Made by a program: the position numbers and the translations under genes | Source: Rhizophagus irregularis | Taxonomy: Eukaryota; Glomeromycota; Glomeromycetes; Glomerales; Glomeraceae | Assembly: GCF_026210795.1 (NCBI RefSeq) | Contig: NC_089448.1 | Span: 682,001 to 746,000, forward strand | Direction of reading: 5' to 3' | Length of the DNA stretch: 64,000 bases | In this document: in pieces, positions 1 through 64,000 of the stretch | How positions within the stretch are numbered: position 1 is the stretch's first letter | How the letters are laid out: every line of letters begins with the position of its first letter | The notes under the pieces: generated by a model | Database searches by the model: none | Seen by the model: the letters and a program-made list of their open reading frames with translations, nothing else | What the model was told of the DNA's origin: nothing

Positions 1-638
1 ATTGTAACATATCAGAAGAATTTACGTAATCATCATAAAATTCATCAATAAAACCAAAATGTCATAACCGGTATCGAAAAAAAGAGCATATTGGAACTTC
101 GCAGGTTAAATTTTTATAGATGTCCAGACTACTATCACCATATAGTTTTTCTCCATTCAATTCAATAAAGTCAAAAACAGCACTTTTGTCCTTAAAATTT
201 AATCAAGCTTCTTTCTCCCATAATAATTAATTCGTTTAAAACGCATATTCATGTGTCAATTGTTCATGTGAAAATTCTCGTTGCACAATCGGACTATCCT
301 TCGACCAAAAAAATGCATCAGACAAATATTCATATATACTGACATACTGTACCGCTTACGCAGTAAAATAACCTATCAGTTATCCATATAAACTCATGCA
401 ATTAATTTGGCCAAGACAATAAATTAATGAATAGTGATTATGAAAATTGCCGCGAATAGTCTTATAGCGACGCGTGCGACATTGATATTTATAAATAGAG
501 CAATAGAGCTTGAAAATTTCACTACCAAAAAAAAAAAAATCAAAAAAAAAGAAAAAGAACCACTTAAAAAAAATAAAAAAATAAAATAAACCCTCAAAAA
601 AAAAAATTTTTTTTTCAAAAATCATTTACATCATAAAT
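1..638. other. Gene-free AT-rich stretch
   Basis: I see no supported gene here. The stretch ends in A-rich and T-rich runs at about 528-625, just before a small ORF, which may be its leader or promoter. ORFs antisense to these runs are Phe/Lys-rich translations of homopolymers and are not believed. Confidence 0.5.
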
Positions 639-872
639 ATGGCTACTTCACGATCTTATCGGCGTATACCTCGTGCCCTTAATCCCACTAACTTGAACCA
701 ACAAAGTAGGCAACTTCAACAACAAAATTTGAACCTAATTAGAAGAATTCGACCGCGACCTATCTCTCGACGTCTTCATGTTCAAAATATTAACATGATT
801 ATCAGTCTCCCACAACAACAAAGCAATTTTCCAAATGTTGATTCTTTTTTTAACGGGATTTCGTTTCCTTGA
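639..872 (+). CDS. Small Gln/Arg-rich hypothetical protein
   Basis: This is a single-exon ORF of 77 residues that starts at the first ATG after an A/T-rich leader. The protein is rich in Arg (RRIPRAL, RRIRPRPISRR) and Gln/Asn (QQSRQLQQQN), has no predicted membrane segment and no recognised domain. Its base composition is less AT-rich than its surroundings, which is the only sign of coding. It could be a lineage-specific small basic protein or a chance ORF. No partner gene is obvious, since the next gene (HAUS3-like) starts about 480 bp downstream on the same strand. Confidence 0.35.
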   Translation: MATSRSYRRIPRALNPTNLNQQSRQLQQQNLNLIRRIRPRPISRRLHVQNINMIISLPQQQSNFPNVDSFFNGISFP

Positions 873-1350
873 TAAAGAGATTACGAAAAAAATTTTACCC
901 TTGGACGCTACAGTTTAATATTTATAGTAAATTTTCTTCATTTTTATTTATAGAATTAATTTAATATTCACCAATTAAATCTAAATGCATGTAATTTAAA
1001 TCATACATATGCAATATTTATTATTTTTAAATTACATTAATTACTTTACTACACAAATAAGGTCAATAAGGTTTAAGACATAGAAATAACAATAATCTTT
1101 TATATTTTAAATTGATCATTGAAATAGAATAAATCATTGAAATAGAATAAATAAATACTTTCTTTATTGCTTAATTTTGCCATGATTTCAAGTGAAACAG
1201 TTGACAGATCATCCAAAAGATAAATCATAAATTCACGTGTTGAATATGATCGTCAAACACGAGTATGGTTACCATAAATAGCCATAATAGTAAATCAATT
1301 TAAAATTTTTTTTTTTAAAAAAAAAATGTTCTTCACTTCTTCGTAGAATA
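873..1350. other. Intergenic, upstream of the HAUS3-like gene
   Basis: AT-rich spacer with a short direct repeat around 1117-1152 (attgaaatagaataaa twice). It presumably holds the promoter of the gene starting at 1351. No other feature is supported. Confidence 0.4.
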
Positions 1351-3862
1351 ATGTCCTCATATTCAAACATTTCTAATGTTCGTTCAGCTAAAGAATTTAT
1401 AAATTTCCTAACAAACTTGGATTATCCGGGTGTATCAGATTTACAACCGGAAAAAATATCTTGGGCGTATGAAAATTTAGAAACGCGTAATATACTCAAT
1501 TGGTTATGTACGAATATTGATATTGAACAAAACGTTCTTGATGTTAAAGATGATTGGATGTAAGTTCTGTAGATCCACGTATTTATCTGGTATGAACAAT
1601 ATGAATTTAATTCATTTAACAGCATTTATTGATTTTATCTCAGTAACCCTTCCACTTTAAGGAAGACACAGTAGGTATTATATTATTTGAAGAAATTCTG
1701 ACGAAATGGATGTAATTTTTTAATTTATGTTAATTTTTTTAGAAAGGAAATAGAAAGTATCGAAAATGAGGTTGATTCTAAACAAAATTCTCAGGAACAT
1801 TTGTCATATCATATCGAACAACTCGAGTAATTAAAATTATGTTTGATCATTAAATTCTTCTGCTATTTTTTTAACAAATTCAACTATCAAATTTTAGATT
1901 AACCTTAAAAAGTATTGAAGAAAAATATGCAGAGTTAAAAAGAGTTAGTCGTGATCTGGACGAAAAGAACAAAGAGGTTGACAAGAATATTGAACAAGAT
2001 TCTGTCAAGGTTTAAAAAACAAATCCACAATATTATTATTTAGTAAATATTGTTCTTAAATTAATTTTTGTTATTTCTTTTTTAAAAGTATGATGTAGAT
2101 ACCGCAGCAGTGGTAAAAACGGTTGCCCAAGTATTATCGGAAAGGAAATTTTCTGAAGGAAAAGGTGAATACGTGATTTAATGTACTCATTTCATTATGT
2201 TCTTATCTCTTCATTAAATCTATTAAAATTATAGGAAAGCAGCAAAAGAATTTTATATATCAATGCACAGATGAGATTGATGAAATAATGAACTCGGATC
2301 AGTCATTTACAAGCGAATTGCAACAACTTTGCGAGATTTTTTTTTCAAATGTAATGAAGCAATATTTTAGAAAAAGGATTTTTTTTTTAATTCTAAAAAC
2401 TAAATGCTCTTTTATGTAGGAAGATATAAAAAAGTTCCAATCATATAATTTAGCCGATGAAGTCATTCGTCTAAAGAATTTATATCCAAGAACTCAGATA
2501 AAATATATAAAGGCTTCTACTGAATTCGAATATCTATCTACATATTTACGAGTGTTTCAAAATGAAGCTACAAGAGTGAGAATGGATTTTTTCATTCCCG
2601 GCTGCAATGTCTTAAAATCCAATATCGAACAGAATACGAATAAAAATTCTTTACTTAATGAACAAATTAATAATGTTGTGGACTCAATTAATGGCTTATT
2701 AAGTAAACTTACTTATTTAGAAATAGAATCTCCAATATTGACAGCTGATTGCGAAGTTAAATTACAATATCAACAAAACTTTATTGATCAATTGGAAATG
2801 GTATGATTCAGAAACGTTTGTTATTGCTGAATTGATTAGAATCATTGATTTAACTGTTCATTTAGGTTATAGATAGGTTACTACTACAGTATGCACATAA
2901 TGAATTTGTAGCGCAAATTTTCCATATCGAGTTAGATAATCAGAAAGCAGTTCACAGGTTATTGTCAAATTTGAGGGATAAATTGGAACGAAGAGCTGAA
3001 GATTTCAGTAAGCGAATGGTAAATATTTAAGATAAAATATTATTCCTCAACTAATGAAATTAATAATTATTGTAACGTTATTTCCATTTAACAATAGCTA
3101 CTTATGTCCGCGTCAGATTTTGTAGAGCCAACAAGCCATAAAACAATGGTGGAGAGCCGTGATGACTTTCTATTATCTTTGAAAAAAATGTTAAACTTGG
3201 ATCTTTGTGAGTATTTTTATTATATACGTCAAATATTTTAATTGGCATATTCACATGATTTTCACAACGATAGCGACAAGCTATTCAAAAGAGGACAAGT
3301 CATTGCCATTTACTACCTATGATTCTTTGAGAGAAAGATTAAAAGAAGTTGAAAATGCGAGAAACACTTCATTTGATCGTTTTGAACAAGAATGGAAAGC
3401 GCAACAAAAGTTTTTGGAATCTTGGTAATTTTAAATTCATGAATTTATCAAATCTCCAATTTAATTATAAGTTATGATCTAACGTTTAATCTCATAAACC
3501 AGTGGAGAAATTGAAAATTTCCTAACTTCATTATTATATAAAGACTCTAAAACTTCTGAATTTTTAATTACTCCTCAAGTAAGTTTCTTTTTTTTTCTTG
3601 AAAAAATATATAAATATATATATAAATAATACTCTTATTATTAGGAATTGTCAGATTTACAATTTTTACTACGCGCTAAAGCAAATAACATGCAACCTCG
3701 AATTAATCATGCTTCAAAGGTATGGAAAATTAATAAATTAAGTGGGCGATTTCCTTTAACGTTGAAGTTAATTTGATTTTTTTTTATTATTAGAACCTTA
3801 ATCTTCCAGAACACCTGGAATCCGAAAAAGAACGGTTTATTAGATTCTTTGCAGAAAAATAA
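1351..3862 (+). CDS. HAUS3: HAUS augmin-like complex subunit 3 (HAUS3-like)
   Basis: Twelve exons join in one open frame of 536 codons: 1351-1559, 1743-1826, 1898-2009, 2089-2164, 2235-2350, 2420-2800, 2866-3018, 3098-3206, 3274-3424, 3503-3578, 3645-3719 and 3794-3862. All introns are GT-AG and all phases agree. The N-terminal ~65 residues match the HAUS3 family: a YPG turn, WAYENLETRNILNWLCTN, then QNVL, as in the animal 'FLKWFCGNV..QNVLS' block. The remainder is coiled coil. A block near residue 330 (LLLQYAHNEFVAQIFHIEL) resembles the HAUS3 middle region, and the C-terminus ends ERFIRFFAEK. Human HAUS3 is about 600 residues. Augmin recruits gamma-tubulin to spindle microtubules for branching nucleation. 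Family assignment rests on remembered consensus, not on a search. Confidence 0.8.
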
Positions 3863-5938
3863 GTTAGATATTCAAAAAGCTCACAAAATATCGAGAGGAA
3901 AACAATTATATTATAGAAATATTATAGAGGTGGAAGCAGAAATATTAGTAGTTTCTTCTACAAAATGTTTTTATATAAGCCGGTTTAGTTCAGACTAGCG
4001 AGCGATAAAATTTGATTTTGTGGGCATTTTTGTTCATGTCGTACAACATGTCGAGGTATTGTACAGTACATCAACATGTACGTGACTTATAAAAAAATTT
4101 ATATAGAAAAATTATGCATTAAATCCTCTTTCAATCTTGATTTACGGATATACGAATGGTGTTTACGATGAGAAGCATGAAAGAAGGAAAAGCACAAAAG
4201 TTTAATATTAATTTAATTATTAACAAATATGACAGTGCGGAAAAGTATTAACCAACACCTATAAAATATTAGGCCATACTATTGTCAATCTTCTCTAGAC
4301 CGATTAATTTAGTAAAACCATCTTTAGATATTACTTGAGGGAATTTTAAAGCAAGATTTTTTATCTCTTCATAGACCTTAGTTGACATTTTCTTGTATGA
4401 TTTTTTCACATGATCGGTCATCTTTATGTGTTATGAATTGCGTACTGGACGAAAAAATTACGTCAATTATCTGGCGACTGTTGCGTGTGCCCGAAAAATT
4501 GCAAAAAATAGCATCGTCTCAATATGAAATAATGAAACAAATATGCGAATAATTTCTTATTATGATGACAAGTCTTATTTATTTACTATGCTATGCATTA
4601 CTATTTTAGTTATTTCGTATATTATAATTTCACGCATTAGATCATTATCAATCTGTGCAAGGTCCAAATTAGCTTAATCCAACATGATCCTTTATTCTTA
4701 AACATAATTTGCCTGAATTAACATAACTTGAATTCATTCAAGGAATGTAATATTAGTATAATACATCGATGAATGAAAATAGTATACAATATATTAAAAC
4801 TACAAAGCCAAAGATGGGAAGTATCATTCATTTAACTATAATGAATTATTCCTAGCAGATAACAATTAAAGAAATAATAGGTACAGTAGTACCGCAAATT
4901 TGTAATGATAGTTGATGAGATGAGGAAAAAATTAACTATTTTCAACATGAATCGCGACTTTTTAATGAACAATTTAGTTATTCCTTGATCTATATTTACT
5001 GTTACTTCATTCATTGGATCAACTCTGCTCAAAAAACAAGCAAATTAGTATATATTAACCAAGACAAAATATATAATAAAATACTTCCAATTTTTATTAC
5101 AGCTTACTTTGTAGGTAAGAGAATCTTCAAATCAAACCCAGGGGACATGAATTTCTTATTAATTTTCCATATTTATTACTTTCATCATTCCATGAAAACA
5201 TCCTTCTATTTCTAGTAATTTATTGTAATCATTGAAATAATACAAGGAGTATAAATAACAATTGTATAGCTGTAAAATAAAATAAAAAATACGTAAATAT
5301 ACAAAATTGAATGCAAATCCTTTACAACAGAAATAAATAATACAAACTGTGTATCATTTTCATATAACGCATATGGTGATGTTTGTCTTGATGAGGTTGG
5401 TCTTCTGATTGGCTTGGTACTTTTTTCTCTTGTTTCTATTGACAGTTGTTAGTATAGCTTAATAAATTTTAGTAGTAAACATTAAAGTGAGCTTATAACT
5501 TATAACTATCGCTTAGAAAATCTTGAACTTCCGGTTCATTTATGTCTAAAGTTTTTTTGACTTCTCTTGTGCATGTTTGAATATATTAGGATCCTGTAAT
5601 GTTGTATCTAATTGTTGTAAAATCTGAAAATTTCTTCAACACTATCATTTATATATTCAATACGATTATCAGATAAATATTTTCGATAATCTTTTAAGAT
5701 AATTAATTATATGTTCAAATTCCATATTAAATATAAAATAAATCAAGTGATTTATGCAAGTGATTCATTTCATAAATATATGATTATTATCTAATTATTC
5801 TATTATTAAGTGAATGTAGTGAACCATACAAAAATAAATTACAAAAAAATTGGGCATATCCTGTGACACATGAGTTTCTATGCTAGAACTATATATACGA
5901 TTATTTTATCACCCTGCGGTACATCTCCTATCTGCGCA
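3863..5938. other. Intergenic, no supported gene
   Basis: AT-rich DNA with short ORFs on both strands (for example 4832-5032 minus and 4985-5215 plus) that lack codon bias, splice context or any familiar motif. I see no RNA gene or transposon end here. Confidence 0.4.
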
Positions 5939-6660
5939 CTACCCTATCCCACGTTCACACCCAAAAACCTTCACTCCCTTACATGATGATAGGTATGGTA
6001 TAACTCCGATGTACAGGTACGCTGTGACGACTTCATAGAGATAATAGAATATCTTCCCCGCATCTTCTTCCATTTTTTCGTCTGATATTCTGCGCGAAGC
6101 CTGCACGTAATTTATGTTGTAATGCAAATACATCAAAGATATAACGTTAATATATTGCCAAGACTTTGATTTCTCGAAGAAGTTTTCGCCGCAAGATAAA
6201 TTATCCCATACCTTGATTACATTATCGATCCGGCATTTACTTTTTCGCCAAAGATCGCGCATACTAAGTTTCTTATCTGTTTCATCCATGACGATATTGA
6301 TGGAAAGAAGTGCCTTGACATGACGACATACTCATCGCGCATGGTCTCCGGTTATAAGGTACTGTACCTTAGGTGAATGGCCTAACCAGAATCTACGCCA
6401 TGCAGTGCTTGAAAATCTTATTATCTTCTTGGATTGTTTGTTAGTAAGAACAGATTCCTTCAGAATCGAGTCCATATTTCCAATCTTAACTCAAGTAAAG
6501 GTACAAGGAGAACGTCCTCAACTTTTTCTCCTTACATTCCCTAGAGAATTTCGCGAGCCTCCTATTTCCAATCCACAAACGTTCAAACTCTTCTTCAGTA
6601 AAGTCAAGGGAGTATCCCAGTACTTTTCGTTTGTGAATCATTTCTCACCATCCTCGTCAA
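5939..6660 (-). pseudogene. Decayed coding-like region of unknown family
   Basis: The minus strand has a 116-codon ORF (5939-6289; MRDLWRKSKCRIDNVIKVW near its start, then VISLMYLHYNINYVQASRR). Further coding-like text lies upstream at about 6400-6660 (for example FTEEEFERLWIGNRRLAKF), interrupted by stops and frame changes. GC content is higher than the flanks, as for coding DNA. I do not recognise the family. It may be two unrelated remnants. It lies just downstream of the kinesin fragment on the same strand. Confidence 0.3.
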
Positions 6661-6864
6661 AGTCATAAGTCATGTCCCAACAAAAATGAGATAAGTATAG
6701 TAGGAGGAGGAGGAGCATTAATTGGTGCTTTTATAGACAATAAGTATTAGATGTAATGATCTCCTGAGATTTGAAGGATGAAAGCCATCTCACGCGATAT
6801 TCTTTGTTTGAAATTTGAAATTTCCTTAAAATTTTCCTGGTATTTCTCCACGATTGGTATTCCA

Positions 6865-7270
6865 ACAAGAAGTGGACGAGCTATTCTTATTGAGCTTGAA
6901 TTCCCGCCGCGTGCTTACTCTAATCTTTCTCACACCGCTTGCAATTTTGTTTCAAACTCTTGATTTTGAGTGATGAGTTTTGCTTGGGCATCCTGTAATA
7001 AAGCTTCTAAAGCTTGATGGGGGTAAGGAATTTCTTTCAGCAATGACTACTTCTCGTTCTAACGAAGAATTCTGTTAGTTTGAATTTCTTAATACGTTAT
7101 TATGTTTTTCTCGAATTTCAAATAAAGATAATTCTAATTCAACAACTTTCTCACATCTATTCTAAAGATCTCGTATTAAGTCCTTTTTCATAACCTCAAG
7201 ATCTGCTAAATCTTTGATTTACGCATTCCAAATTATTACGATCTTTATTAATTAAATACGCTTTAACCTA
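6865..7270 (-). pseudogene. Fragment of conventional kinesin heavy chain tail
   Basis: Read on the minus strand, this region spells the fungal conventional kinesin (kinesin-1) tail in order: YLINKDRNNLE, ADLEVMKKDLIRDL, NRCEKVVELELSL, REKHNNVLRNSN, NSSLEREVVIAERN, EALLQDAQAKL, then an IAK-like SIRIARPL motif that corresponds to the autoinhibitory 'RIAKPL' of the family. There is a frame change after the first block, a deletion between the LRNSN and EREVVIAER blocks, and stop codons at 'L(stop)NRCEK' and 'QAV(stop)ERLE'. No motor domain is present anywhere in the window. It is therefore a duplicated 3' gene piece that has decayed, not a working gene. Confidence 0.75.
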
Positions 7271-9833
7271 ATCAAATATAAACTTGTTACTGACTATTAT
7301 AGTAAAAAGAAAATTCTTAGGATTATAATTAAAATTACATCTTCATACCTCATTTAAAAATGGTTATTTGAATATTTCAAAGTAACTTTACTCATTTTTC
7401 TCACATAATTCAATTGACCACCTTTTCATGTTGCTGAATATATAGTAAAATTATTACAATCATCTTTTATCCATTTCTTTAATATTATCAAATTTGATTG
7501 TAAGGTAAAGCGTTGTCACCCGTCTGCCACCCGTAATAATTCATTACAACTTTATTTACGCTTGGTTTAGATTTTATCTGTTATTGTGTAAATTTATAAT
7601 TCAATTTGCGATAATTTTCCCTTAATAACATTCTCCTCTATAGTAATTAGGTAATATTCTGACTAACAGAACTAGTATGTTTATGCATTTCCCCTATATT
7701 ACATTCAATACATTATGCACTTTTCATCATAAGAAAAGGCTAAACAATCGAAAGTTTATATTTAATTATTGTGTTATATATATATTTTATTATTTTTTAA
7801 TTTCCATTATTATTTCCTAAATCCCCTATAATTTTTCAAAATCGCCAAACTCCTGAAATTAAGTCCAAAACCGCAGCCTTATATAGTTTTTGGAATAAAC
7901 TATTATACTATCTATGTACTAAATTATATCGATAGACTATTTCTTCCAACTAGTATTGGTCAAATTATTGATCAAATTCTTCTAATTAGTAAAATTGAAT
8001 TTGAGTCATTTGAGTTAAATTTGAATTATTTGAATCAACTTAGCTAGTATTACTCAAATGCTAATTTTCATAAACATCTAGCTTAGAACATTTTAAAATT
8101 CTTTTAATTTAATAAATATTTTATTTATTTTCTAAACTATAGATATAACTGATCTAAATATAAATGGTTATAAATAAATGTAACTAAACTATAGATAATA
8201 TAACTATAAATAAATTATTATGTAATTATAAATTATTATATTTTTTAATTATTTCAGTTTCTTTACCTAAATGTTTATCCATATTCCATTCAGTATTTTA
8301 GTTAAATATTCATCCAATCATATAATTATTATATGACCTATTCTAAACATTACAGTATGTAGTAACGTAATAATGTACTTAACTAATTTGTATGATAATA
8401 GGTTTTTCTTATATTTCAAATCTATTGCAAATTCTTTTTTTTTTCTGAACTGTATAACTGTCAATTATACATTTGATTTACTTTAATTTTTTTTGATCCA
8501 AAAATACACATAAATGCTTCTACAAGTATATTAATCTGTTAGTCAAACAGTTGAGGATTGAAATGTAATAAATGTTAAAGAATTTTTAAATTCTGAAAAA
8601 AATTGTTTTTTTCTTAATAAATTGAAATTGGAATATTAAAAAAGAATAGTATCAATAGTAGAGCTTTTTTTAATATAACTAAAAAGAAACTTTTATCACT
8701 TAATGTAAGATTAAAACTAGTTAAAATATTGCAAAGTTTGTTACTCAGCAAAGTAAATTCTATTATAAAATAGTTTATTGTTTAATTTTGTATATTATTT
8801 AACAGGCTTTAATAAATGATAAATATTGAAAGATCTTAATATTAGTTTATAGATACTTCTTTTTTTTTATTTATTTTATAATATATATATATGTTACCCA
8901 AATTATTTTGGGCTGCTGTAATTATAAGCAAAATTTCAAATTCAATTATGGTATCTCAAATTATTTTAGCACTTTATATAGTAAATTATATATAAACTGA
9001 ATAATTATGGTATTCCAAATAATTTGGACAGCATATATATTTTATAAAATGTAGAATTTACTATCTATTTAATACAATTTTAATTTGTATTTAAAATTAA
9101 TGAAATTTATGAACATTAAAGATATTAATTATATATAGAATTGATGTTAAAGTTCTGTAAAAATAATTATTACAACTCTATATGTATAGTATTATACTAT
9201 CAAACAATTTAATATAAAAAAAACTCAAAGATTTTAAATATTAAGTACAGTCTTCAATAAGAACTATGCATTTCAAAAAAAGAAGTAAATAATGAGCTAG
9301 GAATTTCTATTAGTAATGCAAAAAAAATTCAGCATAATTGCTCATTTACTGGTAATAAAGATTATTGCTCTAAATTAACAAGAAATCTGTTAAAAGACTA
9401 GATCATAAAAATTTAATTCTGAGGTCATATAATTTTAAATAAATTTTATTCAAATACTACTAACAATTTTTTGATGAATTAATTGAATTAAAAAGTAATA
9501 TTTTATTATATATAATTTTTTAATTTATTTTCTTATACTTTTAACAAGTTTGCAACTGGATATTTGAGCATTTAAAACTAGAGTTAGTATTCAGATTAAA
9601 ATAGTTGTAAACAAAAACTTACATCTAATAATTATTACAAATATTCATAATATTTTATTATTTAAGATTTTAAATAATAAAAAGAAAAATAGGTATATAA
9701 AAACAATGATGCAATTTAATTTATTTGCTAGTAAAATTACTTTTTTTGTTAATATTTTTTTATATAATTAAAAAAAAATAATATTGTCAATTGATTAAAA
9801 TATCATTTTATTATTTAATAAATTGATAAATTC
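7271..9833. other. Long AT-rich gene-free stretch
   Basis: Over 2.5 kb of very AT-rich DNA without a credible ORF on either strand. The only structure I see is a possible small inverted-repeat element near 8890-9045, annotated separately. Confidence 0.5.
8890..9045. repeat. Possible small fold-back/MITE
   Basis: The two ends carry inverted copies of a motif like CCAAATTATTTTGG, and each is flanked by TATAT runs. A third, weaker copy of the motif lies in the middle. The AT-rich setting makes chance similarity likely, so this is tentative. Confidence 0.25.
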
Positions 9834-10230
9834 TATATATATTGAATTAATTTTTTTTTTTTTTTTTTTTAAAACTTTATTATAGATGCGATCATGTCTT
9901 ATTATAATCACACTTACTTACATATATAAACTTACAAAATATAAGATAAACAAATACATATAAGAATTAAGCATTATGAAACAAGACTACTTTTCATAAA
10001 GAACAAGTCAACCTGTCACCTAAACAATCACATCATTGTTAAAAACCATGATGCGACCTCAAATTCAAAGGCGACTGTCATGATCTACCTAAAAATTTGC
10101 CCAGTGACCGCCACGATGGAATGCCAAATCATTCCATTTATTCCAATTACTTTCTAACATATTACAGTCAACATTTTTAACACCCACTTCAGTGCGTTTA
10201 CTATGTAACTTAGCTTTTTTATCTTTACCG

Positions 10231-10467
10231 CTAATACCGCACTGCTTTTCTTCCTTTATTTGTAACTCGTTCCTTCCTTGGTTCCCAAATAAGCACTTTT
10301 AATTCTAATAAAACTCTACCAGTTATTTGTTTCAGTACCTTATACAACAATTTTTCTTCAGTTATTTTATAGCACCTTAATAATTCCATTAACTGACAAC
10401 TAATTTGATTCTTCATTAAAAATGTAAAATCATATAAGCGTCCAATGTCCCACATACCGAGCCTCAT
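10231..10467 (-). pseudogene. LINE ORF2 C-terminal remnant
   Basis: This 78-codon remnant lies near the 3' end of the LINE. It reads MRLGMWDIGRLYDF, then ISCQLMELLRCYKITEEKLL and YKVLKQITGRVLLELKVLI. The style resembles C-terminal tails of Rhizophagus-type LINE polyproteins, but that is from memory. Downstream on the same strand, towards 10030, further broken coding-like text (NKWNDLAFHRGGHWANF) can be read. It contains no catalytic reverse transcriptase or endonuclease motif. Position between ORF1 and the poly(A) tail is the main reason to assign it to ORF2. Confidence 0.4.
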
Positions 10468-10675
10468 TAATTTTAATTTTTAATTCATGTATATCTATAT
10501 CATCTCTTGAATATTCTTGTATAATTTTAACTAAGAAACTTTTTAATCGTCTACACGTTATAAATAACGTGCATGTATGATTCTTTCTTTATTAAAAAAG
10601 CTGTATGTACATACTATCGAATACAAAATGATGAACACATATATAATTAATTCTTTAAAACAACTAAAAGAAGTT

Positions 10676-10845
10676 TATATATTTTTCTTTCAAATAAAAT
10701 TTGCCATATGTAAATATAATCAAATATGGAATGGTGTGAAACTAAAAATAAATTCAATAGACAATCTGTCTATATATTTTTCTTTCTAACCAAATAGCCT
10801 TATGTAAATATTATCAGATAAGGAATGATTTAAAATCCTAAAATA
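10676..10845. repeat. Imperfect direct repeat inside the LINE
   Basis: A segment of about 65 bp starting TATATATTTTTCTTTC occurs at about 10676 and again at about 10771. Both copies share TATGTAAATAT..TCA.ATA.GGAATG. It lies in the AT-rich part between ORF1 and the ORF2 remnant and may be a local tandem duplication. Confidence 0.45.
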
Positions 10846-11092
10846 ATTATTCATTTTTTCCCTTTTGATAATTTGTTTCTTCGTAATTAGTCATCCCACA
10901 AAAGAAAATAGAAAAACAAAACAAGAGTAACTAATTACATTTTCATACCTTCTTAACACCACGAGATGCTCTTTATCTTACGAGCTTTTGTATCACACTG
11001 ATCAATAACATAATTATGAGATAAATTAACAAGTCTCTTTCTTCTCATTCCATTACGATATGTCATTAGAGTTTTAAGATCTCTAACACTAT

Positions 11093-12130
11093 TCAACCCC
11101 CTATGAAATTCAGGTCTGGTAATCGGTATTTGTCTGCGTAGTATTTCTTGCCAGGAAGCACGTTATCCTGTTCTCTAATTTCTAGCTCTTGAAAACTTGT
11201 GGTAATATCATTGACCATAATATTCTTACCAGCACTGGTCGATTGTTCAGCCACCTTAATATCTTCGTGTTCGAGAGTGGCTTCTTTTTTTTTCCTTAAT
11301 TCCAGAAAATATTCACAGTTGAAGGAATGGTTAATAAAAATATCTTCTTTCAACATGTTGTATCCTGATCTACTTGTAACTTGATCAAACAGAAACTCCA
11401 ATTCCTTGTTTGATATATAATGTTTCTTGAGAATATCACCTCTTTGTTTCAATCGATGTTTAGAAACTACTGGCTTTGACTCAAATCTATTATTAGTGTA
11501 ATTCCATTTATTCTTGTGAGTTTTGAGGCTATTCGTAAACCTCTTTTTATATTTCTCTTGTTCTTTCATCGTCTTGAACTGTTTGTTAATACCCAAATTT
11601 GAGTATGTAACTAAATAGTTACCTGTGTCACTATGCATTGAAACCTTTTTTGTATAAGTAACGCCTATGCGTTTACTTACTATTTGTTTACTTTGACAAT
11701 AATTTTTAAACGTATTTTGCGTGGGAGGTGTAGGTGTTACTATCACTTTAGAACGACAATTTTGGCATACTTTTCTATTGTTTGACATTACATAAGCACA
11801 GACATTACTACAAAATGAACATGGAATGTAGAATCCCAAATACCATGTTCGTCTACCATGACTAAATTTAATATAAGTTGTAGTTTGTCTGTTCTTTTCT
11901 TGTTTCTTCAATCTATTTTCAATAACTACAAGTTTATCCAATAATAATTGACGTATTCTTAAAAAATACTTGTTTCTAGTTTCTATATCAATAGGTAACC
12001 CACAAAATACACTCGTCAAGTATTTTGAAATCCTGTATTTAGTATTCATCATAGGCCGATCCGAATTAATCAAATAAGGCTTATCATATTTCTTTATTAT
12101 ATGTCTATTGTTGGTAACAATCGTCAACAT
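11093..12130 (-). CDS. LINE ORF1-like protein
   Basis: This is an uninterrupted 345-codon ORF in the 5' half of the LINE. The protein is basic. Around residues 100-125 it has a paired-cysteine cluster, CSFCSNVCAYVMSNNRKVC followed by QNC, which could bind zinc. The C-terminal third is rich in Lys and Asn and then turns acidic. LINE ORF1 proteins typically bind RNA and chaperone the transcript, but sequence identity to a known ORF1 family was not recognised. The call rests on position: it is the first long ORF of an element with a target duplication and poly(A) tail. The start is the first ATG of the frame, and an upstream start is not excluded. Confidence 0.6.
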   Translation of the reverse strand: MLTIVTNNRHIIKKYDKPYLINSDRPMMNTKYRISKYLTSVFCGLPIDIETRNKYFLRIRQLLLDKLVVIENRLKKQEKNRQTTTYIKFSHGRRTWYLGFYIPCSFCSNVCAYVMSNNRKVCQNCRSKVIVTPTPPTQNTFKNYCQSKQIVSKRIGVTYTKKVSMHSDTGNYLVTYSNLGINKQFKTMKEQEKYKKRFTNSLKTHKNKWNYTNNRFESKPVVSKHRLKQRGDILKKHYISNKELEFLFDQVTSRSGYNMLKEDIFINHSFNCEYFLELRKKKEATLEHEDIKVAEQSTSAGKNIMVNDITTSFQELEIREQDNVLPGKKYYADKYRLPDLNFIGG

Positions 12131-12580
12131 ATCTTTCTCTTTCCGTAACGAATTTACATGTAAAAGGATGTAGGACTTTCCTTTTCGGGTAGAGTATATC
12201 GTATCAACCCCGTGTACCGTTTCACTTTTTCTGGACGGAAAAAAGTATAGCCGATAAAAATTTCTTTATTCGGCATCTTTTATCTAATTGGTGCACCGTA
12301 TTTACGCCTTCTTTTGAAAAAATTTCGCAAGAAAACAAAATTTTTATGTCTTTAAAGGACTATTAAGCCCTTGTGAACTTGTTCGAACTGAAAAGAGTGA
12401 TAATAAAAAGTGTGTTGTTTAAACCAAGGAACACTTTTGTCTTAATACTGAAGTGCTATTTTTCTAGTAATTTAACGAGAAAAAAGCGTAATATTTCTTG
12501 TGTGAAAAATGGACGTGAACAGTACAGGAAAGAGTTTTTTTTTTTTCTGTTATAAACCTTTTTATATATATTGAATTAAT

Positions 12581-13427
12581 ATTTTAAAGTATTTTTATTT
12601 AAAAGTTATCTTTATCAGTTATAGTTAAATTTTTACTAATATAAAGTTCTTTTAAATTATATTAAAAATTTAAGTTTTATAAATTAGAATTAATCAGAAC
12701 TTTTGCTTTTAATTTCAAAGTATTAATCTTACTTTTTATCTACTATTTCTTTACTGGAATTATCTGATATTATTAGTTAAATAATAAAAAGCAACTTAAT
12801 TATTAAATACATTATTCAAAAAGTAATGTTTATTATAATATTTTTAATTATATTTAAAAGTAAAATAAATATAATAAAAGAATTTTAGAATTTTATTTAA
12901 TTTATTAGGATTTTGCTTATTTATAATATAGATTACCATAAATTTTTTATATTTATATATATATTTACCTTATTATAACTTTTAATTTTATTGGCTAATT
13001 CCAGTGACAATTGTATTGTAATAGAAAAAAACAAAAAAAAGAGTGATTAATTAAATATAAAATCATCATTAAAATAATATTATTGTAATAATAATAAAAT
13101 AAATTTAAAAAAAAACTTACTCTAATTTAAAATAAACTATAATTTTAGTTGTTCTATTATAATGGGATTAGTAAAAATGATTTTACTTTATATCTAAAAA
13201 TATTTTTTTACAAGTTTTTGACTTTATTCTGAATTTATTAGTGAAAATTATTTTTGGCATTTATGTCATATTAAAAAAAGTTTATTATTTTGCGATTTTA
13301 CAAAATATAACTCAATTATAAATAGAAATTGCATATTTATTAATTTTATTTAAAATAACTTTTTTTTTTACATTATCAATTTTATTAAAAAAAAAATTTA
13401 TATAAAAGATAAAATCCTTTATAGCTA
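12581..13427. other. AT-rich spacer
   Basis: Very AT-rich DNA between the LINE and the 3' end of the ion channel gene. Nothing supported on either strand. Confidence 0.5.
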
Positions 13428-16400
13428 CTACAAGTTTTCACTTCTTTTTAATAATAATTTTGTAATATTTTCCATTTGTTGTTTAAGTTTATCCATTTGT
13501 TGTTTAAGCTCAGTATTTTGTTGTACAAGTTCTTCTTTTGTTTGTTCTATTTGCTTCTCTAATTTATTATCTTGTTCTATTTCAATATATTTCATAATAC
13601 GATCTATTTTCTTTTCTAGTTTATTATTATCATCAGTAAATACCACTAAATTTCTCAATTTCTCACTAATAATTGGAGGATAATTAAATACAGTTTGATT
13701 ATTATCAATTGCATTAATTAAATTACGAATTTTAGTAATAGGTATATCATAATAGCTTAAAATAATTAAAATATATTAATAAAATATACAAAAACTAAAA
13801 AATTTTAATATTAACAAATTATATATATAATACTTACATCCAATCTGGAAACCATTCCTTTTTATTACGTTGCCATGGTAACATATAAAATAATTCAATT
13901 TCCATAATAATCTTTAAAAGTAAAGTATTATTAATTAATAAAATAAAATTAATATTATAATCATTAATATTAAAAGTTTACCTGTGCTTTTTGAAGTAAA
14001 TATTCTTCTTCTTTATTATAATCATCAATTGCTATGTTAAGTAATCCAATAAATAAATTCATAAGATAGATTACTGTGAAAAATGTAAAGGTAACTAATA
14101 AAATGGTCATAATAGGATTTTCACGATAAGTAAATGATGATAAAGATCCAGAGTCACCTATAATTATATTAAAAAATTATTAAAACATTTTGTTTTTTAA
14201 AAAAAAACTGGATTATAAATAAAAAGTAAATTATTACCAGTAAGAAGATTATATACTGCTAAAAGTGAAGTAGGAAACCAGTTAAACAAATTTGTATTTG
14301 AATCAGGATCTTGAATTATTGCTGTAGTGTTACTTATAGTTCCATTTGGATTAATAAAATTATATTTAGTTGCAAGATTCTGTGGATCATTATCATCATT
14401 AATATTATTTGATCTTAAAACAATAAAAAATGCTTGAGCATATCCAAGTACTAAAAAAAATAAGAGCACTACAAATGGAAAAACTTTTTTTGCAACACCA
14501 ATTATTATTGCAAAATAAATTCCAAATGATTTAAATATTCTAAAAAATAATAAAAATTTAAAACTCAATAATATAATAGATATTTCTGTAAGCCAAGGTG
14601 GTTGATTCTTATTAATAAGCCAAAAAATAGATGTTATAATGGGTAAAAGATATGCTCCAACATCTATTGATGATTAAATCAAATTAATTTTAATTTGAAT
14701 GAAAAACAATTAAATAAATGTTACTTACCAAATAAATTCCATATATCTTTAAAATAATGTTTATAATTCCATAGACATTGCCGAATTTCAAAAATTAAAA
14801 ATATTGAGCCAAATATAACAGAAATTATAAAAAGTAATTTAAAATAAAAATCAGAGATAGACTTTTGTTCTAATGTAGAAGCTAATGAATAACAAATATA
14901 AAAAATTATATAAAATAACCAGATCAGAGAATAGTAAACTCTTCCAAAAGTTTTCCACTTAAAATCTATAATTGCAGCAAAATTCCACCAATTATAAAAA
15001 TGATTACTATCTATATTACAAAATAGAATAGATTTTGATTTATATAAAAATTCGTTCCAAACACTATTACTTTTTGGTATCATCATAATTATTTTTAGTC
15101 CAATAATCATTTTTTTTAGTATTGTGATTATTTTTAATTTAATATCATGATTTTTTTTATCCTCATTATTTTCATAATCATTATTTTTGGAGTCAACTTG
15201 GTATATACATATTTGAGGAAAAGGAACAATGAAACTGACTTTTTCATATTTTGCTGAAATAGGCTTTTCTATATTTGATTTTTTAATGTAAATTATGTTT
15301 GCATATGAATAAAGTGAAGTATTTTTTGAATCTTCAATGCCAATACAATAAGGAGATAACATAATAGAAGTGCTTGAGATATATTTGATTATGAAATCAG
15401 GATAATAATCACACAATTCTGCTAAGTTTAAACTAATAATGGACATATAATTTTCAGAATAATTTTGAGTTGAATTAATAATTTGTTGAATAGTATCTTG
15501 ATGTTTTTTTTTAATTGCTATTTTTAACATTTCAATTCCAAATTTTGGTGATGCTAAATTATCACTTATAACATCTTTAACTACATTAGGTCCACCTTCT
15601 ATAAATATTGGGAATGGTATTGAGCGTTTTGAATCATCAAATTCATTTTTTAAAATTTCTCTAAAAATTGGCTTATATGCATTAATATTGTCATAATTAT
15701 TCATGAAAAAGAATTTGTCATAAATATTTTTCCATTCATTATTACGCCAAAGGTATCGTGTTTCAAGCCAAATTTCATTTATTGTTTGAATACTGATTCC
15801 ATGTATATCAATTACTATCAAATCCTTGTTATTTAATAGTTTAATTGAGAGTATATCAGAAAAAACAAACGAATGTACTAGATTTCCGTTATTATCTTCA
15901 ATTCCTATACGATTACTGTAATCATGATAAAGAACAATTCTACAAAGACCAAGATTTTTAATTTCAAACCCATCTTTTAACACAATCTTTTCACCATGTG
16001 ATACAACCTTTTTAATTTCATCTTGTTCAATGATTTTATTAAACATACTTTGTATAATTTTAAAGGTAGATAAAGAATAAATAGTATTTCTATATATGAT
16101 CTTGTTTGATAATTGTTGCAATTCATTTTCATCGATTCCATTTGTGACACAAACATTACCATTATCAGTGAAAATTTTTCTATTTAATTTAGTTATCACA
16201 CTTGTATTATTAAAATCATAGGAAATGCCAATTTCATCATAAACTTGATAAGGATCTACAAGTTTACTACCATATGGACTACAAATAGCTAATCTTTCGG
16301 TATTTTTCAAAGTTATGAATTCAGCTCGCCGAATAAACCCTACACATTCACTATCAATACCTGTGAATAAATTATAATTAGAATATATTAAAAATCTACT

Positions 16401-17408
16401 ATATCAAAAATATAATGAATGTAGTACTCACTCTTATAAATTAACATTCCATTTTCCATTGAATATATATAAGTTTCACTATCTTGCAATATCGTCAATA
16501 ACGTTTGATCTTTATTCACTGTTATTTGTCGATACCCCATAAAAGGATGAATTTCATGATATGTTCTTTCTAAATTCATCGACAATAAATCAAATTGAAG
16601 CATTTTATAGGTACTGGCAACAGGATAGGTACTGGCAAATTGTTCGAAAAATAGAAATAACTTTGTTCGAGATATAGAACATAACAACATAACATGCTCA
16701 TTTAAACGAATTTTTATATCATTAATTTGTGAATATTCCCAAGGAACTGTATTTTTTGGTTTATCTGTAAAACAGTACTTGTAAATTTTGCGTTCTATTA
16801 GTGATACTTGAATCAAATCACCATTAGGAAGGAATCCAAAATCATCATTTAGATTATGAACTTGATGCTTTAGTTTAAGAAATCGATCACTACTACTACT
16901 AGTACGATCACTATTTAAATCAATCAACCCTACAATTACAATATAAATTATTAATTAAGACATAAAATTAAATCACTATTATTTTGAGTCAAAATAAATA
17001 CCTACAAGGATTATTAAAACTACGTAATAACAAGATTTTTTTATTTAGTATAGAATTGTCTAAAAAAATATCATCAATTTTATCAATCTTAAAATAAACA
17101 TCGGGTTTTGGTTCATTCTCTTTAATTGACCATCCAAGAACTGATTTATCTTTACTACTATAAGTAACAACAAAATCATCTGAACCATATTTTTCATTGT
17201 AAGTACTAATATCATCCATGTATTGAGAAACAAAAATTCGATCAATTGATTGCCTATGTTCTTTAAAATGGTAATCATCCTTCGTTTTTGGTTGAATTTT
17301 TTCAATCTCTTTCCCATGTTCTTTTATATTATCAGGAATATTAATCTTCGTTTCTGATGTGGATGTATTATTTTGAATTTTTTGAGTTTCAACTTCTATT
17401 TTATCCAT
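13428..17408 (-). CDS. Six-TM ion transport protein with long cytoplasmic N-terminus (TRP-like)
   Basis: Seven exons give about 1,173 residues: 17408-17002, about 16910-16432, 16360-14729, 14663-14238, 14157-13982, 13911-13838 and 13755-13428. The N-terminal ~700 residues look like the degenerate WD/beta-propeller region of a Rhizophagus channel family. A membrane domain follows: S1 YSLIWLFYIIFYICYSLA, S2 LLFIISVIFGSIFLIFEI, S3-S4 in exon 4 (including LLSFKFLLFFRIFKSFGIYF), S5 FPFVVLLFFLVLGYAQAFFI, a pore helix LFNWFPTSLLAVYNLLTGDS and S6 FTFFTVIYLMNLFIGLLNIA. The S6-proximal pattern is TRP-like. The C-terminus is a coiled coil. The first intron is uncertain: the obvious acceptor near 16930 breaks the frame, whereas one at 16911 keeps it. 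A short duplication encodes ASTYPVASTY near 16615-16640. Confidence 0.8.
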
Positions 17409-18791
17409 ATTACGTGAATGAATTTTTTTTATAAAAATTTATTTTTTTTTTGTCGCTTCTTTCATAAAAAACCGAATTTATAAAATATAGGCCTTAGATT
17501 ACACAATTTTTTACAAAATATGATTGGTTGCATGTGACCAAAATATCTTACCTGGCATAAAAATATTAGTTAGTACCCTTAAACATGTACGCCAAGCAAA
17601 TTAATTTTTTTAACGACTTCATTTAAATTGGACAAAAAAAGTAAAAATTAATATTTCATCATGCATAATGTTTGGTACAAAATATTGCGCCAGAGAACGA
17701 TAAAAAACAAATTGATTTTTGAATTTGCCTAATCAACTGTGCCAATCTGCCTATCAATTTAACCGAAAGCTATAAAATCATTTATTATTAAACGCCAATA
17801 CTAGACGTCTAGACCTCTTATGACTGACTCAACTACTTTTTTTAAGGTTTGACAAAAAAGTTCCTATTTGATCCAAGGAAGTCGATTTTTGTCATTACAT
17901 CACAAGACACCAAGAATCTACATCACCATACAGGTTATTTAATGAAACTGGTTAAAGCCACTTTGTACATTTGATATTTCACTAGCCTTGTTATACTGTA
18001 ATACAAGGAATTCGTATACAGTAACCATCCATTAATTAACGATCCCAATATACTATCCTAATTAAGTAATTTAAAATATCATCGGCTTATATGATCTACA
18101 CAACTATTTCTTATTTGTAATGGTCTTAGAACATATTAAAAATTCTAATACTTTCACTTCGAAAAGAATGTTACGTGTCCTTGTTGCTATTGTAACAAAT
18201 CGAATAAAAAAATTCTAGAAGGAATTATTGGTCACGTTAACATGTGATTTTGTCACATACGGTGCAGTTTGTGACAAATGATCTATTTATCTTAAGCTAT
18301 TTAAGCTTTCTTTTCGCGTCTACATTACCAAATACCAAGAATACAAATTTTTTTTTAAAAATAAAAAGTTGGCTTATTTTCTTTACAATAGCTATAAATC
18401 TTTTAAAACAAAACTTGCAGAAAATATGAAACCTGTAGAAATAAACCTAATATCTTGTAAATCACCAAGTAAGCAATAATACCAGTTCAACAACTGTTAT
18501 TTTGACAGCCTAATTAATGCTACCTTCTCTTCTAGAAGAACAAAACTAGTAAGGAAGTCATATAGTCCTATTAATAAATTAGGTGAAGATGTTGAACATT
18601 ATCAAAATAAGTGAACCATGCCATTAACATGGAAGGGGTAACTGATAGCACTCATTATTTACAATAATTTATTTTAAATTAATGTAGTTTAATATAAATT
18701 GAAATTGAATAAATTTTATTGTTAAATTAATATTACATTCTATTTTAATAAAATAATTACTCTAATTTTATTAATTTAAAGGAATTTGGTT
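17409..18791. other. Intergenic, no supported gene
   Basis: Upstream region of the ion channel gene, which is divergent from nothing recognisable. Only short chance ORFs are present (for example 18244-18429 plus). The 3' part grades into the repeat array that starts near 18792. Confidence 0.4.
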
Positions 18792-19450
18792 TAGGGATAT
18801 CGGTTCCGGCGTGGATACCGAATCCCAAAGATAAGTTTCGAAAAAAAAATTTCGAAACTTTCTTTAATAAAACGTTTTTATAATAAAACGTTTTTTTTTA
18901 TATTTTAATTATAGGGAAATCGGTTCCGGCGTGGATACCGAATCCCAAAGATAAGTTTCGAAAATTTTCGAAACTTTAATATAAAAAACGTTATTTTTAA
19001 CGTTTTTTTTTTATTTTTTTTGTAGGAATTCGGCTCCAACGAGGACGCCGATATTCCAGGTAAGTTTCGTTTTCGAAACTTCTTTAAAAAAAACGTTTTT
19101 TAACGTTTTTTTTTTATATTATTGTAGGGAAATCGGCTCCTACTTGGATACCGAATCCCATACTAAGTGAACGAATTTTAGAAACTTTGATATAAAAAAA
19201 CGTTAATTTTAATTTCTAACGTTTTTTTTTTATTCTTTTCCTTTCTTTCGCCCTTATTCTTTCTTCTATTGGGTGAAAAATTTTTTTTTATTTATATTAT
19301 TTTTTTTTATTTTGTAGGTTCAGCTTTCGGTTCTTGGGCTTTGGATATATACTAGGTGAGTTTCGAAAACTTCGAAACTCTAAAAAAATATTTTTTTAAT
19401 TTTTTTTTTCTTCTTTGTAGGTTTCGGCTTGGGCTTTGGATATATGGGTG
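18792..19450 (+). repeat. Tandem array of exon-like units with hairpin spacers
   Basis: Six degenerate units of about 100-190 bp lie in tandem; the first two are exactly 120 bp apart (cores at 18802 and 18922). A unit has a ~35-bp GC-richer core (GGAAATCGGTTCCGGCGTGG and following), preceded by a T-rich tract ending TAG and followed by a donor-like (G/A)TAAGT or GTGAGT. Each spacer then contains an inverted repeat AAGTTTCGAAA/TTTCGAAACTT and, in most units, AAAACGTT/AACGTTTT. The cores look like micro-exons between introns. One frame is partly conserved (E-I/F-G-S-x-x-D, then FGSWALDIY in unit 5). In units 1 and 2 the donor is ATAAGT, not GT. It may be a coding repeat gene, a degenerate remnant, or a structured repeat that mimics splice sites. 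Confidence 0.65.
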
Positions 19451-19581
19451 AAACTCCTATGAATTAACATCTATAAAATTTCATTATATTCTCAAGCAAT
19501 CATCTTTGGAGTGGAGTATCTTAGGGTAAGGAAAGTTAGTTTAAGCTGAAATACTTATCTTTGAAGATAACATTGACGTTG

Positions 19582-20692
19582 GAGTATCATAGTGCTTCGA
19601 CCCGGATGAAAACCGTCATCCGGATTACACAAAAAAAAAATCCGGATTATATCCGGATTGACCCGGATTTTGAATCCGGATCAGATAATCCGGATAGAAA
19701 CCGGAAACCGGATTGGATTTACAAATGATCGGCAATAATTCTGGCCAGAATTCATAACGCCGGCCAGAATTACAAATTGTGTAACATTAAATTTTCATGC
19801 CAGCCGATAAAAAATTTTTTGCCCGGTGGCTAAACTATTTTCCCGGTGTCACGTGATGTTAATTTCGGCCAGAATTACAAATTTGGCCAAAATTATCCAA
19901 GACCACGAAATTTACATAATTCCAATTTCATTAAATACTTTTCTTTAAAACAATTTCATATTATTTCAGCATTGTCTCAGACTATTGTTTAACATTTCTT
20001 TGTAAATTAACTAATTATGAAATTTTAAACAAGATATTTTTATATACAGCTAAAGATTACTATAAATAGATGTGTTGGGTTAGTAAGGCAATTTTTTAAG
20101 GATTTGTTTCTTCTTTCAAAAATTAAAGAATCATTTGAATCAAATTACATAACACTAGTTTTAATTTTAAAAAAAGTTGTTATAATTATATAAATTTATA
20201 ATATTGAACAATTTTTCATTTTAAAACAATAATTATTATTTTGTTGTAACAAAAATAATATAAAGTTTTTTTTCTTTTGAACGTTTGAATGTGAAATCTA
20301 AAATTATTTGTTATTTGTTAATGTATAAATTTAAATAAACAAATCTGATACAAACTTCAATAAATAAATTATAATTGAAAAATCTTCTTAAACTTACTGT
20401 ATTAAAAAGTTTAATAACAAATATAAATTTAATAAATTTTAATAAAAAAATTGGTATTAGGCGCAAAAATAATTAGCCATAATATCATTTAGATATAGAT
20501 CTTTATGGATCAGCAAAATTATTATTAATAAAAAAAAAAATAATAAAAATTTCATCCGGATTCCGGGTCAAACCGGATATTTTTCATCCGGTTTATAATC
20601 CGGATGAAAACCGTGAAAATCCGGATATCCGAAAAAAAAAATCCGGATCAATCCGGATTGATCCGGATACGGGTCGAGGCACTAGAGTATCA
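19582..20692. mobile_element. Non-autonomous hAT DNA transposon
   Basis: The element spans 19590-20684 (1,095 bp) and is flanked by an 8-bp duplication GAGTATCA at 19582-19589 and 20685-20692. The ends are inverted: TAGTGCTTCGACCCG on the left, and TAGTGCCTCGACCCG on the right when reverse-complemented. The first bases fit the hAT end consensus YARNG, and the 8-bp duplication is the hAT hallmark. Both subterminal regions are packed with CCGGAT/ATCCGG repeats in both orientations, the sort of clustered sites hAT transposases bind. The AT-rich interior has no transposase ORF, so it must be mobilised in trans. Confidence 0.85.
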
Positions 20693-21689
20693 GCCAATGG
20701 ACAAATAACACTTTCTTTTTAAATGAATCATGATTTTAGTCGATTCCACCTAACAGGTAATAAAATGCATTAACTTGTGATACTACGCTTAATTAGAATT
20801 GGGTTAAATATTGCGTCACCAAAATATTGCTGCGCCTACACTTTTTTTGATTATTTAATTTTTTTTTTCTCATCAGTTTAAATTGAATCAAAAGTAAAAA
20901 ATTTTCTTTTTTAAAAGAAGATTAGCGCGTTTTTCCCTTATATTAAAGTAAATTGAAAAGTGTTAAGTAGAAAGTAATATTAATGTTAATGATTTTTTTT
21001 AGTTTTTTATGTTAGGGAATTATGCAATAGTGATTTCTGATTTAACAATAAACTAAACTATTATAGAACTTTGACTTTAAAAGAACATGAACTTAAGGGA
21101 ATTCTTGTGAATTAAATCTAAATTATTGGCTTAAAATCAATTCTAATTGAGCTAGCAGTGTAAGACAATATATCAAAATTAAAGAAACGAAACAATTGGC
21201 GAACTCAAAAAACGTATTAAAGATTGCTTCGAGACCATTGTTACATACTTAAACATATTCCTCCCAGTGGATAACTATATGTATTCCCCATTTCATCGTG
21301 TAATCGGCCGTGTGACAAATATAAGCGCGACAAATATGTTTTCACCACTTGAAAAAAAGTCCCTCAAGTACTACAAATACTTATGAATAAGGAATATTTT
21401 TTATTTGATCACGTGCTACTCGGTGCTAGTGCGGTTTTGCACCAACGCTAGAAGATTATTATGCAGGCACCGAAGATCATGCATAAACTTTTTTTAGTCT
21501 AAAAATATCGGTACATCAGAAACAACATGGCTGCCATGTTATATACTGTATATGTACAATTATTTACAAATATTCTAATTAATAAAATTTCGAAATTTAA
21601 AAGAGTGAATAATTATGCTTTTTATTGAAAAATTTGATGATATTAAATAAAATAAATAAAGATATTAAAAACTGAAAAGAAAAATCAAA
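20693..21689. other. Intergenic, no supported gene
   Basis: AT-rich DNA between the hAT element and the 3' end of the minus-strand gene ending at 21690. No ORF, RNA gene or repeat that I can support. Confidence 0.45.
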
Positions 21690-22754
21690 TTATCTAATAT
21701 TTGTAAAGACCCATTTACAATTAACTATAGTAACAATAACAACTGTATTACTTTTTAATTTTTCATCCAATTTATTATAAACTTTTTTAACAACTTTAGC
21801 AACTTTTCCACTTGGGCACCAAATATGTAATATTTGTTTCCATATTCTTGCATTAGTTATATTTTTTGTAGAAGAATTTATTCCTGCTAATTTTTTTGTT
21901 AAAAGACGGTATGCATCAAATTTTGTAAATTTTCTTTTATGCGCATATGCTCTAGTTACTGATACTCCAAGTGTTAAGTTATAAGGATGTCGAAAATTAA
22001 TTAAATAATCTGTCATTGGCCGATTTATAAAAAAGTATTTAATTTCCATCTAAAAATAATATATGATTTATTATTAGCAGTTAGCATAATGTAAAATATT
22101 TTAATACTAATGCATGTTTTTTTTATAATTACCTCAGTTTTAAATAATTGAACATCTAAAATTCTTGTAATAATTTCACAAGAAAATATTTCTGATAAGA
22201 AACTTCCGCCACCAGCGTTTGGTTGACATTTCATTTTATTAGATTCAATATTCCATTCAATATCATCAAATTTTTTTCCAAAAGCATTTATATTTATACT
22301 TAAAAATGTTCTTTGTTTTCGTTGAGTAAGTCCAATTAAAAGATTTAATAAATCATTTGAATTTGCATATATAATAATATCATTAAAATTAAAAAAATAA
22401 TGATCTATATTTGAATTAATACAAGTTGAGTAGGTTAATGAGGAGGTGGTGGTGGTTACATCTTCCACCTCCTCGTTTTGTTGTTGTTGATGTTGGGGAA
22501 GAAGAAGGGGGAGATGATTCGAAACAATATTCGTTTGCAGCATATTGCAATCGACATTCTCCTCGTTGCTTACGCGGTTCTTCATCTTCTCTATCGCTAC
22601 CGGACGAATCAATAATTGATTCGTCCGTAAAATCAAAGCCAAAAATTTCAAAACATTGATGTATGTTTATTATTTCGGTCGAAGAACTGTCAGAATTGTT
22701 AGAGCTATTAGAGGTGTTAACGCTCTTTACGCTGTTCGACAAAATTGATGACAT
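21690..22754 (-). CDS. Conserved fungal protein of unknown function
   Basis: Three exons give about 305 residues: 22754-22469, 22404-22133 and 22049-21690. The donor of the first intron could instead lie at 22459; both choices keep the frame. The N-terminal ~95 residues are acidic, Ser-rich and disordered (SNSSNNSDSSSTE, DSSGSDREDEEPR). The rest is a folded domain with NDIIIYANSNDLLNLLIGL, FLSININAFGKKF, LGVSVTRAYAHKRKFTKFDA, ILHIWCPSGKVAKVV and a C-terminal VVIVTIVNCKWVF strand. I recall similar 'GVSVTRA...W..ILH.W' proteins in other fungi, without a known function. A long ORF on the opposite strand (22426-22659) is a shadow of the acidic repeat-rich exon. Confidence 0.65.
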
Positions 22755-23169
22755 GTTGAGATTTTTTACGAGAATAAAAAAAAAAGACGAGATGTAATTT
22801 AAAAATTCGAAAAGTAAAATAAATGCAGTAAAAAGTGCAAAGATTTTAAGATTATAAGAAGTGAAAAATCGTTTGGATTTAAAAAAAAAAAATCACTTTT
22901 TTTAATTTTCTAATTTATAAAAAATTTGTTATACTGCGGTGAAAATTGCGGTAGGCATTTTTGGTCATCGTCAATGACTCATTATTTATCATTACCTGTT
23001 ACTGCATTACTGGAATTTTTTTTCCGATTTTGTTATAGTTTTGTTATGCACAGTAAAAACCATCCTAATTAGGTAAATTTATGTGTTACTGTAATACTGT
23101 AAATATTATTCATGCTAACTAATTTTTTTTTTCATTCTTAATCTTATTTTTTCCTCTCAATAACTGATA
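22755..23169. promoter_or_regulatory. Shared divergent intergenic region
   Basis: 415 bp separate the starts of the minus-strand unknown gene and the plus-strand DUF92 gene, so it likely holds both promoters. It contains poly(A/T) tracts near 22770-22920 and a near-palindromic TTACTGTAATACTGTAA at about 23085. No specific factor site can be named. Confidence 0.35.
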
Positions 23170-24455
23170 ATGAAATTATTTTATACGTTTATCATTACAT
23201 TATTGATTACATTACATGGTTATCGTAAAAAATCCTTATCTACTTCTGGAGCATTAGCAGCATTTTTTGTTGGCGTAGGAACAATACAGAATGATTGGCC
23301 AGTTTTTGCCGTTGTATTATTAGTATTTTATTTTACTGGTTCAAGATTAACAAAGGTAAAAGTTTATGTTTGAAAAGGATATTTATTAATAATTTAGAGA
23401 GAAATATTTTTATATAAATATAAATATTAGTACAAAGCGGAAAGAAAGGAGCAACTTGAGGAAGAATATCACGAAGGTAAGTTATGGAGTAAAATAGAAT
23501 CGTTTTTTTTTTTGCGTGCTAAAATTTTCAAATTATATAGGCGGACAAAGAAATGCAATTCAAGTATTCAGTAATGCTTTAGTTGGGACAATACTTGCTA
23601 TTATACATCAATATTATTATGGTGATGAAGAATCATGTTTATTAGATGATCGTAGATCAAGATTCATTTTTTTCATGTATCTTGGGTAATTATAAAAAAA
23701 AAAGGAACCTTTTTACTTTTAAATTATTTAAAATTTTTTTTTTATTATTAAAGAATTTATGCCACATGTAATGGAGATACGGTAAGTGCTTCATTTAATG
23801 GGTTGAATTTTTTTTTTAGATAATAACAATAAAACTTTCTTATAGTGGGCAAGTGAACTTGGTATTCTTAATAAAGGATGGCCTATACTAATAACCACAC
23901 TCAAAAAGGTGAGATAACGTTCTTGATCTTTCTCATAAATCTTTTCTCATATAACTAAATATAAAATTATATTGATTATAATGATAAAGGTTCCACCTGG
24001 CACAAATGGGGGAGTTACTCCGTTAGGATTATTAGCTTCAGTATTAGGTGGATTTATAATTGGACTATCAGCAATAATATCATTAGGATTATCAAATTTA
24101 TGTAAAGGATATATAGAAATAATATTAATAGCTTCAATATCGGGATTCATGGGTTCATTAATTGATTCATTGTTAGGAGCTACTGTACAAATTTCTAAAT
24201 ATGATGAAAAATTAAAAAAAATTACTTATCAAAAAAATGAACATTCTAAAACGATTAGTGGGTATGATTTATTAGATAATAATCAAGTAAGAAATTTTAA
24301 ATTATTTTTTTTTTGGAAAAGTGTTGTTTAATTAATCGTTGTTAAATTTGATTGTTCATATATATATATATATATTTTTATAGGTTAATTTTGTGTCATC
24401 TTTAGTAACAGGTGCAACAACAGCTTGTATTTGTGATTTAATTTACACAAAATGA
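23170..24455 (+). CDS. TMEM19: TMEM19-like integral membrane protein (DUF92)
   Basis: Seven exons give 278 residues: 23170-23355, 23431-23476, 23541-23685, 23754-23781, 23846-23908, 23990-24286 and 24384-24455. All introns are GT-AG and in phase. The DUF92 signature is clear: residues HGYRKKSLSTSGALAAFFVG near the N-terminus, GGQRNAIQVFSNA, CNGDTWASELGILNKGWPIL, PPGTNGGVTPLGLLASVLGG and a late SGFMGSLIDSLLGATVQ. Five or six hydrophobic membrane segments are visible. Animal members are TMEM19; the plant plastid member VTE6 is a phytyl-phosphate kinase, so a CTP-dependent prenyl-phosphate kinase activity is possible but only inferred. The length is close to the usual 280-340 residues. The final exon encodes VNFVSSLVTGATTACICDLI. 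Confidence 0.92.
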
Positions 24456-24893
24456 ATCATAATTGCATATATTTTTAGATGAAGTAGGACAATGTTTGTT
24501 TAACAATTATTATTTTGGCACTTGTACGGATTAGAGGTGTTAATATTTTATACTTAATAATAATAACCAAGAGAATTTTTATTTATTTACTTATGCAATA
24601 AGTTGTAATTATAATTTTTACCAATCCCTTAAAGCGAAATTGTGTCATAATGTTTTTTTTAAAAAAAAGAAAAGAAAAAGCCAAATGAAAGAAATTTCTA
24701 ATTCTAACTAGATAAAGTTTACGAATATGAGTGAAAAAAAAAAAAGAAAGAAAGAAAGAAAGAAAAAGTAGTAATGATTAATGTAACCTTTTATTTACAA
24801 ATTTATATATATTATTTTTTCTTTTTTTCTTTCTGTAATATCACCAAATTTCATGGAAATTCGGGTATTACATCAAACTATCATTAAAATCCA
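24456..24893. other. Convergent 3' intergenic region with a GAAA microsatellite
   Basis: Lies between the 3' ends of the DUF92 gene and the PacC gene. A short (GAAA)n-type tract is present at about 24740-24765. No gene seen. Confidence 0.5.
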
Positions 24894-25611
24894 TTACCAG
24901 GGAAAATTTTTCGTATAAGTTGAAGAAAAATTTTGTTGAGGTAAAATTGAAGAAATAGGTTTAATATCAGAATTTTCATGAGTTGAGAAAAATGAAATTG
25001 AAGGTAATGTTTGTTGAGTCGTAGAAGTCGACTTCTTTTTTAATGAAGAATTTTGTGATGATGATGAAAGAGAACACAATCTTTCTTGACGGATATTATA
25101 ATAAGGAGGTGTTGGAGGTCGAAATTTTTTTGAGAGACGTTGACTTTTCATATGACTTAATTGTTGTTGATGTATTTCGCTATGTATCTTGTGGTGTTTC
25201 TTTAAATCTTGAGGTCTTTTAAAAGCTTTTTTACATTTCTAATATAAATATAGAAAAAAAAATAATGATTAGATAAATTGGTTTTTTTTTTATAAAGACA
25301 ACTTTTAAAAAATACAATATTTGAAAATACGTTACCTCGCATATGTGTGGTTTTAATGTTACATGAACCCGTAAATGGCTTGTAATATGATCTCTTTTGG
25401 TGGTTCGAACATCACAATCATCCCAATGACAGTCAAGACAAAGATTTCCTGTAGATTTACGACCTACATGATCTGTTGAGAGATGACTATAAAGAGTTTC
25501 CGCATCCTCAAAATTACGATTACAATTTTTCCAAAGACAAATAAATTCCGAATTATTTCCTTCAGAAACTGGAGGTGAAAGTGGGTTTACAAATGAATTA
25601 TTATAAGACAT
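24894..25611 (-). CDS. RIM101: PacC/RIM101-type C2H2 zinc-finger transcription factor (short form)
   Basis: Two exons give 206 residues: 25611-25336 and 25238-24894. Three C2H2 fingers lie between residues ~24 and ~115. Finger 1 starts [20 protein letters not shown], followed by [14 protein letters not shown]; finger 2 contains [20 protein letters not shown]; finger 3 spans the intron, with [17 protein letters not shown]. This order and wording match PacC/Rim101, which activates alkaline-pH genes in the nucleus through GCCARG sites. The C-terminus is only about 90 residues, Ser/Gln/Pro-rich. Aspergillus PacC and yeast Rim101 are over 600 residues and are activated by removal of a long inhibitory C-terminal region, which is absent here. 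A further downstream exon cannot be fully excluded, but the stop at 24894 is in the zinc-finger frame. Confidence 0.88.
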
Positions 25612-27093
25612 CTTGTTTTTTGAAGATTATTTTATTATGGGTGATGATTTATTTTTTTCGAATGGGTAAAAAAAATATTAAGTTTTGAAATTATTTAATA
25701 TTTAAATATATATATATATATATTTTTTTTATTATCCGATAATTTTTTCAAATTTTTTTACTTTTTTTTCAAAGGATCTCTTACCCTTTTATATATTATT
25801 GAATTATAATCTCATGCAAAATTTGAATTTTTTTGCCAAGGAATCTGACGCGTACATTAAACTTTATTGTATAATATAAAGTATATATAAGTATTTTTTA
25901 CTAAGTTAAATAAGGTGATACAATATAATCTAATCATTAACCAAATAAGGAGAATATCATTTAAAAGGGAATATTCGGGAAAATGGGTTGGGTGACACAA
26001 AAATAAAAAACGCTTGGCAAAATTTTACAAAAAAGCTTAAAAATTTCTCAAGAGAATTTTCTCATTTCTTGGTAAAAAAAAAATTTTAATATGATCGATT
26101 ATTGAATTTTGCCAAGAGGAAGGTAAAAAATGAAATAATAACTTATTATGGACAAACAATAATATTATGTTTAAGAACCCTTGGCCAAACAACAAAAAAA
26201 CGTTTTTTACGCAGTAATTTAATTTGAATTTTTCTTATTGAGCCAAGAACCCGGAAAACTCTATGCGGAACATTGTATTCTTTTATTGCAATGATTTTCT
26301 TATTAATTAAATTATAAGTTACTTTAATTATCTTGGCCATATGAAAAAGTAAACAAATGTTCTTAATTATCATCTTTTAACGGTAAGTAGATCTGAACTA
26401 TTTCATTTTTTTTTAAAAAAAATATTTAATTTTTTTTTTTTAAAAAAATCTGACATACTTCTACTCATATCTATACTTGTCACACTATTTTGTTAAGGAA
26501 AGGAGGGATGCCAAGACTTCGAATTACTTTTGGCCAAGAGATTTCCAAAACAAAAATGTAAAAGAGATTTACACATAGTAAATTTGATGAAAATCATTAA
26601 CCATTTTAGGATCGAAACACAACCGAAATAGTTACGGTTCACGGCAAAAAAATCCCCTAACAACAAACGATCTTTCTTGATCTTTTCTTGAGTGCTAAAT
26701 CTTGTATGCATTTCGAAATTAGATAAAATTACCGTGCATTTAATGCTGTAACATTTTAACCTTTATGTTACTTGGTACCCGGTACTCCTTAGTCAAAGGA
26801 TTTACAAATCACACGTGTACGTTCCAATCAAAATATGCCACGTAAAAATTTTTGCCATTTTTATTCTTTTTCTAAATGAATAATAAAAATAATCACCATT
26901 TTATTCATTTATTCGTTTATTCGTCGTTTATTGTGAAAATATTTCTCAAGTATGTAACTGTTCAAAAAAAAAGTATCTCGTTATTTAAAATATAGGGTGA
27001 GAAAAACTAAAAACTTTTTCTTGTTCATTTAGTTCCATTATTTGAAAACAAAACTCCTCATCTTTCACGTCTGAACAAAAAAAAAATCAAAAA
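25612..27093. other. Intergenic, no confident gene
   Basis: Upstream of PacC and of OST4 (divergent), so it should contain both promoters. Two minus-strand ORFs of 75 and 72 codons (26146-26373 and 26493-26711) are visible but have no domain, no splice context and ordinary composition, and I do not annotate them. AT runs dominate the part next to PacC. Confidence 0.4.
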
Positions 27094-27237
27094 ATGATTA
27101 GAGACACAACACTTGCTGCCTTGTGTAACTCATTAGGAGCAATTTTAATGGCATTAATTATTAGTTACCATTTTATAGTAGTGAATTCTAAAGAAAGTTC
27201 TGAAAATTCTGAAAATGTTGAAAAGAAACATTCTTAA
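27094..27237 (+). CDS. OST4: Oligosaccharyltransferase subunit OST4
   Basis: A single-exon gene of 47 codons. The N-terminus MIRDTTLAALCNSLGAILMA matches the OST4 pattern M-I-x-D-x-x-L-A-x-x-x-N-x-L-G, and one hydrophobic membrane helix of about 20 residues runs through ISYHFIVVN. The yeast and human proteins are 36-37 residues; this one has an extra Glu/Ser/Asn-rich tail of about ten residues. OST4 is a membrane subunit of the ER oligosaccharyltransferase that stabilises the contact between the catalytic STT3 and OST3/OST6. It is too short for most gene finders. The ATG sits after an A-rich leader, and an AT-rich 3' region follows. Confidence 0.88.
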   Translation: MIRDTTLAALCNSLGAILMALIISYHFIVVNSKESSENSENVEKKHS

Positions 27238-27469
27238 TAAAAGGAGCGTGTTCAAAAAAAATTCTTTATTGAGTTTTAGGTCTTTTTTTATTTTTTATTT
27301 TATTTTATTTTATTTTTGACATATATATATATGTCTTATTAATAGAAATAAAGGTAATTTTTCTAATTAATATTTTAGTATTAATTTATTAAATTAGGTA
27401 GAAATTCAACTGGATAAGAAAGATAAATAAATAATATCTCTCGTATTCACTGGTATCATTATATATATT

Positions 27470-28779
27470 TTAATTTTTATATTTTTCTGACAAAGCTTCC
27501 ATGAGATTAAAATCATTGTCTCTATGAATAGTTACAATATCAGCTTGAGCATTTGAAAGAACATTTAATTCTGAAATTACAACATTTGTAGGCCGATTTG
27601 CACCAAATACGACACATTCGGCTGAAAAAAATAAGGTAGTAGTGAAATAATTAAAACAAATTTTAGTTAAAAATAATTAGAAAATAAAATTTAATTAAGA
27701 ATAATTAATTACCTATATCTTTTGCATCAAGAGGTTCATATCCAGAATAATAGATTTTGGAAAATTCGGGATTTCCTCGACTTCTATTCAACGTGAATTC
27801 AGTATCTACAGATCCTATATAATTGAAAAGAAAAGTAGATGTTTATAAAATGGAATAAATTTTAGAGATATATGATATGAATTATTGTTACCTGGTCTAA
27901 TCAAAAGAACTCTGACCTTTGTTTTAACTAGTTCTTTTCTTAAGGAGCTAATATGAGATGATTTCCAAATTTGTCAGTACATTTTTTTTTTATTTAAAAT
28001 ATATATATATATATACTTTCAACTCACTCAGCAATTCCCTCAACAGCAAATTTAGAAGCGGAATAAATAGAATTACCAAATCCATGACTTTGTTGACCTG
28101 AGATACTTCCCATTATAATAATATCACCGCTATTGCGTTCTTTCATCCTAGGAAGAACAGCTTGAGTAACATATATTAATCCATTTACATTTGTTTCTAA
28201 AGTTGCTTGAATTTCTTCTTGTGTTTGATTTTCTAAAGTTTCAAATCCAATTGCTATTCCAGCCTACAAAAAAAAAATATTTTAGGGCTTGTCCAAAAAG
28301 ATCTGATGTCTTTTTAATTTGGAAATTTATCGTTACATTGTTCACTAATACGTCGATATCTTTAAGTTCTTGGGGTAAATTTGCGATTACATCGTCAATT
28401 GCTTGTTTATTTCTTACGTCAACTTCACAAGTATGAATTTGTGTATTGGGATATTTTTCCAAAATTTGTGATTTTAATTTTTGTAACCTTTCAGCACGTC
28501 TCGCTAATAAAATGTGGAAAATTCTAGTTAAAGATAATTATTATTACATATGAAAATATCTATTTTAAAAGAAAAGGAAAAGGATATGAGTTTAGAATTA
28601 TATTTTGCAAATTCTAATGCGGTAGCTTCCCCGATACCTGCTGACGCACCTGTACTATAATAAATGATTAAATAAATATATATATATATACACAATTATA
28701 TATTACTTAAAAAAAAATTTTGGTCCCATAAAAGTTAACATTACATTAATACAACACGTCCTGATAATTCTGTATTCAT
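27470..28779 (-). CDS. NADP-dependent short-chain dehydrogenase (YMR226C/YdfG-like)
   Basis: Seven exons give 274 residues: 28779-28745, 28654-28588, 28513-28337, 28263-28028, 27947-27892, 27814-27713 and 27621-27470. The classical SDR motifs are complete: TGASAGIG at residues 13-20, ILLARRAERL (the Arg pair fits NADP binding), NNAG at 92-95, Ser about 146 in GSISG, and YSASK at 160-164. The closest remembered family is the 3-hydroxy acid/serine dehydrogenase group of yeast YMR226C, with LLIRPGSVDTEF and the late VNV..ELNVLSNAQA. It oxidises or reduces small 3-hydroxy acids or related carbonyls in the cytosol. Introns are GT-AG except the second (28514-28587), which begins ATATCCTTTT and ends AC and fits the U12 type. 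Confidence 0.92.
28514..28587 (-). other. AT-AC U12-type (minor spliceosome) intron
   Basis: This 74-bp intron of the dehydrogenase starts ATATCCTTTT, the U12 AT-AC donor consensus. It has a branch-like TCTTTAAC (consensus TCCTTRAY) and ends CCAC about 14 nt after the branch adenosine. Removing it joins NSKL to ILLARRAERL exactly, as expected for the SDR fold. The only GT-AG alternative nearby (donor about 28555) leads to an in-frame stop. Confidence 0.85.
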
Positions 28780-31049
28780 TCTTTATGAAAAGAATTATTA
28801 AATTAAACTTCTAGATTTTTTGAACACCACGTTATCTTAAGCAAATCTTGATTGGATGTACATAATCATGCGATATTAATTTACCTCACGTGACTGACTA
28901 ACAAAATTAAATTAAAGGTTAAGAAATTTTCTAAATTTTTTAAATTTTTTATTTAAATCAAATTTTAGATTTAAATATAAGTGCAAAACGGGATTTAAAT
29001 AATAATAATAGAAATCTAAATAAATCAAAAAAAATTAAATATATTATAAAATAAAATCAAAATTTAATAAATTAGATTTAATTTTGATTCCTAATTATTA
29101 TTTTTTAATAGTATTATCTGTTATAGGTTTTTAAATATTTTAGTTCTTTTTTATATTATTATTTTTATTTTATTAATAATTACATTATAAATTTTTTTTT
29201 TTTAATACAAATCCCTACTATAAATTACCAGATTTCATAAAATTTACTTATTAATTTTAAGCTGCATAGGAGTTTCACTAATTTTTAATAAAATTTGGCT
29301 CAAAATTTATTATTCATAATTAGTAAATGAAATAATTTTTTAATGTTTTTAAAAAATGTTTTCCTTTTTTTCTTAATAAATAATAACTACATATCATTAT
29401 CTTTCAAATAATAAAAAAAAAATTAGCTGAATTTTGTTAAGAATTTATGAATTTATAAACTTTTATAAATTTTTATATAGTTTAAAATCATCAATTCATT
29501 ATATTATTTTACTAGTAAATTTGTAAATTCAGCCAATTTTTTTTATTTATTTAAAAGCTAATTTATTTTATAGTTTTTAATATTCTAAAAATTTTCTTTC
29601 TTTTTAATATATAAAAAAAAAAATTATTTTACTGCTAATTTATTATGTAAAAATTTCTTATATATTTTCTATTTTTTTTTTGTTATTATTTTTCAAATAA
29701 AAAAATTTTGACCAAATTTTTTGTATTTACCTTACGTAATTACTATAAATTAATAGATTTATAAAAATTTAATGATTCTTTAAGGAGTAACGTAAGGTAG
29801 ATAAAGTTTGCCTTACAAATGGAAGTAGATTGAGTAATTTATGTGATCTTACATTACTCACTTTCTACTCCTTTGATTATTAGACACACTACAAATCATA
29901 TAAAATATAGTGGACTGGTTAGTAATTTTTTTTATCTACCTTTTACAAGTAAAGCGCAAAACTAATAAATATAAATATTACTGCTTATCAATCAAAAACA
30001 TCGTGAGATCATTGAAAATAACTCTGCAAATAAAAACTAATGGTATGTGCACTGACTATTTGGTTAAATCTTTGTTATATTGTTATATTAGTCTATAAAA
30101 ATTTCAGATATATTACTCTTCATAGCATTTTTGATCTTCACCGATGAAAAAATCTTTTTGATCAAAATCAAATCCGCACGTGAAATTATTCGCATGAATC
30201 TCATGAATCTCGCACTTGATCACGTGCTCAACAAAAATTTGGCATAGTGTATCAATAAATTTTCTGGTAACAAAATAATAAGCATCTGCGCCTAATTCTG
30301 TAGGATAACTGAAAAATTAAACAATAAATTTTTTGTGTATAAGATGAAATGGAATTTTATGAAAATAAGAGTATAAATCGGAAATAAAGCATTACTACCA
30401 AATTTATGTTATAGATATAAATTCTCATGCTGAACTTAATATTTTTATATTAGAGATAAAAATAGACAAAAATTAAATGGGATCAAAAATCTAGTGTAGA
30501 AAAAAGGTATTGGTGTGAGAATCTAATAGTTAACAATAATAGTGATAGAAACAAATTAATTATAGGTAAACGTGAGAGAATGATGAAATAGTATGATGCT
30601 GGGACTCACATTAAATGGCCTAAGATCTGCATACTCCTTCCCTCTTTGATAGCTTCGATTATTCAGCGGATTTGTGTAATCACATGTCATTTGATTATAG
30701 TATAAAAATTTATAGAAAAAACCAAGATCTCTTATCTAAACATGGCAACACATATTTGTTCATAGCACGTGTTCGTTAAATAGATAATTGACAGCCTTTT
30801 GATAAAAAATTTCTGCAACTTTTGTAACTCTAATGTCTACAGAAGCGAATAGCACGTAAATTCATAATCTCGAAAAGAAAGTGGGTTTTTATTGTTTGAA
30901 TATTCACTTTTTGATCCCCTGTATTTACCTTTCTTTGAATAAACTATAATCACAGTTTGAGGGCATTGATATCAAGGTTCATATTATATGTCGCAAAAAA
31001 CAAAAAAGACAATAGATGTAAGAAGGCACTTCCATTCCTAATGATGAAT
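28780..31049. other. AT-rich gene-free stretch
   Basis: No credible coding region. At about 29728-29810 a short inverted repeat is visible (ACCTTACGTAATTACT against GGAGTAACGTAAGGTAG), which may be a tiny fold-back remnant. The DNA from 30,100 on is less AT-rich and could contain decayed sequence that I cannot identify. Confidence 0.4.
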
Positions 31050-31780
31050 TGCTAAAGGCAAGTGTCTATATTTAAGTTTGATATTTGGATAGAGAGGAGT
31101 TGGGTTATCATTTCAAAATCAACCCCCCTAAGTTCCTAAGTGGCCTGGCCACTAATACTAAATCTTTATTTTCTGATGTCGAATGGAAAGAAATTACTTC
31201 AGAAATTAAGGAAAACCTAAAACTCGGAGAATTAATGAATGATAAAATACACAGTTAGAGGTGTTAAGAAAATTATTTATGAATGTGGTAACGAATATGA
31301 TAAATGTCTTATCATGAATTCATGATCTCGATTTTATTAATTATGCATACTGGAGTATGTTGTTTTTATGGGGTAAGGAAGAGAATCCTTTTGATTCTTC
31401 GAAGTTAGAAAGATGGTACGAAATGATTGATCTGACATTTCACAATACTATCATTGATTTAGTACGTAGTGATGATATGACCTGTGCTTCGAGTGATAGA
31501 AAAAACATTGTAAGAACAATCAATGATCGAAAAAGATTGGTCAAAACTCAAAAGAGGATGAGTTTTAGATTATATAGTATAAGGATCACCTGGAATTTGG
31601 TACTATAGAGGCAGGTTTTAAATGGGAAGGACATAATGGGACTAAATACTTGAATGATTCCTTAAAACTTAATAAAATGATGAAGGGTATGATCATTACT
31701 ATATATGATGTGAGAGAAGACTCTGTAAAAAATCTGATCCGTGTTTTATCTTTCCATATTTTTTCTGTAAATGTATCATT
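31050..31780 (+). pseudogene. Decayed member of a lineage-specific fungal family
   Basis: Plus-strand coding-like text can be read in pieces: FSDVEWKEITSEIKENLKLG, then an 83-codon ORF (31357-31608) with NPFDSSKLERWYEMID and ASSDRKNIVRTINDRKR, then in another frame FGTIEAGFKWEGHNGTKYLN and DSLKLNKMMKGMI. Stops and frame changes separate the blocks. The motif order S.RKN...R, E.G..EAG, GTK...DS.KL.KMMK is one I recall from a large family in Rhizophagus and other fungi. Its function is unknown. No intact start or complete frame remains. Confidence 0.5.
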
Positions 31781-33206
31781 TTAATGGAATTTATAGCCTT
31801 GAATCATGGAAATTTTCATCTCGCTAACACGGATATCCATAAATGTATCATTTTCACAGAATTTTTACAGAAGACACAGAGAAATAATGGAAATATTCGA
31901 ATAAAAATTTTTTATAGGGAGATCTTGTTAGAAAATTGAAAGTTATTGGGATTTTACATTGAGTCAATAGAATTCAATAAAGATCTAAAAACTAAATAAA
32001 ACTAAATATAACTTAATTGTAGTGAAAATTATTTAAAAATATTTCATCCAATATTTAAGTTAATAGAAAATTTGCTATAACCTGATCTGATCCATTAGAA
32101 ACTCTATTTAGCACAGTAAAATTATCCACATCTTTATACATTTGATAATTTATTTTACTTATTTTATAAATTAACTGTTAATGCTTTATAATATAAATTA
32201 AAGTTTATTTTTTATTCAATATAAATTTGTTTTATAAATTTTATAATGAAATCATAGTAATACAAGTAAAAAATAAAATAATTTAAAAGATTAGAATTAG
32301 GATAAGTACTACATATCAATAAAGCATATATAAATTATTAAAAAAAAAAAAAAAAAAAAAAGAATTAGGATAAGTGAACTAGTATTAAGGTATAGGATTA
32401 AGGTTAGATTGGATTAAAATCATTAGATTAAGCCATTAAGATATGAAATTAAGATTAGAGAAAAAATTTTTAATAATTATATTATTTAATATCAATGATT
32501 TCTTATTGGTAATTTGAATATTGATTAATTAACTGTCAGCTAATGATTTAATTCAGATCCATTTTAAGAATATTTCAATATTTTATAATTAGATTTTTGT
32601 AATCTTAAATTCATTAAATTTGTCTTATTAAAACAATATAAATAATCATAATTTTATAGAATTAATATTTAATACATGATTATGATTTAAGTATTTTGAA
32701 TTCTTTATAATATTTTTTAATCCTATAACTAGATTTTTATGAACTTTATATAACTTTATCTTATTAGATTCATCTTATTATAATGATTGAATAATAGTAA
32801 ATTTATTTAATAATATTTATCAAATTATACCATTTTTAAATTTTATGAACTGTATAGTAAAAATTTAAATAATTTATATAATAAATAATTTTAAATTTCT
32901 AAAAATTACTAAAAAATATAAAAATGAAAATTCATTTCAATTATTTAATAATTATATTATTACAAATTTACAATTTACAATTTAATTATATTATTAATAT
33001 AATTATTACATTATTTTAATAGAATTCTAAATATATTTAAACAAGTTATAATTAATTTTAATTTTACTATTAAAAAAAAGCAAATTTAATTAAATTTAAA
33101 ATTTTAAAAATTAGTTTTTTGCAGTTTTTTGCAATTATTTTATTATTTAGTAGTTCAATTTGGCTAATTATTTATTTTTCAATATACTAAATATATATTA
33201 AATTAT
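31781..33206. other. AT-rich spacer before the MULE cluster
   Basis: No gene supported. It contains the tiny poly(A) retro-insertion at 32308-32360. Confidence 0.5.
32293..32375 (+). mobile_element. Very short poly(A) retro-insertion with target duplication
   Basis: The 15-bp sequence AGAATTAGGATAAGT occurs at 32293-32307 and 32361-32375. Between the copies lie only about 33 bp with an AATAAA signal, followed by a run of some 20 A. This is the structure left by an extremely 5'-truncated LINE copy or other reverse-transcribed RNA end. Confidence 0.75.
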
Positions 33207-34802
33207 GAAAATTGTCATTTATCGCTATAGCGACATATCGCCAGTCTATACAGATCATGTGATTTATTGATTTAAACTCGTGATTTACTTTTTTTAAACT
33301 ATAATTAGATTATGAAAAAAAGATTATTGTTATTTTTTTCTCACGATTGTCTTCTCTCTCTTTTTCATTTACCAACAATTTTAAACTTTCATTAATAACG
33401 ACCAATACATCCTTGCTTATTTCACTTCTTTTACTCATAAACAAACTTTTTTTTTACTCTTTTATATTATTTCTATATGGTAAATATATGATATGGATGA
33501 AGAAAGTAGACATGAAAGTCCTAATAATGGTACGTTAATAATAAGCATTAGGCTTATCTTTATATTGGTGTTGAGATCGCGTTAGAGTTAGGGTTAGGGT
33601 TAGGTTAGTTTGTTTAGGATTAGGATTTAGGGTTAGAAATTAGGGTTAGGGTTAGGGTTAGGGTTAGTTTGTTTATAGTTTATAAGTATTTAACTCTTCT
33701 TTTTTTAGTTATTTGTACGCAACCTATATTATTCAATGAACATGATACTGTATCTTTGTATTCAGGAAAGACCTTTACGTCGTGGGAAGAATGTGAACAA
33801 TTTTTGAATGAATGGGCAAAGAGTCAAGGTTTTTATATAATTAAAGATCGTGTAACCCGTTGCTTTTCAATCGTACAAAGTAGAATAATTTGCAGACATT
33901 ACTTTCAAGTAATGTTAGCTACCAAAGAAGCTTTTTTCATATTCAATTTATTCCAAAGAGATAGTATAATATAAACAAAAATGGATCACAAGAACCATTC
34001 TTGGTTGCTGATAAATTTATACAAAATGATCAACAACATTTTTCTTATGATTTTAATGATTCTTCAAGTTTATGTTTATTTAATCGGAATAATAGGGAAA
34101 TTGATGAAGAAAGATTGACAATTCTTGAACAAAAAATTACATATGGCAAATTACACAGAATGTATAAGAAGGCTCTGAACAAGGCATTGCAGTCTAATTC
34201 TAAATCAGAGCAACTCATCAATTTATTACAAAACTTTGCAGAGGAAGAAGAATCAAATCCATCAGATTCTGATGAATTAGAGTTGCAACAAGAAATCATT
34301 ACAGGTGATAAGGAAAATTTTGATCCTTTAATACCAAAGTTACAAAATCCTAAGATACGTCATGGAAAAAGCTGACCATTAGGCACAAAACGCTTTAAAT
34401 CTTCTTGTGAAGCAAATAAAACCAAATCAAAAACACAACGTCATTGTAAAAGATGTGGGTTGGCCGGTCATTATCAAAAGAATTGCAAGGTATTTTCGTA
34501 TAGCCTTTTTACGATTCTTTTGCTTTTTATTTATACTAAGATTATTATTATGCATTTTATTAGGAAGAAGCAGTTAATAACTAGTTGATTTTTTTATTGA
34601 GATATAATAACGCTTACAATAATGCATTATTTGCTTGTTATATTATTTACTTGTAAATTATTTATAATGTAATATTCGCTAATTATTGCTAATATAATAA
34701 AAAATGTATAATTAACGATAAGTCACATGCAATGTAAATCACGTGATTATATGGACTGGTGATATATCGCTATAGCGATAAAAAATAAAACCCTTAAATT
34801 AT
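33198..34802 (+). mobile_element. MULE deletion derivative (Mutator-like DNA transposon)
   Basis: The element spans 33207-34793 and is flanked by the 9-bp duplication TTAAATTAT at 33198-33206 and 34794-34802. Its ends are inverted repeats of about 40 bp that contain the palindrome TATCGCTATAGCGA and CAGTC. Inside, exon 33493-33529 (MDEESRHESPNN) splices to 33709 and on, giving the FAR1-like N-terminus (TFTSWEECEQFLNEWAKSQG). That is fused directly to the SWIM tail (RIICRHYFQVML), a later acidic stretch and a CCHC knuckle (CKRCGLAGHYQKNC, about 34449-34490). The whole DDE catalytic core is missing, so it is non-autonomous. The coding remnant also changes frame near 33975 and has a stop near 34373. 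Confidence 0.85.
33586..33668 (+). repeat. Interstitial telomere-like (TTAGGG)n tract
   Basis: About 80 bp with runs of GGGTTAGGGTTAG, four or five perfect units near 33638-33668 and more, slightly degenerate, from 33586. It lies inside the first intron of the MULE derivative, between exon 33493-33529 and the acceptor at 33707. TTAGGG is the common fungal telomere repeat. Confidence 0.85.
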
Positions 34803-34938
34803 TATTTAATAATTAATAATATTATATAATTATTACAACAAAATATTCAATATGAAAATGAATATTAAATAATCAGTTATTATTATTATATTATATAATG
34901 CCATGTAATAATAAATTAATAATTGTTCAATATTAATT

Positions 34939-37900
34939 ATAAAATTAGAGAAAATTTATTCCTCACCCGGGTGATTACTCACCCCCTATATATTATTAGT
35001 ATTTATTCACGTGCTTGTGTAATAAACTATAATAAATTTGATTGGAACTTACGCGTTTGTATTATAAAATAAACAGTATAAATTATAAGCCACAGTCACG
35101 CGTTTTTCACATACATGCTACATAATACGCACCGTAATAGTATTTGCTCTTGCATGTTCTTTGCTTTTTGTGCTTGGTTAATCATGTTATATGAGGTTTC
35201 ACCTTTTACAGAACCCACCAATCATGATGATAATAGTGAGGAATATGTTGTTAAAAGTGTATTAGGTGCCGAACTTAAAGATTATGTTGGTGGCTTTCCG
35301 TTAATTAATACTCTAATCGAGATTGAGAATGGAACAAGGTTTCATTCCATGGAAATTGCAGTACATTTTATAGAACAGTACGCTCTTCAGAATAATTTTG
35401 CTGTCTTTAAGCATAAAAGTGAAAAATTTCCGGATGGTACTTGTAGAAAAAGGGTATTTAAGTGTGATTTAGGAGGAAGGTATACTGAGAAGCTTTTAAG
35501 GCCAACATTAGGTAAAGAAAAAAGTAAAGGAACCAAAAAACAGGGCTGTATGTGGCAAATGAATGTTAATAGACGAATAAATTCACCCATAGTAACTGTA
35601 ACGTTATTTAATAACGAACACAATCATGAGATTCTCACCGATACCATAAAATTCTCCACTTGTTACAAAAATTTTACTGAAGAAATTATGGAACAGATAG
35701 AATTTTATGTTGTGCATGGCCGATGTGATGCAGGAACAATTAGGAATCTTCTTAACTTGATAAGTATCCCGATCGTGTATTTCTTACCCAAGACTTGGGA
35801 AATGCAATTCAAAAGATCAAACAAGAAAAAGGCCTTAATAATTTAGGAGATGCAGCATCTTTATTAATGAGACTTCTTGAATTGCAAGCAGATGATCCTG
35901 CATGGTTTGTAAAGCCGTTAATAGATGATACAAGTAACCGGCTAATTGGTATTTTCTGGATGTCACCAGAACAATGTGAAAGATGGTCTAAATTTTATGA
36001 CATTATTATCCATGACAATACTGCGCGAACTAACAAGTATAACTACCCATTAAGTCTCTTTATTTTAATTGATAATTATAACAAGAGCAGGTTGGCGGCC
36101 CAAGCCTTCATACAAGATGAAAAACAAGAATCTTATGAATGGTTGCTTCGATGTTGTCTTGAAGCATGTGAAATTCCTCCATTGACATTTGTTACTGATG
36201 CCGATCCTGCCATGATTGCAGCCATTTCTACAGTATTTCCAGAAACTCATCATATGCAATGTTTATACCATCTTTACCAAAATCTTCCAAAAAATCTTCG
36301 TTCATGCTTAGGATCACCTCTTTATCAAGAGTTTCTCAAAGATTTTAGGGCAATCCAACGTTATCATTGTGAAAGTGTATTTGAACGCCGGTCTGCAGGT
36401 ATAGTTGAAAAATATGAAGCAGGGAAAAAATATATAACTACAATGCTACTAAATAGAAAACATACGTGGGTAAAGTGTTTTACATCAAGGCATTTCACAG
36501 CGGGAACACAATCCACACAACGCGTAGAATCAGAAAATGCGTTGATACAGAAGGCTGTACAGTCAAGTTTTTTTCTTTCACAAGTTCAAGAATCAATTGA
36601 AAATCGGCTAGAATTTGAGTTGATTAACAATCGTTATTCAATTTGGAAATCCTCAACATTACAGTATACACAACCCTTTGTTATTCTAACGTTTTTTAAA
36701 GACATTGATATTACCATGAAAAAGTATCTCACTCAACCAATTCATGATGCACATTATAAGCAGATGTGCCAATCTGTATGTTATCGTACACATCAAGTAC
36801 CATTTTCCGAAATTTCAGCATCAGATGACGATTCATTTGAACCTTTTTTTGATAAAGAAGTAGATGATTCTATTGAAACACCTATTGAAGCTGATGAGGA
36901 TCGGGAACTTGACTTAAAATCCTTGATTTCAATGGTTAACTCAGACGATATTTTAGAAATTTGGAAGGTCTCTCGGTATAATTTTCCGAAGTGTTATCAA
37001 CATGTGATTTTGCTTAATACCAGAGAATATTTATGCACTTGTTTCATGCTTGTAACGCATGGTATTATATGCAGACATTTTTTTAAAGTGTTTGTTGAAA
37101 CTCCTAAAGCATATTTTCATTTGGTGTTGATTCCCAAGCATTGGTATAAAGATGAATATATCACTTCAAGTGATATCTCTTCTAGCGAAATAATAATGAA
37201 TAGTTGCCAAAATGATCAAAATAATACACAAATCACTTTAGAATTTACGCGAAAATATACTGTAAATGATCTTTCAGAGAGCTATTCCAGGCAAATATCA
37301 CAAAAACAATTGAAATTTGGTACTTTAATGGGTGAAGCCAAAAAGGCAATTCAATTTGCGATTCAAGATGATGATGAAGAACTAATTCAGTTTATAAGAG
37401 AATATAACAAAAGAAGGGAAGCTCAATTAATTCAAGCAGAATCAATTAGACAACAAGAAGATTTAGCAAGAAGAAAAATGATTGCAAATGATAATCGAGT
37501 TTTTCATAATACAAGGGGAGTATTGGTTGATTCTAATCAAATAATGGATCCGTTAAAGCATCAACCAAAGGGTAGACCCGCAACGAAGCGGTTAAAATCA
37601 TCTTTTGAAAAATCAGGTTCAAATAAAGTCAAAAATGGGAGTGAACAAGCAATTTCTGGTGATAAAGGTCGTAAGTGTGGTTTATGTGGAGAAAACGGTC
37701 ATTATCGTAATACTTGTTCAAAACAATAATGAACTTTACATAATCACATGTTTATAGCGAAGATTATTTTGTATTTTGTTTAGTAGTAGTGCGATACAAT
37801 TCAATTGTTACGTTTATTTGGCGAAATCAAACAATAAAGATTGATCAACAATATGTATATATTTGGCATACAATAAATATAACTTTATTTTTTTTTTATA

Positions 37901-38012
37901 TATAATATATTATAAAACGCATATAAATACATAACAAAAAATAAAAAAATTTTTAGGGGTGAAGAATATTAAATCTCACCCGGGGTGAGGAATAAATTCA
38001 CCCATAAAATTA
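34939..38012 (+). mobile_element. MULE DNA transposon with transposase, near-complete
   Basis: The element spans about 34948-38003 and is flanked by the 9-bp direct repeat ATAAAATTA at 34939-34947 and 38004-38012. The terminal inverted repeats share AATTTATTCCTCACCC and then GGGTGA. The ends hold a CACCCGGGTG palindrome. It carries one transposase reading region in the plus direction (35115-37729), broken once by a frame change. The 9-bp duplication and MULE transposase agree with Mutator superfamily membership. The AT-rich setting means the duplication could partly be chance, but it fits both ends at equal distance from the conserved TIR core. Confidence 0.8.
35115..37729 (+). pseudogene. 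MULE transposase with one frame break
   Basis: Two overlapping frames cover one transposase: 35115-35846 and 35795-37729. The change of frame falls near 35765, where the text passes from RNLLNL to YPDRVFLTQDLGNAIQ. The first part has a FAR1/WRKY-GCM1-like zinc region (FKCDLGG, GCMWQMN, NNEHNHE). The MULE core has the catalytic triad in HDNTARTNKY (D), VTDADPAMIAA (D) and RVESENALIQKAV (E). A SWIM zinc finger (CTCFMLVTHGIICRHFF) and a CCHC knuckle (CGLCGENGHYRNTC) end the protein. The first start is uncertain: an acceptor-like TTTTACAG precedes the conserved text, so a short upstream exon is possible. An unspliced intron is an alternative to a real frameshift. Confidence 0.85.
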
Positions 38013-38229
38013 TATCTCTGATAACTTTATAAATTAATCAATTTTGCTCATATTTTATTATTTATTACTGAATATTATTTATTTTTTAAAAAAAAGTAAT
38101 ATAATATATTAAAGTTTAGGGAATTGCTAACCGTCGCCTGGGCGATTGTCGCCTGGGTTTTTTTTTCGAATATGTCACATGATGTATAATATATAAATAT
38201 AACTATTATCCATTTATAATTATTATTTT

Positions 38230-38310
38230 GCTCAGTTAGTTCAGTGGTTAGAACGCTCGATAAATTTTTTTTTTATCTTAGAAACGCAGGTTCGATTCCT
38301 GCACTGGGCC
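38230..38310 (+). tRNA. tRNA-like gene in left TIR (atypical anticodon arm)
   Basis: This 81-nt sequence has an acceptor stem GCTCAGT/ACTGGGC (7 bp, one G-T pair), a D arm TAGTTCAGTGGTTAGAAC that fits the Pol III A box, and a T arm GCAGG-TTCGATT-CCTGC that fits the B box. The anticodon region is odd: GATAAA/TTTATC closes a seven-T loop (formal anticodon TTT), with extra bases on both sides. A terminator-like T run follows at 38316-38321. It may be a tRNA turned into a transposon part, and need not be charged. Confidence 0.6.
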
Positions 38311-38512
38311 TTTAATTTTTTCAAATTTTTCATCGTTTCAAACTTTTGTTTGGATTTGAGTTTGAACTTTGAATTCTGAATAACGCGCATTCATTTAATA
38401 AATTGTTACGCATTTAATTACAATCAGAAGTTACATGTTTAATCATAAATGCATTTTCAATTCTTTATTAAAACAAACGATAACAATTTGCTATCCTAAA
38501 ATTCTAAACTAA

Positions 38513-41223
38513 TCATTTTGTAAGTCGTTTAGATTTAGGCTTCTTTAGATTCGTTTTAAGTTCGCACCTACGTGCATTATGTCCAATGCCTTTACAGTGA
38601 CTGCATACATACTGTGATCGTTGAGTACTAGCAGATCCACTTGACTTTTGCTTTTGATTATCATCTAATGCATTCTTTATACGCTTTCTTGGAGCACCTT
38701 TTGTACGCGTCTGATAAGGGTTGCTAATATTCGGCAAATTTTCTTTGTTGATCTCCAGTTGCCTAGAACGAGTTTCATTTTCCTTCTCTCTTATCCACCT
38801 TTGCAACATTCCATTTAATTCGTCTTCACAGCCTATTTCAAGGGCTAGTCCAATTGCTTTTTTCGTGTAGCCAAAACCTTGATTATATTTGGCTTTGTGA
38901 GATAAATTTTGCTTGGCAGTTTTCAAAAATGCTTGTGTATGGCGAATCTCATGTAATAGGCTAAAATCCGTTCTAATTTGATGTTCATACGTGGGGTTGA
39001 CAGTGTTCTTTTCGCTGTAAATTGCGATTGCAGGTTTTTCTTGAAAATCGGGAAATTTTTCATTGTACCATCGATCTGAAATGAGTCCGATATGAAACAT
39101 AGCCTTATCCGAATTGAGCATCACTGAAAAGAAATGTCGACAAACTAATCCTCTCGCTACAAGCCACATGCATGTACACAAGTGATTAGCATTATCATAT
39201 ATCACCACGAAATGCTCTTTGTTTTGTTTAATTGTTGTTACACGCCAAACCTCATGAACGTTAGCATGATTAAGATATGTAATTAGAGCATGTAGATTGA
39301 TTATTGATGATTCATAGTCGTCTTCAGGAAAATTCAACTTTTCAGATCGTGTATCAACATCATCTTGCTCTTCATCATCAGATTGTTCTTCGCCATCAGA
39401 TTGTTCTTCATCATCGGATTGTTCTTCATCGTCGGATTGCTCTTCATCATCAGATTGTTCATCATCATCATCACCATAATCACCATCTTCACCATCTTCA
39501 CCATCTTCATAATCTTCATCATCTTCACCGTCTTCATCTTGTCCTTCGCCAACAGTAATCTAGGTAGAAAATAGAATAAAAATGTTGTGTGATTTGCAAG
39601 AAAATGCCAATATTTTACGATTTATACCCCATTTTCGAGCAAATCATTCCAATCCTCTACTCTATTTGCACGATAAAGTAAACTTTCATTCATTTGATTG
39701 TGTTGCATCTTTAAAACACGAGGGGTAAGAAATTTTTTGATGATGACGTCTATTCTTTTAAAGTACCTCCCGACAACGTTCGGCAAACCCACTGTTGGAT
39801 TTTGATTTGATTGTTCATGCTGTTCGAATTTTTCTTCTTTGTTGAGAAGTGACTGAATATGTGTATCCAATTCAAACAACGTTGCTGAACTTTTGACCGA
39901 TCGTTTAATTAGCGAATTATAACCTTCAACGCGTTAAGTTGACTGAATTCCTGCATTGAATGATCGACTAGTATGGCATAATGCTTAGCTAGTTACAACT
40001 TGTCCAAGTGCACGCTTTAGGTATTTTTTTGCTGCCGGAAAGCCAGTAAGAAGTTCACGCCATCGTTTTTGAAATTTATACTCTGAGAAGGAATTCTGGC
40101 ATTTATTCCATGCTTTCACAAATTCATTGTAATTTTTACGAAGCCGACCTCTCAAATTTTTGTCAAGGTTTTTGCGCAGGTGCCAGATACAGTAATTATG
40201 TTTTGTTGATGGCAGTATTTCATGAATAGCTGAAACTATCACGGGGTCTGCATCAGTGAATAAAACATTTGGCGCAAGATTGTCTGTGGCAGACAGTAAA
40301 CATTCCAGAATCCATTGATAGGTCTCTTTAGTTTCGTCTGAAACAATGGCAGTTGTGACCATACGCGAGCGTGCATGATTATCTACAACTATAGTAAGGG
40401 ATAGATACATTCGATATTTATTTGTTTGCGATGTATTATCATTAATCGCAACATCGTAAAATCTACGCCACAGTTCTATCTGCGATGGTCTCATCCAGAA
40501 AAGACCTGTAAGGTGGTTGTCTTCGCCTTCCAGCCTCACTTTGACAAACCACCCGTGTTCTTCACGCTGTAATTTCATTAATTTTTCAAACGTTTCGGCA
40601 GCATCTGATTTTGATTTATTCTGAATGTTCCAAAAGCGACAAATCGCATTATATACGTACTTTGGATGTATTACTGTTTCAGGGAAACATTTTTGAAGTG
40701 CGCGGATAATTGAACCTGCTCCACAACCAATATTTACGAGAAATTTGATCTCCTCAAGAATTTCTGGACTGAGTTGACGATTTGATACGAAATTTTTTTT
40801 TTCAAGAGAGTGGTTATGTTCGTTGCATAGTGAGGTAACATATACGAGGTCACCAGTGAGCCGAAGATTAATATTCCAGGGACAATTCATTCTTACACTT
40901 TCACGTTCACAGGTGTCTTCTATGTCAGCTTTCTTTTGTGCACGATATACTCCTGAAAACTTGCACTTAAAGGTTCGACGTACAATCTCTCCTTTGTTTT
41001 TCTCAAGCCGAAACTTCTTTACTTCAAAGCCATTATTTTTTGCACAGTATACAACTTGTTTTTCGGCAAAGTCCCAGCTTTCAAACACATCTCCAACCTC
41101 AAGGACAAATAACACACAATCTTCTTCACTAGACACACTTTCATATTCATCTTGTAGCTCGTTAACGTCATCTATCTCTTCATCTGCTGAGGAGTACACC
41201 TCAAAAAGGTGACGCTTATGCAC
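38513..41223 (-). pseudogene. MULE transposase with two in-frame stops
   Basis: Coding sequence runs from 41223 to 39628, then an intron (GT at 39627 to AG at 39560), then 39559 to 38513. Two stop codons at 39985-39987 and 39934-39936 interrupt the first exon. The second stands in ...QST-stop-RVEGYNSL, where the family has Gln. Parts in order: acidic N-terminus, FAR1-like zinc region (FKCKFSG, NCPWNIN, CNEHNHS), DDE core (NDNTSQTNKY; FTDADPVIVSA; RVEGYNS), an acidic EQSDDE repeat block (39360-39460), SWIM finger (CTCMWLVARGLVCRHFF) and CCHC knuckle (CSHCKGIGHNARRC). Apart from these stops the frame is intact, so loss of function looks recent. A His-rich ORF on the plus strand here is a shadow of the acidic repeats. 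Confidence 0.88.
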
Positions 41224-41483
41224 ATTATCTATTTGATATTTCTATTTTGTAACTCTGTGCTTTGTGATAGAGAAAAGTGATTAGTTTTGGATAAATGATT
41301 AGTTTGGATAAAGAAGTTTGTTTTCTCTTGCCGATTTTGGCATTAACAGTACGCTTCTAGTGTGCAGCATGCTGTGTAATACAATAATACGTGATATCGT
41401 GATATATCATATGATCATTAGTATTCATAACGTACTAACGCGTTTTTACACGTGGTATTATATCGTTAACGAAAAAAATTAAA

Positions 41484-41564
41484 GGCCCAGTGCAGGAATC
41501 GAACCTGCATTTCTAAGATAAAAAAAAAATTTATCGAGCGTTCTAACCACTGAACTAACTGAGC
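41484..41564 (-). tRNA. tRNA-like gene in right TIR
   Basis: The inverted copy of the tRNA-like sequence at 38230-38310. It differs by a single base, C to T, just before the T stem (AAAC to AAAT), outside the acceptor, D and T stems. The same seven-T loop and terminator-like T run are present. Confidence 0.6.
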
Positions 41565-41675
41565 AAAATAATAATTATAAATGGATAATAGTTATATTTA
41601 TATATTATACATCATGTGACATATTCGAAAAAAAAACCCAGGCGATAATCGCCCAGGCGACGGTTAGCAATTCCC

Positions 41676-43632
41676 TTTTAATTTTATTGTAAATAGCATA
41701 AAAAATAATAAATTTCAGTAATACTATAATATTTTTTATATGGAAATTTAATCAAATTTAAAATCTTAATTTTTATTGGCTAATTTTGATTTAGAGTTAA
41801 TTTAAATAAAATTATATAATTGTTAAATATAGATTTCTAGATAGTTAGTAATTACTATTATAATACTAATCAGTTTTAATATTAAATAATTTCAGTTTTT
41901 TAATTTATCAAATTAAAATTTTTAGTAAGTTTACCAATTAGTTTTAATAATTATAATTTTAGTATTAATTTTGTAATTTATCAAATTTTAGTTTACCAAT
42001 TAGTTTCAATAATTATAATTTACTGAATTAATTTACTAATTAGTTAATGATTAAAAAATGTTGCAAAAATGTTTTTTATTAAGTAATTTAATAAAAAAAA
42101 TATTTTTGTAACTTTTTAATTATTTTAATAAGAAAGATTATAAAAATATTTTATTAACAATTTATAAAAAAGATATTTTGCATGTTTTTTTAATAAAATA
42201 TAATGCAAAATATTAAAAACTAAACTAATAATAAATTGGTAAATTAGTTTTTTAATTATTACTACTAATTAGTTTTTGTATTAATGATTACTAAAACTAG
42301 TTAGTTTTAATAATTAGCAATACTAATTATATTAGAATACAACCTAATGCATGTATTATGTACCTTAACAACTTTCTAATTGAACATGGTATATGTAATG
42401 GTACAATAGGTGTAATCACTGATATATTGATAAATTCAGTTTAATTTTAGTTTTGGTAAAAACTAAACTGAATTAAACTGATCAGAACTCTACTTCTAAT
42501 ACTATACATATAAAATATAAATTGTATTTAAAATAAATATTTTTTAATTTAATTAATAAAAAAATAAAATAAAAATAAAATAAATAAATTTATTTAAAGT
42601 AATATTTATTCTTTAAATTGTTTTATTACTTTTATAGGCAAATTTATAAATTAAAATAATATCATAAAAAATTTTAATTTTGATTAAATCATTATATGAT
42701 TATAATTTTGCAAATATATTAATTTATATATTAACTGTAAAAGTATATTTAAAAAATTGTTTAATTTGCTAAAAATCAGTGTAATTTATAACTTATTAAT
42801 TTAGAGATATTTAAAGTTTTCATAAATTAATATACAAATTAGCATTTTAATTTTTATATATTAAATTATTATTTCTTTTTAATTATAATTATATAAGTAT
42901 TATATAAGAAAAAATTTATTTTTATCTAGATGATTTTTTACTCTGAACTATTTAAAAATAATGTTATACTAATCATTTGCCAATTATTTCCAAAAAAGGA
43001 ATAATGTAATTTTTAATTAAAAAAAATATTTTTTACAAAAATAAAATTTAATATAAGCTCCATATAGTTTTTAAAATTATAATTTATGGATAATTTACTT
43101 GCTTTACAAATTTCAGTTATTTAATACCTTAAAAAAGATTATAAATACCATTTTTAATACTTATAATTTGAAAACAAGAAATACAGTAAATTTACTTATT
43201 ATATAAAATATAATATAACTTTATTATACTGTAATAATATTATAATAAAAATAGTTATTTTAATAATTATTATATCATATGGGCTGATCTGACTCATTTC
43301 ACTAATTAATTTCACGTGATATAATTGAGGGATCGGTATATATGATGATCTGCAATTCGAAGCGAAGATACATACTTTCTATTATATTTTTCTCTACAAA
43401 CAATATAGTGGGAAATCGTGAGGAATTGTTGTCTTATTGGTCAGTCCTGTTTATACTATTTATTTGATTTTTAAAAAAATATATTAATAATACCTTCATC
43501 TTTAGCGTTTTTAATTTTTAGATTATGGTACCTATAAAATTTTTTTTTTAAATTTTTTTTTTTTTTTTAAAAAAAAATTTCTTACGTTTGGCGACATACA
43601 ACTGATAATTTTAAGGTGTTCAGCTGGTTATA
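41676..43632. other. Long AT-rich gene-free stretch
   Basis: Very AT-rich DNA with many TTAGTTTAATAATTA-like degenerate repeats. No credible ORF. Short T and A runs at about 43540-43580 face each other but show no target duplication. Confidence 0.5.
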
Positions 43633-46169
43633 ATGAATAGTTCAGATCAAGTAAGTGGATAAATTATTATTTTTGCCATATATATACTTTTTTGTTACGT
43701 TAGATATGTTTTACTTATTTCATTTTTTTATTAGAATTCAAATTGTACTTTCGCTCATGATTACCCAAATAGCAATATAATTACTACTACTTATCATGAA
43801 AATAACAGAAAAACTCATTTAAGAAAGCATATTATTCATTCATTAGGTGTTTATCCTTCTAATATAAAAAAAATGAAAAAATCATCAAAAAATTGTCCTG
43901 AATATGAAATACCAGATAATTATAAAGTTGAAACAACTTTAGAAGGATATAAAATTGTTTGTGAGACAAATTATTTACTTGATGGAACAGTAAAGTTTAC
44001 ACTTAATTGGAAAGATTCACAGGGTATTAACCGGTATATATCAAATAACAATTTTGCTTCAGGCATCGCCAAAGATTTTTTAAAGGTAAATTTTTTTAAA
44101 TTTTTATTATCATTTTATTTTATTTTATTTTAAATTTAATAATTTTCTTTTTTTTTAAAGCTATTAAATAAAAAAACTCGTGTTTCTGGAATTATGCTTT
44201 TTGGTTTTAATATTCCTTGTTTAATTGAAGCACGAAAAAATAATCCAATATATATCAATTGTAAAAGCTCTTTTACTACTCTTACATCACATTCACAATA
44301 AAATAAGCATATAAAAATACTAGCCAAAGATATGGAAAAGGAATCTCAAATTATTTTAAAGAAACAAAATTTTGACAACACAAAAATTCGATATATTGAA
44401 CTAAAAGTTGGTGGTGATGAAGTAATTGGAATTGATTTATCAAAGGTTAATTCAGATTTTGCTAGAGTTCATCAAGATGCAATTGTTCGTGCTTGTGATG
44501 AAGCATTAATACCAAGAGATGGGTATAGACATTTAGCAGCTATTAATCCAAGTCTTGAAAGAGAATATCAAATTAGCGATAGATGAAACGAAATTTCTAA
44601 ATATATGAAAACAATTATTCCAATTTATGATTGTAAAATAGATAATTTTAATAATTCTTCTAATAATTCCACAGATAATTTAACTAATGATCAAAGTAGT
44701 TCTTATTCTTATCGTTCAATAAATGATTTATTGAATTCTTTAATACCAATTTGAAAAAAAAAATCAATTTTAAATATTGGTGATAATATTAATTTAAAAT
44801 TTGGTGGTGATGGCCATATAGTTACAAACAAATATTCTCATATTATGTTTACAATATGCTTACTTAATGAAGGAGATGAAGTATTAAAACCTGGAAATCA
44901 ACAATACAAATTTATTAAATAAAATTTAAATTTATTATATTCAAATTTTAATATTTTATTTTTAAAGCATTTTATTATATATATGCAAAGAAAATTATGA
45001 AAGTCTTTCTATTGCAGTTTTTAAATTCAGTAATGAATTAGATTCTTTGAAAAGTATTGGATTTACCGATCATGATAATATTATGTGGAATATTGAGTTT
45101 TATTTTAGTGGTGATTGGAAGTTTATGGCGCTTATTAAAGGATTAAAAGCAGCAAATTCAAAATATTTTTGTTTGTTTTGTGAATGTCCAAAAGATTCAT
45201 GCGGCAATTTAAATTTACAATGGAATATTTCAGAAAATAAAAAGGTATTTATATAAAAATTAATTTTTAATAAAAAATGTCGCTAAAGCTTGAATTTATT
45301 TAGACGTTGAAGATCCAAGTCTTTTTCCAGTAATTGAACTTAATAATTGGATCTCTGATGAATTACATATCATGTTGAGAATAACAGACATCTTAATGGA
45401 TTGTTTATTTAAAGATTTAATGATGGATTTAAATGATTTTAAAAAGATTACTAAAGGTTTAATTGAAAAAGAAATGCAGAGAATTGGCTTAATATATTTT
45501 CAGTTTTTTGAATCAAAATCCAAAGGAAAGTTCTGGGATTGGACAACATTAACTGGATCTGAAAGACTAATAATGCTACAATATTTTGATGTAACAAAAT
45601 TTATTGCAAGTGATCGTGGAAAGAAAATATCCTTTTTATGGAAAGAATTTCTCAATTTATATCAATTTTTACGTAAGGATTTATTCACTGATCCTGATAT
45701 TGATTCTTTTGATTAATGTAAAAAATTGGATTAAGTTGTTTTGCGAACCTACTATTGGAAAATCAAATTCTATTAATCAAAAAAGAGGTATGTTTAATCC
45801 AACTGACATAACGCCATATATGCATGTTTTTGCATTTCATATCCCAGAGTTTCTGAGAAAATTATGTGATAAAGGATTAAATATGAGACAGTTTTCTACT
45901 TTAAGTATAGAAAAGAAAAATCATTTACACGTAAGATTATTTTTATTTATTGATTATTTAATTATTTTACTTATTTTACTCTATTTTAAAATAAATTTTT
46001 TTTTTTTTAGGTAAAATTATTTTTTGGAGGAACTACCATGGGGGAAGAAAATAGCAATAGCAATCATTCTGTTTTACATGATATGTTATCTTTTGAAAAT
46101 AGATTGTTATATTATATAATAAATGATACGCTCCAATGTATTAAACAAAGAATCATTCATTCATCTTGA
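43633..46169 (+). pseudogene. Decayed lineage-specific (transposase-like?) gene
   Basis: Exons can be traced at 43633-43650, 43735-44085, 44161 and on, with later ones to 46011-46169. The frame is broken by a TAA near 44299, TGA codons near 44584 and 44752 (both where the family has Trp: SDR-W-NEI and LIPI-W), and a frame change near 45715. Text in order: KFTLNWKDSQG, LKFGGDGHIVTNKYSHIMFT, CKENYESL, YFSGDWKFMALIKGL, SKYFCLFCECP, WISDELHIMLRITDILM, FWDWTTLTGSERLIML, CEPTIGK, DITPYMHVFAFHIPEFL, FSTLSIEKKNHLH, VKLFFGGTTMG. I recall this as an abundant Rhizophagus family. The GGDG, CxxC and 'ELHxMLRI' blocks look transposase-like, but that is inference. It converges on and overlaps the 3' end of the next gene. 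Confidence 0.6.
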
Positions 46170-47092
46170 CTTTGAATAAAGTAACCAGTAGAAATTGTAA
46201 AAGAAACTACTAATTTTGAACTATGTAAAATCAAAGGTTTTTTACCATCACGAATTCTTGTTACTATAAAATCAGACCAAATAAAAGATACATCCTTTTT
46301 CCGCTCTTCACTTTCCATAAACACATAAGCCTTTGTACTACTAATGTGATTTTTTTCTCCCCAGTCTTTGCAATCAAATAAATATCCTAATCGATTATAC
46401 AGGACCCCAGATATCTAATATAAAGGTCATAATGGACTTTTGGCCAAAAACACCTTTTTGCTGAAACTCAAAAAATCGTTTTTTGTAAATATCTCAACAT
46501 CCAGTAATTCAATTTTAATGAACTTTTTTTTTATTTTGTAGCCCTCATTTAGCTCTACAATTTAAAAAAAAGTTCATCAAAATTGGACCACTGGATGCCG
46601 AGATATTTACAAAAACGATTTTTCAATATCGAAAATGGGCCAATCTGCCGAAAGTGTGACTTATGACCTGTTTTGGAGATATCCGGGGTCCTGATTATAC
46701 CCTGCTTCTCCTGTGAAAATGCATTTATATTTTTTCAGATAAGATATATAGGTAAAACTTTCTTCATTGGAAAATATTTTAACAAATAACTCTTCATTAA
46801 ATGGTTCACATATTAACTGTCTGGTACCGCTTTTAGAATGACCATATGAAAGCTTTTTTTCAATTCTAGCTAACAAAGAGTTCCAGAAACTTCGTACTTG
46901 AGTATCTGAAATATTGTCTAGTAAAGATTGTTGAATATGTGGAACAAGACGATTATTTGGATGTAATTGTCTTTGATGTAAGGAGAGTTTATTTTTTGTA
47001 TAAAGAAGAGTTGAATTATCAGTAAATTGATACAAAGGACAAGTGGTTTTATTGGAAGAGCTTTTTGCGTTTTTTGACTTTTTCGCGTTCAT
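46157..47092 (-). pseudogene. Unknown lineage-specific gene split by a MITE
   Basis: A coding frame runs from 47092 to 46701 (NNRLVPHIQQSLLDNISDTQ, SFWNSLLARIEKKLSYGHSK, EESFTYISYLKKYKCIFTGE), is interrupted by the 292-bp MITE, and resumes at about 46400 to a stop at 46157 (RLGYLFDCKDWGEKNHISST, KDVSFIWSDFIVTRIRDGKK). If the MITE and one 8-bp duplication are removed, EAGYN joins RLGYLF in frame. The last part is intact. The family is unknown to me. It may be the partner or a relative of the neighbouring decayed gene, with which it converges. The MITE copy reads through to a stop after a few residues, so the allele is probably dead unless the element is spliced out. Confidence 0.6.
46393..46700. 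mobile_element. MITE copy 1 (8-bp target duplication)
   Basis: The element is 46401-46692 (292 bp), flanked by GATTATAC at 46393-46400 and 46693-46700. The ends are AGGACCCC(A/G)GATATC inverted. Most of the element folds back: AAAATCGTTTTTTGTAAATA on one side pairs with TATTTACAAAAACGATTTT on the other. It has no ORF. An 8-bp duplication fits hAT or another 8-bp superfamily. A second, inverted copy lies at 48102-48351. Confidence 0.88.
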
Positions 47093-47100
47093 AATTTTTT

Positions 47101-48093
47101 TGAAAGAAAAAGATGCTTCACTGTTTCACAAATCGCAATAATTAATTAATTAGCCAATCACTGATCATTACGATTTTATCACATACTTTTGCCATATGAC
47201 ATTTGGTTGACGCGTCAGATTAGCCCATATGTTTAAATAAATAATTTTATAATTGTTAATTTATAAAAATGATGAGTTTTAAATTTACAGTAAAATTATA
47301 AGCAAAATTTCTTGCAATTATTTACAAAATAAAATAAAGTGCTGATAAAATTTAAATTTTAATATAACAAAAAAAATCCAATAAAAATTATATTCAAAGA
47401 TTATTATTACTAATCAGTTATTATATATATAATCTTATAGTTACTTTTTTTCTTTTTTTAGATATTAGTAATAATTATTATTAAAAAATTTACATATAAT
47501 ATAATTATTAAAAAAAATGAAAAATAATTAAACCTTAAAAGGAAGAGTAAATTTATATTAAATTAAATATTATAGTAATATATATAAACTTCTTTAGTGA
47601 TAATATTTAATAAATTTTAAGATTATTTAAATACTTATCTGTTATTAAAAATTATATAACTTTACTAAGTGGTAAACAATGCAAACTTACTATATATAGA
47701 CAGATATTTTATTAATAAATTATATTTAATTGGTTATTAATAACAGAATATGTATTTTCTTTATATTTTAAATAATAAATTATTTATTACATTAAATAAT
47801 TTGTAAAAAAAAAAATTAATTATATATATTTATAAAATTATATATTTATAGTATTTAATTTTATAATAAAAAAATAAAAATAGAAATATATTTTTTTAAT
47901 AATAAATTAAACTGTAAATATATATGTAAAATTACTATTAAATCAATTTTATATTTTTATAATTTTATTGAAATTTAATAATAAAAAGTATTTGAATATA
48001 TTAAAAAAATTATAGATTTCTTTTATTAAAAAAATCTAATAATATAAATTTTAAATTTGAATTTTTGTATAGTTTAAAATTTTTGAAATATAC
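47101..48093. other. AT-rich spacer
   Basis: Nothing supported beyond AT-rich sequence between the split gene and the second MITE copy. Confidence 0.5.
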
Positions 48094-48359
48094 CTTTAAA
48101 AAGGACCCCAGATATCTCCAAAACAGGTTATAAGTCACACTTTCGGCAGATTGGCCCATTTTTCAGGGCTCAAAAAATCGTTTTTTGTAAATATCTCAGC
48201 ATCTAGTAGTCCAATTTTAATGAAATTTTTTTTAAATTGTAATTACTGGATGCTGAGATATTTACAAAAAACGATTTTTTGAGTTTTAGCAAAAAGGGGT
48301 GTTTTTGGCCAAAAGTCCATTATGACCTTTATATTAGATATCTGGGATCCTCTTTAAAA
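48094..48359. mobile_element. MITE copy 2, inverted
   Basis: The element is 48102-48351 (250 bp), flanked by CTTTAAAA at 48094-48101 and 48352-48359. It is the same family as copy 1 in the opposite orientation: its right end reads AGGATCCCAGATATCTAATA on the minus strand, like the left end of copy 1. It is about 40 bp shorter in the centre. Confidence 0.88.
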
Positions 48360-48587
48360 TAAGGAATTTTTAAAAATTTTATATAATCAATAAGCAAATT
48401 CTATATGTAATTAATATATAAATTGTATGTAATCCTAATAATTAAAAGAAAAAATATATGTTAAGGACTTAAGGGTATGCCAGAAATCAGCTGATTTGAA
48501 AGAGGATGGAGAGAGTCAAACTTCAAATCAAGTCTATATATATCATATAACATTTATATATCTAAATATAAATATAAGTAATTTAAT

Positions 48588-49307
48588 TATTTTTATATAT
48601 AATTGTAAGGGAATTGGCATCCCTAGTGAAATGGCCTAATGCATCTACACTTCCTGTTGATCTGACCAATTAATAGAATGCAGGTTTAATCTGCATAGAT
48701 AACGGATTATAAGAATATTACTGCGTACGCAGTTACCAATTATGTTAAAGATCCTGTACCTATAAGAGGAACTGAAAAGATGCCTACCGAATATGAAGTG
48801 GTAGAAGAGATTCATTGGTAGACTGATATGGCAAGAACATAAATAGTCACGATCTTAGACAAGAGATGGCAGCATTTTGTGGTGTCACTTGGTACCCAGA
48901 TAGCCCTTTAGAAATATAATAGGTGTTAGCAGAGGCATCAACTCGTAAGTGGTTGTTCTCTATCCTTCATTGTGATATAATAACCAGGATCAACCAATGT
49001 TCATCCTGTAATATGACCACAGGTTGTCAATAGAGAGTAATCCCCCTAATACACTGCAGTCAGCCCTAAATACCAAAAATACCTACTGATATATTGTAGG
49101 TGGTTTGGAATGGGTTTAGGATAGTTCTAGTTGGGTCACCCTAAATCTCTTCACCAGGGTGGCGCTATTCTTGGGCGGTTTAATTATAGCATAGTTTAGA
49201 TAACATTTGACTTTCTTATAGTTAGTTCTCATTTATTTTTTTGTAATCTTGTTCATATAGATATAAAAATAAAAATAAAAAATAAAAATATTTTTATATA
49301 TAATTGT
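48588..49307 (+). mobile_element. SINE-like insertion with 19-bp target duplication
   Basis: The 19-bp repeat TATTTTTATATATAATTGT lies at 48588-48606 and 49289-49307. The inserted body (48607-49288, 682 bp) is much less AT-rich than its surroundings and ends in an A-rich (TAAAAA)n tail. Near its 5' end TAGTGAAATGG matches the Pol III A box and GGTTTAATCTG (about 48683) resembles a B box, suggesting a tRNA-derived SINE. No ORF. A 5'-truncated LINE 3' end is the alternative. Confidence 0.65.
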
Positions 49308-49308
49308 T

Positions 49309-49612
49309 ATGATGCAATTATCTTGACTTCTAGTGATCCAATTACAATAAACTTTTTTTTAATTTATGAGTCTCATTTAGTTCTACAAATCTAGCTTTAC
49401 AAAACAAAAAAAAGTTTATTCAAATTGAATCACTAGAAGTCAAGATAATTGTATTTACATTATAATAATTATTATAATGCAATTATCTTGACTTTTAGTA
49501 ATCCAATTTTTTTTAATTTATAGCTCTCATTTATCTTTAAAAATCTAGCTTTACAAAACAAAAAAAGTTTATTCAAATTGAATCACTAGAAGTCAAGATA
49601 ATTATATAATAA
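49309..49612. repeat. Two tandem fold-back repeats
   Basis: Two copies (49309-49450 and 49475-49612) each begin GCAATTATCTTGACTT and end AAGTCAAGATAATT, so each folds into a hairpin with a loop of about 50 bp. The loop shares CTCATTTA...CTACAAA wording with the MITE at 46.4 kb, which suggests a related family. Confidence 0.7.
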
Positions 49613-49737
49613 CAATTTATTATTATATTTAATATATTAATAATAATAATTTTTTTAGCCAATCAGATTTCAATAAGATGGTAAGGGGTTAAGGCTACTA
49701 ATTGAGAGAAATCAGCTGATTTCTGGTACGCCCCTAA

Positions 49738-50278
49738 TTTAATATTAAAATATTGATATTGGTTTATATAATTCTAATGTGATAATTAATACTCCTTAAT
49801 TTTTACTCCTTAAAATTACTTTTTGTAATACCAGAAATTTATACAAAGCGAGGGAGGAGTCCGGCAGTTTATTCGAAAATTAATTTTATCACGTGAAATT
49901 AATATCGGTAAAAAAAAAATAATAATTTCAGCAAAAATTAGCATAATCTTATTGTAAAATATTATGCGGGTCATGTCAGCACCGCGTGGTGGGTCAAGCA
50001 TCATTAACGTTTGACCTCATCCAAAAACATATAAATGACGCAATCACAACATAATTTTTTAGAAGTGCATCACGGGTAATGATGTAATAATGATAAGTTA
50101 TTTATCTTTTTATGGTTATTCTAGGCAAGGGATTTTGCAAAATTGCATTAAACCTGCAGGGTTTCTTTTTTTTTCTCAAAATATAAAAAGGTGTTTTTTT
50201 TAAAATTTTAAATAAGTAGAAATTGTTTTTTATTAAATAACGAAAATAATTCCTTTCCAAAGAATAACTTAAACAAAC
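49738..50278. promoter_or_regulatory. Upstream region of the stathmin-like gene
   Basis: 540 bp without a supported gene. The last 80 bp before the ATG at 50279 are pyrimidine/A-rich, as for a fungal leader. A small antisense ORF (49816-50004) is not believed. Confidence 0.35.
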
Positions 50279-50671
50279 ATGAGTACCGAAGAGAAAGCTT
50301 CTATTGCCTTTGAAGTAGAATTTAAAAAAAACCCAAATGCACCTATTCCGGATCATATTAAGTCCAAGTTGGTCGAGGAAGCAGGTAAAAATTTAAATGA
50401 AGACGAACTTCGAGCAAAAATTCAAGCAAAGCTTGACGCAGCAGAAGAAAGAAAGAAAAAAATGGAAGAAGAAAAAGCGGCTAAAGCAGCTCAAGAAGTA
50501 GCTCATGCCAAACAAGTAGCTGAAGAACAAAGAAGACTTTCTGATGCTCAACAAGCAGAAAATAAGGCCAAATTACAAGAAAATTTGGATAATGCTGAAG
50601 CAAGAAGAGAAGAAGCTCAAAAGGAGAAACTTGAAAAAATGAGCAAACTTGATAAGAAGCCTAGTCCATAG
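50279..50671 (+). CDS. Stathmin-like coiled-coil protein
   Basis: A single-exon ORF of 130 residues, GC-richer than its flanks. After an N-terminal part (FKKNPNAPIPDHIKSKLVE) the protein is one long charged helix with a repeating pattern: KLDAAEERKKKMEEEKAAKA, then LDNAEARREEAQKEKLEKM. The repeated L-x-x-A-E-x-R-(K/R)-x-x-x-x-x-E pattern is reminiscent of the stathmin domain, which binds tubulin dimers, and of other short fungal coiled-coil proteins. That call is tentative. An apparent GT...AG intron (about 50678-50745) lies just after the stop, in the 3' UTR. The strong codon bias and AAAA-rich leader suggest high expression. Confidence 0.6.
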   Translation: MSTEEKASIAFEVEFKKNPNAPIPDHIKSKLVEEAGKNLNEDELRAKIQAKLDAAEERKKKMEEEKAAKAAQEVAHAKQVAEEQRRLSDAQQAENKAKLQENLDNAEARREEAQKEKLEKMSKLDKKPSP

Positions 50672-51614
50672 AAAATTGTAAGTATTATTTGTTTTTCCTT
50701 TCTTTTAGGTGACGATAGTGGACACTTAGCCTTTTTTTTTTGTAGTTAACCAATGGGTTTCACGAGCATGTTATACGTTATACGATTTTATAAATATATA
50801 TAAATACACACCATTATATATGTCATGTCATTTCATTTTTTACTCATTTACTAAAGATCATCCTGTAATTTACGCGCATGTAAATTCTTTTGCAGTAAAA
50901 TAAAGTTTTAATTCATCTAGTCCTTATTTGTTTTAATCCAAAACTAAAATAAATATTATTATTAAGTATTATCAATGATCGTATTTCATAATGTTTTATA
51001 TTGATGAATAAAGACGTTCTTAAAATTCTTAAAATGTGGAGATTTACGAATACTAGAAAATCGAATGATCAAACTGTTATAAATAGAAGTATTCTTGAAA
51101 TAAATTTAAATTATAATTAGAAAATTTCCCTGAAACTCTTTTCAAGTTACGCGTTAGAAATTATATGAACGTTGATTTAGTGGTAACTATCTTGGTTACA
51201 CTACTTCCAAGAAATTATCACAAAGAAAATATTGATTTCCTAATGTAGCTTGTGCGAATTGCATGGAAACTTAATTAGTAATTTTTGTGACAAATTTGTT
51301 TCATTTTCATTAATTCTTTTTTCTTTTTTTCGAAAAGTTGAAAATTTATTTTAATATTTCACTTTCTTTTTTCTTCTTTTTTATATATTTATTTTTCTCT
51401 TTTCATTTCACTCTCCATTCTTTTCTTCGCCTTCAATCTCTCACTATAACGGTTACGGTAACGGTTACAGGTAATATACAAAGTGCGTATGCGCATTAGC
51501 ATATATACATTATGTACTATATGTATTAATTAATTATTTGAACAAACCACCGTCTTTTTAAAGGTATTTTCAAAGAAAAACAACCCTTTAAATATCCTTC
51601 CTTCATTAATAACC
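50672..51614. other. Intergenic, including a possible 3'-UTR intron
   Basis: GTAAGT at about 50678 and TTTTTTTGTAG at about 50745 may bound an intron in the 3' UTR of the stathmin-like gene. The region near 51440-51475 has a short CGGTTACGGTAACGGTTAC repeat and a pyrimidine-rich tract upstream of the next gene. Confidence 0.35.
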
Positions 51615-52106
51615 ATGAAGTCATTCAAGGTAAAGCCAACTTCGAATTAATTAAATTAAGGTTGAATTGGATAAAAATTAATTAAAATGGCGTATTTTTA
51701 GATAATGGTAATGTTATTTGTCATAGCATTAGTTGCTCTAATTAATTTGACGGATGCCGTTCCTCTACCCAATGATCCATCGACCGGTGAGATGGGTGAG
51801 TGTCTTATTATGTAATTGGAAATTAAAAACAAGACAGTCTATGTCACGTGAAAATAACAATTATTATATTACATTTATTTAGAATTACTCCTTGTCGAGA
51901 AACCTACTATAATCTATGTCAAGAGAGATTTGCCAACAGGAAGTGCCAGTGACCCTGATATTATTGCTCCTCCTTCTCCTGAATATAACAACGGAAGTCA
52001 ATTAAAAAGACTTGCCATTCCAATTGGTGTTGTATGTGGTGTAATACTCGGTTCCATTGTTTTATATCTTGTTTGGAAATGGTGTTTCAAATCTTCAGAA
52101 AAATAA
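51615..52106 (+). CDS. Small type I membrane protein with signal peptide
   Basis: Three exons give 110 residues: 51615-51629, 51702-51795 and 51883-52106, all GT-AG and in phase. The N-terminus MKSFKIMVMLFVIALVALIN ending near LTDA is a signal peptide. An ectodomain of about 50 residues follows, Pro/Ser/Asp-rich with a Lys-Arg pair (VKRDLP) that a Kex2-type protease could cut and an NGS sequon. One membrane helix (AIPIGVVCGVILGSIVLYLV) and a short basic cytoplasmic tail (WKWCFKSSEK) end the protein. This topology suits a surface or vesicle membrane protein. No family is recognised. A downstream start in exon 2 would also give a signal peptide. Confidence 0.7.
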
Positions 52107-52967
52107 TGGAAAAAACATTTTTTTTTATATATATTTATTTGTATACAGTATTTATATACATATAGAATAGAATTATTAAGTTTGGTGTTGGCGTTGGATA
52201 TAACTTAGAGGTTAATTGGTAGTTAATGTTTTATATTATATTATATTAATTAATTATTTTCGTTAATTCCCGAAATCTTTTTCTTAGAACATGTTTTTTT
52301 AATTTTTTACAACCGAATGAAATTTATTCAATGTTCCAATTATGAATTTTTCCATCTTAGTCCAAAAATTTCTTATTGACTGAATTAAGTAAAATAGATT
52401 AATGTAATACTTGTTACTAGTGCAAATTTGGTTAATAATTAGTAACCCTATTTGGTCTCGCACTTTTGCTCAATTCAATATATATATATACTTATATTGC
52501 TTTTATTGTACAAAAATTATATTATGTAGATACAATTCCTTATATAGCAGTAACATTTATTAAATTATCTTAATCAAACGCATAGAAATTCGATCCGTTG
52601 AGATTACAGTTGCATGTGTAACCTATTTATGTTTCGCAATAGAAAAAAATCTCGGGTAAAATGGTAATCTAAGGGTTTCCTGTAACTTTAAAACGAATAA
52701 GCGCGCTTTTTACCGAATTTAGAATACTTTAAAAAAATTTGTACGCTAATATGCAAATACTAAATTATAAAGTAATAAACAGTGAACACTTAACTAAAAC
52801 TTTTCCCTATTTTTTCGCTTCTTTTATTAAAATTCCCCCTTCCCTCCTTTAACCCCCCAAAATAACACGCACAAACTTTAAAGTTATTATTATTATTATT
52901 AACTTTTCCTACCTTTTTTTTATTTTTATTTATTCTACAATATTTTATATATGAAATTTATAATAAA
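52107..52967. promoter_or_regulatory. Upstream region of the RasGEF gene
   Basis: Gene-free. A pyrimidine-rich, CCCC-containing tract lies at about 52810-52860, 110-160 bp upstream of the RasGEF start, and a TTATTA run follows. This is probably the promoter and leader. Confidence 0.35.
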
Positions 52968-55900
52968 ATGACTACATCAGTCCTAGTAGTGAGGGCATTA
53001 TACGATTTTAATTCAAATGATAGTTCGAGTTTATCTTTTAAAAGGGACGACATTATACAGGTGCTTACACAACTAGAATCTGGCTGGTGGGATGGGCTAT
53101 GCAATGGTGAACGTGGGTGGTTTCCAAGTAATTATGTAACAGCCTATGAAGAGGATGATTTACTCGACGATGAGGAAAAGGTTTGACTTTTTTTTAAAAA
53201 TAAAATTTTTTCTTTTTTTAAAAAAAACAACAATTAAGGAATTTTATTAAAAAAAAATGTTCTTTTAGTTATCAGATTGGATTCCTCAACAAACTCCGGA
53301 TGGTGAAATTTTTTATTATAATACAAGAACTCAAGAATCGGCTTGGGACCTACCAATTGATGATAATGATTCAGAATCTATTTCAACTAACATTAGAGAT
53401 ACAATGAGTAGTAATAGAAGTTTGAGAGAGTTACCAGAAAATTGGATACAAAGACCGACAGAAGACGGTAATACTTATTATTATTTTAATGTTGAAACTA
53501 AGGAGATTAGATGGACTTATCCTGGGAGTGGTGCTACTATTTCTGATAATTTCGATGTTGATGAGGAAAAAGATGACGAAAGAATTGATTCGCATGTTAC
53601 TTCTGCTCTTGTAGAAGTAAATCAACAAGATTTAGAAAATAATGAAATTGCCGATAAAGCAAGTATTGCAAGTTCACAAAGTAGTCAATTAAGTTCAACC
53701 ACAGTTGATACTATTCGGCAAAGATCTCAACAAAGAAATTCAATTGAAAATGTAAGTTAGTAAATCATTATTATTTTATTATTTAAAAAAAAATTTCATT
53801 TATCGTAATATGCTGATTAATGAATTTTCGTGGTTTAGCTACCACCAAATTGGGGCCAAAAAACGACACCTCAAGGGAGAGTGTATTATTACAATAAATT
53901 GACAGACGAGACAACTTGGAGTCTTGATAATATTGATGCCGAAGGTCATTTAGTAAGTAAAAAAAAAGAAAAATTCTTATGGTAAAATAATAATAAAAAA
54001 AAAACTAAAAATTATTTATTATTTTAGATAAGAGTTGAAAATGGCAATATGCCAAATGGAAATGAGTCGGGAGATGAAGTTCAACATGAACCATCATCTC
54101 CAACTTCCTTAAATCAACTAGATCAACCTAGAAAATTCTCAGAATCCTCACTTTTCATGCTTCAAAATTCTAATGAACTCACATGGGATTCCTTATCGCA
54201 GAGTATTGGTATAGCTATTCAAAACCTTAATTTAGCGGCTAGTGAAAATCTCAAGCAAAATTACACAAATTGTACTAACGATATTGTTGAAAGTATTAGA
54301 ATTATGCTTTATGCATCTGGAACTGTTGAAAAAGACTCACCTGCAATTAGACAAGATAGGAATCTAAAGAATTATCACAGGCATATAATGGCTTCACTTT
54401 CTAAATTAGTTCTTTCAACAAAAGTAGCTTCAGGTGTATGGCCTCCACCGGATTCTGCTCAAAAAATGAGAAACGATGCTGATGAAGTTTTAATGGCTGT
54501 TCGACAATTTGTTCAAGCTGCCGAACAGACCGTAAACATTAAAAGAGTTGATCCAAAACTCCTTGAAAGCGCTACAGGTGGTTCGTGGCGTGGTAATAAT
54601 TTGTTGTCTACACAAACAAATGGAAATAAGATAACTAATGGACGAGTACCAAAACCACCATCAATTTCATCAAGTGTAAATTCGCAAGATAACAATAGCG
54701 CTCCAAATTCACCTACAAATTTTACAAATTTACGTCCTTTGACACTTGATCTTATTGCTTCATTGGATCAGATGTCTCGTACTGTAAATCAAGCTATCCA
54801 ATTACTTCTTAATCATATTAAAAAAGTCATTGATACTCCTTCCAATTTAAGTATAAATGTTTCTTTTTTTCCTCAACTTATTTCACAAACAAAACAAGTT
54901 GTTACTCAAGTCGGACAGTTTTTACCTTTAATTGAAGAAATAAATTTGGAGGAATTAGATGAATCTAGTTTAGGAACAATAAATGAATTTAATATCGTCA
55001 AGCAAGCATTATATAATAATATAGCAAAATTAGTTATTTTCGCCCAATCAGCAACTGATCCATTAGCTTCATTAAATGCTCTGGACCAAGTTTTAGTTTC
55101 TACGAATATGGTAGATAAAGCAATTAAAGATGTGGTTATTGCTGCAAAATTCCTTGTTGAAGAGAAAGCTGAACAAGAACAGAATAAACTGCGTTCAAGA
55201 AGACCTAGTGTTGTTGAAACTCCACCAACCAAGAGGCGTATAACTTCAAGTTATAGTACAAATTCTACTTCATCTAATAATAATAATGCCCTTGATCAAA
55301 TCGTGGAGAATGACTCAAGTGATTCAACAGAAAATCAACCTAATCCGATCTCTCCAGTTTCCTCTTCAGCAACAACAGGTTTACAAACTGTCCCCGAGAA
55401 TGATATTATTTCAACTAATGGTTCAACATTAATTGGTGATGTAAGTCCTGATGAATACGATGCTCAAGTTTCACCGACTTCAGCTAATTCAGCTAATGGA
55501 CGACCAACTGGCAATCGCGCTCGTTCTGATAGTACTGTTTCTTCTAAAACATATAATGATACTGCATCATCTCTTACACATCCCCCTTTACAACGTTCAC
55601 AAACTCAGCCTATTCTTTCTTCATCGGTTTCGGCTGATTATCAATTTTCTCCATCTCCCTCACCTACAGGTGGGAATTCGGGTGGGACGAAATCACCACG
55701 CACTGAAAATAAAGTTACTAAATTCTTTGGAGAGGATGTTCCTTCAAATCTTACTCAACCAAATAAGCAAAAAGAAGATAAACCTTGGTTCCTTAATTAC
55801 GATTATGAACCATCTGAAATGATATTTAATATGGAAAGTTATGTCAAAGGAGGAACTCTTAATGCTCTTGTAGAAAGATTGACCATGCATGATTTATTAG

Positions 55901-57580
55901 ATTCGAATTTTATTGCTACATTTTTGTTGACGTATAGGTCTTTCTGTACAACAGATGAATTTTTTGATATGTTGGTTAAAAGATTTATGATTCAACCACC
56001 CGAAAACATAACTCCCGAAGAATTAGAAGTTTGGCAGGAAAAAAAACAAACGCCTGTTAGACTAAGAGTTTTTAATATTATGAAAACTTGGTTAGAAACG
56101 TATTATATAGATGGTCAGGATTCGCATTGCCTGGAAAGAATGAGGGAGTTTGCAACTACAACAATGCATGAAAATATGGCTTTTGCAGCTGTGAGCTTAA
56201 TAAAAGTAATTGAGAAAAGGGTATGTAATTATATATGTATATTTTATTTTAAAAATTTTTTACTTATTTATAATGTATTTATGTCTTTATAACAGCAACA
56301 ACAACCTAAAGATGCTGTGTTTAAGGCACTGGTACTAACGAATAGCGATAGGCCGCCAGTACCAATTTTACCAAAGAATATAAAGAAACTCAAATTCTTG
56401 GATATAGATCCCCTGGAAATTAGTAGACAGCTAACTTTAATTGAATGTAAATTGTATAATAAAATCCAACCTGTTGAATGTCTAGATAAGGCTTGGAGTA
56501 AAGAGGAAGGTGGTGATATAGCAGCAAATATCAAGGCCATGATTGTTAATAGTAATCAGGTAAATTTTAATTATATAAAACTGATTATTAATAAATTTTT
56601 TTTTTTTATTTGAATTTCTTCGAAATTTTTTTTGAATTTTCTCGTACTTTTTTTATTTTGGTTTGATCTGAAATTAGATAACTGGATGGGTAGCAGAATC
56701 GGTTTTAAATCAATCGGAGGTCAAAAAGAGATGCTTGTATATCAAACATTTTGTAGCAGTAGCTGATAAATGTAGAGCTTTGAATAATTTCAATTCGCTT
56801 ACAGCTATTATCTCTGGTTTGAATTCTGCACCTATTCATCGTTTAAAGCGTACTTGGGAAATGGTTAATACAAAAACAATACAGACACTTGAGGCTCTTA
56901 ATAAGATTATGAATTCAACAAAGAATTTCGCTGAATATCGAGAAATGTTACACAGTGTGAATCCACCATGTGTACCATTCTTAGGTAATAAAGACATTTT
57001 TATTACTGCCCTATTGATATCATATTTGAGTATTCGACATTTAAGGGTCCTTAAAAAATGAGATTTAACAAGTTTTTTTGATTTTTTAGGTGTATATTTA
57101 ACCGATCTTACATTTATTGAGGATGGTAATCCAAATACCCTCAAAAAATCACGGCAATTGATTAATTTTTCAAAACGCATGAAGACAGCAGAAGTCATAC
57201 GTGAAATTCAACAGTATCAATCTGTACCTTATAATCTTGCTGCAGTACAAGAAATACAAATGTTTATAAAATGTCATTTGCAAGATAGCCGAGATGTTGG
57301 AGATTTGTATGACCAAAGTCTTAGCATGGAACCAAGGTAATTAGTGTTTTTTTATTTGTTCGCAATTCTTATTTGAACGATATTAAATTGAAAGCTTTAG
57401 GATACTTAATAGTATAGAAGAGTTCTTATTAATTTTGGAGAATTAAATTTTATTATATGTTGGTCAATAATGTTGTTTGAATACAAATATCTTTACTAAC
57501 TTAATTTACATGTAATTAATAATAGGGAACGAGAGGATGAAAAAATTGCTCGCTTATTACAAGAATCTGGCTTTTTATAA
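52968..57580 (+). CDS. SH3-WW-WW-WW-RasGEF protein (Cdc25-type Ras exchange factor)
   Basis: Eight exons give 1,291 residues: 52968-53180, 53269-53751, 53839-53952, 54028-56220, 56296-56559, 56678-56984, 57090-57336 and 57526-57580. All are GT-AG and in phase. SH3 is at residues ~5-62 (ALYDFNSND, GWWDGLCNGERGWFPSNYV). WW1 is at ~72-100 (WIPQQTPDGEIFYYN), WW2 at ~125-155 (LPENWIQ...YYYFN) and WW3 at ~233-262 (LPPNWGQ...YYYN). A helical middle and a Ser/Asn-rich linker follow. RasGEF_N is at ~870-975 (YVKGGTLNALVERLTMHD, FLLTYRSF) and the catalytic domain at ~1010-1275 ([63 protein letters not shown]). It exchanges GDP for GTP on Ras, probably at the membrane, feeding cAMP or MAPK signalling. 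The SH3 and WW domains bind Pro-rich partners. Confidence 0.95.
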
Positions 57581-60003
57581 AGTTTTCCAGAGCAAATCTT
57601 CCATCCGAAACGCCGATTTGTTTAATTTCAAACAAATTTCCATATTTCCGCATCATTTTTTACCCAACGCAGTTCTTTCCGTTGTTTATCGTGAGGTACG
57701 ATTTAAAGAAAAAACATTAGCCACGTATAAATTACCCTCTAAAAAAAAATAACTTTTAAAAGATAATTCCCTATAATGATTAGATACTGAAAAAATAAAA
57801 CAAAAAACAAAAAAACAGAGGAAAAAAAAAAATTAAAGCAGCGAGTAGAGATTCGCTTGGAAAAACAAAAAAAAACTTAATTTTTTTTTAAGATTGGTGC
57901 AAAAAATAAATAGAATCCGTAAGATTTTTATTGTTAAAGGTTGTTATAGGGAGCCGAAAAAAAAAATAATAATTATTACGAACAACTAATCTTATTATGA
58001 ACCTCTATGTTATGAACCAAAATTTAATTTATAGTTTAAAAGACAAATCCGTTCTTGAACATATTTAAATTTTATGTAAGTAAATTATTTGGAGTTATAC
58101 ATTGTATATTTTTTTTCTCTCTCAATTAATTGAACTAAATATAATATATATATATATCATACATTTACATTCTTATCCGTTTATTCGTTGATCATTGAAA
58201 ATTAAAATAAAATAATGTACGTTTTGATAATTACCCTAAACCAAATTTGGCAATTTTATCATTGATGACAAATTTACCTTAGGAGTTTCTTAATAGAGTA
58301 ACTTATTCCAATACTTGGGATTATATACTGTAGTATTTAATAAATAAAAAATGAATTAAAAAAATTTGAAGCTATTCATCCAAAAGATTTTTTTTGATTA
58401 CTTATATATATTTAAATATTATTAATTTACTAAGTTTGAAATTTTACTTTACAAATTAATGTATTTTTTAGCTTTTTTATTATACTTATACAACATTATT
58501 ATAAAATAAATGTTAAAGTAATATTTAATATTTGTAACTATTTAGAATATTTTGCAATAATTTATAAGTAATTATAAATTAACTTGATATTTATTATCAT
58601 CATATTTTTATTACTATTAATTTTTGTAAATAATTATTATATTAAATAATATATATTTGTATAATACTAATTCTTATTATATTTATAAATATTTATATTC
58701 TATACTAACTTTTAAAAATAGCATTATTTTATACAGCCACTCTTAATATAATGAACCCTCAGGTTTTTATCTACAAGATTATAGTAAAGAATTCAAAGAA
58801 TTTAATTGGCTGATTCATTATAATAAGAGATATTTGACATATTTGGTTATGTATTGAAAAAATTTTTAAAAGTTAACTGTAATAATAAAAAAGTTTCAAA
58901 AATAAAATAAATATTAAATAATAAATATAATATATAGTATAAAATTTTATAAAATTTTTTTTTTAAAAAATAAATAAATAAAAGAAAAATATAAAAATAT
59001 TATAAAAATAAATGATATAATAAATTATATAATTAATTGTAACATTAATTTATATATAAAATATATAAATAAAAAATAAACAATATTTTTAGATTAAAAA
59101 TGCAGTTTAACTATTTAATTAATTTAAGTTTATTTAAATACTTTTAAAATTAAATATTTAATTTTTATTTTATCTTACTTCAATTTTTATTTTTGCAATA
59201 ATAAAAATATATTATTAATAAAATTAATTAATTATTTTATTTTTTAATTAACTATTAATAGATATATAGTTAGATCTTCATATAATTACTTTTTACATAA
59301 AATTACCTCCTTATAAGCACCTATTTTTACTTAATTTACAGTTCTATAAATTATTTTTATTAATAAATTAACTTATATATAATTACAACTCTATATAATC
59401 ACTGAATAAATTAGGTGAATATATAGGATGGGAAAAAGTTCAAATCCTGGATTTAAGATTGCCTGCCCTATAAAAAGTCTACATCCTTAAACTGTACTAG
59501 TTTTATGGTTAAAATATCCTTATATAGTAATAATATTCTTAAAATATACTGAAATTTGTACGAACAGTATATTTAAAATAGTGTTCTATAATAATAAATA
59601 AGTTTAAATTATACGAAAAATATACTTAATTTTTAAATGTAATATTGACTGGTATTTTAAAATATTCTGATTAGATATGGAAAATATCCTTAAAAGTAAT
59701 TTATCAGTAATTTAGGTATGTTAATATAATATTCTTAAAATATACTGAAATTGTACAAATGGATATTTAAAATAGTGTTTCGAATTGTAATATTTTAAAA
59801 TATTCCGGGAAGGACTATATACTATTCGTATCGGTTTCACAAATGACCTGGTATGTGATGATGTGTCCTTAAAATATTCTGATCGAGTACATGAATATTT
59901 CGATCGGCAAAAAATTAAATAAAATAACGTAATTAGATTATTTAATTTTATAAACTAAATTTCTTTCTTTCTTTAAAAGACACGAATTATTTTTTGAAAA
60001 AAG
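57581..60003. other. Long AT-rich gene-free stretch
   Basis: The first ~200 bp are probably the RasGEF 3' UTR. The rest is AT-rich with no credible ORF. A direct repeat containing CTTAAAATATACTGAAATT recurs at about 59533 and 59731, with shorter related pieces to 59890, perhaps a decayed repeat. Confidence 0.45.
59527..59790. repeat. Imperfect direct repeat
   Basis: A ~60-bp segment (TTCTTAAAATATACTGAAAT, then TGTAC, then ATATTTAAAATAGTGTT) occurs at about 59530-59586 and about 59728-59782. No ends or target duplication were recognised. Confidence 0.5.
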
Positions 60004-61130
60004 ATGTCAAAAACTAAAGACAAATGCAAGAATTGTGCAGGTAAAAAATGAGAACAAAAAAAAACAAAAAATAAAATGTGTGGCAATATAAATCGAATTT
60101 TATATCAATTTTTTTGAATCAATATTTCATAATTATAGATTTCGATGCCAAGTTAGAGTTCATTATTTTCATTATTTTTATTTTGTTTTTTATTAGTGCA
60201 TTATTACTAAAAGTTTCAGAAACAATGCCACCGGGAGAACCAGGAGGACCATCACCACCAGTAATACTAGGAGGAATTATTAGGACAAATGGTTCTGGAT
60301 TATCTTTAAAAATATCGATCTTTCTAATCTTAATAGCACGGTTGGTAAAGTCTTTCTGAAAATTATGATAGTCAAGGTTAGTTTTAAATTACTATGATTT
60401 TATATTTAATATATAGGCGAACACGGTATAGCAGTAATATTGAGATTTTGTTATGTATAATTATTATAAAGTTATTAATCCAATTTTCATATTTATATTA
60501 TAAGCATCGCGAGATATCGAAGGAAATTCAAACAAAAAACATGTTAGGGAAAGTGATGGTAGTTCTTTTTCATCGTTTCTTTTGTTGTTTACAAAAAGTA
60601 AAATTCTTCTTTACTTATTTATAGATGATCAAGTAGAAATATTAGAAATATCGGATACCAATAATACTAACGAAGATTTTTGTACGTTTCAAATTATGTC
60701 TAATAATTAGAACAAACAATAATACTAAATTTATGTTTATTGTTTCTATATAAGGCTCAACCCTAAAAAATGATAAAAAAAGAGTGAAAATCGGTAAAAT
60801 TTCGTATTTTTTTTCTACTTTGTTGATTAACAAAAGTAATATTTACTTTTTGGTATTTTAAATTATATTAGGCAATACTTCGATATGTAAAAAAGTGACT
60901 AAACCGGGTATTGTATAATTAACAGAAAGCAAAACTTGTGAACTTGAATCTGAAGTAATATATATATATTTTTTTCTTTAGACAAAGAAAGTTTATTGGC
61001 TATTAGTAATATTGGAGATCCTATTATAGATTCATTATTCTATTCTTTGGGCAAATTGAAAAAAACTGGAGTTAAAAGTGTAGCAATGAATTTGGTTAAT
61101 AATAGTATCCGATTTATCACATTAGACTGA
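60004..61130 (+). CDS. Small multi-pass membrane protein of unknown function (exons partly tentative)
   Basis: The first exons are clear: 60004-60040 (MSKTKDKCKNCA), 60139 to about 60340 and from 60417. They encode a membrane segment (FIIFIIFILFFISALLLKV), a Pro/Gly loop (MPPGEPGGPSPPVILGGII), a second hydrophobic segment (SLKISIFLILIARR) and a third (IEILLCIIIIKLLIQFSYLY). Later exons start at 60625 (DDQVEILEISDTNNTNED) and about 60982, which ends in DPIIDSLFYSLGKLKKTGVK and a stop near 61130. The donor after exon 2 is weak (GTTGGT), and the junction before 60625 is not resolved. No family is recognised. Alternatively the gene stops at 60357 without splicing. Confidence 0.5.
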
Positions 61131-61380
61131 ATTTATAATTTTATATTATAAAATGTAAAAAAAAATAAATAAAAAATTATGAATGATTTTTACGTAGAAT
61201 AATTAATGTAAGTAAATTATTCGTTCAATTAACTTTTCAGCTAAAATTTAAAGTCATGGGATGTTTATTAAGTTGCCAGCTGGCACAATATATACAAAAT
61301 ATTTTAATTTTACGATAAAATCGCAACTGTACTACGGCACTATCTTATTATTATTATAAAACTCATGATTTCATCATCAG
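61131..61380. other. Convergent 3' intergenic spacer
   Basis: Short AT-rich region between the membrane protein gene and the minus-strand RanGAP-like gene. Confidence 0.4.
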
Positions 61381-62609
61381 TCACTCCTCCTTTCCATCAT
61401 AGTCTCCTTCCTCTTCCTCTACGTCCAACCCCTCCTCCTCCTTTCCCTCCTTTTCATCATAGTCTCCTTCCTCTTCCTCTACGTCCAGCCCCTCCTCCTC
61501 CTTTCCCTCCTTTCCATCATGACCTTTCCCTTTCATGTCATTATGAATTTCCTCTACCTCATTATCGTCCAGTTCCTTTTCCTTTCCCTCCTTTTCCTTT
61601 CCCTCCTTTTCTTCTCCCTCATCATCTTCGTTAATTAAATCATCAAATCCATTTATCAAGGTTCCATTTTTTTTAGAGACCAAATTTAGCTTTGACATAC
61701 ATTTTTTTTTAATCGAATAATTCCCATTGATTTCCACCACTTTTAACATTAGACTTTTTTTAATTATACTTGCCAAAGTATAGAACCCATTCTCATCAAT
61801 ACTACAATATTGAAACCCCAGATATTCAATATTTTTATTGGTACCCTTTAATAATGCCTCTAAAATATATATAACACCTTTTTTACATATCAAACAATCA
61901 TTAATTATTAGTTGTTTTAAATCCGGCCAGTTAGCCAAAGATCGACTAAGCATTTTCGATGTTTTTTTAGTGAAAAAATTATCTTCGAGATTAATAATTT
62001 GTAACTTCTTACACAAACTTAAAGACTCTATTATTCGACAAAGATCTGAGTTATAAAAGCTGTTTCGAGACAAAATTACTTTTGTTAGTGTAATTTTATG
62101 TTTATGTAGAACCATAGAAAGCAGTTTGGAACACTGTTTTCCTAAAACATTTTCTTTTATTGAAAATGTTTCTAAATAAGAAGTTTTCCTTCTCGAATTC
62201 AATAACGATTCTAATATAACTGTACCTCCTTCGCCTAACCCCGCGTCGTCGATTATCAAGTGCTTTAAATTAACATTATTAGTTAAAAAAACTTTTAACG
62301 CCTTTGCACCGCTTTTTCCTAGTGCATTTTTACTAATTATCAGTTCTTCCAAATTTGTGCTTTCTTTAATTACTTCGCATATTTTTCTCAAAATTTCAAA
62401 AGTTTCTTGTTTGTTATTTTTAGTGAAGACACTCTCGAGGTTCAATTTCTAATTCAAATAAAAACTTTAGATTTATATTTAAAATATATCTTAATTTGTA
62501 TAATAAGGTTAACCTTGAACTTGGTAGTTTTAAGCGTTTCGATTAGTTTGTCAATTGTATTATTCGTAATTCTGTTCTCACTTAAGTCGATTTCTGGCAA
62601 GATATCCAT
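61381..62609 (-). CDS. RanGAP1/Rna1-like leucine-rich repeat protein, catalytic residues not conserved
   Basis: Two exons give 387 residues: 62609-62514 and 62448-61381. The protein has about ten LRRs and an acidic C-terminal tail, as in RanGAP1. Blocks line up with fission yeast Rna1: DLSENRITNNTIDKLIE; NLESVFTKNNKQETFEILRK; NLEELIISKNALGKSGAKAL; NLKHLIIDDAGLGEGGTVIL; LQIINLEDNFFTKKTSKMLS; WPDLKQLIINDCLICKKGVI. In Rna1 the first-loop arginine (FTGRVKDE) is catalytic; here the position reads FTKNNKQE. The NN of 'LHNNGLG' is DA. About 45 N-terminal residues of Rna1 are missing. The acidic tail holds two copies of KEGKEEEGLDVEEEEGDYD. It may bind Ran or other partners without GAP activity, or may be a diverged paralogue. 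The plus-strand Pro/His-rich ORF here is a shadow of the acidic repeats. Confidence 0.75.
61385..61515. repeat. 60-bp tandem repeat in the acidic tail
   Basis: Two nearly identical ~60-bp copies (containing CCTCCTCCTCCTTTCCCTCC) encode the repeated EEEGLDVEEEEGDYD blocks of the RanGAP-like protein. Confidence 0.8.
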
Positions 62610-63140
62610 GTTTACGATATAAAATTGGATGTTGAAAAAAAAGGAAAAAAGAGAGTTAAAAGCATTTGCAGTTCATTAAGAAATTTCACACGATTCTCCA
62701 TATTGCGGTTGAATACATAAAAAAGGAAAAAAAATCCTCGTTAATATGACCTAAAAAGAAATTTTACATGATTTACTATGTCATCAATCTTTTCATCATT
62801 ACACCAGTATTATGCCCATAGTTAAATTTTAATTTATTAATTGTTAAGTTATTTTCGGTTTCTTCTCTTAAGGAGAATCATGCGGCTTAAAACTAAGCGC
62901 ATACATAGGATTGGTATCGTCCAAGACTCAGGTTTCTTCTTCTAGAAAATAAAATTTTCTTGAAGAGGATCCTGCGGCTTAAGACTGGGCGCATATCGAT
63001 ACTTGTTCTATCTTATTTATACACATTGTTTTTGCTGATTTTTATTTCTGAAGACTCATACTTCACGTATATTAATCAATCTATTACTCTATTTTATGTC
63101 TTCCTTCTATATAGATACTTGAAAGAAAAAACCATTTGGA
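62610..63140. repeat. Intergenic with a duplicated CGGCTTAA motif
   Basis: Two copies of a ~38-bp unit, AATCATGCGGCTTAAAACTA (about 62877) and TCCTGCGGCTTAAGACTGGG (about 62969), each end GCGCATA. They may belong to a repeat gene whose later exons follow. Confidence 0.45.
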
Positions 63141-63949
63141 ACGGCCTTTCAGGTAATTAGGTGTAAATGTATTTATATTAAAAATATTATAACTAACGTT
63201 TTTTCGTTTTTAGAATCAGAACATCTGGACTTTGGAATGGACTTTAGGTAAATATGAAAGAAAAACATATTTTTGGAATGATGAACTTTCGGTAAGTTTC
63301 ATCAATGGACGAAAGTTTTTTAAAATTTTTGTTTTACTGTTGTCTTACCATTATTTCTCCTATTGTCAGGGACCTCTCGCTACACTAAATTGAGATTGTC
63401 AAAGTGAAAACCTTCCCTTATTTGTTAAAATTGCCCTTATTTAAAATCAGCATAGTCAATTTTTTTACTTTATCTACGAATAATTAAAATTATCATTATA
63501 CCTCCTAAAATATTAGCTAATATATCGTACTGTCATTGCTAAAAGTAAAAATTACTTTTACTAATTTACTAATTGTTGTTATAATATGACTTTAGTGACA
63601 GTAATAATCAAAGCTTTGATGTTCCATTTCCTTCAGTGTTAGAAGATACATCTAAAAGGTAATTGATCGATTATTTATAATAAAAAATATAACTTACATT
63701 TTCCTAATAATTACTTTAGCGATGATCAAATTCTTGATGATTATGATTATGGACCTTTTAAGATCATTGATAATTATGATAATGATAATTCAGAGACAGA
63801 AAGTGGTACTTCTGAAGAGTATGATGGTTTTGAGGAATTTGAAATAACAGCAGAAAAAGAGAATAAAATATGGGACGGTATGTTTAATATTATAAATTTA
63901 AAATTTTAAACTAGATCATTAATTAACATTTAATTTTTTAGATACATAA
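63141..63949 (+). CDS. 3' exons of an acidic lineage-specific gene with micro-exon-like repeats
   Basis: Three short pieces, TTTGGAACGGCCTTTCAG (about 63134-63152), TTTGGAATGGACTTTAG (about 63234-63250) and TTTTGGAATGATGAACTTTC (about 63271-63291), are each followed by a GTAA donor. They look like repeated micro-exons. Clear terminal exons follow: 63596-63658, 63720-63877 and 63942-63949. They encode SDSNNQSFDVPFPSVLEDTS, SDDQILDDYDYGPFKIIDNY, a Glu/Ser/Asp-rich acidic tail and WDDT, then a stop. The terminal exons splice in phase. The 5' end and the joins of the micro-exons are not resolved. No family function is known. The gene may begin upstream at the duplicated CGGCTTAA units. Confidence 0.5.
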
Positions 63950-64000
63950 AAACGTATACATAAATAACATATCGGAGTTTTTTTCATGTAAAAATAGGCT

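Follow-up and report, generated by a model that had tools for sequence, protein, structure and literature searches.

Both terminal inverted repeats (TIRs) of a MULE at positions 38119–41675 of the analysed stretch of Rhizophagus irregularis DNA (64,000 nucleotides, hereafter the window; positions 682001–746000 of contig C20) close on their inner side with a tRNA-like gene of the Pol III type. The same module, full or eroded, occurs in four MULE families, denoted A (that of the window element), B, C and D. It always points inward, and it lies on the inner side of the TIR wherever the outer TIR is visible. The original prediction of such a gene in both ends of the window element is hence correct, and three further MULE families have full or eroded forms. 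We hypothesize that a captured Pol III gene was probably kept as a TFIIIC/Pol III site, acting as boundary or promoter. This data suggests that MULE families may be using the tRNA-gene machinery of their host.

The window element measures 3,557 bp and is read on the minus strand, which is that of its transposase; it is defined by a TIR pair of 99% identity and by PF10551 and FAR1 domains. The left TIR (38119–38321, plus strand) lies on the 3′ side of the transposase gene and the right TIR (41473–41675, minus strand) on its 5′ side, both located by inverted-repeat search and BLAST. BLAST aligns 203 nt at 99.015%, i.e. with two differences, in agreement with the length and divergence predicted before; the repeat search, which counts one flank base per side, returns arms of 204 nt at 99%. 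Arms of 203 bp at 99% are long TIRs as expected of the MULE superfamily. An outer TIR core (38119–38198, plus strand) is delimited by at least 28 matches (27 places) elsewhere that lie inside this part only. Two features were read directly from the sequence. The first is a CACATGA motif with TATATAAATA (38176–38199, plus strand), where TATATAAATA spans −40 to −31 relative to the start of the left tRNA-like gene and may represent a TATA-like box upstream of it. The second is a T6 run resembling a Pol III terminator (38316–38321, plus strand). Base 38321 is at once the final T of this run and the final base of the TIR, so that the TIR boundary does fall at the end of the terminator, as had been proposed. 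Motifs similar to CACATGA and TATATAAATA are, by eye, also present in the ends of other MULE families.

The transposase is split into three pieces on the minus strand. An ORF of 412 aa (39985–41223) covers the N-terminal and catalytic part and matches the MULE transposase domain PF10551 (E 6.9e-20, 71.8 bits, cutoff 27.6) and the FAR1 domain PF03101 (E 1.1e-9). The middle piece of 85 aa (39622–39879), recognised by piece order, and the C-terminal piece of 274 aa (38513–39337), which displays a CCHC-like knuckle in translation, are without Pfam match. The order of the three pieces is the same in the copies on contigs C26 and C2 (loci L027, L029).

The left tRNA-like gene comprises 81 nt at 38230–38310 (plus strand; ARAGORN, Rfam, RNAfold) and the right one lies at 41484–41564 (minus strand; ARAGORN, Rfam), both reading inward. 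ARAGORN calls a tRNA in each end of the element. Rfam model RF00005 scores both copies at 47.9 bits (E 3.7e-7 and 3.8e-7) at a gathering score of 29, a covariance result far beyond random. For the left copy, RNAfold predicts a cloverleaf as minimum-energy structure (−21.9 kcal/mol, z −2.5), and 4 of 200 shuffles fold equally well. The acceptor, D and T arms expected in both TIRs are recovered by RF00005, ARAGORN and this cloverleaf fold. The anticodon arm is replaced, as the original prediction had it, by a GATAAA/TTTATC stem with a seven-T loop, which forms in the minimum-energy structure of the left copy. This middle stem has six pairs and stands 4 nt after the D stem and 8 nt before the T stem, linkers that render the isotype label "Lys-TTT" meaningless. 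The window module thus has the cloverleaf with acceptor, D and T arms of a decoding tRNA, but departs from one in the spacing of the anticodon arm and in the lack of a fixed anticodon, the middle region varying between families. Since the anticodon arm is rebuilt in this way, a decoding role of the window genes appears unlikely.

Chance tRNA-likeness in an AT-rich region with many short inverted matches, or an assembly artefact, might be put forward to explain these calls. We assign next to no probability to this explanation. The Rfam E values are near 4e-7 for both copies, ARAGORN finds a tRNA in 0 of 2000 dinucleotide-shuffled versions of the left TIR, and a T-arm pattern search of the genome yields 38 matches as opposed to 0 for the reversed-pattern control. 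The perfect 9-bp duplications at copies elsewhere (see below) speak against an artefact, and taken together these results refute both variants.

The promoter elements claimed for the module are likewise present. The A box (38237–38248, plus strand) deviates by 1 mismatch from TRGYNNARNNGG, which we take to be the A-box consensus. The B box GGTTCGATTCC (38289–38299, plus strand) is exact to GGTTCRANNCC, presumably the B-box consensus, and recurs as GGTTCGATTCC in the right end (41495–41505, minus strand; all by motif comparison). With the T6 at the TIR boundary as Pol III-like terminator, A box, B box and T run stand in type II Pol III order at the window ends. In the full modules of families A, B and C that were compared, the A box stays within 1 mismatch and the B box within 2, and one module folded from each of these families gives a cloverleaf (z −2.4 to −2.5). 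Along with the TATA-like TATATAAATA 31–40 bp upstream of the tRNA-like start, these observations would agree with a promoter, used by Pol III or by Pol II and Pol III together, whose transcript either helps to express the transposase or provides a tRNA-like regulatory RNA. We consider such a role improbable. Pol III would stop at the T6 run on the TIR boundary and thus before the transposase; the unit in the 3′ TIR reads against the transposase gene; and neither of the two eroded ends that were folded (one B 5′ end, one D 3′ end) shows a tRNA fold. Covariation as support for RNA function was also considered and rejected, as the comparison, in which 12 of the 14 full modules were used, displays no signal above shuffles: there is 1 two-sided pair change in the cloverleaf (reached by 436 of 500 shuffles) and the pairing percentage is 96% (reached by 228 of 500). 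The lack of covariation in these modules and of a tRNA fold in the eroded ends favours a role of the T-arm block at the DNA level.

The genome (146.7 Mb, 32 contigs) was searched with the TIR, where the best 40 of 159 candidates were scored and 41 matches listed; family counts given here come from DNA and pattern searches and should be taken as minimum numbers. Among the 41 matches listed are 7 full-TIR ends, 1 degraded end (C32), 5 ends of family B, and 28 matches (27 places) confined to the outer 80 bp and without tRNA. Five elements (window, C2, C26, C24 and C28) account for the 7 full-TIR ends, and all five have pieces of a family-A transposase close by. At C26, C24 and C28 only the 3′ TIR is visible within the ~10 kb read per locus. 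The module is present in 7 of 7 TIRs found beside such pieces; the count of full TIRs is partly circular, because the module was part of the query. Of the 27 outer-only places, 5 were examined (L042–L046) and are without a tRNA-like gene. Their pairs share mostly ~350–700 bp (only ~95–145 bp in L045), and comparison with the transposases of family A and of the MULE neighbouring it in the window gave no match. These five places appear to be parts of a different repeat, in which no transposase was recognised. The test whether all copies of the TIR carry the tRNA-like gene, with TIRs of the same MULE that end before it as the refuting case, gave a mixed outcome: the gene is present in the 7 TIRs beside family-A transposase, and the 27 listed outer-only places are without it.

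The family A copy on C2 bears the tRNA-like gene at both ends and is flanked by a perfect 9-bp duplication, which indicates that the genes travelled with this element. Acceptor or T stems are broken in the C2 and C28 copies, i.e. these modules are in decay. Six elements were tested for the 8–11 bp target-site duplication of MULEs, all in AT-rich flanks where chance matches are easier: C2 (family A) and C11 (family B) have perfect 9-bp duplications at their exact ends, C23 has a perfect 10 bp with one end shifted by 4, C31 has 8 of 9, C15 shows nothing convincing, and the best candidate of the window copy (8 of 10) is not convincing either. Insertion near tRNA genes had been suggested as a use of the module. 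ARAGORN detects only the elements' own tRNAs in 10 of 10 loci of ~10 kb round A and B ends (L027–L036), and no tRNA besides those of the MULE in the 64-kb window. Targeting of tRNA genes by the element is therefore unsupported in the loci examined.

Family B (C9, C11, C15, C23, C31) has an outer TIR unlike that of A. Its transposase, present in four copies, is ~29–30% identical to that of A over 350–385 aa; in one of the four, C31, it aligns only in pieces (24–33%). In the family B elements with a transposase the 3′ module is complete and the 5′ module eroded, with T-arm, acceptor 3′ strand and T run left in it; at C9 one complete end is visible, with no transposase. Family C (C10, C25; one end each seen) has a complete module with GAGTAA/TTACTC as middle stem. 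The outer TIR of C25 resembles that of family B (68%); the C10 module adjoins relics of a MULE transposase, and its outer TIR was not recognised. As the outer TIRs of B and C are alike, A to D should not be counted as four independent cases. Family D (C22, C19, C1, C13) combines a GGTGAATTTATTCC-type TIR with an eroded module. Its transposase, found at C22 and, by coordinates, at C1, is ~30% identical to that of A over aligned parts, and the eroded module lies 3′ of it in both. The C1 element has the module at its 5′ end as well; a remnant of the D arm and an exact B box are left there (the 3′ B box has 1 mismatch), and this 5′ end is 69% identical to the 3′ end of C22. A D-like half module on C17 has no outer TIR in view.

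Some relatives are without the module. Outside family A, the closest transposase is that of subfamily A2 (67% identity, with an open frame on C21). The outer TIR of A2 is related by eye, and the module is absent from the two end stretches examined. The neighbouring MULE of the window (34953–37998, plus strand) serves as a contrast case: it has short D-type TIRs in which no module was found, and over 471 aa its transposase shares 68% identity with that of C22. It is one of eight places where the match to the D TIR is limited to the outer ~50 bp. Absence from A2 and the neighbouring MULE makes the distribution patchy, which implies repeated loss or exchange between families. Both A2 and the neighbouring MULE manage without the module, and several copies of it are decaying; both observations count against the explanation preferred in this work.

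Retention of the module was compared in 15 ends relative to the left TIR of the window, which amounts to 16 of the 24 known ends including this reference (4 of 7 in A, 6 of 9 in B, 2 of 2 in C, 4 of 5 in D; C17 omitted). All 15 ends have a T-arm with an identity of 0.82–1.00 to that of the reference. In the 12 ends of families B, C and D, the D arm ranges from 0.42 to 0.79 and TIR positions 1–40 from 0.00 to 0.65, where the zeros are shorter B 5′ ends left unaligned via free end gaps. Of the 16 B boxes, 9 are exact, 6 have 1 mismatch and one has 2, compared with 3–4 mismatches in four module-less control ends. The acceptor 3′ strand (0.57–1.00) and the T run (0.58–1.00) are partly kept in the same ends, too, hence retention is not specific to the B box. 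Shuffling one D end 300 times yields maxima of 0.76 for the T-arm and 0.79 for the D arm; chance values as high as 1.00 (T run, acceptor 5′ strand) and 0.86 (acceptor 3′ strand) mean that the remaining three segments say little.

This unequal retention bears on two further explanations. A tRNA-like gene may have been trapped by chance, may persist without function since each TIR is copied as a whole, and may have reached several families via recombination between MULEs. MULEs are known to capture host sequence, as in Pack-MULEs (PMC8647823). The patchy distribution, with absence from A2 and the neighbouring MULE, and the erosion of module copies point the same way, and the 14 full modules form one cluster (72% ultrafast bootstrap, ~52 sites), as exchange of one copy predicts. 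Such a passenger would be expected to decay evenly, yet the T-arm block is kept at both ends (four B copies, the D element of C1) in spite of differences in the 5′ part and the outer TIR; orientation and position are, moreover, common to the families. We regard this explanation as rather unlikely, although it is the strongest rival. Alternatively, the tRNA 3′ half might form a second transposase-binding site within the TIR, without involvement of Pol III machinery. MULE TIRs hold transposase binding sites and promoters (PMC3310237), and the near and far ends of family B match by BLAST only in two blocks, the outer ~40 bp and the stretch from T-arm to T run, as for a bipartite site. However, retention of the T-arm despite transposases of ~30% identity (B and D relative to A) and differing outer TIRs would be odd for co-evolving contacts, and related MULEs that must have moved are without the module. 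There is little probability left for a site of this kind. For transposases as dissimilar as those of B and D from A, a shared host factor explains a common site better than a shared transposase does.

The 38 genomic T-arm matches comprise 7 ends of family A, 9 of B, 1 of C, 3 of D, the D-like half module on C17, 16 tRNA-like genes of an array family and one orphan half (C20:3347461); the ends on C25 and C1, which have more mismatches, lie outside the 38 and were found by separate searches. With 36 of 38 matches being MULE ends or array tRNA-like genes, the module is unlike a dispersed SINE, and insertion of such a SINE as its source finds no support. The closest relatives found are 15 tRNA-like genes on C12, C5, C7, C15 and C29, mostly in tandem arrays, with a mean arm identity of 0.85 to family A (maximum 0.92). 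For ordinary tRNAs, the best 63 of 7670 candidates were scored, giving 60 matches; 54 were fetched and 53 called by ARAGORN (L109 was not). These 53, among the matches listed, agree with the module at no more than 40 of 56 arm positions, and descent from an ordinary tRNA was set aside for those examined; they contain no Ile, Phe or Asp tRNA, and an ordinary parent remains compatible with this data. The question whether a cellular tRNA with the same arms exists is thereby answered in part: the 15 array genes come near, and the 53 listed ordinary tRNAs do not. The clustering of the 14 full modules hints at one origin for them.

Based on this dataset, we propose that a Pol III-type tRNA-like gene related to the array-borne ones may have been captured by a MULE lineage and built into the inner edge of both TIRs in inward orientation. 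The module would then have come to be in A, B, C and D by descent or by exchange between MULE families, and mainly the T-arm, which holds the B box for TFIIIC, would have been retained there, plus the stretch down to the terminator. As the A box is also present in family A and in the full B and C modules, a short Pol III transcript ending within the TIR is plausible. TFIIIC, with or without Pol III, at both ends could constitute a boundary by which the TIR promoters stay open or read-through is blocked, a benefit to be seen in the setting of a methylated, repeat-rich genome. Recruitment of TFIIIC/Pol III to the TIRs with a boundary function is the reading to which we give first place, though tentatively. 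The earlier idea that the module may aid expression or act as an insulator would fit the preferential retention of the T-arm. More tentatively still, several MULE families might have made the TFIIIC/Pol III promoter of a tRNA-like gene a standard, exchangeable part of the TIR, i.e. a host-factor boundary at both ends that would serve dissimilar transposases as one common device for chromatin or expression.

If MULE ends do contain TFIIIC sites, host genes next to an insertion could acquire a chromatin boundary or a Pol III unit as neighbour. Among transposon families, MULEs are described as the best represented in the neighbourhood of expanded genes related to signalling in R. irregularis, and they lie close to eight Argonaute genes (PMC8647823). 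Such sites would also offer a testable reason for the low methylation reported for some MULE-MuDR elements of this fungus: MULE-MuDR elements that are expressed and down-regulated in spore development have a lower-than-average median CG methylation of 12.5% (PMC8647823), a figure that does not refer to families A–D. They would furthermore present a case of transposon families with a common host-factor module instead of a transposase site.

In the literature searched, no description of a tRNA-like gene inside MULE TIRs was found. The window element resembles the MULE/Mutator superfamily in its PF10551 transposase with FAR1 domain, in its 203-bp TIRs, which lie within the 100–500 bp typical of MULEs (PMC3310237), and in the 9-bp target duplications of its relatives on C2 and C11; it differs in TIRs that close inward with a complete tRNA-like Pol III gene. 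TFIIIC has a high affinity for B boxes, and both B-box-only ETC sites and tRNA genes are described as TFIIIC-dependent barriers (PMC12409998). Eroded MULE ends, with a B box and with or without a usable A box, are similar to these insulators; unlike them, they sit in the ends of mobile elements. Dada transposons target tRNA and snRNA genes, and their subterminal repeats look like part of the targeted U6 or U1 gene (PMC3706591). Dada is likewise a DNA transposon linked to tRNA genes, but the tRNA-like gene of the MULE is the element's own and moves along with it, and there is no insertion near tRNA genes in the loci examined. tRNA-derived SINEs are mobile sequences with an internal Pol III promoter of tRNA type. 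The module is the same kind of promoter on mobile DNA, and in contrast to SINEs it sits at the inner edge of MULE TIRs. The array tRNA-like genes of the same genome have acceptor, D and T arms in common with the module. They differ by another middle region with variable hairpins, by a T stem GCGGG instead of GCAGG, and by their surroundings, in which no MULE end was recognised (mostly ~400–1,050 bp, and ~10 kb at two loci). The parts of this system are therefore known, and their combination and recurrence across MULE families look new within the literature searched.

The family A MULE is adjoined in the window by a second MULE (34953-37998), which has an ORF of 644 aa and short TIRs of the type found in family D, a MULE family with an eroded tRNA-like module; no tRNA module was found in this second element. 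Within family D itself, one observation concerns L112:2825-3574: the second end of the element on contig C22 was not found within the 4 kb read, and an ORF of a different kind lies beyond the transposase on its far side. On contig C13, a D-type end is split (C13:3004010-3004141 and C13:3005271-3005388), about 1.1 kb of other sequence parting the outer TIR from the tRNA half.

In a genome search, another repeat matches the outer TIR of family A over as much as 80 bp, at 89-97% identity. This repeat occurs at loci L042-L046 and, among the matches listed, in at least 22 more places. The five copies read (L042-L046) contain neither a tRNA-like gene nor a match to the family A transposase.

The tRNA-like 5′ half at L118 (C1:6431000-6431250) has a D arm of the array type and a degraded T-arm.

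The array genes themselves (L041, L052-L057, L038) are tRNA-like genes, some in tandem and some scattered, located on C12 (154-157 kb, 581 kb and 874 kb), C5 (5189 kb), C7 (3631 kb), C15 (4537 kb) and C29 (2948 kb). Across these loci the acceptor, D and T arms are near-constant, the middle varies with differing hairpins, and no constant anticodon was found. The array genes may represent unusual intron-bearing tRNAs or a family of non-decoding Pol III RNAs.
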